This document shows positions 1-64,000 of a DNA stretch of 64,000 nt, one piece after another. Position numbers and translations under genes: made by a program. The stretch is from the NCBI GenBank assembly GCA_002224055.1, contig AZLU01000088.1:1-64000 (forward strand), written 5' to 3'. This stretch comes from Pezizomycotina sp. ARF18. Lineage: Eukaryota > Ascomycota. The number at the start of each line of letters is the position of its first letter. Within the stretch, counting starts at the first letter, position 1. The notes below the pieces were generated by a model, which worked only from the letters and a program-made list of their open reading frames with translations, searched no databases and had not been told where the DNA came from.

Positions 1-11930: not shown

Positions 11931-14900
11931 ATCGTGTTTGAGCCAACTTCTATATCCTGTTTTCTGAAGCTGTTCTGTTTATCAGGGACCAAACGGCGGC
12001 CAGATCTTGTGGGAGTAACAGGAAGGGATCCACAAATCTCAGGAGAAGACTGTAGAAGTACGCCGATGAGGATAAACGTGGCTCAAGGGTCAAGAGCGCC
12101 GACCACCATCCCACCCGAAGCTCCGGGTTTTGCTGCGCAAATAGCGCTCTCTATTCACCTACCACTGTGGCCATTTGCGGTTCGAAGAAAGCTACGCAAT
12201 CAGTGCGCATATACGTCCACGGCTTTTCTCTAACAATTTCCAGACCGTCGATATTTGCGAATAATATACAATAGTATTAGTTCTGCGACTATATTTGGCG
12301 ACTTCAAATACACTAAACAAACGATAATAATGTTGGAAATTGCAACATTCGCGTATTTTCTCCTCAAACAAGGAAATGTGGTATTTGAAAACAGTACGAG
12401 ATACCATTCTTTTCCCCATCTCCACGTTTTTATTTATTCCCCAAAATGAAAGATCATGAACACATCTCGGGGAATTAACAAAACGATTTATTTTATTAAA
12501 CACACCACGGCGTTCAAAAATGTTTATTTTAATTGTTTCAGGTTTTCCTGCCTACGCCAGATGCTTAAGCGCCCAGGAACGTTTCTGAGGCTGTACGACG
12601 AGAGCTACGGCGCAGGTTCGGCGGAAGGCTTTCGTCCTAGACTGCAGGTCCGTTTGCGAAAAGCACGTCAGGTTCGCGGCATACGTTTTGCTCGGTTGCC
12701 TCAGAACGGACGAGCGATGAAACTTCTGTGCCCTCACTCCTACAGCGATAAAAAATACCTTTGCAGTCGCCGACATTCATTAGCGCATCGATGTACCTTT
12801 TTTTCCTTTCCAAGCCTCGTGAAAAAGGAGGAACTGTATCCGAACTGGTCTCACCACGACGTTCCGTATGGACACATGATTGGATGGTTTTCCCGCTAAA
12901 TCTTGGGAATATACCAAACAAATGACAAGTGGAAGTTTCTCTAGCTGAGCCTTTTATCCTGCTTGGAATCCGCCCCCATGTCTTAATGCCGGCGATGAGT
13001 ACAAGAAACTCATTCTCGAAGAACTTCCCCGTAGCTAGAAAGCTATGTATATGTCAAAAATTTTTTTCTTACTTTGTTTACTTAAGTGTTTTTATTTATT
13101 TTTATTTTTGTTTTTGTCTGCTAATACTGTGTGTGCGGAGGTAGATTTTTTCAGACGCTACAATTGATCTCGAGCTAATACAGAGTGTCGGATCTTGTCG
13201 TCTCCCTTGACTCCGCGATGTCGCTAACGAGATCTTGACTAAAAAGTAAGGTACTTTGAAGGTACATCTTGATTTGTTACTTGAAGTCATTTATTTTCTG
13301 CCTATATCTTTGCAAATCTTGAAACCACTGATTGCAACTTCAAATTATCAGTTTTTTAAATGTTTGTGATGGTAAACGAGAAACAGTTATTATTATTATT
13401 ATTATTATTATTATTTAATTAGTCCCAGATGAAAAAAAAAAAAAAAAAAACTGTCCTCAGTGCACGCTATATACGAGGATTTCGGCACTTTAAATTACCC
13501 TCGCGTATTTCTCGCCATTTTCGTTTTCACGCAAACGTTTCTGCAAAATAAACAAAATTCCACCCGCTGTACGATGCCTTACAATTCTGCTAACCGGCTA
13601 ACCGAGCTGATTTTTTGTTTCGAAAAAGGGCTGAGGTACAGCCGCAGGCAGGTGACAGTGCAGGAACATAGTCCAGAGACCACCATCACGAATCTGGATA
13701 CGCTTTCATAAAACGACAAGACACATATGAGACCTGTCAAAGTTATCGTATAACACTATGCGGATACCACGGTCCTTCTTTTGGCGTGTTTCAATGAATT
13801 TCTTGACGTGTTTTATTGATGACGCCCATAATAGATTGCGGCAGTGTAACCCTACTACTCTATATATCCTTGATATTCCGTATTTTGATTGGATATGAAA
13901 AGTTGTTCGAGGACGAATCGAGTAGAACTGTTACCGGAAAAATCACAAGGCGAATTTTTAGACCCTTCCAGCTCTCCACAATTAATAGCTTTTTATAGGA
14001 AGCGAGATTAAAGAAGACGCATTTGCGAATTTTGATCGAATCTCATGATCGATAGAGCAGCCCAGGCCGTTTAGGATCGTCCCTGGATACTACCTAACTG
14101 CGGATTTTTAGCTGAGTTCTATCGCTTCTACGGATTTTGAGGAGCTTTTCATTATTGAAGCGAAATTGCAGGAGGCTCGCCAATCTGGGATCGACGATCA
14201 CGACATTATGTGGTAATAAGACGCGTATATCCGACTTTAGAGCCGCGCTTCTTTGTTTCGAAACGGGCTTGCTTTACTGAGTACCCGAGTAAACTTACAC
14301 CAAATTTAATCGCAGAGGAGTTTCCGCCTTGTTCTCTCTCGTGCTTATTACGTTTGATATGAACATTACCAAAATAACAAAATGTTACTAATAACAGTTA
14401 CTAATTTCACGAAATTTCAAGGGACTCGTAAAACCTCATCTCGCCAAAAATCCGTTTTGCTGTGCTGACCGCTTCAGGAACAATACGGATATACCCGTTT
14501 TTTGAAGCCTAAACGGGGCTGCTTTGAAGCCACATTGACGACGAATTCAAATCGCAAATATCTTTGTAAGGCTTTTTTTTTTTTAATTTTTTTTTTAACT
14601 GTTTGATCGATCCGTTAATTAATTTTATTCGCGATATAATGAATAGTAGAAAGTTGTATTTTGGCCATCTTTAAATTTGAATGGTATTGAGGCTATCTTT
14701 CACAAGTTCCTGCTACCGGTGGTAAGGTACTATAAGTTCCTTCCAAATTTTATTCTCTTTATGAAAATAATTTACTAACTTATCTGTTTACTAAACGCGT
14801 ATTTGGAAGGGTTTGTAGATACTTATCGTGGAAATTTGATATATACTGATTCTCCGCTCATACTGACGTTGACCCCTTGAAGGTAGTGTGAATAGTAAAT

Positions 14901-16919
14901 ATACTTTTGAATACTAATAACTGATTAATTAACGGTTATAGTGGGATGATTTTGTCTTGAATAGTAAACAATTTACGGGCCTCCAGAGAAAAGAAAAATA
15001 CGAATAAGAACCGGACCAATCAAACGTCAGATCATAAATCTATGGCAGCTCTAGACCAGACCCCTTGATTACAAACGGAAGATACATTTGATATGTTGGG
15101 GAACTTTGGCCTCAAAACGGCGATAATTATTCCCTACAAGTACACACTTTTTTTTTTTTTTAACCGGCCGACGGGGATACTAGTGGGGATTCTTTTTCCA
15201 CGTCACATGTCATCCTGCCGGCCAGCCCGACCAAATCCTTCAGCCTTAGCAAGTCCAAGGGTTCCAGGGTGCGAATAGCACCACTTACGAAAAGTTCACG
15301 GATCCTCTAGATATTTTCTCCATTGATAAATGGTAACTGTTTTCGCGATAGATCGAGTATAGCTCGCACTGCTGTTGCGAGAGGTACATTTGAATTTAAT
15401 TGATAGGCATTTGTCATTTCGTTCTTGCCAATGATATTATCGCTGAGCAAACCGATCGCAACACGAACCAAGTTACGCCCGAAACGTTGCAAATACGACT
15501 GGGAGAATAAAATAAACTATTTAAAAAAAGACGATACATTGCAAGAACTCCCCAGCCGCAGTCTTCGGAGCGATCTTTTTATAGGATCGCTTCTCTTTAA
15601 TTGGCTGATAGTCTATAAGGGAAGAAAAAGAGCTTTGGAGGAGTTGGAAGGAGAGAGATATCGCCGTTTTGATGATCGTTAAAGGAGCCTATGATAAGGT
15701 GTTACTATAGGCGGCGCCTCTTATTCGTTTATCGTGCTTTTTCCGGTATCGATAAAAAGTCAATCGATAAGATTGAGGGCGACGGATATCCGCTGCGGCT
15801 GTGCGCCATAACAAAAATATCCTGGTAAGCTACCGGATTCGAACATTTCTCCTTTGCTGCAGTCTTTTAGGCACTCCTCGAGGACAACTTTTGATCATCT
15901 TGAAACAGCGAAAAGAATTCAGAATGACTTATTTTTTTTATAATTCGTGCATAAGACCGATGTTGGGTTTGAAGGCGATCATAAAAAAGAAAGAAATTTT
16001 TTGAACATGCTGGCGCCTGGTCAAGGGATAAGGATATTGTTTCTCAATTCTGACTGCTTCCTAAATGTTTTGAAGTAAGTCTCCGCGCCTTGCTGAGTAG
16101 CTTTTACTGATTTATTATTTTCGAAATTGATTGTTGTCTAATGTGGTACATGATTATTGATTTTGTGGAAAGCCTACCGAGACTCAACCTTTTTCCTGCA
16201 CGGAAAACACTCACGACCACGAAACATTGGTAAGCATCTCGCAGCAACGTGAAGCGGCAACTCGGACAATTTTGTTGGATCTCACGTTTGCATTGCTTAA
16301 CAACGGAATATTTCCTGCAGAGAATACCGTAGAAGAATCCCTTTTCCGCTCGTCCTTAAAACTGTTCAAAAACACGTTAATAGCTATTTTTGGGGCTCGT
16401 ATTTTTCAATTTTGTACTGGCGAGAAAAAAAATATAGTTTGTCGTATATTTTTATTTTTGGTATTTGATCTTCGAGACTAACTTGCATCTCCTCTCCGCG
16501 GCAGATCAATTACCAGAATCTGCACTGCTTAACAAAAGAAAAAAAAAATCCCAAAAAATGATTCATTCAGAAAAAAGACGAGTTATTCTCCTCCTCCATG
16601 CGCACGGAAGCCTGGGAAACGATGACTTGACTTGCACTGCATGCTTTTCCCTGTCGAGGAGCGCATGGAAGAAGGGTTCCTTTCTTTGAAGGGAGTGGGG
16701 TATTTTGACAAGATCCTGTGGTAGTCTGCTCCCTCTTCTGATTTACATTCCTGTTAAATTGATCACCGGTTTACTTTCTTTCAGGGATCCAATGAATCCC
16801 ACGATATTTAATAGTTTAATGGTTTTCTTAGTACGACGCTAGAAAGACTGGGCAGAACCTTGCGAAGAGCTCGCAAGGCTTCGTGATCGATGTGCAGCGT
16901 TATTGAACCGTATACGAAA

Positions 16920-16957
<38 letters not shown>

Positions 16958-19740
16958 CGTTTGTGGGATTGGTGTTCAAGCCTTGGCCCTATGAGGAGGG
17001 GTTTGGGGTTGACGTTGGCGGCTGGCCTAGCGTGGTGGTGTTTGGTCAAGCCACAAATTTTATACTGCAGGAACTGCACTGCGCACGACAGAATATTCCA
17101 CCGAAGTTTCCTTTCGTAATTACGAAAAGAGAAACGGATTTACCACGAAGCACACTTCGAGGCACGAAATATCCTGTTATCCTACTGACATTTCGATTTA
17201 AGGTAGGATTTATTGCAGGGGAAGGAATATGCAAATTAACTGCCTAGTATACGTACACCTGGGAGCGTCGTCCTGCACGCAATCGACGTTTGAGAGCGGC
17301 AGGTGGAAAGCAGAATTTACGTACCTTGTCCCTCTAGCAAATCCTAGGCGCAGCGCGATACAACCAAACGTTTGCGCAATCCTTGTATTTGTCGCTCCCA
17401 GCGTTCCATCCTCCGGGCGAAGACGAAAAAAAAAAAGGCCTCATGGAACTGCGGTAGAAAATACGGCGGCCGGAGTACGCGTCTCACCGTATTTCGGTTT
17501 CTCGTCTAGGTGCTCGGCTCCGTGGAGGAATTATACAACCGATTTATCCGGATGACTCCGCCTCCGAGCCCAGAAGTCGCCAATTGCCCTGTTTTTCGAG
17601 CTTTTTGCTCGAAGAAAAAAAAGTTTACCCGTTGGCACGCGGTTCGGTTGATTCTCTTTGATTAGATAGCAAGCAGCAACGATATGTACGTGACACCGCC
17701 GCAGCGCCGCTATAAAACTCCGCTCCCTAATTACCAGTACGTACGTGCCTCTTGAAGCCCTGGATTGGGACATCGGATCCACCTTATATCTTGTCCGTTT
17801 CGGGGTGATAATTAACTGAGTTTATGAAGGTATATTCAGGAGATATCTATATGCATCTAATATAATGTTTTTCGTCAAAGCCCTGTTAACTTGCGTGGTC
17901 TGCTTGGTTTTGATGTTGCAGAATGAAACGGTTTATCGAGCAGAATACCATCGCGGATTATCTTTGACTGCTTTTAAAATTTGAGGTTTGACTGGTGAAT
18001 CTTTCTCACCCCGCCTATTTTGTCCAATCTATAATGATCGTCGAAGTTCACAAAAAGATACATCCAGTACTCGAGGACTTGTATCTCTCGTACTACCCCC
18101 ACAAATTAACGAATTCGTACGCCTTGTAGATTTTCAATTTTGATATTTCGAACTCACCAGTTGGGTTTTGAATATCTTTTGTTACCAGCGCGGCGACGGA
18201 TATGATGATTCCCTTTCCTTCGGGTCACCCGAGATCTCTTTCATTCATGATAGTCACTGATAGTGATTCATTCATTCATCCGTTCATTCGCTTTCTCTTC
18301 TGATTCCGTTACCCAGAGTTCCTTGTTTCCCCACTTATGCACTCCCAAGACCACAAAGGGTAAAAAAAAAAAAAAACCGTGATTCGATTAATCGAACTCG
18401 GTAGGCTTTTCCTACCTATTCATTCTCCCCGTTTTGCCTCTCGATCGTGGAACCGTTCCTTCGGGGACTTCCATAATAAGTTGCCACCAAGGCCATCACC
18501 TAAACGAAGATTCATATTTATATATTATTTCAATACTTATTAATTCACTCCTTAAATTCTTCTATGATCAAGAAATTCAAAAAAAAAAAAAAAAAAAAAA
18601 AACTGCTCATATAGTAGACAATCGCTATCTCCATCTTATCCCAGCGCAATTATGAAGCAAAAAAAAAAAAAAGTGATTTACAAAGCAGACTTCCGAAAGA
18701 AAGTTTCCCTCTGGCTAAAAGGCGCCCTACATTTCTATCACCGCTAAATGCACGAGTCCTGTGCCGGCGGATGCCCGTTGATTTTCTTTGCACATCACAA
18801 TAACAAATCGGTTCGACAACCCTCCGTTCTCCGTTCGCCGTAAAACCAGGGAACCCCCAGACTAGAGCTGGAAATATCCGAAAACAACAACAACAAGGAA
18901 TAATTTCGCGACACGATTATATCTCAAGAGCACTTTATACTAGGGCTAATAAGAAAAAAGCGATGGTGTGATATATATATCTTATTACACTACAAGGGAC
19001 CGAGCTGTTTTGAAAAAGTATCCGATATGCCCTATATGCTATGGGGTCATAACGAGAACGGGGACCCTTATTTCCACGGGATCGAATACTGCTATACCGT
19101 TATTAATATTCCCTCTGACACGAAATATGGTCAACTTAGCGAACCTCGTTGCCGAGAACCTCTCTGAAAGATAGGAGCGCTCCTGCGAGATGCCTGCCAT
19201 GTGGCATTGCCGTAGGAAATTTATAATTCAATTTAATACAAAATCCCCAATAAACACCCGGATAAAAGGTAGGTCGAAACAGAAAGTTTAAAGGGAAAAC
19301 ACAACCCTTTATGGGTTTTGGTCGAATGCATGCGAGATTTTGTGACTACATTGGATAACCAGATGGAAGACAAGGCCAGCCTGTATTGAACATATACCCT
19401 GATTTACTTGATATAATAAAATATTATCGATGCGATATATGTTGCGATATCTGTTTCTGCTAGCCCACCATGTTGTATCAAGCAAGAAAATCGGATGTGG
19501 TTTCCTTTCCGTCCGGTGAAGAAAACGGCTTCGTACGAAAGAGAGCGATTTAGCATTCCTACTAAATATTGTGAAAGATGTACCCTATATAATATAGGCT
19601 AATAGTAGTTGTAGCTCATAGATGCAGATGTATCATGCACAGGATCCTGCACAGGAAGTTCTATGACGATTTACCCAACATTAAATAAGTTTACACTTGA
19701 GACTTGATTCAATTGAAGATTTCTGCCAAGCTGCCGCAAA

Positions 19741-19774
<34 letters not shown>

Positions 19775-19840
19775 TTAAATAGCAATATTTTTTTTTGCGG
19801 GCAATTGAATTTCCGTTCTTGGCAATTTAATTAAGCAGGA
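11931..19840. other. Gene-free stretch
   Basis: No gene is recognised. The 147-codon frame at 12456-12899 and the 108-114 codon frames at 16903-17555 lack motifs and codon bias. A short open piece near 14112-14207 reads like protein (EELFIIEAKLQEARQ) but is isolated. The interval has an ATT microsatellite (13386-13416), a 29-base T run (16923-16951) and a 29-base A run (19744-19772). Confidence 0.5.
13386..13416. repeat. ATT trinucleotide microsatellite
   Basis: About ten perfect TTA/ATT units are seen directly in AT-rich intergenic DNA. Confidence 0.9.
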
Positions 19841-19973
19841 AAACGTGACGTGGAAGTTTAATTTGCTATCCCTCATCTCGAGAGGTTCATCCAGTCATCA
19901 ACAAACAACGACAAACAAACGACGACTCCACCCCCTCCTCCTCGGCAATCGTCCTACACCACTATTACTATTC

Positions 19974-20006
19974 ATCATCTGCATCTGCATCTGCATCTGC
20001 ATCTAT
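19974..20006. repeat. CATCTG hexamer repeat upstream of the CIA30-domain gene
   Basis: About five copies of CATCTG, 40-75 bases before the predicted start codon, in a C/T-rich leader. It could be part of the 5' untranslated region. Confidence 0.8.
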
Positions 20007-20048
20007 CATCCATCGTTCCGGATACACACAAACGCATACTCCTACGTC

Positions 20049-22179
20049 ATGCCCCTCAAGGACGACGATACCGGTCAGAAGGGCATCTGGGCCAACGACG
20101 ACGGCATACTGGACCTCTTCGGGGGTAAAAGGTACAACCCCCCTCCCTTCATCACCCACCATCCTTCTAGAACCCATGGAAGCGTCATCAGACAGTTGGA
20201 TAGCTCGGTAATCGCAAAATAGCTGTGGAGCAACAACAAGTGGGCGGAGTGTCCCGGAAAGAAAAAGTATGCACGGCTGACCCGCGCTGTCACGCGATAA
20301 TTCTTTTGCAATTTAATTATAGACAATGGAAAGAATCAGAGTGGATGGCCGTTGACGATAGGGTCCGCGGTGGGATGTCCAGGGTACGTTATGCTTGCCG
20401 AGAGCTCCTGTGCTATTCCTTGCCTGACCTATTTTTTTGTTTGCCTGCGTTGCATTTGCACTCGAGTTTTTGGATCTCTCGCTGCCACGGTTGTGGTGCT
20501 TCGATGCCACTAATAGCTCTTTTGGGAGGACGTACTGACGCTTTCACAATTCTTTGAATAGTCCAGCTTTCCGTCGTATACCCACCGAGGCGCGATTCTA
20601 CGGGCAGCTGGATATCGAAGCCCTGGGTGGTGCGGGATTTGCGTCGCAGGCTACCAGGCGCAATAAGGTCGGCCCGTGGAACCTCAAGACGTACGACGGC
20701 ATTGCCGTCAAGATACAGGACTGCGATGGTATGTCGATTCCGTGGACCTCCGACAAAAGCAAATTGGATACAAGCATTGAACCCTTAGCTAACCAATTCC
20801 GGATTGCATGCTAGACATGATCTATACGATCGCACTCAAGGATACCACCAACGCGTACAAACCGCCCGCTGCTGCTTCGGCCGCCGATAATATGACCAGT
20901 AGCAGGCGCTTCGGCACTTCATCCATCAGCAAGCTACCCTCTGAAGAGGCGGTCAAAGCTAAGAGCACTGTCTCCTGGGAGGTCCACATCCGCTTCCGCA
21001 CCACGCCCCGTCCCGCGACACCCACAACTGCTACCGCAACCAACGCAAATGAGACAGCGTCAAGTCGTATATGCTCTCTGGCGCCGCGAATACTTACCGC
21101 CACTCCTCCGGCCACCGCGTCCCGGCATGAAGACCAAGGAGAAGGAAAACGAGAGCGGTAGCAGCAAGACTGAAGTCACGACCGCGATGCTGCAGCAAGC
21201 CTTTGCGCAGGCCTTCGGGATGGGCCTTACCGCGAGTACCGCGAGTACCGCGAGCAGACCACCGTCTTCGACGCCCCTAGCATGAGCGGCCAGACTAGCC
21301 CCACGATGAGCATGAGCACCGAGAGCATCCGCAGCGGCAGTGTTGATAAGCCTACGCCTATGGCACCCGTAGCCTTACTCTTAGTCCTCCTGGGAGGAAC
21401 CCAATTCCGGAGTTTTCCGAATTAGCGATACGAGATGATAAAAACAATAAACAATAAACATGCGCCGCACACTCCGAACGTAGGGAAGAAAATGGTCGCC
21501 GGCCCCATTCTCTCAAACATCACCTTCCCCATCAACAACCATAACGAAGGCCCATCGCAGGCGCAACTAGATAAGTACTACAGCGCCCAATACACGATCC
21601 CGCTTGACGACACCCCTTCCGTTTCGGAAGCGTACTTCATCCCGTTCTCCGCGTTCCGTCCTTATTACCGCGGCAGACCGATTCCGGACTACCACCGCCC
21701 TCTCCGCCGCGGTAAGATCAGAAGCATTTCTCTCATGGTGCGCTCACACTTCGGGAAGCAGTCCGGCAGGTTTAGCAACCACATCGACCGCATCGTGGCG
21801 TACGACATCGACTCGTTCCGCTGCCACGAGCGCGTGAGCGAGGTCATGCGCCTGACGAAAGCGACGGAGGCATTACTGGATTACTCGACGTGGGAGGATG
21901 CGATCGGTGGCCAGCAACAGCAGCGCGGATGAGGTTAAGGAGCAGGTCGGTGCTGGATTGGGCCATCTGATAGATTGGGGCGATAAGATAGTCGGCAGCG
22001 GCGGTGGTGGGGGAGATAAAGAGACGGGAAGCGTGAGTAGCGCGGAGGATAACGTCGTCGCGGATTGGAACCTCATCGACGACGGCGAGGTCGCGAACGC
22101 GAAGGAGATGGCGGGGATACTGGAGGAGAAGATGGAGGAGGAGAGGAAGAGGAGGGAGGAAGCGTGCGTGATCATGTGA
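20049..22179 (+). CDS. CIA30-domain protein (complex I intermediate-associated protein 30 family)
   Basis: The family (NDUFAF1/CIA30) includes assembly factors of mitochondrial complex I; many fungal members carry the domain without proven function. Motifs in order: LFGG at the end of exon 1 (20049-20124); AVDDRVRGGMS in exon 2 (20323-20383); EARFYGQLDIEALGGAGFAS in exon 3 (20562-20728); YTIALKDT then STVSWEV from 20815; FRPYYRGRP and RSISLMVRSHFGKQSG near 21655-21765. Introns have GT...AG ends, and the one at 20729-20814 keeps phase. Between STVSWEV and FRPYYRG lies a long Thr/Ser/Ala-rich insert not usual for the family, and the C-terminus is Gly-, Glu- and Lys-rich. The frame changes about five times. 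One extra G in the G5 run at 20121-20125 and one extra C in the CCC near 20580 would each restore the family sequence, which points to homopolymer miscounts. The start is chosen because it leads straight into LFGG. Confidence 0.85.
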
Positions 22180-22189
22180 GATCATCATA

Positions 22190-22650
22190 TACGCGGGTTT
22201 CTAAACTTTGGGCATTCTTATCGGGTTCTATGTGGATGTCTTTTTTTCCCTTTCCCTCTTTCCCCTTCTATCTTGCACATACAAACATAGCGCAGGCGTT
22301 TCTTTTTCTCTCTTTTAGATACCATTTGGGGGATGGAGTTGTGTGATTTTTACAAGTTGCATATATTGGGGTCTTTTTTCTATTGACGTTCAATATAGCA
22401 TATTTAGCTCTGGCGTATAAATTTGTACTTGGGTTTTCCAACCAGAAGGAATGAGTTAATTACATCGCTCGATTTCTCGTCAAATATTAGGCGGTCGCTT
22501 TTATTACGTGTGAGATGACTTTTTGGCACTAAATTTTTATATATGAATATATATGAATATAAATATTGGAAGGTTGCTAACATATTTCATATCAACCGTT
22601 AACTAACCAAATATACCTACCGTATAAGACCGGAACATAAATCACTTCTC
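22190..22650. other. Convergent intergenic region
   Basis: This is the space between the CIA30-domain gene (+) and the first membrane-protein gene (-), which end towards each other. It is T-rich and holds a short duplicated TATATGAATA unit near 22541-22562. No gene is seen. Confidence 0.6.
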
Positions 22651-22652
22651 CT

Positions 22653-24921
22653 TTAGAGGTATATCTGTCCATGCACCGGCCTAGCGACACCCTCGCCGGA
22701 GGCAATCCTAGTTTTTGCGGTGCCACTTCGCCGTACTTTCATCTTAATATCGCCAACTAATCCCACGAGCTCGTCTACATTAGCGTTTGTGCCTGCGTTG
22801 CCTGAATCTAGAACGGAACCGTAGCCTGATTCTGCTTCGGTCGAGGACCCTTGAAGGGCCTTGGAGATTTCCAAGGGGGAGATTGACATCCTCCTTCCTA
22901 AGCGCCAGAAGCCCAGAGCGATGGGATTATGGCACCGAGGCAGGGGAACATATACAAGAGACCTAAAAGGAGGTAGTCTTCGTTGGTGTAATACGTAGCC
23001 ATCATTTCCGTTATTTTACCGGCTGGGTCGTAGACTCTTTTCCAGTACGTTGTAGACGCGTTGGTACCGTCTGCGGCGGCGGGGATATGGTTTGCACCGG
23101 TACTGACAGCTGTTCGGAACGCTATTTCACGGATGCTATTGAGTACGTGCTGGAACGGGTCGCGGAAGCTCACGCTGCATTCGCTACTCGCTAAGGAGTT
23201 GGAATTTGCGAAATAAGACCGAGCGGGCCCTGCGGAGGAGACAAATAGTGATCACCGTCCGGTCCCAGCGTGATATTGCCGGTATCGTTGGAGTATGACG
23301 CGAAAACCTTGTACTCCCTAGAGGAGGCCAGGGATGCTCTAACGCCAGCTTGATCCCGATGACTGTGTACGTCGTGTTTCTAGACGGCAGAAGATTCTGC
23401 ATTATGGAGTCCTCGTTTGGGGCCTGTACGGATTGTTCCGTCGTCGCGTTGGTAGACTTTGAGTAGTTAGCAAAAGCGGAACCGACCTCCGCTTCGGTGA
23501 GATCGTTACGCGAGGGATCTTCCGGAGACGGTCGCAGAATTTCTTTTACGGCATCCGTTTTCGGGCCACCAGAGCGGATTTTGCTGCTCGCGTTCCAATT
23601 GACTGTCGCAACTGGCTGCTGCGGGGTAGTCACGCCACTGGTGACCTTGATCAGGTACGCAACTATTGCCGGAGTCATAGTACATATACGTCGCGTTATG
23701 GAACTGTTGCGGTCTTGAGATTTTTTGTGCGTGATGGTGAGAGTGATGGTCCAGCTGTTTTCGTCGAGAATTCGGCTTTCACAACGTTCTGATGACCATC
23801 AGCACCATTATCATTATCGCTGTTTCCCGAACTGAACACTGAAAACCTCAGCGTACCAGTTAATATCGCTGCCACGCGAAAGCGCCAGTTTATCGCTGAA
23901 GTCAAAGTCGTCCAGCCCCCTAGGTGGAAACTTTACGGTATCCGAATAGCAGTCGTACTGCCAGCCAACTCCGGGTAGCAACGCGGAACAGGTTGCGGAT
24001 GAATCGGACTGGTTGCCGCAGCCCTGGACCTCGAGGTATATTGGGAGTTGCCATTGTAGTCCTTTATAATTTTAGCCAGACTTGGACTCACGTCATCCAC
24101 TTGCCGACCTAATGTTGACACGGATCCTGCTCCTGACTATCCCGGGGGAAGCTGCCGCCCGAGCACCGCTTCCGCGGTGCGGTTAGACTCCATTCCCACT
24201 ACTACCGTGGTGCTAGCTCTTTGAAAGATGATCCGTGGAGCGAGAAGAGCGTGCACGCTATACTCGCAAGGACAGTACGGGCAATAAAATTGAGAGGACG
24301 ACGGCGGCAGACAGAGCACAACAGACACGAAACTACTGCCACTCTCCCAAGCATTATGAAGCTGACGGATTGTCCGGCCGTCCATGGCCGACGTCCACCG
24401 AGCAATCGTGACAGCCTCCGCAAACAAAACGCCCACTAATTTATTTGCGAGTAATGTCAGGGCGGACACCCAAACAGACACCGGAAGCGAAGCGTATAGC
24501 TACGGCCTGAGAACTTAAATTCGCGGGTACACTACTCGGAAACGTTTTTACCATTGGAGACTTTAAGAACGGCGACCAAGGCCCCGGCGATACCCAAGGT
24601 AAGAGCTACCGCCAGGAATCCTAAGTAAGGACGTCGCTGAATAAGGTCGGTCTTCCATTCTCGAGATATATGGGATGGCTTTTTGGCTCTATTGGCGCGA
24701 TAAAAAACCGGAAATCGAGAGAGAAAAAGATGTAGTTAATCACAAAGTTAATCGATGTCCTTTACTGGCAAGAAGGCAGCTTATTGAAGTACCGGGGCGG
24801 TGGAGTGAAGGATTGATAGATGATATGGTATGAGTGATGACTCAACACCCTCGTTTTCAGGATCTGGTGAATCTATAGGTCTGTAGCCGTTTGAGCCAAT
24901 GATATTTTCACTGTAATCCAT
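22653..24921 (-). CDS. Fungal multi-span membrane protein, paralogue 1 (broken frames)
   Basis: Exon 1 (24921-24849) starts MDYSENIIGSNGYRPID. After a 162-base intron, exon 2 starts at 24686 and reads REWKTDLIQRRPYLGFLAVA (first membrane helix), then SVWVSALTLLANKLVGVLFA (second helix). A Cys-containing outer domain, the last helix and the tail SPLEISKALQG follow, with the end at 22653. The order helix - helix - DWE/WES loop - helix - large outer domain - helix - tail is that of a fungal membrane family resembling DUF3176; the exact Pfam family is uncertain. Compared with paralogue 3 it has a TAG where the other copies have Trp (after NVSE) and several single-base frame changes. No function is known. 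It is either a pseudogene or an error-laden sequence. Confidence 0.7.
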
Positions 24922-24979
24922 TCGTTCGTCTAGTTTCGATCGGACTCCGTTCGAGGAATATTCAAATATCTTCAGCCCT

Positions 24980-26700
24980 GGTGAAAATTACAGAGACAAC
25001 CCTGGTGGTCCAGGTTGGCTACCTAGGACGGGCTAATATCCATCATATTTATACCGTGAATCCATCAAAGGAACTCGTTAATTGTCGTACCGTCCGTTGT
25101 GGTTCATTCGATATTATTACCACTATCAGGAGAGGTACAAAAAGCAGAAGTTATGAAAGTTGAAAGCCAGCGCCAAAAGATGCCCTTCGAACAATACTTA
25201 AGTACAGTTCCAGGCTGTTCTAATCGAAAAAACATTCATGTTCTCGGCGCCCCATTGGGTCCCCAAAGTGCATGCATTCGGTGGCGGACATGCAAATGCG
25301 GACCGAAAGGAAATCAGCAGTCCGTTGTCCAATCCAATCCTCTCGGTGGTGGCGGTGGGGTGTGTTTTTTCCAAGTTGAAAATGATCCATCATTACACAA
25401 AAAAAGCTTTTTTCTTGCTCGGGAACCCGTCTAGTTGGTAAGCCGAATGGCACTTGAGTGCAATGGCCCTTGCCTGGATTGAGGGTTTTGAATATGTCAA
25501 CTTGCGAGCGAGTCGTTAATGGGACGCATGGGACTGAACTCTTATATTATTATCTAATAAGGAGGTCTCTGCTGGGTGAGAATGCAATGACGGGACTTGG
25601 CTTAAAAAGTGCATGAGCTGAATATAATGCTTAATGTACAAAGTTTGTATATTGGGAAGGTTGGATGACAATAGCTTTATTTATCGTCCTAGGCCTAGGC
25701 ATATCATCTATCTTGGAAGAGCTATTGTGCTTTCAAGCGATTGCTCATGCACTACACAATTTGTGTATGTCGTACGACGGACTAATGATATACTAGTTAC
25801 TTCAAGTTCGCTTCTGATAAAGGAAGCGCTATTGGTGAACAAAGTTTACAACACCATTTGACAATACGTTCATATACCCCATAGGAAAACCAAATATTTC
25901 AAGGCTAATAACCCGCACCTGAGGTCTTGAAAACGACTTGAAGATGCAGCTTAGTGGGAGTTGAAAATCGGTAGTCAGACTAAAATCGGACTTCAGAATC
26001 TTTAAGGCATTACCGAAGAATTGCTGGTTTCGTAACGGGAATTGAAGATATCCTTTTTGTCTTCGGTCCTAAGGATTATAGACTACTTAAAATAATCGTG
26101 GTCATCTATCATTCGTTCAAGATCGTGAGATTTCGAGCCCCATCGGATATATATATATATATATTCATCAAGCCTCCTCCCCCAGCACTTTTTTCCTTTC
26201 TTCATCGCGGTAAGTGGCCCAAAAAAATATTCATCGTTAGAATAGGACGAGATGTAGCGAAATAGAGGTAGAAATGGCGGCGCTCTCTTACGAACTCGCT
26301 ATTAAGTATGGTAAATCGGCACTCGCAAGGACTTGCAAGTGCCGTATATGGGGCAATACCTCTACTTGAGTTCGCTCATAGGCTAAATTTTATTTATTTA
26401 CTTCACATAATATTAGTACCACCCTACTCATACATCTACCAATGGCTGATTCCCCCCCCTTCTATTCTACATTGCAGAAGAACTTACATAAACTAATCCT
26501 GCTCCCTCCCCTACCGGAAGCGGTAACATGCAAAGATGTGAAGATGTCATCGGCAAAGTAATCAATTGGTTTAATGAAAAGGCATCACCATATTTTTCTG
26601 TTGATATCTACCACCATTACGGATAAAATCCAGTAGCTCTTCCTCAGATAGTCTACGCTACAGTTCATATTTCACCTCGGTTCAACCCAATAGCAGCGTC
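24980..26700. other. Intergenic stretch between membrane-protein paralogues 1 and 2
   Basis: It holds the upstream region of paralogue 1. A short piece near 25210-25228 resembles the upstream block of paralogue 3. A TA microsatellite lies at about 26148-26163. No convincing gene: the open frames here have no motifs. Confidence 0.5.
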
Positions 26701-26703
26701 AGC

Positions 26704-28822
26704 TTAATGATAGACCCGTCCGTGTACCGGCCCAACAACCCCATCATCAGGCGCGAAGCCAAGCCTACCCGGCTCTACCTTACCGTACTTCACTTTAACA
26801 TCACCCAAAAGACCCACTAACTCTTCTATTTGTGCGCCGGTATATCTCTGTTGGTTTCAAGGACTGAACGTTCAGCGGCAGGCCCGTGCAGCGCCTTACC
26901 AATTTCGAGCGGGGATAATGATGTCTTCTCACAGCCGCCAGAAGCCCAGAGAGCCGGGGAGATAGCAGCAAGACAGATGACCATAAGTAGAAGTCCCGCG
27001 ATAAGATACCACTTGTTCGTGGAGTACACGGCGATGGACTCGTCTGACTGAGCTGAATTGTCCGAGACCGTTTTCCAGTGACTGGCGGAAGTGGAGGCGT
27101 TCGGTGCGGTGGTGCCAATATTATCAGCAGCAATGCTGATTGCCGTCCTGAACGCGATGTCATGAACACTGTCAAGGACTGGCTGGAGCGGATCATGGAA
27201 GCTTATATTGCATTGTAAGTCGGCGGGCTTGTCGGTGTTAGTAGACGTGAGGGTAAAGAGGCCTGAGGATCTTTCCATTTGCCAAGAAGGCATCTGAGAG
27301 AGTGTGATGTTATTAGAGTCTAACTCTAGAGCCCATATACCGGCTTGGATGAACCGAGGAACGTCTGAAGTGCGAGCTGAACCCCTATAACCGTGAATAT
27401 CGAGCTCTCTTGAGAGTTTGTGACGGCTTCGTTAGATTGCTGCCCCCAGTTGAATACGCGGTCTCCAGCCGGAGGGTTCAGGACCGTCTCAACATAGTCC
27501 GTCTTCGGCCCACCAGCCCTAGTTTGGCTACTGGCATTCCAACTAACTGTCGAATTCGGGCTTCGCAAGGTCGCGACACCGCCAATAACGCTGATAGGGT
27601 AGTGGACGATCGTCGGCGTCATAGTACGGACACGTCGCGTCAAAGTCGTGTCGCAATCTGATGATTCTTTGTGGATGACTGTGAGGTAATATTCCAAGTA
27701 TTTACGTTTACTTCATTAGCATCGTCATTGGCCTTGGGGTCGAACTGGACCTGAAAGGCATATCCGGACCAGTCAATCGATCCATTTGGGCCATCTGCTT
27801 AAATATCATCTTGCTGAGAACTGCTCAAATCCGTTAGCTCCTTTGGTGGGAAGTTCGGGTGTCTGAATAACACTCGTAATTCTAGCCGAGGCTCGGAGCA
27901 AGGCGCTACAGCTCGTTGTCGAAGCAGACTGGTTGCCGCAGTTTTCAATACCAAGGCTTATCGGAGAGTTCTTATTGTAAGCTTGCATAATATCTGCGAA
28001 AGGTTTGCTGATGGTCTCCAAGGTGAGGAAGCCATGCGCTCCCCAGAACCTAAGCCCGACCAACCCGGCGGATGTTGCTGGCCGATTCTCGCCGATGCTG
28101 TAACTGTCGAGTTGTTTTGTATAACTACCGCAGTTCTAGCCCTCTGGATGATAATCTGAGGGAGGGAGAAGAGGGCGCACGCGACACTCGCAACGACGAT
28201 CCGGCTAATGAAAGCGCGGCGGCGGCACACGGAAAGGACGGCGGACAGCACGCTTCTTCCACATTCCCAATCAGAATGCAATGAGCGATCGTTCGCCCGT
28301 CCATCGTTGAGATCCACCATGCGATGTTAACAACTTCCGCGAATAAGGCTACTATTGTTTTGTTCGCTACGAGCGAAAGAGGCGACACCCACACTGACAC
28401 GGGGAGACGGAAGGTATAGCGTTTGTGGCGGAACCAAGCGTGACCAGTACACCATGTGTTGACGTCTTTACTGTCGGAAGCCCACAGGACGGCGATAAAT
28501 GAGCTGATGGTACTTAGAATGATGACCATGGCAGCAAGGCTCAGATAAGGTAGCCGTTCGAAGAGGCCGGTGCTCCATCGCCGGGTCCCATCTGGAAGCT
28601 CGCCGGTAGCGTCTTTGGAATCTGAGTAGGAAAAAGTTCAGGTTCGTTCAAGAAAACGAAAAAACCGGGGGTTATATGATCATATGCGCACAGAAGTTGT
28701 CACTACAGTGAAATTTTCACTCAGCTCGCAAGGAGAAGGCGAATAGCTTACCCCTCTCAGGATCGAGGCACCTAGCGGCGCATAGCTGACATGGGAACCA
28801 GGAGTTTTTCGTCATGGTCCAT
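26704..28822 (-). CDS. Fungal multi-span membrane protein, paralogue 2 (broken frames)
   Basis: Same layout as paralogues 1 and 3. Exon 1 (28822-28752) starts MDHDEKLLVPMS. The intron (28751-28622, 130 bases) ends CTCAG, and exon 2 begins in the phase G|AT shared with paralogue 3. Readable blocks are RLPYLSLAAMVI (helix 1), LPVSVWVSPLSLVANK (helix 2), SDWECGRSVLSAVLS, NCGNQSASTTSC, TMTPTIVHYPISVIGG, KWYLIAGLLLMVICLAA (C-terminal helix) and SPLEIGKALHGPAAERSV. The tail LGFAPDDGVVGPVHGRVYH ends at the stop at 26704-26706. About six frame changes separate the blocks while the motifs stay intact. The role is unknown; a plasma- or endomembrane location is inferred from the helices. Confidence 0.72.
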
Positions 28823-28849
28823 ATTGCCGCCTTAGAAAACGAGGTAAAA

Positions 28850-29800
28850 TCAGAGAAGATTGTTCCAGGACAATATCGTCCGTCCTTGGTAACAATAAAC
28901 TGGCGAGTTTCAATGATTCAAAACAATTCCTAAAATAATATATATAAAATAGACTAAGATATTATTTATTTTAACACGTTACTCGCTACTACTTCCAAAT
29001 GCCTGCCTCCTTATACTCCGACTGTCGAACGCGAACGCCCGCCTCCTTATACTTCTACTCAAAGTCGCGGCATGGCATTTCATGCCCCTTCATTCGATCC
29101 GCTCTACATCGCAATAGTAAACCCTAGAATAGATGTTCGTCGCCTCGCAAGCCTTTTCGTCCGATTTATACAACAGCGGAATTAAATAAACCCGGTGATT
29201 ACCTTATTATCCTCGCCTTTTTCCTATTTACGACATGCTGTACCTGAGATACCTTTACGAATAACTAGGCTTAATATAACTCAACATAATATACACTAGC
29301 GATTTTACCGCCATAAACCCGAATAAAGAATAAGCGGTTATATTTTTAAAACGCTATATATTAGCGCGTTACTATATTACATAAAGCCACAGTTCATTAA
29401 GGTCGCGCTATTGATTTTTATTATAGCGTATACCGGTACACAAAAAATAATAAATAGTGTTATATGTCCTTTTTAATATTATTACCGTTATTTTATAACG
29501 GTATTACTAGTAAATACGTTTATATACTTCCTAGTATAGAGGAATTAGAGCTTAAATAAAAAGAATATTTATTTTAGTTTTATAAAGCTCGAGGTTTTCT
29601 TGTTTAATTTTGGGTATAAATGTTATTACCGATTTAATAAATATAAATATTCCCTCGGTAGTTATATAGTATCCCTATTAGAAGATTAGTACTAATAAGT
29701 TATAATAATAGTCTTCTTATTATTATTTCTATATTTTCTAATGCTTCGCCTAGTACAACGGTCGTAACTATACGGTTTGATCTTTATCTTTTGCCTGGGT
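28850..29800. other. AT-rich, RIP-like scar
   Basis: From about 28,930 to 29,770 the DNA is dominated by TA, ATA and TTA steps and has no open frames, unlike the gene-bearing DNA on both sides. It contains a short direct repeat (TGCCTGCCTCCTTATACT near 29000 and a variant near 29040). This is the look of an old repeat eroded by repeat-induced point mutation. The original element can no longer be named. Confidence 0.45.
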
Positions 29801-29854
29801 TTCTATATGTTGCGCATATATTGTCACATCTGTCTCTCGCTGTATTGCCCTCGC

Positions 29855-30405
29855 ACATAGGACTACCGTAACCGAAGTCGCCGTCTGGACCGCCGCCGAA
29901 TGCTCAACCGGCCTGATGGTCGCATGTTCACCCGCCCTCCGCATTCTCGTCCGCAACGAACGGTGGAGAAAAGGATACCCTAGCCGCAGTAGGAGTAGAA
30001 GCAAAACCGACAACAAGAGCAACGGAGGATTAAACACTATCGGCGGAACCCAACGGGACGGTGGCGGCACAGGCGCTGCCGGCGAAAGGCGCAGTAGGGG
30101 AATGTGTTAGACGCGTGGAGCCGCTTGACGGTGACGATATGAGGATAAGTCCGGAGCCGAAGAGTGTCATTTCGATCCGCGGTGGTAGCCGAGCCGGAGG
30201 TGGAAGTGGTAGCGGAAGCAAGATTACGACAGCAAGTTCAAGTGTATCGAAGGTCGACGAAACCGCGGGGATCGGCATGAGGACCTCGAGGGTGGACCGA
30301 AAGATAAAACATCTTTCTACGACGACATGCGCGACAAAGGAGATCAGGGACGGGAGGAAGGGAGGAATTCCGAGGTCTTGCTGGCGAGGGAACAAGATAT
30401 TGTAA
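29855..30405 (+). CDS. Possible small Ser/Gly-rich protein
   Basis: One + strand frame reads GVEAKPTTRATED, a stop, then AAQALPAKGAVGE, RRVEPLDGDDMRI, SVISIRGGSRAGGGSGSGSK and VDRKIKHLSTTTCATKEI, to a stop at 30405. The stretch is GC-richer than its surroundings and abruptly follows the AT-rich scar. The sequence is low-complexity and no family is recognised. Long minus-strand frames over the same bases, rich in Leu and Pro, are probably shadows. The call rests only on composition. Confidence 0.3.
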
Positions 30406-30409
30406 AGAT

Positions 30410-31580
30410 TGTTTGAAAAAGATTTCGGTCTCATTTTCTTTCGATTATTGACTTGTATAAATATATAATTTTTGCATATGTTCCGGTAAATAGGTAATGA
30501 AGGCAAGAGGTATAATGATCAATAATCTAGGACTAAAGGACTCTAGGATGCTCTATCTGTGATTCGATTTGGTACGGAACGTCCATCAAAACGACTAATA
30601 CTCTTTGTATTTCGTTTGGGCGATCTGGTTATCACGTTCTTTCAGATGGATGATCGTTTGCCCACGTTTAAGAAAGCGATCTAAGATTTTGAATGCAGTA
30701 TATCTATTGTGTAATTTTGTAATAGTGATGTATATGTACAACATCAGCACCGTAGTTTGTGATATATTTTCGAAATTCCATCTGCAAAGACCGACTACAC
30801 CACACTTTCAATACATACATAATAGCATATAATTATTATTTACCTTATTCATTTAGTTATGGAAGGAACGGCCCTTGGGCTAACTTGTAAATCTTTCCCC
30901 ATTATATTGCTGCGTACCAAGCGGTCCATCCAAGTCTATTCCTTATCTTGAGACTCCTGAAACATCTATGTAGAACTCATCTAAACCGGGCTACTAGCAA
31001 TTCAAGCACAAGAATATCCACTCGGACGACTGCAAGCTAATCATTTGTATGGAAATCAATAACCCGGCTATCGTCCAGATGGATTCTAGCATCCTAACGG
31101 CAGTTGCTAGATCTAAATTCTCAAACATATCTGATGCTTCTACTCAAACAGGAGAAATTTTGACCAAATATCCTGTCCGTATGCATGGCCATCAGCGTAC
31201 TACAATATGTTAAAGACAGATGTTGGAAATTGAGGTTTGTACTATTCTGGAAGGGAGGCAACGGATTTACCTCCATAATTTGGGAGACTTGATATCACGG
31301 CTAGGCGATGTAAAATGGAAGATCAATATAAATTCAGATTCCAATTTTAATACTTTTATAAATTTTTTTTCTTCTCTTTTTTCGGCAAATGGTAGCCTTA
31401 AGTATATGTACATATATATTCGCGCCTCAGCTTCCAAGAACGACAACGGTATAACCTCCGACCTTTCCTCCGTTCTGAGTCGCGCTCACCCGATATACAT
31501 GCGCATTACCTGTTCCTGGGTTGCTATCGGTTGCGACGAAGCCTACTTGCTTGCGGTCCCCAGTGACGGTGTGGGAGTCC
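30410..31580. other. Intergenic stretch
   Basis: AT-rich DNA with no recognisable gene. The 187-codon + frame from 31220 overlaps the antisense of the His-rich gene and is mainly a shadow. Confidence 0.5.
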
Positions 31581-31584
31581 CCAA

Positions 31585-32756
31585 TCAGACCTTGGCCACG
31601 AGGGTCTGCGGCCCGCCAAGGTTCGGAAGGCCAACCCCGATCGGAATAGGCGGAGAAATGCCCACGTCGCCGGTTGGGGCCGCCGTAGCCGGGATGTTAG
31701 TCCTGCTGTTCGTCACTAGGTGCAGCCACGGCATTGTCGTCGTATCGGCGCGTTCGACGCCGACTTGGGCCGGTTCTTGGTAAAGCGGTCCGACGGCGAG
31801 TCCGATTGTTGGCCTCGCGGCGGCTTCCGCGGCTGTCATCACGTGGATGTTGCGCTGTCCTACGTGGCGGTTCTGCGAGGCGTCCCACAGGGGATCGGAG
31901 AGACGGTCGGTGGAGTTATGGCTAATGCGGACGACGAGACACTCGTGGCCGCCGTTCTCGTAGGTCGCTACCAGCTAGAGGGACACTTGACTAGCTTGTG
32001 AGAGCCTTTGCCTCCGCGGCCCGCCAGGTCGATGCGGGTCCTCCCGATTAGATGCGCGTCGCTGCCGTGGAATCCCATCGTCGGGTTGAACCAGTAAAAC
32101 TCGACCAGCGCACCGTGAGCGGGAGCCTGGCCAAGGTTCCAGACGTGGGCGTAGACCGTGTTATCGGCATTCGATTTCGCGACACCCCTAAATCAGGAGG
32201 TAGGGCCGGTGCGTCGGAGGGCGCCACCCCCGCATGATTAGAATATCAGGGCTCTCCCAGAAGGTTCCAGTGATCGGCCGTGCGGCTGTGTCACCGACCG
32301 TCGCCCTGATGAATAGAAACGGAACGAACAATCTTGTCCGGGGTCCGGGCCATACCCCAGGGGCCGCCTCGGAATGTTAATGATACTCCCCGGGCCGCCT
32401 ATTCCAGCGTTTATGGATCCGTCAGAAGTGCCCGTAGTGTGCGTAGGCGGCCCCCAGAGGTACCACCTGGAGTGTTTCCCGTTCCACAGCCGTGAACCCC
32501 CTCTTCCACAGCCGGGGATCGGGCAGGCGTGATGGGGACAGTTGCACCCGAGGTTGATATTTTCGATATTGATAGTCACTGCCGCCGGTTCACCACGGTG
32601 ATGGTGCTCATGGTCATTATGACGGTGATGACCGCCATGGTGGCTGTGGTGACTGGAAAGACCGCCGTGTAATACATTTCTGATTACTGACCCAACACTC
32701 TCCACCAAGCCCTCCTGACGGACATCTTCATTGTCTCCACCGCCTCTATAGCTCAT
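31585..32756 (-). CDS. His-rich protein with a WESPDI-type domain (broken frames)
   Basis: The start (32756) reads MSYRGGGDNEDVRQ. It is followed by a His-rich stretch (residues about 36-53) and a Cys/His cluster at residues 71-83 (C-x-C-P-H-H-A-C-x4-C), a possible metal site. After a Gly/Pro-rich linker comes TGTFWESPDI. Then, with about three frame changes, come NTVYAHVWNLGQAPAHG, ALVEFYWFNPTMGF, KGSHKLVKCPSSW, NGGHECLVVRISHNS and DASQNRHVGQRNIHV. The tail ends LGGPQTLVAKV at 31585. From memory, this order (WESPDI, NLGQAPA, EFYWFNP, GHECLVVR, RHVGQRN) is that of a domain in bacterial proteins of unknown function, with a beta-sandwich (CARDB-like) fold guessed. It faces the phospholipase-like gene, whose start is 1.46 kb away on the other strand. 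Confidence 0.62.
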
Positions 32757-32759
32757 TGT

Positions 32760-34176
32760 AGAAAGTCGACGAAAGCACCTAAAAAAAAAAGGAGTGAGTT
32801 GAACGGGAAAAAGTATAGGGGCGTGTTTAGGCTGTTCCCATTAAAAGTGGTTTATTTCAACAAATAGAATCGAGATGTAATATATTCTACTAAACGTGCA
32901 CCCTTTTGCTACACAGAACCTACGCGAAGTCAGGCTGAGAACCTGGTCGGCTGAGATATCTAAAAGAAAACTAATCCTCGTTGAATGGAAAAGAGGGAAG
33001 ATTTGCTGTCACCAAAGCAAGCTAGAATGCATCCTTTTAGATAATCACGCAGTATATAGTAGGCACACTAAATCCGAGGTGTTGGGGAATAAATATTAAA
33101 ATAGAAGAAACTTGAACCTCTGTGGAATCTGGTACCCCCAATACTCAACGGATTCGCCAAATTATAAAAAATAGGTTGGCTCTGTTTAGTGGACCCGTCG
33201 CACAGGCTCTTACATACATACCACTAGCTTAGTGGCGTGGAGGATGTAATGTCCCAGCTATAGCTAAGAATTCACATGGTTTTTCAACCACATTTTCAAC
33301 AACACAAGTACAATTGAACACACAATCGCATCCAGAACAAGGAAGAAAGGAGAATAAAGCGCCCATAAGAAGGAAGGAAGGAAGAAGAACGGAGAAAGCA
33401 AGAAATGAAGGATTCTTTTTGATTGTGTTTACTAAAGAAAAGAGGTTCTATCGGCCCTCGCAGGGTAAAATCCTGTGGCATCCAATCATCGTCGATCTCT
33501 TGCACTCATGCTCATGACATTTATGACACAACTTTTGATATCGAAAAAAAAAAAAAAAATGTCTCCTCCCTGCCTCGAAAGATTGGTTCTAGCTCGCAGA
33601 AAAAAAAGGTGGGACATTCTATGCCGTGGTGGCTTATCGCGCGGGGTATACATGCACTAGTTACCCCTCCGAAAAATTCAGCTTTGTCGTTTATCGCGCA
33701 ACGGGACGATGTCCTTGACCCGAATGTGTTGATGATGCAGTCCATCGAAGGATTCTCTTTGAAGTTTTTAGTTAACCAATACAATGTTAGAGTGTCGGCA
33801 TTCTTGCATCTAAAGCACTTACCCCACACATCTGTAGCTCTTTCTTTTTTTCCAGCTACAACAGGCACATGCACCTCACCCACAGAATGATCCCTTAGCG
33901 GGCGGTCCAGACCGGCTAACAGGCTTGCCTCGTGTCCGTCCCTTTTTTTTCTCACTACCACGCACTTCTGGGGAGGAAGTAGCCACAGGGTATGAGACAA
34001 AGGTGAGGCAAAATTATTGTATATTTCTCTAGGAGAATCCCTATGCTAGCTCCAATTCATTTTCAAATACTTCTACCAAATTTTAGATTACCAGTTCACA
34101 TCTCGAAGATTTCCCCCACCGGCGAATTTTCCGACGTCCATTCGAAAACAATATGAAAGAGCAATAATAAATAATA
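32760..34176. other. Divergent intergenic region between the His-rich and phospholipase-like genes
   Basis: It holds the upstream regions of two outward-facing genes. Two overlapping opposite open frames of about 155 codons (33423-33890 plus, 33521-34000 minus) show no motif and I do not accept either. A GAAGGAAG-rich purine tract lies at 33367-33395. Confidence 0.5.
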
Positions 34177-34204
34177 AAAATTTTTTTTTTTTTTTTAAAA
34201 AAAA
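34176..34204 (+). promoter_or_regulatory. A5-T16-A8 tract before the phospholipase-like gene
   Basis: A poly(dA:dT) switch ends 12 bases before the ATG at 34217. Such tracts exclude nucleosomes and often mark fungal promoters. A similar tract precedes the secreted-protein gene at 61859. Confidence 0.45.
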
Positions 34205-34216
34205 GGGAGCGTGAAC

Positions 34217-36891
34217 ATGCCTGGACCATTCACACATATATACACCGCACGACGAGTTGCCGACTTGCTCAAAGCAAAGGATGGCCCGTTCCAAGATGAT
34301 TTCATCCGGTCCATGGATGGTGAGCTGTCCGGCGATCAAAAGCTCGACGAAGGGTTGAAAAAGGAACTTGGGAGACAAATCTGCAGCTCAGCGATGACCA
34401 AATGGCCGAAATTCACCGCCGTAGGCGCAATCGGGCCAGATTTATTTTTCTGGTTGCAGGACTACAACAACAAGTCCATCCCGTGCGACGAGATCATGCT
34501 CGCGATGAGCCTCCTCTATTACCTCGACGACCAGGGCGGCTAGAGGATCCGTACGAGGGGCTGCTCACCATCCTCGCCGAAGTAAGCGACACATTCGCTA
34601 GCATTTTAAGGTTCATCATCCAGCTTGAGAAGCTGTGGAAGAAGTTCTTGGAGGTGTGGAACAAAACCATCGGGCCGATCGTGGCGGCGGCCGGCAAGGT
34701 CGCGGACGACCTCACCGGCGGCTTGTGGTCTGAGCTCGGTACCGCGTTTGATGAGCTCGTACGGATCTGCTAAGCCTCGCGCAGCAGGAGCTCCTTACTG
34801 CGGCGGATATATTTGACTGGTTCTCGTTGAAGATGCGGTCGGGCAAAGACGAAAAAGCGTTCCTCTGGAGTGATATGACGCATTACGCCGTACAAGCGTA
34901 GTTCCAGCCCAGCTAGTCGTGCATGCTCGCAAAATGCTGGCGGACGGCGATACGCTGACCAAGGAGCACGGCGAACAACTGCTAGCGTTTGCCCTCGGCT
35001 GGGTGTGCCACATCGGAACTGATGTAATCGAACATTCTTTTGTCAACGAGCAGTGCGGTGGCCCCTTCAGGACCCACTGGCAACGGCACCACGTCATCGA
35101 AAACCACATAGATGGCTGGAACTACAAATGCTCGGAGATGGGACATTAACCCGAGATGACTTTCTGGGATGGCAGGATTCGTACCAATCAATCGCCGAAT
35201 CGGCGCTGTATTTTGCCGTCCAGATACCGCAGGACATCGATAAGATCCCTGACTATGAGACGAAGCAAGGTGACCTCCGCAAGCCTTTGCCGGAAGGGGA
35301 TGATGCAGAAACCCAAGAAGCACGTAAAAAACTCCTCGATACTGACGGTGCTTTGCCCCTTTGGCTTTCGGAAACCATCGTCAGGGTTTTATCGAAACGT
35401 ACGCCGACCCAAACGGGAGGGCGGGGACCCGGATCTGCAAAAGAAACTAGATGAGGGGCCCACGCCGCCTCATCCGCAAAACCTGATGGGCCAGGACTTC
35501 CAAAAGGACTTGCATAAGAGCACAGCATTGATCGGCAAGTGGCTCGGCCTCCTGGGGATCGATAATGTTGGCATGGCCCTTGATGACCTTCGGAAAATCA
35601 TCGCCCCAGACCCTCCATCGGACGTTACAGTGCCGAGCGGTTTCCCGCTGCCGTGGGAGATTAACACTGCGTACAGGTTTATGCTTTCGTGGTTCAAGCG
35701 CCAGTATATGAGCGGGACGGTTATGGATAGGCCCGAGGAGCCGAGCCCCTCTCCGCTGCCTCCCTTGTCGGATATCCTACCTGACCCTCCGGACTTCAGC
35801 GGAGTGAGCCCGAGCGACGACCCAATCTCCCAGGCTTGCGAGGCCATACTGGCCGTCCTTCAGTGGGCGTTCAAAGAATTGGCAAACGTCATCGACTTTA
35901 TCGGAGGTGTTATTAAATCCATAACCTCCGTGATTACCTTGCCGCTGAGGGAGGAGATATACGACAGGATAATAATCCCGCTGTGGAGGTCAACGAGAAC
36001 ATCCGGATGGTGATGATTCATCTTGGGTATATGATGCCCCAGTCAGAACAGCATTGGCCAAGCGGGGATCTCAAACGTCCGAATGAGGTCGACGAGGTGT
36101 TGGTCAGCCTCGGCCAATCGGTCGATAGCGCCTTCCAGGAAGCGCTTGCGGCCGCGCTGGATCCCCTAGGAAATCTCGATAAGGACCCGGCCTCACGAAC
36201 GTTGGGATCCGCGAAACGCTTGGCGTGGACGTTCTTAACCCGTACCTTCCCGTCCGCGTCGTGCAAGGGGACAAAATCCCCGTGATCCAAGGCGCCGTAC
36301 AGTCTTCCTCAACCCCTACGACAGAGACATCATCGAGTATACACGGCCCTGGGCGTTTCCCAACAAAACAAACAATAAGGACCCGGAGAAGCGCGGCAAC
36401 TGGCTCGAAATGCCTTTAACCATTGCGGGGCCCTATAACAAGCTCACCATGCCACACCAGCTGCTCAGTACTAACCAGGCGAGCAGCAATAACGGCAGGC
36501 TGTGGTACGAACACGCGAAATGTCCCGAGGAGACTTTCAAGATATCCCGGGCATTTGTGCAGCACGCCGGCGACGGCAGCATGGGCGAGAGGGAGTTCCG
36601 GGGAACCAACCCGCTGGGCGACCCTGTAGTTTTCTCGGCGTACCTGATCGGCCAGATCGCGCACAACACGCGCTTCACATCCAGCTTCAATCTCGACGCA
36701 GACAGGGGTTACGGATACCTCTGCTGGGACTGGGTTCGGAGGGACCCGAAGACAAGGACGGACCCTACATCATTGACGGGCGAGACCGCCAGTTCAGACC
36801 GCCAGAGACTTGGCCGGAAGGGGCAGGACCTTGGGTAAGACCCGGGCCAAGGCCCGTTGGTAGGAATGAGTATGACCGGAGCATCCGTTAA
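34217..36891 (+). pseudogene. Zinc-dependent phospholipase C-like protein, broken copy
   Basis: The start reads MPGPFTHIYTARRVADLL, the N-terminal signature of a zinc-dependent phospholipase C-type family (PF00882-like fold) that I recall mainly from bacteria. Next come KFTAVGAIGPDLFFWLQD and MLAMSLLYYLDD. The metal-site region has GWVCHIGTDVIEHSF and, further on, HHVIENHIDGW: an H-x3-D-x3-H pattern plus HxxENHxD, as expected for zinc ligands. A long C-terminal half follows, with LGLLGIDNVG, DDLRKIIAPDP, FIGGVIKSITSVI, FRGTNPLGDPVVFS and YGYLCWDW. The coding sense runs through all three frames with about eight breaks and no introns that I can see, so this copy looks broken as written. Protein motifs are well kept. 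Its neighbour on the other strand is the His-rich WESPDI-type gene. The substrate is unknown, and the fold also occurs in many non-hydrolytic proteins. Confidence 0.75.
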
Positions 36892-36899
36892 AGTTACAT

Positions 36900-39800
36900 T
36901 ATCCGGGTCGGGTGTGCGACGACGAGACAGGCCAGTTCCTATTTCTTAAAGAGATGGCTCTTTTGCTAAACTAAACTGAGAGAAAGAGAGAGGAGGGGTG
37001 CGAAGAAGTAAGAAGAAAAGAGTAATTGGGATGATGAGTTAACCTTGGCTTTTTCAGAGAAAGCTTACCACTTTTTTATTATCTTTCCTTTGTTGATTCT
37101 TTTTCTTCTTTCCTATGAAGATATTGTGGGAGAGAACAATCAATGCGTATAGCAACAACGTAAATATGAGTAATAATATTTTATTCTATATACGTATATA
37201 CGTATAAAAGGCGCGAAAACGTGAAAAACTAAGAGAGTACAACGACGGTAATAAAAAGAAAATAACGTAAGAAAAATACTGCAATATAGCGACTATAGAA
37301 CGATTTGTAATTATACGATGTTTCGTCTCCTGTCGTAAAATTAAGAGCAGAATCACAGCTCTGTTATAGAAATATGAGCGTGAGAATACGTGTCGTTTAG
37401 CTGGTCACAAATGGTAGTACCTTGATGGTATTTGCGCATTATAACGGTAGTAGAGACTGATTTCCCATTATTATGTGCTTTATGCAAAACTCGTATTACC
37501 GGGCAGTCCTTCCACTACAATATCATTCCTGATATTGCATTTTTTCTCTATATATTTGTGCGGATTCTTGTGAAATAATAATAAAGGTCCAAATCTATAG
37601 ATGCGCGAATTGAGGGACTTAGTCTACCCCGCGACCCAGGCAATTGATGGACGCTGATGACCAAAAAAGAGAACTTTTATTGTTAGATTTTTATTTGCTA
37701 AGCTAACTTTCATGGTTTCTCGTTTGTGTGTCTGTTTAGGTACGTTTATCACCTCATGGCATTCAGCTTTGGATCATCAAGCCAGCAGCATCGCCGGACC
37801 TCTTCCTTCATCCTCCATTATATTTAACATCGATAACGAATGGCTACCCCTATGTAATACGTAATCGATAGCATTCTTTCCTTAAAAACGATAATTCTTT
37901 CATCATGCCCTGCATAATCGATCACCGAGCATTATATCAATATAGGATGGTATCTACTAACGCTAAGATGTATATTTAAGTACGTATATATTCAATAACT
38001 CTTAAGAAAATAATAATATCTATTATCTCTATCTATTCCAGATTTAATCCTCGTCTACTCTTAATATTCTCTATTATTAGCAATTATGCTAATTCTAGCT
38101 GCCCTTCCAGTTCATTCAACTGTCTCTATATGGAAATAAGAATAGAATATAAGTAGAAGTAATAAAATACAATAGTATTTATCACATTTCAGAAATGCTA
38201 TTTCAGCTTTAAGGCTTTAAAAAATCCTTCTAGAATATTTTATATAGATGTTGTAGCAAATTTGTATATAATATTATATGAGGTCAGGCTCTAATATCTT
38301 TTAACTAGTCTAGGAACCCTGCGCAGCAAGTTTCTTAATAACTCATAAATTATATACCATAGTTTGCTCTGTTGTAGGATATTCTAGATACACGGAGAAT
38401 GGGAGATAGATCTGGAAAACTCCTAAGTTCCCAAATGTATGGAAGGAGAGAGACTTGTGGAGAATGTTTGTTTATATCTTCTATTTTTACTATTGTAAAG
38501 TTCTTCTTGTTCTTCTTCTTCTTCTTGTAGTTAGTTATCTAATGAAGATATTGGTTACTACATGCTCAACAAGGGTAAATATTATAATCCTGATACTATA
38601 TACCGAACAGAGTTTGATGTATATATATATGTAATTACTAACTACTGTAAGGCTCTATTATTGGATATTCCAACTTCCAGCCTGGTCATCTAGATAAGCC
38701 TTGATTCCTTTTTGACGTGTTTTTGTAAAAGAGCTATAATTGGGTCATTCCCTCTTCCTATAAGGATGAACCTGTTCGTACGAAGTTCATATTCGTTCTA
38801 CAAAATATTCTATTGGACTTTAAAGCTGCCCCAGTCCAAAAGTTCCACTTGTCGACCTCAATTTTTACCTTTTTTTTTTTTATCTTCCTTAAGAATTAAT
38901 TTGATTGAAATCACGACTAGTTTGTGTCACAACTTCAATTCAGACCAGACATTCCGCGCCCGCGTAATAATATAGATACATGCATTAAAGCTATTGTTTA
39001 AATTGAAGCAGCAGCAGTGGACTTTAAAATTTTAAATAAGACCGTGAGCGATCAAAATAGCACTTTTATAACAAAATCGACCTATACACCCTATCGGACG
39101 TGTTGAAGGGGCGATGCAGGGAGCTCTCATAGTCCTGAAAGTGGTATGTGACGTGTCATGTCAGCAGTTTCATCCTTCTTAGAGTGGTGAAGGTGGAACC
39201 TCAGTAACATTATCGTAATATCGTGCGAAAAAGTAACAAATATTCAAACTTGACGAACTCAATTAAGAACGAGATATTAGGATTTGCACATTTACCAACT
39301 TTTGAATTATGAATCCTTCAGTCAGTACACGTGGCAATTTGGTTACCCAGCCTCGTCGTATGCAACCGATTAAAGCTCTCAAAGCTCAAGAGAAACTCGG
39401 TATTAATCGGCTCCACTTTTGAATTCAAATCTCCACTAAGAATAGAGTATTCATGAGGATCATAGTTCACTACCAAGCCGTATTGAATCCTGGGGGCTTA
39501 AAATCGCTTCTAAAGGTGACAGGTGAGCTGGTTCACCGGTAGTGTGTGAATCCTCCTCGGAAATATTCCTTAAACAATGCTCTATCTCTCATGATAAATC
39601 ACCAATTAAGATGACAGCATCCCAGTGTCAAATAGCAACAGCTTGCAAATGAGATACAGCGAACTACCCTGGGGAAACCATTGGACCCGCCATATGCAAA
39701 GATAAACCCAATGCCTCATCTGCGTATCAAATGTTCATAAAGTAGAGATACAAAGGAGTACGACGAGGAAAGGCTTTGCGACAACTCACTCCTTTTCCCT

Positions 39801-42060
39801 CGGTGATTCTCTTTGTTTCACCCGACTTGTTCGCGTGTAATTCGCTAGAATATGACTCTTTTTAGGCCTAGAATTACGCTTAGGCACGGCGAACAGAATA
39901 CTCTTAAATTACATACATAGGCTATTTGATGGTATTCATCTTTTTTTTCCCGGGAAACCCGTATCAACTCGGCTCATCGTTCGGCTTGTTTTGAATTCTG
40001 AGCTTCCAAATTTTGATTCGTAAATTGGAATTATATATCTTGACAGCAATAATTTAATGTTTAACTCTTGTTTCTGTTCCTTCACATTTAAGAGGGCTAT
40101 AGAAACTTGATTAATGATACCGCCCTCTTAAGCATATGGCGTAAACTTTGGATAAGAATTTTAGCGGTTTTCTTGACTCGACGTCAAGAAAATGCCAAGA
40201 ACACTGGCGCTATCAAACGCCCGACCGTGCATACCCGTGCGTGACCGTCCGAAACGGGAAAATCTTAGCGGCGGGATGTTATTGATCCCAGACCGAGCTT
40301 GCACTTTTTCTCCTGAAACAATGGCCTGATTATAGCACGACCCTCGCCACCGTTTGGACCGAAATTCGCCTAAATTCGCTCAAAGCAAGGATCATTAAAA
40401 GGCAGCCTTAAGCGAATCTAGTGATCCCGAACCTCTTGTCATCGATTCTCATGCTCACCATATTCTATGTATATACATGGCGAAGAAATATGACTGTCGG
40501 GCACGCTGCGCCTCCAGTGCTATACTCTCTATAGTAATCCATCGACGGAGCTTAATATCCCCATTAAGGCATATTCTGCGAAGCCTCTAAATCAAATCAA
40601 GTTCGTGCACTCGAGGAGCGCTTGGCTTGAGATAAACATACCCCGTACAATTAACATGACTCAAGAGCAGAAACATTTCAAAGGACCCGACCTTCAGGTG
40701 TTCTCCGGAGGGTAAGGGAAACGGCACTGCGGAAGCTACCGTTCTCCTTCAGGTTGTTCACTCAATAATTCAGTCACGGCGAGCTCGAATGGAACATCTG
40801 TTAGCCCTTCTCATTCGAATTGAAACGGGCGGAGTTCCCACTTGGCAACAATCGCTTATATATCTTTAACTCTTTGATATTCGATCGTATTCAAAATGAC
40901 GATCAATAGAATGACTGCGCGAGCATGCACCGTTAAGACATGGCTCATAGACTCCGTAGGCTCGGTTTGGAGGGGCTCACCTCTGCATAGCAAGGCTAAA
41001 CGCAATATACACGTATCGGAATTGGAGTGGACAGTAGAGGAGGCAAACTAGCAGCGCCGCTGCAATGCATACCCCCCTGATGTGTCATTTGCAGTTGCAG
41101 TGATACCTGTTCAATAGTGCACGTCGCGGAGTGTTTCGGCGGACAAAATGGTATTATCAGGCTCTAGTATTCTACGCAGCTGTCTATGAGTCCATGGCCT
41201 GCGCTTTTGATGAGTTCGACGAATGCAAGAGTAAGAATTTTAGTTCAAAAAGTTGACAGGAGCTTACGTATTTTAGGATTTGTTCAAATTTATTATAATT
41301 GGTGTCAAAAGCAATATGAAGAATTCTCACTCAATATTTTAAGAGTGTGTTGGCAAACAACTTGCTGCTTGATTAAGAAAGAAAAGGAAGAATGAACCTC
41401 CAAGTCCTAATCATATAACCTTTAATAGAAAGTAACACGATTTCAATCATTCTACTCAGTCGCTTATCACGTGATACCAGAGCCTTCCAGGTCTCTCAGA
41501 ACATTCCCAGCCTTTGACTTCCACCAACCTTTATGAGAGCCACTGTTTTCCATCACAGAATGTACAAAGGCACATCTGTCCATAGCTAATTTGGATTGTT
41601 TGATGTTCTCATTCTCATGGTAGCTGCGATTATAAATGCTCTACCTCATAATATTACATGAAGCTCAATATCAGGGACGAAAGTAACAAGATCGAGTATG
41701 ACATGAATTTGAGATCATTAACGACGACCAGTCTAATTTCAATATATGATATACTTCGGGTTACATATCTTGTTATAAGATTTCCCAGTTTCATGCACCA
41801 AAGAGTCGGGCTCAGAAGCCATCATAACGCCGAATCTTCCTAGATTTCTCCCCATACCCAACACTCAACGGCTGAAGTCACCGAGGCGTAGGTAACTTTC
41901 GAGCGTTCCATAGTGATATTATTTTTCACCACGAAAGCCAAGGCGACCTCCTCTCGACGGCTCCATGTTTCTTCTTTTGTTCTCTCCCGGACTCCTATTC
42001 AAGGGTGTTAGTATCTCGAAATGTTGAGGATTGAAAATGATATGTAAAGAAAAGAATAAT
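36900..42060. other. Gene-free stretch, partly AT-rich
   Basis: No recognisable gene. From about 37,830 to 38,680 the DNA is TA-rich and RIP-like, with TTC repeats at 38509-38527. The rest is ordinary intergenic composition. Open frames of 60-87 codons (38712, 41186, 41658) have no motifs. Confidence 0.5.
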
Positions 42061-42071
42061 TTTAACGTTAT

Positions 42072-42719
42072 TCATGCCCGCCAACTTACGCAATTGTTCT
42101 TCTTTCGTGCCATGCTCCTCCCGATCTCATCAAACAAGGTCGCTTCATTGCTTCCAACTGGGGCGGAAACATACAGCTCGCCTCCGCGGCCTTTAGCATG
42201 GTAAACGACTTTGCGATCCAGCTCATACCTTGCGGCCCCTTGATAACGGTCGGAGTGGGGGCGCCGACGTTCCTCTGGGCAATATTTTGGTTGATTCCGG
42301 ACGACTTCTTCCTCGATATGGGGAGACAATGGTTGGTGCTGAGGCGAGTAAGTATCCTTTAAGTCCTTTGGATAGTCATCGCTGTGATCGTAGTACTGGC
42401 CATCGCAAGAATGGTCACGGGGAATGTCCTCGATCTGATCGCGACTCCGAGTCGCAGTCAGCTTTTTCTTTCTACGTTGGCCGTAGTCGCCATTGATAGT
42501 AGGTAGGTTTTCTCCCTGAACCCTGGCGGCGATACGCGCCATTGCAGCGGAGAGCTGACTACCCGGAGGGACGCTGGCTGTGAATTGGGTATCCGTTCTT
42601 TTGTTCTTGCTGAAGAAAGTTACTGTATCATCTCTTTCACGGAAATCGTCGACGTCGTCTAGCATGGCCGCTCCGCGAGAAGAGTGTCTGTGTTTGTTCT
42701 CAATAGACTTTCCTGGCAT
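42072..42719 (-). CDS. Hypothetical charged protein, 215 aa, intact
   Basis: One uninterrupted frame starts MPGKSIENKHRHSSRGAAM. It is rich in Arg, Asp, Glu and Tyr and has no membrane helix or signal peptide. The middle (SCDGQYYDHSDDYPKDLKDT) looks disordered. The C-terminal part (ARYELDRKVVYHAKGRGGEL, then LFDEIGRSMARKKNN) may form a small folded unit. I recognise no family. The codon pattern and length make it the most convincing intact single-exon gene in this part of the window. The next gene, 0.9 kb away, is on the other strand and also of unknown function. Confidence 0.6.
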   Translation of the reverse strand: MPGKSIENKHRHSSRGAAMLDDVDDFRERDDTVTFFSKNKRTDTQFTASVPPGSQLSAAMARIAARVQGENLPTINGDYGQRRKKKLTATRSRDQIEDIPRDHSCDGQYYDHSDDYPKDLKDTYSPQHQPLSPHIEEEVVRNQPKYCPEERRRPHSDRYQGAARYELDRKVVYHAKGRGGELYVSAPVGSNEATLFDEIGRSMARKKNNCVSWRA

Positions 42720-42769
42720 TTTATGGAGATATAGATTGCGGTATGTTAGTTTGCTTCTTTCTAGTTAGA

Positions 42770-43620
42770 GAGAAAAAAATATTATTATTCTTATCGATGT
42801 GTTTTTAGCTGTATAATATACTCCTGATTTTCACGAACTATAAGGAACTCCTAGGGATAACTTTGGAGAAAGATGGTACCACATCATTCAAGAAATGGGC
42901 TTTCGACCCTTCGTTTTTGGCCAACTTACGTTATTGGTTTCTTCCTTTTTTGTAAATACATTTCTGTTATCTTTGTTTCTTTCTATTTTCTTTTCTTTTC
43001 TTTTTTTCTGTTCTTCACTTTTGTCTTATATTCCAACTTAGTCTACGATGATTCATTATCTTACGTACAAGTTCAAGTAGGTACAAAATTGAATCCTGCT
43101 TTTTTCAGGACTACCTATTCTAAATACCTACATTAAACGGAGGTGTATCCAGGTGTTAATGTTACACGTCGTTTGCCCCTGCTCAAGTCACTTCATGCGG
43201 AATCCTTTGAAGCAAACAGCATAGCCTTCTTTACATCCGAGAGCAAGCTTAGAATGTGACCATTTCATTAATACCGAGCCGGCCCATGCGTTTGAGTGAT
43301 GTCTTTAAAGACGTACGGACACTGTTCTTAGATTTACAAAATAAATACTTGCACTCGTCATCTTGAACATAACCCGTGTATATCGTTCGAAGGTGACGCC
43401 AGCTTTCTTGCACGAGCCGTTTTCCTATTTTGAGGATCACATTCCCCATCTCCCTCGGTCCTTAGAACTTCCAGAGCTGGGTTCATTGCGGAAAATAACT
43501 TCTTTGAAGAAATAGGGCCCAATAATAACCATATACCTTTTTTTCCTCCATTCTCTTTTCACTATCCTACCCAAAGGAACGACCGCCGTCTAAGTTATTC
43601 ACACAAGCCAGCACATACCA
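42770..43620. other. Intergenic region with T-rich stretch
   Basis: The upstream region of two divergent small genes. It has a T-rich block at 42940-43040 and no accepted gene; the frames at 42873 and 43249 lack motifs. Confidence 0.5.
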
Positions 43621-43623
43621 ATT

Positions 43624-43925
43624 ATGTCGGAGCCCTGGAGAACCCAGTACAACCCTTTCTGCCCCCGCCTCCTCCCTCCAAAAAACTCAACGCAATCGGT
43701 AAACTCAGTTATCATGGCAATGGTAATAGCGAAATAGCCAAACGCGCAGAAGGTATCAATGCCTTGGCCAGAATGTCTGAGAACAGCCTTCAGACTAGCG
43801 CGTTTCAAGTGAAGGGGGGAAACATCACTATCAAATACTTTGGCAGCGGCGATAGCGAGTTGGCTAGACGTTCAGCGGATATCGGCGAAATGATAGCCGT
43901 TGCTGAAATTAGGAGGGCGAGGTGA
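43624..43925 (+). CDS. Small protein with an internal two-fold repeat (one apparent frame slip)
   Basis: The ATG at 43624 reads MSEPWRTQYNPF. The rest is open in the next frame from a proline run: PPPPSKKLNAIGKLSYHGNG, NSEIAKRAEGINALARMSEN, then ITIKYFGSGDSELARRSADI and GEMIAVAEIRRAR, with the stop at 43923-43925. The switch falls in the CCC/CCCCC runs near 43652-43662, where one missing C would join both parts. Two similar units are visible: KLSYHGNGNSEIAKRAEGI and TIKYFGSGDSELARRSADI, sharing the pattern Y-x-G-x-G-x-SE-h-A-x-R. Without the slip the protein would be about 100 residues. I know no family with this pattern. A start in an upstream exon is also possible, because the second frame stays open upstream of the ATG. 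Confidence 0.5.
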
Positions 43926-43929
43926 AAGT

Positions 43930-44500
43930 GTAAGCCAGCATTCCGAAACCTGTCTGTTAATCATAAAACAAAAGTAGACTTAGTATCGACCAGCTATAGT
44001 TTCTAACTCCTTTTAATCTAGAGCGCACAAAAGGATACTGTTTTCAAGTGGCCTACAGTACTTATGCTTTAGATAGTTGAAATTATGGCGATGATATGTA
44101 CAACTTTTATTATTTTTCATTATTATTATTATTTTATGCAATTCAAGGGCTCATAGGAAGAAGGAGCCAGGGTTTATCAATGAAAAATTCAATTTTAATT
44201 ATATAAATGCAATCTTTATTCCCGAAAGTAGGAACCCTCAAAAGCTTAAACCACCAAACGCTACTACATGAATGTACTCGATCTTTTGGTACTAGTGTAC
44301 AGTCCACTGAACGCCACCACAAAAATTAAACCAGCGCTGTGAAGATGAAGTTGACGCCAGATACCTGTCTTGTGACCTGCAGTTCGTAAGTCCCTTAACG
44401 TAGTCCATGAAGCCTATGTATAAGAAATTCTTGAGCCCCTGGTAACGTATATCCTTGTCAAGAGTTGAGTGGAATTAAAAAAGATAGGGAATTTACTAAC
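43930..44500. other. Intergenic stretch
   Basis: AT-rich DNA with an ATT-type repeat near 44109-44135. No recognisable gene. Confidence 0.5.
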
Positions 44501-44749
44501 CGTATCGAATGTGTCCTCCATCAGTAGTAGCTCCACATATCGTAATTCATGTTAACTTCGACCTTTATTGCGAGTTCTCGGACTAAGTCTTTGTACAGCT
44601 TGAAGGCGTCCCCCATGGGGGGCCGCTCCAACCGAGAGTTTCATCATTGTGGAAGTAGGCGGTACAAGAAAATCGTCCCATTTGTTGTGGATACCTATCA
44701 AATGGTCAATCTTGTACACGAATTGTCGGAACCAGCTTCTTAAGCCCAT
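44500..44749 (-). CDS. Possible small gene fragment
   Basis: The minus strand reads MGLRSWFRQFVYKIDHLIG, HNKWDDFLVPPTSTMMKLSV and then, in another frame, DAFKLYKDLVRELAIKVEV and NMNYDMWSYY. A stop and a GTTAGT donor-like site follow. The sequence looks protein-like but matches nothing I know and is broken at least once. The + strand frame here is less protein-like. Confidence 0.3.
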
Positions 44750-44759
44750 GATGTATCTC

Positions 44760-45580
44760 CTATTAGAATACAAGGGTTTGAGGTCAGGTAATCAATTTAG
44801 GCCGATTGCAAGGGAAAAAAGTTTGAAATGTGAGTGAAGGATGTTAGAGAAAGGGAGGATTGGCGTTTGTAGTTTGAAGAGAGTATGAAGAACTGAGAGA
44901 GTGTATATATGTTTTCCCAATATAAAGTTCAACTTTTTTGATTGCTCTCGTATTGAAGCCACTACTGAGTGTGTTTCAAATGTTTTATAAATTCTACTAA
45001 TGTCTATCAGAGTATATTGACATTATTTTCCGTATCAAGCGAAATCGGATCGGCAAAATGGCTAAAAAAAAAAAAAAAAAAATGAAAAAAAAGCAACGAA
45101 GAAAAAAAAAAGATGAAAAATAAAAAAGCAATGAAGAAAAAAAAATTTAAAAAAAAAATAATTAAAAATGAATAAATAAATAAATAAACAATTATATAAT
45201 AAAGATAATTTTTTAAAAAAAATAAGAAAATAATTTGCTTTCTTTCATGCATTATAGATCAGATATATTTAAAGATTAGTAAAATGTATAGGTTTTGGTG
45301 ATATTTACCCATATTAAATATAGCATGATAGATTTTATATTATTGTTAGTTTATTTGAGGCGTGAAGAAGGGCTTGGCACAGGGTCTCTGGAGATCTGAC
45401 TTATAAATAGTAATAATACAGTCCGACTCCAGTTGAGAAAGTATGTAGGCCGGTACAGTGCTATTTTCCATCTCGAATCTCTTTCAGTAAATTCCCCCCC
45501 CCTTTCTTTTTTATATTAGTTTCTTTTACGGTTTATTTGTTTTATTGATACAGAAGGGCATAGTACCAAATCCATACATG
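44760..45580. repeat. Intergenic stretch with A-rich simple sequence
   Basis: From 45,060 to 45,240 the strand is almost pure A with scattered G, C and T (GAAAAAA, AATAAATA units). The rest shows no gene. Confidence 0.65.
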
Positions 45581-45584
45581 AAAC

Positions 45585-46111
45585 ATGGATCCAATCACGA
45601 TAACCGCGCTCGTCGCTACCATAGTCGCTGCGATCTTTGGCGGTACAGGGCCAATCCTCAACGGGCTTTGGAGACGTATGAGGAATATTACGGCTCTATC
45701 TGTAGCTCGCGACGTATAGGCCCTTTACTCATCACCGATTCCTTTTGCGTTCCATTTAGCTCACTGTTGGCTAACCTTGAAATTTCACTACTCCCCTATA
45801 TCTCAGGGTATCTTCATACACTGGGGTCGCAACGGTTGACGGACGATATCCGAGCAATGCTGCTCAGAGATTCGCGCTTGTTAGCGGCTTCAGAACGCTA
45901 TTACCTGGGATACAACGCGGCAGAGGATGGTTTATCAGCGATTTTAGCGACTTCAGCGACTAGAACTCGAAGGCGAGACAAAGCTTCCGGCAAGCGACCA
46001 GGAACGGCATTACTCTTATCGACAGCAAATACCCTGGAAATGTTTCCAGTCCCTAGTGAAAATTCTGTAGCACACAGGAAATATAAACTAGAAAACTTGA
46101 ATTTCTGCTAA
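45585..46111 (+). CDS. Possible small membrane-anchored protein (broken frames)
   Basis: The ATG at 45585 opens MDPITITALVATIVAAIFGG, a clear N-terminal membrane helix, followed by GPILNGLWRRMRNITALSVA and a stop. Further on another frame reads TVDGRYPSNAAQRFALVSGF, then GWFISDFSDFSD and RNGITLIDSKYPGNVSSP, which looks like a globular domain. The listed 188-codon open frame over the same bases is a different frame and lacks the helix, so I think it is a shadow. The family is unknown and the gene has at least two frame changes. Confidence 0.4.
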
Positions 46112-46119
46112 ACCTTCCA

Positions 46120-46730
46120 ACATTTGTTTTACACCACGAGACCTGAAGATATAAATGAGTCGAAATATATATCAAATATTCAATAAAATTCTATATTCAT
46201 TTCAAGAATCGAAACTTATGTTTCCCATTCTAGTGACAAATAAATTAATAAGATATAAGCTCTAATCCATTAATACGCAACCCAGAGGATATTGGCAAAC
46301 AATTATGAGATATTTCCTAAACTTCCTCTATATGTTGTACCACCGATTCCACCGAGGACATTGGTTTTTTGCTGATGGTCAAAGTTCAACTTCGGCAACC
46401 TGTAGAAGCATAAGCAGTGGTCCATTATAAAGATTTTTCCGCAAGCCCACCCATCTGAGTCGGTTTCGTTATAAGGAGCCCTTTTTTAGTAATATTATTG
46501 CCCCTCAGTTTGAGGCCAAGTTTATAGCGGTGACCGCGAGGGAGATCGTCTGCTCTATTTATATTTATATATATTTGCGGACTCACGGGAGAAGCTATGG
46601 CAACAATTTGCAGCAAGCCGCACCTCCTGGTAACCGGTTCGTGGAATGATTTACTTCCATTCTCATTATTTCTACTTCCTCTATAGAAGCAAGGCATTTC
46701 TTGCTGGTAGGGTAAGACATCTTATTTCAT
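46120..46730. other. Intergenic stretch
   Basis: No accepted gene. Both strands carry short open pieces near 46430-46690, but neither shows a motif. Confidence 0.45.
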
Positions 46731-46734
46731 AGAA

Positions 46735-47100
46735 AAAAGCCACCATCAGGAGATTCCTCAGTATTAAAATCTAGGCTGTTCTAATCATGACCACCTAGCT
46801 TCTATTTATTGGATCCAGCGACAATCTGTCTTAGTGGCTTTCATGCACGAGCGGCCCGAAAGAGAATTAGAGGCTTATAGGAGGTTATACGCCCAATCTG
46901 ATGTACTCGGTAGATGGCAGTGGGGAAAAGCTGAAGAATACTTTCTGGGCCCGAGCGCTCGGTGTCCCGACTCACATCCAAACACTTATATTTTTAGCTT
47001 GAAAGGACGGTCGGTCAAGCCGGTCGTCTCCCTGAGACCGGATTTTGCAGAGCTGAACTTTATACATATTTGAAGGCTTTTTGGCTAAGATCCCGCATAT
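46735..47100 (+). repeat. Duplicated block, copy 1, with a small open frame
   Basis: This block resembles 50290-50630 along its length (shared pieces: TAGGC[TC]GTTCTAAT, GGCTTTCATGCACGAGCGG and its variant, GAGCTGAA[CT]TTT). It carries a 79-codon frame starting MAFMHERPERELEAYRRLYA, with FMHxRxExEL and YAQS kept in the other copy. The product is unknown. It could be a fragment of the upstream region, or of a neighbouring gene, duplicated along with the membrane-protein genes. Confidence 0.45.
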
Positions 47101-47104
47101 GCAA

Positions 47105-47920
47105 AAAGAGTGCAAAGAGCTTTTGCACAACGGAGGAATACATACGAGCTTTACCCAAAGTTATGTCTAGTAGTACCTATCCCTGGGTAGTCTCGCTTTC
47201 GAATCCTTCTTCGGATTGTATATTTTCTGGCGAAATCAGCTAATAACGATTTATATTTGTAGCTCGAAATATTCCTATTATAGCTATTCTAACCTGTACG
47301 ATTTGGGCTCCGGTATTCTTGCATACGGTGGTGGCTGTTGGGAACACGTCAAGGCATAGACGAAGAGCCAAATTACGACAAAAGTATGTATGACTTTCCA
47401 TGGGGTTACACATTTGGTATAATCTTAGGTATATACATAAGGAAAGAAGGGAGAAAAGAAAATATGGTGTGAACCCAACTGGAAAATTAAACTTAGCATT
47501 TCATTGTGCGCATCTCGAAACCAAGCGTTCGGGCGAGGACCGCAATGAAAAGAGCTTTACTTAGACAATATTAAAACCTGGGATACTCGAAGTAAAGGAA
47601 TACTTACTCCGTAAAGATGCTTTTCTTCGCGCGTCCGTCCTGGATTTTTTCCGAGCTTCTAGACTACTCTATAGTAAGGAGTAACAGTCGCGTATTTACT
47701 TAGACGTCCATCTGGTTACTTCTCTGATGAATTAGTTTACTCCTGATTTACATGATTATTTACTGATATATTTACTTATATACTATCAAACCCGTCATCT
47801 GTTTGCTTCCTGGTTAAATTTTTACGTGAAAGCAAGACCTGCCTTGTTTCTTTATAGGATGTAATATTACCCACATGCACAATTATCTCCTGTAGCCCAG
47901 ATCCCGGTCCCCCGGCCCAC
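47105..47920. other. Intergenic stretch
   Basis: No recognisable gene; AT-rich DNA before the 3' end of membrane-protein paralogue 3. Confidence 0.5.
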
Positions 47921-47922
47921 GT

Positions 47923-50011
47923 TTAAGAGTATACCCGCCCAAGCACAGGGCCGAGAACGCTGTCTTCCGGTGCGAACCCAAGCTTTCCCGGCGCTACTTC
48001 ACCGTATCTAACCTTAACGTCGCCGAGCAAGTTGACCAGTTCTTCTGTCTGAGCATTCGTGGCATCGTTACCGGAATCTAGGACGGAGCGCTCCGTGGCA
48101 GGTCCGTGCAAAGCCTTTCAATTTCGAGGGGTGAAGAGAAATCTTCCTTCCGAGACGCCAGAACCCCAGAGGGCCGGCGAAATTGCGGAGAGACACACGA
48201 CCATGAGCAGCGCTCCCGCGAGGAAGTACTCCCAGTTCGTACTGTAGCTCGCTACCGTTTCCATTACGTGGCCGGATGGGTCCGAGACCTCTTTCCAGTA
48301 CTTTGTTTTCTTGTTAATTCCAACTAGCGCCTCGCCGCCTACTGAATTGACGCTGATTGTACCTCCGTCTTCATCAGGAGCTACCACAGCTCCGATGTCG
48401 TCTGCGGCAATCGCAAAAGCTGTACGGAATGCTATATCTCGAATGCTGTTAAGTACTTGCTGGAAAGGGTCGCGATAAGTTACGCCGCATTGATTAACAT
48501 CTGCGGAGCCCGGTACGGCGAATATAAGGCTAAGCGCGCCTTCAGACTTTGAGCCATCGCCTCCAGGTTCTCCACAGTAGTGGAGTTCTCGGGTTGGAGC
48601 AAGATAGCCGTTACATCGTTTGTCGAACCGAGTAAGGCTTGCAGAGCAAGCTTGATACCGTTGACCGTGAAGTAGTTCTTTTCGTCGAACTTGGGGCCGT
48701 AAGGATGCGACAGAACTTTCACGACCGTATCTGTTTTAGGACCTCCGGACTTCGTGTGACTGCTTGCGTTCCATTGGACCGTTGATTGCGGGTCTCGCAG
48801 GGTTGTCACACCACTAATGACCGAAATGGGATACTTAACGAGCGCGGGGGTCATAGTGCAGACACGCCGTATCAGGGAAGTTGAGCAATCACCTGATGGC
48901 TTGTGGATGACGGTAAGATTCAAGTTCCATTTGTTCTCGATTTCACTACCACCGTACTCATCGTTGCTGTCGAAATGGATGTCAAAAACTCTGCCAGCCC
49001 AATCTACCGTCTCCTGCTTTTTAAGGCTAGCTCGTTGGTCTTCGGAGACATCTTTTAGGTCGGGCGGGAAATTAAAGGGTACAGTATCGGAGTAGCACTC
49101 GTAATTCCAGCCGACACCGGGTAGGATTGCAGTACAACTCGTCGTTGATGCAGACTGGTTGCCACAACCGCTGACGGCAAGCCGTATAGGGGTTTTATCG
49201 TTGTAAGCTTGCGTTATATCTGACATACTTTTGGTGATGACCTGTACAACGCTTGCAGTCTGCGTGTTCCCGGTACCAGACCAACCGGGCGGCAATTGCT
49301 GTCCCAAAGGCGCAGTCACAGGATGGATGTGAGGGTGCTCAAGCGGCACGGCCGCGCTCGCCTTTTGAAATATGATCCCGTTCAACGAGAACAACGTGCA
49401 CGCTACACTAGCGACAACGATTCGGCTGATGAAAGGGCGCCGACGGCACATAGAAAGTACAGCCGATAACACACTCCTACCGCTCTCCCAGTCGGCATGC
49501 ATTTGGGCAATCGTGCGGCCCTCCATGGCGGAGGTCCACCAGGCGACAGTGACGGCCTCCGCGAACATGATGCCGGCGAGCTTATTCATCGCCAAAGACA
49601 GGCCGGAGATCCAGACGGAGACCGTCAAGCGAACTTTATGGTTGGGAGTGCCGAAGCGGCACCACGTAGCGATGTCCTCGCCTTCAGATATCTTGAGAAT
49701 AACGGCCATTACGCCGGCAAGGCATAAGGTGAGCGCAATAGCTGCAAGACTAAAGTACGGGAGCCGTCGGAGGAGACCGGTGGCCCACGCTCTGGATACG
49801 TCGGAGAGTTTCCCTCTATTGTTTTTCAAATCTGAAGTAAAAGAACTCGAATTAGCCATCGAAAGATTTAGGATACCGAAAATCCATGGATCATAGGGAA
49901 GGCATCGAAAAAAAAAAAAAAAACAGAACGTACCCTCATTTCGGGATCCGCTGGTACGCCTATAGGCCTGTAGTTGACCTGAGAGTCCGTGATTTTTTCG
50001 CCGTAATCCAT
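47923..50011 (-). CDS. Fungal multi-span membrane protein, paralogue 3 (best preserved)
   Basis: Exon 1 (50011-49934) reads MDYGEKITDSQVNYRPIG. A 102-base intron (49933-49832) ends TTCAG. Exon 2 stays open for about 450 codons down to 48480. It has helices at about residues 34-56, 79-105 and 144-165 (counted from an in-frame ATG inside the intron). The loop ADWESGRSVLSAVLS lies between helices 2 and 3, and an outer domain with CGNQSASTTSC and RRVCTMTPALVKYPISVI follows. Then, in other frames, come YRDPFQQVLNSIRDIAFRTA, the last helix (YFLAGALLMVVCLSAISPAL), SPLEIE, KALHGPATERSVLD and the tail GFAPEDSVLGPVLGRVYS. Three or four single-base frame changes are visible. One, at GAAATGAGG in exon 1, reads GAAAACGAGG in paralogue 1, so one A seems missing. 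Function unknown; layout like DUF3176 proteins. Confidence 0.78.
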
Positions 50012-50019
50012 ATTTCTTC

Positions 50020-51010
50020 AGCTCCTCTTGCCTGATGTTTAGTCTCGATCAGACTCCCTTTATTGCTTTTAATATCTACTTGATTTTTGGTGAAGGGAAG
50101 AAAGAAAGTAAAAAGGGCGACGGTGAGTTAGACTGACTCCTTTGAGATTTCCACCCTTCTATTATACATTTCGACTCACCACGGAAGCATCGCGTATTAT
50201 GGCGGGATTCCGCGATTTCAGCAATTCGCTATGAAAGAGGGGGCTATATCACGACGAACTTATGGAGTAAAATTGCAAAAAAAGGCACGAGCACAGCACC
50301 AGGAGATTTTTCTTCGAGAGTACCGAAACCTAGGCCGTTCTAATTTGCCCTAACTGCAATCCATTAAGCGCCTAACTACTGGTTCCAGCGCGGTGGGCTT
50401 CATGCACGCGCGGTCCGAAAAAGAATTGTGGGCTTTTTTTGGTAGGGATATCTCGCTCAATCCGGCCTTGGCGGTGGCGGCGGGGGAGAGCTGAAAGACC
50501 ATCCTCAACCATGATTTAGCCATACACTATCAAATCGGTCGAACCGAACTATTGCCTGACGGAAATGGCATCCGGAGAGCTGAATTTTTTATGAACGAGG
50601 CTTTGGGATATCGACACGTATGCACGTGCGACCTGGGCGGTCGGAGGCTTGACCGTGAACGGAATAAAAGACTTTGAAAAAGCAAGGATAGCTGCATCTC
50701 TCACGTATTTTCTTATTTAGATATTGCAGAGTACAGCCATTTTGACCCTATTCTGATTCCGGGAGAGCTCAATGAAGACTGCCTAATCTTGCAGAGACTA
50801 TGTTACACAAAAGAAATTTGAGAAAGAATATATGCTAAACCAACCAGGAAGAATGGTTTGTTTTATGCACAGAAGGGAGCCTTGATGTTATGCAAAGAAC
50901 ATAGTTATGGAGCGCCATACGATGATCACAAGTAGAAGAAATGTGGAATAAAGGAAATGAATATAGTACAAGCTCCTCAAAATATGACACACGAATTGAA
51001 GCCGTAAATA
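50020..51010. other. Upstream region of membrane-protein paralogue 3
   Basis: It contains the second copy of the duplicated block (50290-50630, listed separately). No other gene is seen. Confidence 0.5.
50290..50630 (+). repeat. Duplicated block, copy 2
   Basis: The counterpart of 46735-47100. It reads FMHARSEKELWAFF in the frame matching FMHERPERELEAYR of the other copy, then YLAQS, then breaks up. It lies about 280 bases upstream of membrane-protein paralogue 3. Confidence 0.45.
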
Positions 51011-51015
51011 AACTC

Positions 51016-53593
51016 TCAGCTCTCATCTCCATCCGTCTCGTCATCGGCAGTGACCTCATTCACCAATGGGCTAGGCGCGGAAGAACTGCTAGTAGCGTGC
51101 GGCGGCATGGGCGGGTCCCACTCCACGCCTTCTTTCGCCCACATCCACTTCAGGTACGCCCGTAGCTCTTTATCCGCCGGAACCACGCGCCGCCACTCCT
51201 CGTCGCCGGGTTCCCATTCCTTGGGATAGGCCTTCTGTCCGTTCGTGATATCCGGTTGAACGTCGACCTTAACCCTCACCTTCCCCTTTTTCGTCTTTGA
51301 AGTCGGCAGTGTAGCCGGAACGGGCGTATAATTTCTAACCCGACGCTCGGCTTCGGTGCGAAATATCCACCATCGCCGGGCTTCTGGCAGAATATCCGCC
51401 AACTATCGAGCGCGTAACACCCGACGCCGTCTAAATGACCGATGATACACCCGAATTGTTTTTTCCACTTTATTTTCCCTTTTAGTGTTTTCGTTTTCTT
51501 TTTCGCTTTCTTTGGCGTGGCGTTCTTCTTAGGAATCCGCGGTGACGAAGGCGGGGAAGAGGTTTATTGCGTGGAAGCGGAGAGATTCTATAGGTCCCTT
51601 AAACCTGCTGCTCTCCTCTACTTCTTCTTCCGAGTCTGAATCGTCGTCGTCGTCGCTGTTCTCATCCTCGTTGTCGTCGTTATTTTCGATAAGTGTATAT
51701 AGGCCGTCGACGATTTCGTAAACTACTTCGTCGGGTTTGTATACCGCTTTCCTCTTCCAGCTTAATTCTCCCTTTTGTTTCTCATAAGGGTCATCAGTGA
51801 CCCACGACTTTGCGAGACTCCAAACATTCTTCGCGCGGTGAGTTTGTAATCCAAGCGGTCTCATGAATTCTACTACTTCTTCCATACTCCCCTTTTCCAA
51901 CAAAGATTGCGGCGTGGAATAGCGCTCCACGAACTTGCGGAAGTAAGGAATCGAAACGGCACCGCGGACTTTATTCAGGAATATAGTGGCGATGAGGAGG
52001 TGGTACTAATTATAATCCATTAAAAATAAGAATAAATTAGCCCTTCATCATATTTTATTCCTCTTCGATTTTTATTTTTGTGGGGTTGTTTCTTGTGCGG
52101 TGTCTTTGTGGAGTAAAGGGCAGAAACAAAAGGGAAGATGTAGGATGTGGTAGTTGTAGTGGTAGAAAGGTGTCGTACGGGATTGTGAGCGAATTCTTCC
52201 TGTATTAGCCCGAACTTCTCGGCGGAGAGCGGCGGCGGGATGATGGCAGATGCGTTCTTAGCTGGGCGAGAAGGGAAATGCGGACTTTTCGTAGGCGATT
52301 GGATAGCTTTCGTGGAGCTCTTTGTCGTGGCTTTGAAGTACTCGCTCCGAGTCGGTGTTCGGAGAGATTGCTTTTTCGTAGTGCTTTCGGATTTGATAAC
52401 TTCGGCCTTATCGATAGCGGTACCGTTTACGGGCGGAGGAATGTCGCGCATCGATTCTACGCCGTACGTCGATTGCTGATTCTAGCGTGTCGTCGTCCTC
52501 GGATTTTGGGGTATCAATGCTTTCTTCTCATTGCGTTTGGAGAAGCCAGTGTTTTCTTCTTTTCCGACTTAGGAGAGGTTGGTGCCTTTTTCTCCAATTT
52601 TGGGGAAGGTGGAGCTTTCTTCTCCGCCTTTGGAGGTATTATGGGCGTGTTTCGTCTGACACGACGGCGTCGTCGGGGTTGATGCGGTCTTGTGCTTCGC
52701 TAGTATCATCTTGGTGTACTCCTGTAGACTCATTTTTGACGACTCTTCCTTCTTCTTATCATCTCGTTTTATTCGTTTATGACGTTTCTTCTCGGTTACG
52801 GCAGTGGAAATCTCTGGAGGCACGATTTTCGTCTTTACCTTCGGTGACGGTTTCGCTGGTATGATATTGGGTGTATCCTCTGCTCGTGGTTTATCCTTGG
52901 CCTTCTTTGATTGCGACCTTGGAACAATTGGCGGCAGGATCTTTGTCTTCGCCCATGCCTCCTTCGGGGTCTTCGCCTTAGGCTTCGTTTTAATCTCCGT
53001 CTTGGCAGCCTGATCTTCCAGATTCGAGTCTAACCACCATCTCTTTGATTCTGGTGTCGCTTGTCTCTTCTTCGCCTTCATAGATGAAGTAGGCGGCGGG
53101 TCGACCTCCTCGGCTCCGTAAGCCCTCGAAGACTTCCGTAGTTCAGCCAGCTCCTCTTCGGAAGATACTATCTCGACCGCGAAAGTCTGCTGCTTCCGCG
53201 TCTTTTTCGGCGTCGGAGGTTTCCTGGCTACTATAGGTGAGGCGCTGTAGGCGAACATTTCGCGCTGCAATTGGGAACTGACCGGGTCGTCATCTATTGT
53301 AGCGTCATTCCCGGTAGGTGAGGCGCCGGCGGATTCGCGTTTCCGCTTCCGAGAACTGACGGGGTCCTTGTGGTTCCGTTGAGAGGCTCGTGGTGTTCGC
53401 TGGCTGCTTCGCAATGAGGTCATGGAGGACGGCGGCGCATCCTCTGTTTCCGCGTCCGCGTCTGCGTCAACATCTACTCGGTATCGTCGCGTTTCGTTCT
53501 CTTCGAGGGGCGTCGGGGTGGTTTTGTAGGGCTGTCTTTGAAATACGGCGACGCCTTCGCTGAAGACTTGCGGCCGCCCGATTCCGACGGCAT
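51016..53593 (-). CDS. MBD4/MED1-type HhH-GPD DNA glycosylase with long disordered N-terminus
   Basis: Enzymes of this type remove T or U opposite G in DNA, including the product of 5-methylcytosine deamination. The start (53593) reads MPSESGGRKSSAKASPYFK. About 350 Lys/Ser/Pro-rich residues follow, then the domain: SAEKFGLIQEEFAHNP, a 173-base intron (52178-52006, phase 0), and YHLLIATIFLNKVRGAVSIP. Then come EEVVEFMRPLGLQTHRAKN and the hairpin and active-site segment GHLDGVGCYALDSWRIFC, whose D (in ALDSWR) is the expected catalytic Asp. The end has EEWRRVVPADKELRAYLKWM. Order and spacing match human MBD4 closely. Odd points: an acidic run (DDDDDSDSEEE) and a Lys-rich run (KKNATPKKAKKK) are inserted before the active-site segment, and there are about four frame changes. 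No methyl-binding domain is visible; fungal homologues I recall lack it too. Confidence 0.88.
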
Positions 53594-53599
53594 GATTCT

Positions 53600-54545
53600 A
53601 GATTCGGGTCCTTGTGGCGATTGAGGCGGTTGGTTCGACCTTTCGCAAGTCTGTTCGTTCCGGGGCTGTTATTTTTGGAATGACCGCGTCGCCGCCGAGA
53701 TACCCTTCCCCCGAGGAAAATTCAAAAACCCGAGGAAGACGCAGGCGTCGAGATCGTCAATATAAGTTATAAATGATAAGAGGTAAAAGGAATGGGTAGC
53801 GGTGATAGACTATTCGTCGAATGAGAAGGCGACGCGAAGCGAAAATGGTATGTGGATGGATGGATGGGTGTTTCTCGGGGAATTATTGATCTATCGTGAG
53901 TGGGGATAAAGAAAATAACTTGGCGAGGGCCAAGACCAAAAAAAAAAAAAATAGTAATATGGGGGTTCTACTTTCGGTTAGCCTTAAAAGGAGAACCCTG
54001 CCAATGACGAAACCTCCGCCAAGATGTCAACTCGAGTATCACGAACCCGAGATTATATATATTGTGACAAAACTGCAGAAAGCGGCATCAGATATTACAG
54101 TAGTAGTAATTCGTTTGGGAATAAACGTAAAATGGAGCTGTATCAGTGGCCTCCTTTGTTCTATCAGAGCCAGATACGAGTTTGCATTATGAACAAGAGA
54201 TTCATGCTTCGAATCCACCACGTCCTCTTAAGACTGAACGCTACTCCATTTGGTTAAATCATCATGCATCAAGTTATTAAACAAACCGGATCGATCTCAG
54301 ACCTATCTAGAGTCTCTTAATCCGTAATGAATGCTTTAAGCTAAAGCTATGGATACGGTGATGACACTTGAACCAACTGCAGCCTTGCTTAAGCTGGTAT
54401 ACGTAGATTGGATTTAAAAAAAAAAAAAAAAAAAAAGTCTCATTAATTTATTACGCTTGATTTGATTCGATTGAAGTTTGAGACACCCCTTTGCAAGTTT
54501 GCGATCTTTTGGGCCATACCTATTAACTATTCCCTTTAATACTAA
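53600..54545. other. Intergenic stretch before the five-gene array
   Basis: It holds the upstream region of the glycosylase gene and A runs at 53939-53951 and 54416-54436. The 98-codon frame at 53896 has no motif and is not accepted. Confidence 0.5.
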
Positions 54546-54549
54546 GTGA

Positions 54550-54556
54550 TATATAA
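54550..54556 (+). promoter_or_regulatory. TATA box of array gene A
   Basis: TATATAA, 224 bases before the ATG of gene A. All five array genes have a TATAWAA-type box 139-224 bases upstream. Confidence 0.5.
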
Positions 54557-54670
54557 GAGCTCATTCATTGTCGATGGTTGTGAACAACTTTAGAATTCTC
54601 TTTAACCACCATAAAGATTCTTGATCATTTTAGATACATTGAAATCTAGGCCTACCCTTAATCGGAGAAA

Positions 54671-54697
54671 ATTTAGGAAGTAACCTCACCAGGAATC
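54671..54697 (+). promoter_or_regulatory. Shared leader element, array gene A
   Basis: ATTTAGGAAGTAACCTCACC plus AGGAATC. Versions of this element lie between the TATA box and the start codon in all five array genes. Confidence 0.45.
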
Positions 54698-54773
54698 GCG
54701 TATATATATTACGACCAAAACATCAAAACTCGAAGCTCAAAATCCTTCTCTTAACGCTGTCGAAATACAGATT

Positions 54774-55251
54774 ATGTGTCACACGTGGCATGTTTACCTC
54801 GCTTGCCCCTTTCTTCTGAATTCGAATGGAGCACCCGAAAGGAATCTTTATCACCTCTTCTTCGAGCCCGGTGAATGCGACCACCATCATTGCAGTCGGG
54901 ATCAAAGTCATCGCTTACCGTTTGGGGGCCTTGTGCGGCGAAGACGAAACACACTATTACTACGAACCGTGCGACTGCCCTTCCTGTAAGAGATGGGAAA
55001 GGAAGCTTATTCAGCCCTTAGAGGAGAGTACGGACCATCCAATGTTTAAAAAAACATTTGTGAGGGCGTCAGTGGGCATGAAAAAGCATTTCTCAAACAC
55101 CAAGAAGCTGAAGCAAAAACCATATAGTACCGTACTATCGCCAACTGGCGAAACGAGGATGGCAGTAACGAAAGCCACGGAAACGAGATCTCATGCTAAA
55201 AAAGAAGGCTTGAACCTGCACAATAGTGGAATCAGAAGAACACTTTTGTGA
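54774..55251 (+). CDS. Array gene A: small C-x4-C / C-x-C-x2-C protein (one frame change)
   Basis: It starts MCHTWHVYLACPFLLNSNG, then APERNLYHLFFEPGECDHHH with C. A frame change in that region leads into VIAYRLGALCGEDETHYYYE and PCDCPSCKRWERKLIQPLEE. A basic tail of about 70 residues (KKHFSNTKKLKQKPYS, TRMAVTKATET) runs to 55251. The cysteine pattern matches gene D: a C-x4-C pair, then C-x-C-x2-C, suggesting a zinc-binding core. No signal peptide or membrane helix, so a cytosolic or nuclear place is inferred. Function unknown. It is the first of five tandem copies. Confidence 0.65.
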
Positions 55252-55259
55252 ATTTGATT

Positions 55260-56225
55260 TAGCGTTAACTCACTGGAATTACTGGCAACGTATATACACT
55301 GTGCTTTTTAGAGACGAAATTGAATTAGGAATGAAATAAAGGAAAGAATTTGCTTTGCATACACGGCATTTGACTTGGTAGTGCTCAAGATGGCTGTCCC
55401 GGCAATAAACTGACGGTAATACAAAAGCAATACCACGGATAGATCTAGAATAGAAATTTATATTGAAGACAAACCCACATCGATTAATGCCTTTTTTTTT
55501 TTTTTTTTTTTTTTTTCAACTTTGAAAGAAGGTTCTGCAAGAGAAATTGAACCTACTTCATAATCATTTTGATGCCGGTTTCTCTTTATAAGAATGGTGA
55601 TATAGCTGCTGTCCAGTTTATAGATGTTTTGAGCTCTCTTTGATATGGCACTTCTTTTGGAAAGTAGATATTCCAATCCCATGGATACAGATAATTCTAT
55701 CATGGTGCACTTTTATTAAAACTACTAGTAGCGGTATCTAAAATTGGATCCCTCTCGCTTATCCCGTGGACCATATTGAATATTGCTTAAGTCTCCGGGT
55801 TATTAAGATAGATACTTCTTGAGCTTATGGCCCTCTACATATAACCGTAACTCTCCGCTGCGAGACGAAATTTGAACATTAGGAACTCGAAATTTTATTG
55901 CCTATTGGAGGGAAGTCAAGAAACGGGAAGATATATTTCCCTTTATAAAAGAACTAAGGAAAATCAGATACTTCCGTCGAGAGAGGATATTTTGAATTTA
56001 AAGACGTTTTTTGAAATCTTATAACCAAACAGTGACCGAAAAGCTTTCCTTATCATAAACTTACTTAACTTTAAACCCTTGATCCCTAATAATGCTATCT
56101 AGGCTTATTGCTGTCGGTAGCGTAAGAAAGCTCGAGAAAATGATGAGCTCCTTAAACTTGTTTGGTCACGATCAGCTCTGTAGCTGGTTCTTGATTCGAT
56201 GAAATATTAACATAACAAAAATTAA
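55260..56225. other. Spacer between array genes A and B
   Basis: AT-rich, with a T run of about 25 bases at 55492-55516. No gene. Confidence 0.55.
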
Positions 56226-56230
56226 TCTAC

Positions 56231-56237
56231 TATATAA
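56231..56237 (+). promoter_or_regulatory. TATA box of array gene B
   Basis: TATATAA, 174 bases before the ATG at 56405. The leader element of this copy (ATCTAGGAGGTAATCTTATC) lies at 56298-56325. Confidence 0.45.
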
Positions 56238-56404
56238 GAGATTTTGATATTTACTGCTATCCCTTCTTAATCTTTATAAGATTTTTCATCAATATCAATC
56301 TAGGAGGTAATCTTATCAACAATTACGTTTATATAGGGGCAAAAGCCTAAAACATCGAAACTTAGAAAGGTAATTTAAGAAAATCAATATCAAACTAGAG
56401 GAGG

Positions 56405-56991
56405 ATGTGTCAGATTTTCCACGTTTATCTCTGTAGGAACACCATTACCATAGATCATGTATATGCCTTATTGTACATAAATAGGGGAGCTTTCCTCCCA
56501 TCCTTATCCATCAATCAACACAATGATCGATCCTCTCCACGGTGCTCCAACAATCTCGCCTGCCGGTTCCCACTGAACTCAGATGGCGCGCCCGAAAGGT
56601 ATATATATCGCCTTTTCGTTGAGCCCGGTGAAACGTGCAACATTTCTGGATGCTGGAATAGGGATGTTATTAGTCACTGCTTAGGCGCTCTGTAATATCA
56701 GGACGACGATTATTATTGTTACGAAGAGTGTAAACGTCCTCATTGTAGAAAATGGGAGACGAAGGTCGTTCAGTGCCTTCTAGAGTACGATAATCCTTGT
56801 ACGAAGAAAGCGCTTGTGAGGCGCTTGATGGTATGAAAAGGATGTTTTTAGAGACTGAAAAGTTGACGGAAATACCCCATCACGTAACATTGGCAACCGG
56901 GAAAATAGTTATGGTAGTATCGAAAACCATGGAGCGAGGGAGGAATCGAGCGAAGGAGATAGAGAACAGGAAATTAGCAAAACGTGATTAG
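56405..56991 (+). CDS. Array gene B: small cysteine-motif protein with an LTR-like insertion
   Basis: It starts MCQIFHVYL, is interrupted by 126 extra bases (121-base element plus 5-base duplication), then resumes LACRFPLNSDGAPERYIYRL, FVEPGETCNISGCWNRDVIS, HCLGAL. A TAA stands where gene D has Trp (TGG). Then come YQDDDYYCYEECKRPHCRKW and, after one more frame change, a tail ending at 56991. The insertion is a multiple of three and has no stop in this frame, so the start of the gene stays open through it. The second Cys of C-x-C-x2-C is Arg here. The TGG-to-TAA change and the lost Cys suggest this copy is decaying. Confidence 0.6.
56432..56552. mobile_element. Small solo LTR-like element (121 bases) with 5-base target duplication
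   Basis: The element starts TGTAGG and ends CCAACA (TG...CA ends, imperfect inverted TGT/ACA). It is flanked on both sides by ATCTC (56427-56431 and 56553-56557). It carries a TATA-like ACATAAATAGGGG inside. Ends and 5-base duplication are those of an LTR retrotransposon's solo LTR, at the small size known for TRIM/SMART-type elements. It lies inside array gene B. Its flanking duplications are identical, so it looks fairly young relative to the gene duplications. No internal region is present. Confidence 0.6.
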
Positions 56992-56999
56992 CGAGGGGT

Positions 57000-57400
57000 T
57001 ATTACTAACTTACATAACTGCGCTGTATAAATTCAGTTTGAATCAGAAATGACATCTCTTTAATAAGTGGAAGGAAATCATTAGCTGTTGGAATGGTCGT
57101 TACTTATAGTGAGGTGTGAGCTTCAAGGAAAAAAGAGCGAACAAAAACAATTCACATATCATCCCGTCTAGTTCAACTTAGTGCCGAAGATGCAATAGGC
57201 TTTAATGAGACTTAGAACAGCAGAAATCAAGTTTTGCCTCAGCCTATAGCTTTGATACTGAAAACTCCGCTTGTGGTTCTTAAGTTTGAGTTGTTGTGAT
57301 TGAATTTGATGATATTTTTTTTTTTTTTTTTTTTTTTACAAACTTGCTATAGATATCTTTCGGGTCATCAGGATTGATATTTCGCTTCAATAATAATCCT
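57000..57400. other. Spacer between array genes B and C
   Basis: AT-rich, with a T run at about 57315-57338. No gene. Confidence 0.55.
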
Positions 57401-57408
57401 TATAAATA
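57401..57408 (+). promoter_or_regulatory. TATA box of array gene C
   Basis: TATAAATA, 222 bases before the ATG at 57623. The region after it (GATGGTTGTCCGCGAC ... TAACCACCATA) closely resembles the same part of gene A. A weak version of the leader element lies at 57531-57556. Confidence 0.45.
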
Positions 57409-57622
57409 AATGTCCAATCAATCATGGATGGTTGTCCGCGACCCAGAACTCTCCCTAACCACCATAGGATTTTCCAATCAATTTTTTTTCTTTTATCTTA
57501 GAGCCTAGGCTTACTCCTAAGGACGGATTTAACAACCAGTCTCACCCGGAAGGATCACTAAAAAATAAAAAGCACTAAGCCTCGAAAGTATCGAAACAGT
57601 CGAACCCGCATCGTTGATAAAT

Positions 57623-58068
57623 ATGTGTCAGACGTACCATGTTTATCTCGCTGCCCCCTGTCTTTAGACGGGAGCCTGAAAGATATCCTTATCGCCTCTT
57701 CCTGGAATTCCACGAGGGACGCCGCGAATACTCCGACCGTCATTGCAGTAATGACGAAGTCATCGGTCACCGCTAGGTGCCTATGGCACGAAGACGAAGA
57801 TAATTACTACTACGAATACCTCCGTGCGAGTGTAAGTCGTGTAAAGGATGGGAGACAGAGGTTATTGAGCCCTGAAGGAGGATGACTATTCTAATGCTAA
57901 GAAATCATTTGTGAGGAGAATGACAGGTATGGCAAAAAGATTCTGTAAAGCCGAAAAATTGGTAGAAAAGCCTTATTCTTACAATTGCCGGACGGCAAAA
58001 CGGTCATAGTGGTGACCAAAAGTATGGGGATAGTGGTGATACAGGGGAGGTTGGTGAAAGGTATTTAG
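57623..58068 (+). pseudogene. Array gene C: degenerate copy of the cysteine-motif gene
   Basis: It starts MCQTYHVYLA and then shifts frame several times. Recognisable pieces are REPERYPYRLFLEFHEG, SDRHCSNDEVIGHR, HEDEDNYYYE, PCECKSCKGWETEVIEP, NAKKSFVRRMTGMAKRFCKA and KTVIVVTKSM near the end, with a stop at 58066-58068. The motif order is the same as in gene D, and C-x-C-x2-C is kept, but the first cysteine of the C-x4-C pair is not. About five frame changes make this the least intact copy. Confidence 0.6.
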
Positions 58069-58069
58069 C

Positions 58070-58506
58070 ATTGAGTTACTGGTAGTATTAGGAAATAAAC
58101 TGCGTTTAACTCTAGTTAAAAAAAAAAATTAAAATAAGTTTACTTTTTAATCAAAAGCGTGGCTCATCCACATAGAAGTCTGAGCTGGCAAATAAATTAC
58201 TAATATAACTATTTATAGTTTTAATTAAGTATATAGTAGGAATCGGTAATGGTTTATATTTTGTTAGAGATTATTTATAATAATTCTACTTTATCTCCTT
58301 ATTAGAGAGACCGCTTAAGTAGCGCTATAGATTTAGTAGTTAGCCTCTTAAGATATAAGAGATTTATAATATCGATCCTAAAGCTTCCGTCTAACTACAG
58401 GAACCTAAGCTATCGGCAATTTTATCTTATAGCGAATTGATCTTAAAAAGAGTATATAGCTAGCCGTTAAGCTTAGAAACTACCTAAAATCTCTTTATAT
58501 ATTAAT
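58070..58506. other. AT-rich, RIP-like spacer left of the solo LTR
   Basis: TA-rich DNA without open frames, similar in look to 28.9-29.8 kb. It may be an eroded repeat. Confidence 0.4.
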
Positions 58507-58749
58507 TGTTGGATGTAAGTAGTAAAGGAACATCAAACGACACGAATACATCGAGAATTGCCCGCAGCGCTATGCATCGACCGACCTCGGCCGAGCTCTG
58601 TAATGAACGGCATGCATCGATGCGAGGATATTAACATCGTGAAGATTCGTTTTATATGGAATTCCTTTTGTATATAAACGGCAGGATACTGCCCTCGGTA
58701 GACAGTTTTGGTTCTTCATGCAATTGACAATTTTGATCTTCATCCTACA
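58507..58749. mobile_element. Solo LTR, Ty1/Copia-like, 243 bases
   Basis: It begins TGTTGGATG and ends ATCCTACA, and is flanked by the 5-base direct repeat TTAAT (58502-58506 and 58750-58754). A TATA box (TATATAAACGGC) lies about 70 bases before the 3' end, as in a working LTR promoter. TGTTGGA-type starts are common in Ty1/Copia LTRs. No internal region is present, so this is a single-LTR remnant of an old insertion. The matching duplications suggest it is not very old. Confidence 0.7.
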
Positions 58750-59004
58750 TTAATAATATAAGTCCTCTTTGAGTTTACAATATATTACCGATAACGCTAT
58801 TAGGCGGGATCGTAGAGAGTTTTCCTGAGCTTATAATTTACCTAAGTTTGCGGCTTCCCCCAAACTTGCAGCTTCGATTCATAAGCTCGGCAGTTAATCC
58901 TTCGTTATGATTAAGTTATTTTGCCAAGTTTCGGACATACTCTTTTTATTATTATTGTTCTTATTGTTATCCTTTTTTATATAAAGCCCAAAGAATATCT
59001 AATG

Positions 59005-59011
59005 TATAAAA
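59005..59011 (+). promoter_or_regulatory. TATA box of array gene D
   Basis: TATAAAA followed by GCTC, 165 bases before the ATG at 59170. Gene E has the same GTATAAAA at 60330-60337. Confidence 0.55.
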
Positions 59012-59091
59012 GCTCAGCGGTATCCGGTGTGCCCTGATATCCTCCTCGATCCTTATAACATTTTTTCACTTATACTCTAATAGTTGAAGTA

Positions 59092-59118
59092 ATCTAGGAA
59101 GTAATCTTGCTAGGAATC
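59092..59118 (+). promoter_or_regulatory. Shared leader element, array gene D
   Basis: ATCTAGGAAGTAATCTTGCT plus AGGAATC, 52 bases before the ATG. It is the clearest version of the element shared by the array genes. Gene E has ATCTAGGAACTGATATCACC at 60432-60458. Confidence 0.5.
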
Positions 59119-59169
59119 AAACGCATATCCGCTCAAGAAAATTTTTTTATCATAGATAAGTGTACTACT

Positions 59170-59589
59170 ATGTGTCGGACCTACCATGTTTACGTCGCCT
59201 GCCCTTACCCGGCAAATTCGGACGGCAGGCCTGAAAGGCGTATCGTCCGACTATTCGAGCAACCAGATGATCAATGTCAGGTAACCGGATGCCATAATGA
59301 AGTGGTTATTGGTCACCGTCTAGGTGCTCTATGGTATGGGGAAGATGACCACTACTACTATGAGCGGTGCAATTGCCCATGGTGTAGGCGATGGGAGAGG
59401 AAACTCATCCAGCCCTTAAAAGCTTTTTTTCACTCAGCTCAGTACAAGAAGAGACTCGTAAGACGTCTGACGAATATGAGTACGTCATTTACGAGAACAC
59501 TTAGGTTGGCGGAAATGCCGTATTCCATACAACTGGCGAACGGCAAAACGGTTATCGTAGTTACGAAGAGGATGATATCTGCGGAATAG
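59170..59589 (+). CDS. Array gene D: intact small C-x4-C / C-x-C-x2-C protein, 139 aa
   Basis: This is the only fully open copy and the reference for the family. It starts MCRTYHVYVACPYPANSDG; the ATG at 59170 is chosen because all five copies start MC. Landmarks: Cys2, Cys11, PER at 21-23, the pair Cys36/Cys41 (CQVTGC), GHRLGALW at 48-55, YYYE at 62-65, and Cys67/69/72 (CNCPWC) followed by RRWERKLIQPL. A basic region then ends PYSIQLANGKTVIVVTKRMI. The spacing C-x4-C-x25-C-x-C-x2-C could hold one zinc ion, with the extra Cys or His as further ligands. No signal peptide, membrane helix or known domain is seen. Function unknown. The shared TATA box and leader element suggest common regulation with its neighbours. 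Confidence 0.8.
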   Translation: MCRTYHVYVACPYPANSDGRPERRIVRLFEQPDDQCQVTGCHNEVVIGHRLGALWYGEDDHYYYERCNCPWCRRWERKLIQPLKAFFHSAQYKKRLVRRLTNMSTSFTRTLRLAEMPYSIQLANGKTVIVVTKRMISAE

Positions 59590-59594
59590 GCTAG

Positions 59595-60325
59595 TAGATA
59601 AATTTGCGAGTGTTCTTTCATTGTGGGTTAAATGTAGTTTTATTGGCAGATACTGCTTAAGCCCCCAGGTACTTTCATGACCATCCATATATATAAATGA
59701 TTAGTTAGGCTAAAATTCTCATTCATTAGTGAAAATAACTCAAATAGAACATTGCTCAATTTCGTAACTGCCTTTGTTTAATTGGTGATAGAAGAAAGTG
59801 CTGCAAACTTCATATATACCTCTTTCTAAAATTCTTTCCACTGCGTCCAAACTTGATGCCTCGAATTTAAATATCTCCGAACCTTATTATTGTAATTTTT
59901 CTGCATCTAAGATGTGTTTGAAAACCAATATCGTAGACCCGACTACAGGCTATCGATACGCAATAGTACTCTTAGGCTACCTTATATTGGCAGCGTAAAG
60001 CGAACTTAAAAACCTCGATACGTTTTTTAAGCTTGCGTTTGACGCGAAAAGCTCTGTATTAAGTCCTTGCTGCTATTCGATTGAGTTTTGGGTCCTGTTT
60101 TACTATTTTGAAAGCTCTTGTGTGTTAATAGTCTTTAGTAACGGCTGACTACCATTACCAGTATATTAAGACGAGTTCGTGAAAGTTATGTAGTATTGCT
60201 TCTAAGTATTGTTGTACATATACGTTATATTGCTTTGACTCGATGTAATTTGTGAAAAAATACCGCTTTACTACGTTCGAAACCATTACCATTACAGACT
60301 TTCAACGTTAAAATTCAAGAATATT
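59595..60325. other. Spacer between array genes D and E
   Basis: AT-rich, no gene. A 66-codon frame at 59798 has no motif. Confidence 0.55.
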
Positions 60326-60330
60326 CGATG

Positions 60331-60337
60331 TATAAAA
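60331..60337 (+). promoter_or_regulatory. TATA box of array gene E
   Basis: TATAAAA, 139 bases before the ATG at 60470. Confidence 0.5.
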
Positions 60338-60469
60338 ACTTCCCGATATGTTACCTTTGTCCACAACTTGGCCATCTACTTCATCTCTTGAAAAATCTCC
60401 CGCTCATTACATACTTTATATCTTTTCGAGAAATCTAGGAACTGATATCACCAAGGGGTACAAGCAAAT

Positions 60470-60936
60470 ATGTGCCAAGCAAACCACGTCTACCTTGCTT
60501 GCCCCTTTCCCCCGTGCTCAGGAGGCATACGCGAAGAGCACCTCGTCCGCCTCTACACTGAGATCCATGCCCCGTGCGAAGATTCGCGTTGTCCAACGAC
60601 CAGGTCATTGCTTACCGTTTGGGTGCTCTGTGGTGTGAGGACGACGAAAACTATTACTACCAGTACCCAACCTGCGAATGTCTCCATTGTATGCGGTGGG
60701 AAAAGAAGATCGTCCAGCTGTTGAAAGATCCCGACCTCTCCATTCGAAGCAAGATAACACTCGTGATACGGAAGCGGGCATGGAGAAGTCATTCTCAGAA
60801 ACTCGTAAGATGGTGGAGATGCCGTGACCTTGACACTAAAAGATGGCAAGACGGTTGTAACAGTGGTGACAAAAAGCTCGGCCCAGTAAAAATAAATCTT
60901 AGAGAAGAGGCGCTAAATCGTGAAGAAGAGGCTTGA
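60470..60936 (+). CDS. Array gene E: small cysteine-motif protein (one or two frame changes)
   Basis: It starts MCQANHVYLACPFPPCSGG, then REEHLVRLYTEIHAPCEDSR with C (the C-x4-C pair). After a frame change come SNDQVIAYRLGALWCEDDEN, YYYQYPTCECLHCMRWEKKI and VQLLKDPDL. The tail runs on as ITLVIRKRAWRSHSQKL and ends EEEA at 60936, but the usual GKTV-type ending (KDGKTVVTVVTK) is readable in another frame, so a second slip is likely. All core cysteines are present. Confidence 0.65.
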
Positions 60937-60939
60937 TCA

Positions 60940-61820
60940 ATTTCTTGGGGGGGGGGGGGGGTTATTTATCATTATTATTATTATTTTGAGAGTGGGAGCT
61001 GTAAAAAATTTAATTTAAATAAGTCCTTTTCATAGAGTTGGATCTAGCTTCATCGAACATATCCTATAAATAGGTCTTAGCGATTACGTACGTTGCTACA
61101 GTAGAGATTCCCCGCTTGCGGAAAGCTAATTATCGTAGCTCGTAATTTTGTTTTTCGGTCGCTATTGTCCTATCGAGCTTTAGGTCATTCGATCCGAGAC
61201 TCAAATTAGATCGATACGATCTACGCTTTTCTAGAACGTCCAGGTTCTGATTTTCTTGAACAATATATTAATATGCGACGTGTTTCAAGATTTTATTTTC
61301 TTCGATTCGTCTTGCTTCCAAACTTTCTTTTTGTTAGGAATAGGAAGGCATTTCTAGGCAAATGAATCCACCATTGTGACGCGATGAAATTATCGGAACG
61401 GGATTTTCAAATGTCGATAGCCATCCGTCAGGAGTACTGGAGTTGACAGATAGCAACGTAATTAAGATCGCCAATCTTTTTTTGGCTTTTACTTTAGTTG
61501 TCTCGTTTCGTACCAGAACATTTCTCTGCCTGTAAGTAGGCAACAAAAGCCATCTGAAATTACTTTGTCAGAAGTATCTTCATTGATGACATTGCAAAAT
61601 ATATCTATATTTGCAAAGTTCAAGAATAGGTCTATAAAAGAACCGCTTTTTCGAACAGTTGATTGAAGCTTTCCAGTGCTGTGCATTCCTAAAATTCAAG
61701 TAAATACTACAAATTCCCCAAGAACACTCCTTATTTTCCCTTTCATTTGTCAAATCTATCTTCTGCTGCGCAGATAAAACCTGTTGTCCGGAACAATACA
61801 CCTCCTTTCGAAACCAAAGC
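60940..61820. other. Intergenic stretch with a poly(G) run
   Basis: A G14 run at about 60948-60961 is the longest G run in the window, and an ATT repeat follows at 60970-60985. No gene: the minus-strand frames of 65-80 codons have no motifs. Confidence 0.55.
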
Positions 61821-61823
61821 ACA

Positions 61824-61846
61824 TTTTTTTTTTTTTAAAAAAAAAA
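61824..61846 (+). promoter_or_regulatory. T13-A10 tract before the secreted-protein gene
   Basis: A T-to-A switch ends 12 bases before the ATG at 61859, like the tract before the gene at 34217. Confidence 0.4.
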
Positions 61847-61858
61847 CCCTTTATCAAA

Positions 61859-62348
61859 ATGCAGTTCTCCATCGTCGCCATTACTCCATCTTCCTCGCCG
61901 TCTCCACGGCAGCGCCACTTCCCGGCAACGGCGGCTCACTTGCCGCAGGTGGTACCAGATCGCAAGCGGAGCGGACCCTCTTGGCGCCCCCGCCGCAGAT
62001 CCGGCGAGCGCCGCCGACCCGACCGGTACTGGTCTCGACCCAGCCACTATAGTGCAGGAGCAGCTCTCCGCCGCAGGTATTCCAAACGAGGGAGGCGAAG
62101 TTTCGATCATCGACGAGAACGGGAACCCTGTTCAGGGAGCGGGAGCCGGGAGCGGCGCACATGACTCTGGAAACGCGGTCGATGGGCAGAGTAGCCAGGG
62201 TAACCAGATCCAGGGAGAGAATAGTCAAGCAGTCGGGCAAGGCCAAGGGAACCAGATTCAAGGTGATAACAGCCAAGTTGTCGGAGATGGAAACGTGAGC
62301 GTTGGACAAGGTGACCAAACCCTTGGAAGCGGAAATATTACGGTTTAG
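61859..62348 (+). CDS. Small secreted protein with GNQIQG-type repeats
   Basis: The ATG at 61859 opens MQFSIVAIT. In the next frame SIFLAVSTAAPLPG completes a good signal peptide with a cleavage site near STAAP. A Gly/Ala/Pro-rich part follows. After another frame change comes DPATIVQEQLSAAGIPNEGG, then VSIIDENGNPVQGAGAG, QGNQIQGENSQAVGQGQ, GNQIQGDNSQVVGDGN and VSVGQGDQTLGSGNITV to the stop at 62346-62348. The short G-N-x-I/V repeats suggest a small beta-solenoid or an extended wall protein. No cysteines are seen in the repeat part. Both frame changes fall in repetitive runs (CCATTACTCC, CCCCGCCGC). Secretion is inferred from the signal peptide; no family is recognised. Confidence 0.6.
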
Positions 62349-62349
62349 A

Positions 62350-63400
62350 TGAGGCGCTAGTGCAAGATTGGAAAGTCAGCCTGCCTGATGCGAGGTGAGG
62401 GCCAAGCAAGAATTTCGGTTTTAGACGAACTCCTATAGGCTTTTTAAATGGTAACATATGCTAGAATAGATACAGATACGGCTTCCTATCCCCACCGATA
62501 TATTGCAAAATATGCAATAAAGCGCAAAATGTTTGAATACTTTTCGTTTGGAGACCAGCATTCTTAAGTTCGTTGAGGGAAGCCGTAAAAATTAAACCCG
62601 ACCTACTTGCTGCAGGATCACTCTCGTCAATTCAACGGGGCATAGAAAAATGTATTCCACAAATCCGAACTATCAATTTAGTTCATAGAGCGCTTCATAT
62701 CCTTTATTATACATTATTATTCCGGGCATCTCTATGAATAGCACCCAATAGCCCTAACAGAAAGCGTGATGTCAGCTCCATTGAACTTTGTATATTCCAG
62801 ACCTCGCGGTCTATGGTTCTAAATACCGCAGCACAAACTTCTATTGTATAAGCGCTGTCGTGGTAACAGATTTAATTCAACGTCCCATGAGAAATCCCAT
62901 TAATAATCAAATGATGAATATATTATTATAAAAAAGATAATCAATCATGATTAAATTTTGAAAAAAAAAAAAAAAATGAAACTGAAATATTGAGATTTTT
63001 GCGCACGCGCCACCTGTCGACGAGGGTGTAAAAAGATCGTAGACCACGCCGAGAGAAATAGCTTTTTGTAATTATCGAACTCCACCATATTCATAAAATG
63101 CCTTAAAATACATAAAGTACAGTCGATAACATGTATCTTAAAATTTGATGCATTCTGAGGTAATTTTAGTCAAAAGCTGATAGGAGTTGCTCTAGTTATA
63201 TTGAATTATTGTGTTCCCTCAGCCGAGCTCTGCTCTACTAAAACTTTGGAATGGATTGATTGGATAGGGATTAGTGTGTTCATAAGCGGGTAACTACGCT
63301 AAATTTGGAATGGCCTTCAACTTTGTGCAACCATCGAAACAAACGCCGACCTCCAAGTACAATTTTCCAATATACCATCTACCGACTTATAGCTTACCTA
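62350..63400. other. Intergenic stretch
   Basis: AT-rich DNA, no recognisable gene. The + strand frame at 63310-63573 is mostly antisense to the TIM-barrel gene and is rejected. Confidence 0.5.
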
Positions 63401-63404
63401 GTCA

Positions 63405-64000
63405 GATGGCGCCCGGGAGCGTCGGCCACCACCCCGTACCCTCCTTAAGCTTCCTCCAAGAAATCGCACCCCTCTCCGCCAAATCCACCGGCACGGACGG
63501 ATCCGACACGACGTCTCCTATTAAAAGTCTCCGCAATAACCCACCCTTCAAACCCAACTCCGTTAAAAAATAGCCTTGCAGATGCTCCTCATGGGTAAAT
63601 ATGCACCCCGACTCTCCTCCCCGTAAAAAAGCCGGTAGGCTAAGCTCCACCCATCCTAGCTTTTCTCCGCGGCGTTTCCCCGAACGATCGGTTCGTCTGG
63701 TTTCCTAGCGTCGCCGATTTGGACGTAGAATATTTTATCGAGGTGGTCTTTCACGCGCCGAATAAAGCGGCGCATGGACATTCCGACGGCTTGTTTGCCG
63801 TCGGGAACTCGCCCGTCTGGCGCCGCAGGGTCGGTGAAGCTCCTGTAACCATTCGCGGGTATCATAACAATATCCGTCCCCATGATTCTCGCGAGCTCGA
63901 TCCAATTCTGTAACTCCGAGTACCTTGAGTTATACTCCTGCCTGTCCACTAGCCCCTCGTAGTCTGGGAACCGCGCGAGTCATACGATCTCGAGGCCCTA
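63405..64000 (-). CDS. Sugar-phosphate isomerase/epimerase-type TIM-barrel enzyme, C-terminal part (3-dehydroshikimate dehydratase-like)
   Basis: The gene enters from beyond the right edge. Readable blocks: RYSELQNWIELARIMGTDIV with MIPANG; VKDHLDKIFYVQIGDARKPD with EPIVRGNAAEK; SLAYRLFYGEESG; GVGFEGWVIAETFNR; and SDPSVPVDLAERGAISWRKL, with the stop at 63405. This order (LGTD-IxIPxN, DKIxYxQxxDA, GFEGWVxxExFNR, LAxRGxxSWRKL) is that of the xylose-isomerase-like TIM barrel (AP_endonuc_2 fold). It is closest to fungal 3-dehydroshikimate dehydratases and relatives, which turn 3-dehydroshikimate into protocatechuate. Two to three frame changes are present, and a TGA appears near 63980. The exact substrate cannot be told from the fragment. 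Confidence 0.72.

Follow-up and report, generated by a model that had tools for sequence, protein, structure and literature searches.

A five-copy tandem array in Pezizomycotina sp. ARF18 and its place in a large, unnamed seven-cysteine gene family

The tandem array of five gene copies found in the window (the whole 64,000-nucleotide stretch of contig AZLU01000088.1 that was analysed) belongs to a large, unnamed family, which is most likely old and expanded through duplication in tandem and dispersal. The best explanation, to which a probability of roughly 45% is given, is that this family consists of intracellular, metal-structured binding proteins undergoing tandem birth and death, with split frames that are mostly assembly error. 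The array and the features associated with it are listed by position.

54774..55251, forward strand: copy A, an N-terminal piece (54774-54893) and a C-terminal piece (54907-55251) in different frames, neither with an internal stop
56405..56931, forward strand: copy B, with a solo LTR inside and its tail in another frame
56432..56552, forward strand: solo LTR of 121 bp inside copy B, TGTAGG...CCAACA
57623..58070, forward strand: copy C, similar to D piece by piece, with five changes of frame
59170..59589, forward strand: copy D, a single open frame of 139 amino acids
60317..60349, forward strand: upstream stretch containing TATAAAA, with 76% similarity to positions 58991-59023, which lie upstream of D
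60470..60936, forward strand: copy E, an N-terminal piece (60470-60592) and later pieces in other frames, from 60595, 60780 and 60827

The five same-strand copies reported in the earlier note were borne out by motifs, tblastn and comparison within the array, and their spacing, given there as 1.2-1.8 kb, was measured from start to start as 1631, 1218, 1547 and 1300 nt from A to E. The motifs described as shared (an MCxTxHVYxACP-like start, PER...RLF, HRLGAL, YYYE, C-x-C-x2-C and RWExK) are present as described and cleanest in D and A, and are partly altered in the other three copies. Over stop-free pieces, B was 57% identical to D, A 46-55% and E 43-48%. When the 46.4-Mb genome was searched with D by tblastn, copy B matched with an E-value of 1.6e-26, and the C-terminal parts of copies A and E matched with E-values of 3.4e-21 and 3.3e-10, respectively. 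Copy C was absent from this listing and was detected by a separate array comparison and by ungapped tblastn on the array, with stop-free pieces at 57675-57773, 57784-57819 and 57822-57872. The duplicated unit may also take in upstream DNA, because the TATAAAA-bearing stretch resembles the one upstream of D.

While the array itself is real, five is not the size of the family. When the retrieved DNA was searched with a family profile, 42 copies were identified; they occupy 18 places spread over 16 contigs, and 12 of these places hold at least two copies. The profile missed copy C, and further searches add places beyond the 18. Run over 5370 six-frame segments, the profile gave no match to reversed segments. 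The seven copies that could be read in one frame encode proteins of 93-160 aa. The closest relative lay in the same array for 17 of 41 pieces, compared with a mean of 2.5 when labels were shuffled, and outside it for the remaining 24. The excess over shuffled labels speaks for a tandem origin, and the six pieces from the present array (A, B, D and E; copy C was not in this set) all had their closest relative within it.

The family shares seven cysteines, which in D are C2, C11, C36, C41, C67, C69 and C72, and which are retained in paralogs 21-39% identical to D. In profile numbering they were conserved as C2 (30/31), C11 (34/34), C35 (36/37), C40 (36/38), C66 (31/35), C68 (32/34) and C71 (29/32), so that each was retained in 89-100% of pieces that span its position, counts that include eight genes that also built the profile. 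A Met-Cys start was found in 30 of 31 N-terminal pieces, and M1, C11, C41 and G52 (D numbering) were invariant in an alignment of 16 members. The cysteines lie within the first ~85 residues on a conserved framework of Y-L-x-C-P, R, G and D....YY, followed by a variable tail. The resulting signature, MC-x8-CP ... C-x(1-4)-C ... G ... YY-x2-C-x-C-x2-C (some members carry small inserts), defines a family absent from the libraries searched. The earlier note's view that a conserved core is kept while tails diverge is upheld for the core and the more variable tails, with part of the divergence being frame-shift noise.

The seven cysteines provide the conserved set of possible ligands generally expected of zinc binding. 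As judged from sequence, they would fit a metal site, as had been suggested in the earlier note; the set proves to have seven members, with Cys2 among them. Seven does not divide evenly into four-ligand sites, and disulfides are possible. No histidine is strictly kept across the family. In the favoured reading, the family expanded by tandem duplication and dispersal, and each gene would give a small protein without a secretion signal, composed of the seven-cysteine first part and the variable tail. By binding zinc, the cysteines would keep a compact zinc-finger-like module together; as an intracellular adaptor, this module would bind protein or nucleic acid, with a partner that may differ between copies. 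The putative adaptor role is suggested by protein size and by the absence of a recognised enzyme motif.

Comparisons with D gave pN/pS values of 0.31-0.52 with synonymous change near or past saturation, and the family is therefore under purifying selection on average. Neutral rates in all copies, which would have spoken against the earlier note's proposal, were thus not observed, and its suggestion of selection for variety is not supported by the same values. Pairs within the window had pS of 0.54-1.01 versus pN of 0.19-0.39, and 10 of the 11 distinct comparisons within the window, as well as all three of the C3 array, showed the most change at third positions. Coding constraint was also visible in A, C and E, where it reflects the whole history of the pieces and not their present state.

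In the letters of the assembly, D is the only array copy in one frame, as the earlier note had stated, with frame changes counted against it amounting to one in A, one in B, five in C and three in E. However, split frames are weak evidence of decay because the HSP70 and RPB2 genes of the same assembly are similarly cut. Five of these genes contained 22 frame changes in 7674 nt, and the three whose genomic span lies within 2% of the model contained 11 in 4342 nt, corresponding to about one per 349-395 nt, which is a minimum rate, as neighbouring changes that compensate each other escape the count. HSP70 on C303 and C44 and RPB2 on C236 (genomic span longer than the model) as well as HSP70 on C10 (a single damaged piece) were left out of it. 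Exceptions occur: on C257, a single open frame of 879 aa holds a weak RNA-polymerase match, and on C82 an RPB2-type match keeps to the same frame over 951 nt, with two TGA inside. Some frames matching HSP70 are stop-free over most of the gene, with the match shifting frame and returning.

From this rate, 1.5-1.7 intact array copies are predicted and one of five was seen, while 18 of the 42 cores across the family are in one frame compared with 20-25 expected (P 0.015-0.30, by the length and rate used). Since 10 frame changes were seen in the array versus 5.3-6.0 expected (Poisson P 0.04-0.08), some real decay may have taken place there. The broken look of many copies may nevertheless stem largely from sequencing errors in the assembly and not from gene death, and such errors probably account for most frame changes in A, C and E. 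Introns or programmed frameshifting are thought unlikely as the cause: only a few bases separate the two halves in both A and E, the copies do not all shift in the same direction, and HSP70 and RPB2 behave alike. Open-frame arguments are unsafe in an assembly whose HSP70 genes lie in frame-shifted pieces, and an apparent graveyard may contain many working genes.

Copy B is truly disrupted by the solo LTR, an insertion absent from the earlier note and flanked by ATCTC on both sides. The LTR has at least 41 matches in the genome (that of copy B included), among which, in the matches listed, four pairs lie ~7.2 kb apart; a pair on C250 has CGCAT outside both LTRs. Copy B further carries an in-frame stop directly after HCLGAL and an alteration of one cysteine of C-x-C-x2-C. 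RIP as a cause of decay in the array was ruled out by indices of 0.97 (TpA/ApT) and 1.03 ((CpA+TpG)/(ApC+GpT)), which are not those of RIP. The end of C311 (L021) is RIP-like, with 1.33 and 0.57, respectively.

That the array as a whole is decaying, with only D still working and the other four copies true pseudogenes, is unlikely overall. The state of copy B, the frame changes of C and E and the excess over the HSP70/RPB2 expectation would all agree with it, but that expectation is itself a minimum from genes with similar frame changes, the pieces of A, C and E bear the marks of protein constraint, and copy A has only one change in 417 nt.

Searches by sequence gave no convincing match in Pfam, in PDB or in NCBIfam, whose models are bacterial and archaeal, in agreement with the earlier statement that no described family is recognisable. 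Pfam matches of D were far under the cut-off (11.9 vs 23.2 bits), other families matched one member each with a best E-value of 0.0081, no NCBIfam family of the bacterial and archaeal library was matched, and neither library gave a whole-protein match common to the members. Among the non-fungal collections, D had no match in phages (E-values up to 0.1) or plasmids (up to 0.01), and none of the 7 and 33 pattern stretches in viral_contigs and genome_contigs, respectively, was confirmed; relatives in phages, plasmids, viruses or prokaryotes were thus not found there, and as these collections are not fungal they say nothing about other fungi. Nothing recognisable as the seven-cysteine family appeared in the portions of the literature available.

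An effector-like family exported by a non-classical route, with an extracellular role and disulfide-bonded cysteines, is improbable. Its members would be expected to be small, cysteine-rich, arrayed and expanded, as these are, and the array lies in a stretch of lower GC (0.35-0.43) with an LTR. However, a plain hydropathy test, which is not a dedicated predictor, found a signal-peptide-like hydrophobic stretch in none of 32 N-termini (highest 10-residue mean 1.68), which counts against classical export only and removes support for the label "effector-like" in its classical secreted sense. The average purifying selection also argues against this alternative, as does C-x-C-x2-C, a type of cluster seen more often in metal sites. 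Genes of genetic conflict (of spore-killer, incompatibility or anti-transposon type) multiplied by conflict within the species are less probable again: the many divergent arrayed paralogs, at least one of them struck by a retrotransposon, behave somewhat like the wtf genes of fission yeast, but no toxin, membrane or nuclease family was found and pN/pS is below 1.

It is very improbable that the family represents an undescribed eukaryotic metal-binding domain, with at least 43 paralogs in one genome and a Met-Cys start in nearly all of them. The cysteine exposed at the N-terminus would then be metal ligand and redox-sensitive degradation signal at once, and oxygen or nitric oxide would switch the whole set together. 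The slightest chance is given to cysteine N-degron proteins, a pathway known from plants and animals, in which Met removal exposes Cys2 and its oxidation sets the protein's life time, since the near-constant cysteine at position 2 is kept about equally to the other six and a structural ligand would look alike.

Returning to the intracellular, metal-structured reading, the best PDB match of the profile was the PARP-type zinc finger of DNA ligase III (1uw0), at the chance level of E 0.077, while the reversed profile gave none up to E 10. The C-x(1-4)-C of the family aligns on the C-x2-C of this finger, and its [VI]-x-G and Y-x-x-C align on the region of IGK and H-x2-C. In contrast to the PARP-type ligand set C-x2-C ... 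H-x2-C, the third ligand here has no conserved histidine, and the family has extra conserved cysteines beyond the aligned ligands as well as the N-terminal Met-Cys. Membership of the CSL zinc fingers (PF05207) is not supported, with one of 16 members matching at chance level (E 0.042) and unrelated families scoring better in other single members (EAV_GP5, E 0.0081; CitX, E 0.018). Many ascomycete proteins of unknown function, among them small, cysteine-rich 'MC...C-G-H' proteins, have a Met-Cys start and a C-x2-C pair at the end; the second motif here is Y-L-x-C-P and not C-G-H. The wtf genes of fission yeast are a lineage-expanded family whose arrays include diverged and dead copies in the neighbourhood of LTRs. 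The present family may be like them in behaviour, and a conflict role drawn from this analogy would be conjecture.

The window covers bases 1-64000 of contig C88 in a genome that comprises 46.36 Mb in 408 contigs (C plus a number below), a size in keeping with a fungus, and the array in the window is one of many places occupied by a large family of small seven-cysteine proteins. Its copies, named A to E, and their neighbours are as follows.

28128-28637, reverse strand: weak second DUF3176 copy (E 0.0026, below the cut-off)
48118-50048, reverse strand: DUF3176 gene (PF11374, E 8.5e-12)
51532-52005, reverse strand: HhH-GPD DNA glycosylase piece (PF00730, E 5.9e-6), seemingly frame-split from its neighbours
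54774, forward strand: start of copy A
56405, forward strand: start of copy B
56432-56552: 121-bp insert in copy B, TGTAGG...CCAACA, with ATCTC on either flank
57623, forward strand: start of copy C
59170-59589, forward strand: copy D, 139 aa, 16.5 kDa, pI 9.4
60470, forward strand: start of copy E
61839-62348, forward strand: small Gly/Gln/Asn-repeat protein (GNQIQG and SQ repeats)

Pieces resembling DUF3176 also lay at 22653-24499 and 26826-27712, with a Pfam match in none of those scanned. The repeat protein had no match in Pfam, and a secretion-like start was observed in another frame. The motifs that the earlier note had described as shared were found in the array, and among the five copies D alone was a single open frame in the letters of this assembly. 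A 33-nt stretch bearing TATAAAA was 76% alike upstream of D and E, and the aligned 5' flanks of A to E showed some extra likeness, so upstream DNA may belong to the duplicated unit.

Searched against its own genome with tblastn, D had 16 matches at E values of 1 or below, several of which are pieces of one copy, and the set grew when other members served as queries. A core profile of eight members, run at E up to 0.05 on 5370 six-frame segments of fetched DNA, identified 42 copies in 18 places (one on C3 has a 7.1-kb gap and is countable as two) on 16 contigs, while the reversed segments gave none. Copy C was not caught by this profile and raised the number to 43; these counts are lower bounds because the profile covered the surroundings of matches alone. 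The five-gene array had been described mostly correctly, with the size of the family understated. At least two copies occurred in 12 of the 18 places, 21 of 24 spacings were 1.1-1.9 kb, and only C104 held copies on both strands. Further places outside the 42-copy count were found by tblastn with other members at C104:107046, C104:108624, C3:185324, C3:215148, C187:46094, and C62:88605; weaker, less certain places (C82:20339, C150:90230, C328:7494, C18:167119, and C148:31505) were not counted. One fetched stretch, C311:30000-37952, lies at the end of its contig and is AT-rich; its dinucleotide ratios (1.33 and 0.57) are RIP-like, and one family copy sits at the extreme end.

Conservation was counted in profile numbering on a set of 54 non-redundant pieces, and is not independent of the core profile, which was built from eight of the counted genes. 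The cysteines were kept at Cys2 (30/31), Cys11 (34/34), Cys35 (36/37), Cys40 (36/38), Cys66 (31/35), Cys68 (32/34), and Cys71 (29/32), together with Met1 (31/31), Tyr8 (30/33), Pro12 (28/34), Arg26 (28/35), Gly51 (38/42), Asp57 (32/41), and Tyr63 (34/38). In a separate core alignment of 16 members, identity to D was 21-39% and Met1, Cys11, Cys41, and Gly52 (numbering of D) were invariant.

The matches of D itself in Pfam were far below the cut-off. Each Pfam match of the 16 members occurred in one member (best EAV_GP5, E 0.0081, and CitX, 0.018; CSL zinc finger, 0.042), and these matches are inconsistent and at chance level. NCBIfam, with bacterial and archaeal models, matched no family, and PDB sequences gave no significant match. 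For the 16-member profile, the zinc finger of DNA ligase III ranked first among PDB entries (E 0.077), ahead of the small subunit of a decarboxylase (0.33) and of fibronectin (0.49); the reversed profile had no match up to E 10. The ligase likeness may be taken as a lead only, and the family does not keep the finger's histidine. The family is without a name in Pfam, NCBIfam, and PDB as searched.

The seven cysteines of D fall into three groups (C2/C11, C36/C41, and C67/C69/C72), which would fit a small metal-structured module, and the library matches revealed no recognisable family of enzymes or membrane proteins. The protein is most likely an intracellular binding module whose partners differ among copies; the cysteines would bind zinc, and the zinc module would act as an adaptor. 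The effector-like reading, one of those suggested in the earlier note, is unsupported in its secreted form, with a signal-peptide-like hydrophobic stretch in none of 32 N-termini by a plain hydropathy test (highest 10-residue mean 1.68).

Third codon positions differed most in 10 of 11 distinct comparisons of stop-free pieces in the window, the exception being C against A over 20 codons, and in all three comparisons of the C3 array. The pieces in the window gave pS of 0.54-1.01, pN of 0.19-0.39, and pN/pS of 0.31-0.54 (0.54-0.60 in the C3 array). Synonymous change lies close to saturation or past it, so the copies are old and were coding during most of their history; these values permit no close dN/dS estimate, short bursts of positive selection may have occurred, and recent loss would be hidden. 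The closest relative lay within the same array for 17 of 41 pieces, against 2.5 with shuffled labels, and for all six pieces of A, B, D, and E, with C outside the set. Dinucleotide ratios gave no RIP signature in the array.

The 121-bp insert had at least 41 genome matches including itself (40 of 68 candidates scored). Among the matches listed, four pairs showed a separation of 7.16-7.20 kb (one pair each on C250 and C178, two on C22), and the C250 pair carried CGCAT at both outer ends, which is the anatomy of an LTR retrotransposon. Elements of this retrotransposon family were near 7.2 kb, with LTRs of about 120 bp. Copy B holds a solo LTR; it also has an in-frame stop with matching sequence on either side and one changed C-x-C-x2-C cysteine, and is taken as a true pseudogene.

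Frame breakage elsewhere was compared with two conserved families of the same genome, HSP70 and RPB2.

C49:53036-54818: HSP70, 7 abutting pieces, 6 frame changes over 1783 nt (model span 1779 nt)
C208: yardstick gene, 3 frame changes, 1436 nt (model 1410 nt)
C15:325788-326910: RPB2, abutting pieces, 2 frame changes, 1123 nt (model 1113 nt)

Since its genomic and model lengths nearly agree, HSP70 on C49 has no room for introns, and the genes on C208 and C15 are similar. Together the three genes had 11 frame changes over 4342 nt, or one in 395 nt; adding HSP70 of C70 and C3, which in the genome span 88 and 169 nt more than the model, brought this to 22 over 7674 nt (one in 349). Excluded were C10 and three genes with longer spans, namely HSP70 on C303 (6 changes), HSP70 on C44 (1), and RPB2 on C236 (2); the resulting rate sets a lower limit. 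Error is unevenly spread over the assembly, because a weak RNA-polymerase match at C257:16366-17040 lay in an 879-aa open frame, unlike other genes of the assembly, and a match on C82 kept one frame over 951 nt with 2 TGA.

At this rate a 420-nt gene stays unbroken with a probability of 0.30-0.35, so that 1.5-1.7 of five are expected and one was seen. Pieces matching D held 1 (A), 1 (B), 5 (C), 0 (D), and 3 (E) frame changes, in total 10, where the rate predicts 5.3-6.0 (Poisson P 0.04-0.08). When profile positions 3-68 served as a lax criterion, 18 of 42 cores were in one frame; the number expected for 198-255 nt is 20-25 (P 0.015-0.30), and the fetched copies are biased to conserved ones. 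For any one copy these figures prove neither error nor decay. Against the HSP70/RPB2 rate, assembly error accounts for much of the breakage, perhaps not all, and some real damage in the array is likely. The broken frames were read correctly as letters in the earlier note and are weak evidence of decay, because HSP70 genes are broken in the same assembly; arguments from open frames or pseudogenes in this genome call for a housekeeping-gene control.

The window contained 34 A/T runs of at least 12 (e.g., at 54416, 55492, 57315, and 60947), against some 0.02 expected in random sequence, and copy E is followed by 15 G in a row; these homopolymers are possibly in part assembly artefacts. Damage of this kind has been published for long-read fungal assemblies: of 305 conserved genes with a single exon in Drechmeria coniospora, less than one-sixth were full-length in the initial nanopore assemblies, and polishing introduced A/T homopolymers in places (PMC7500977).
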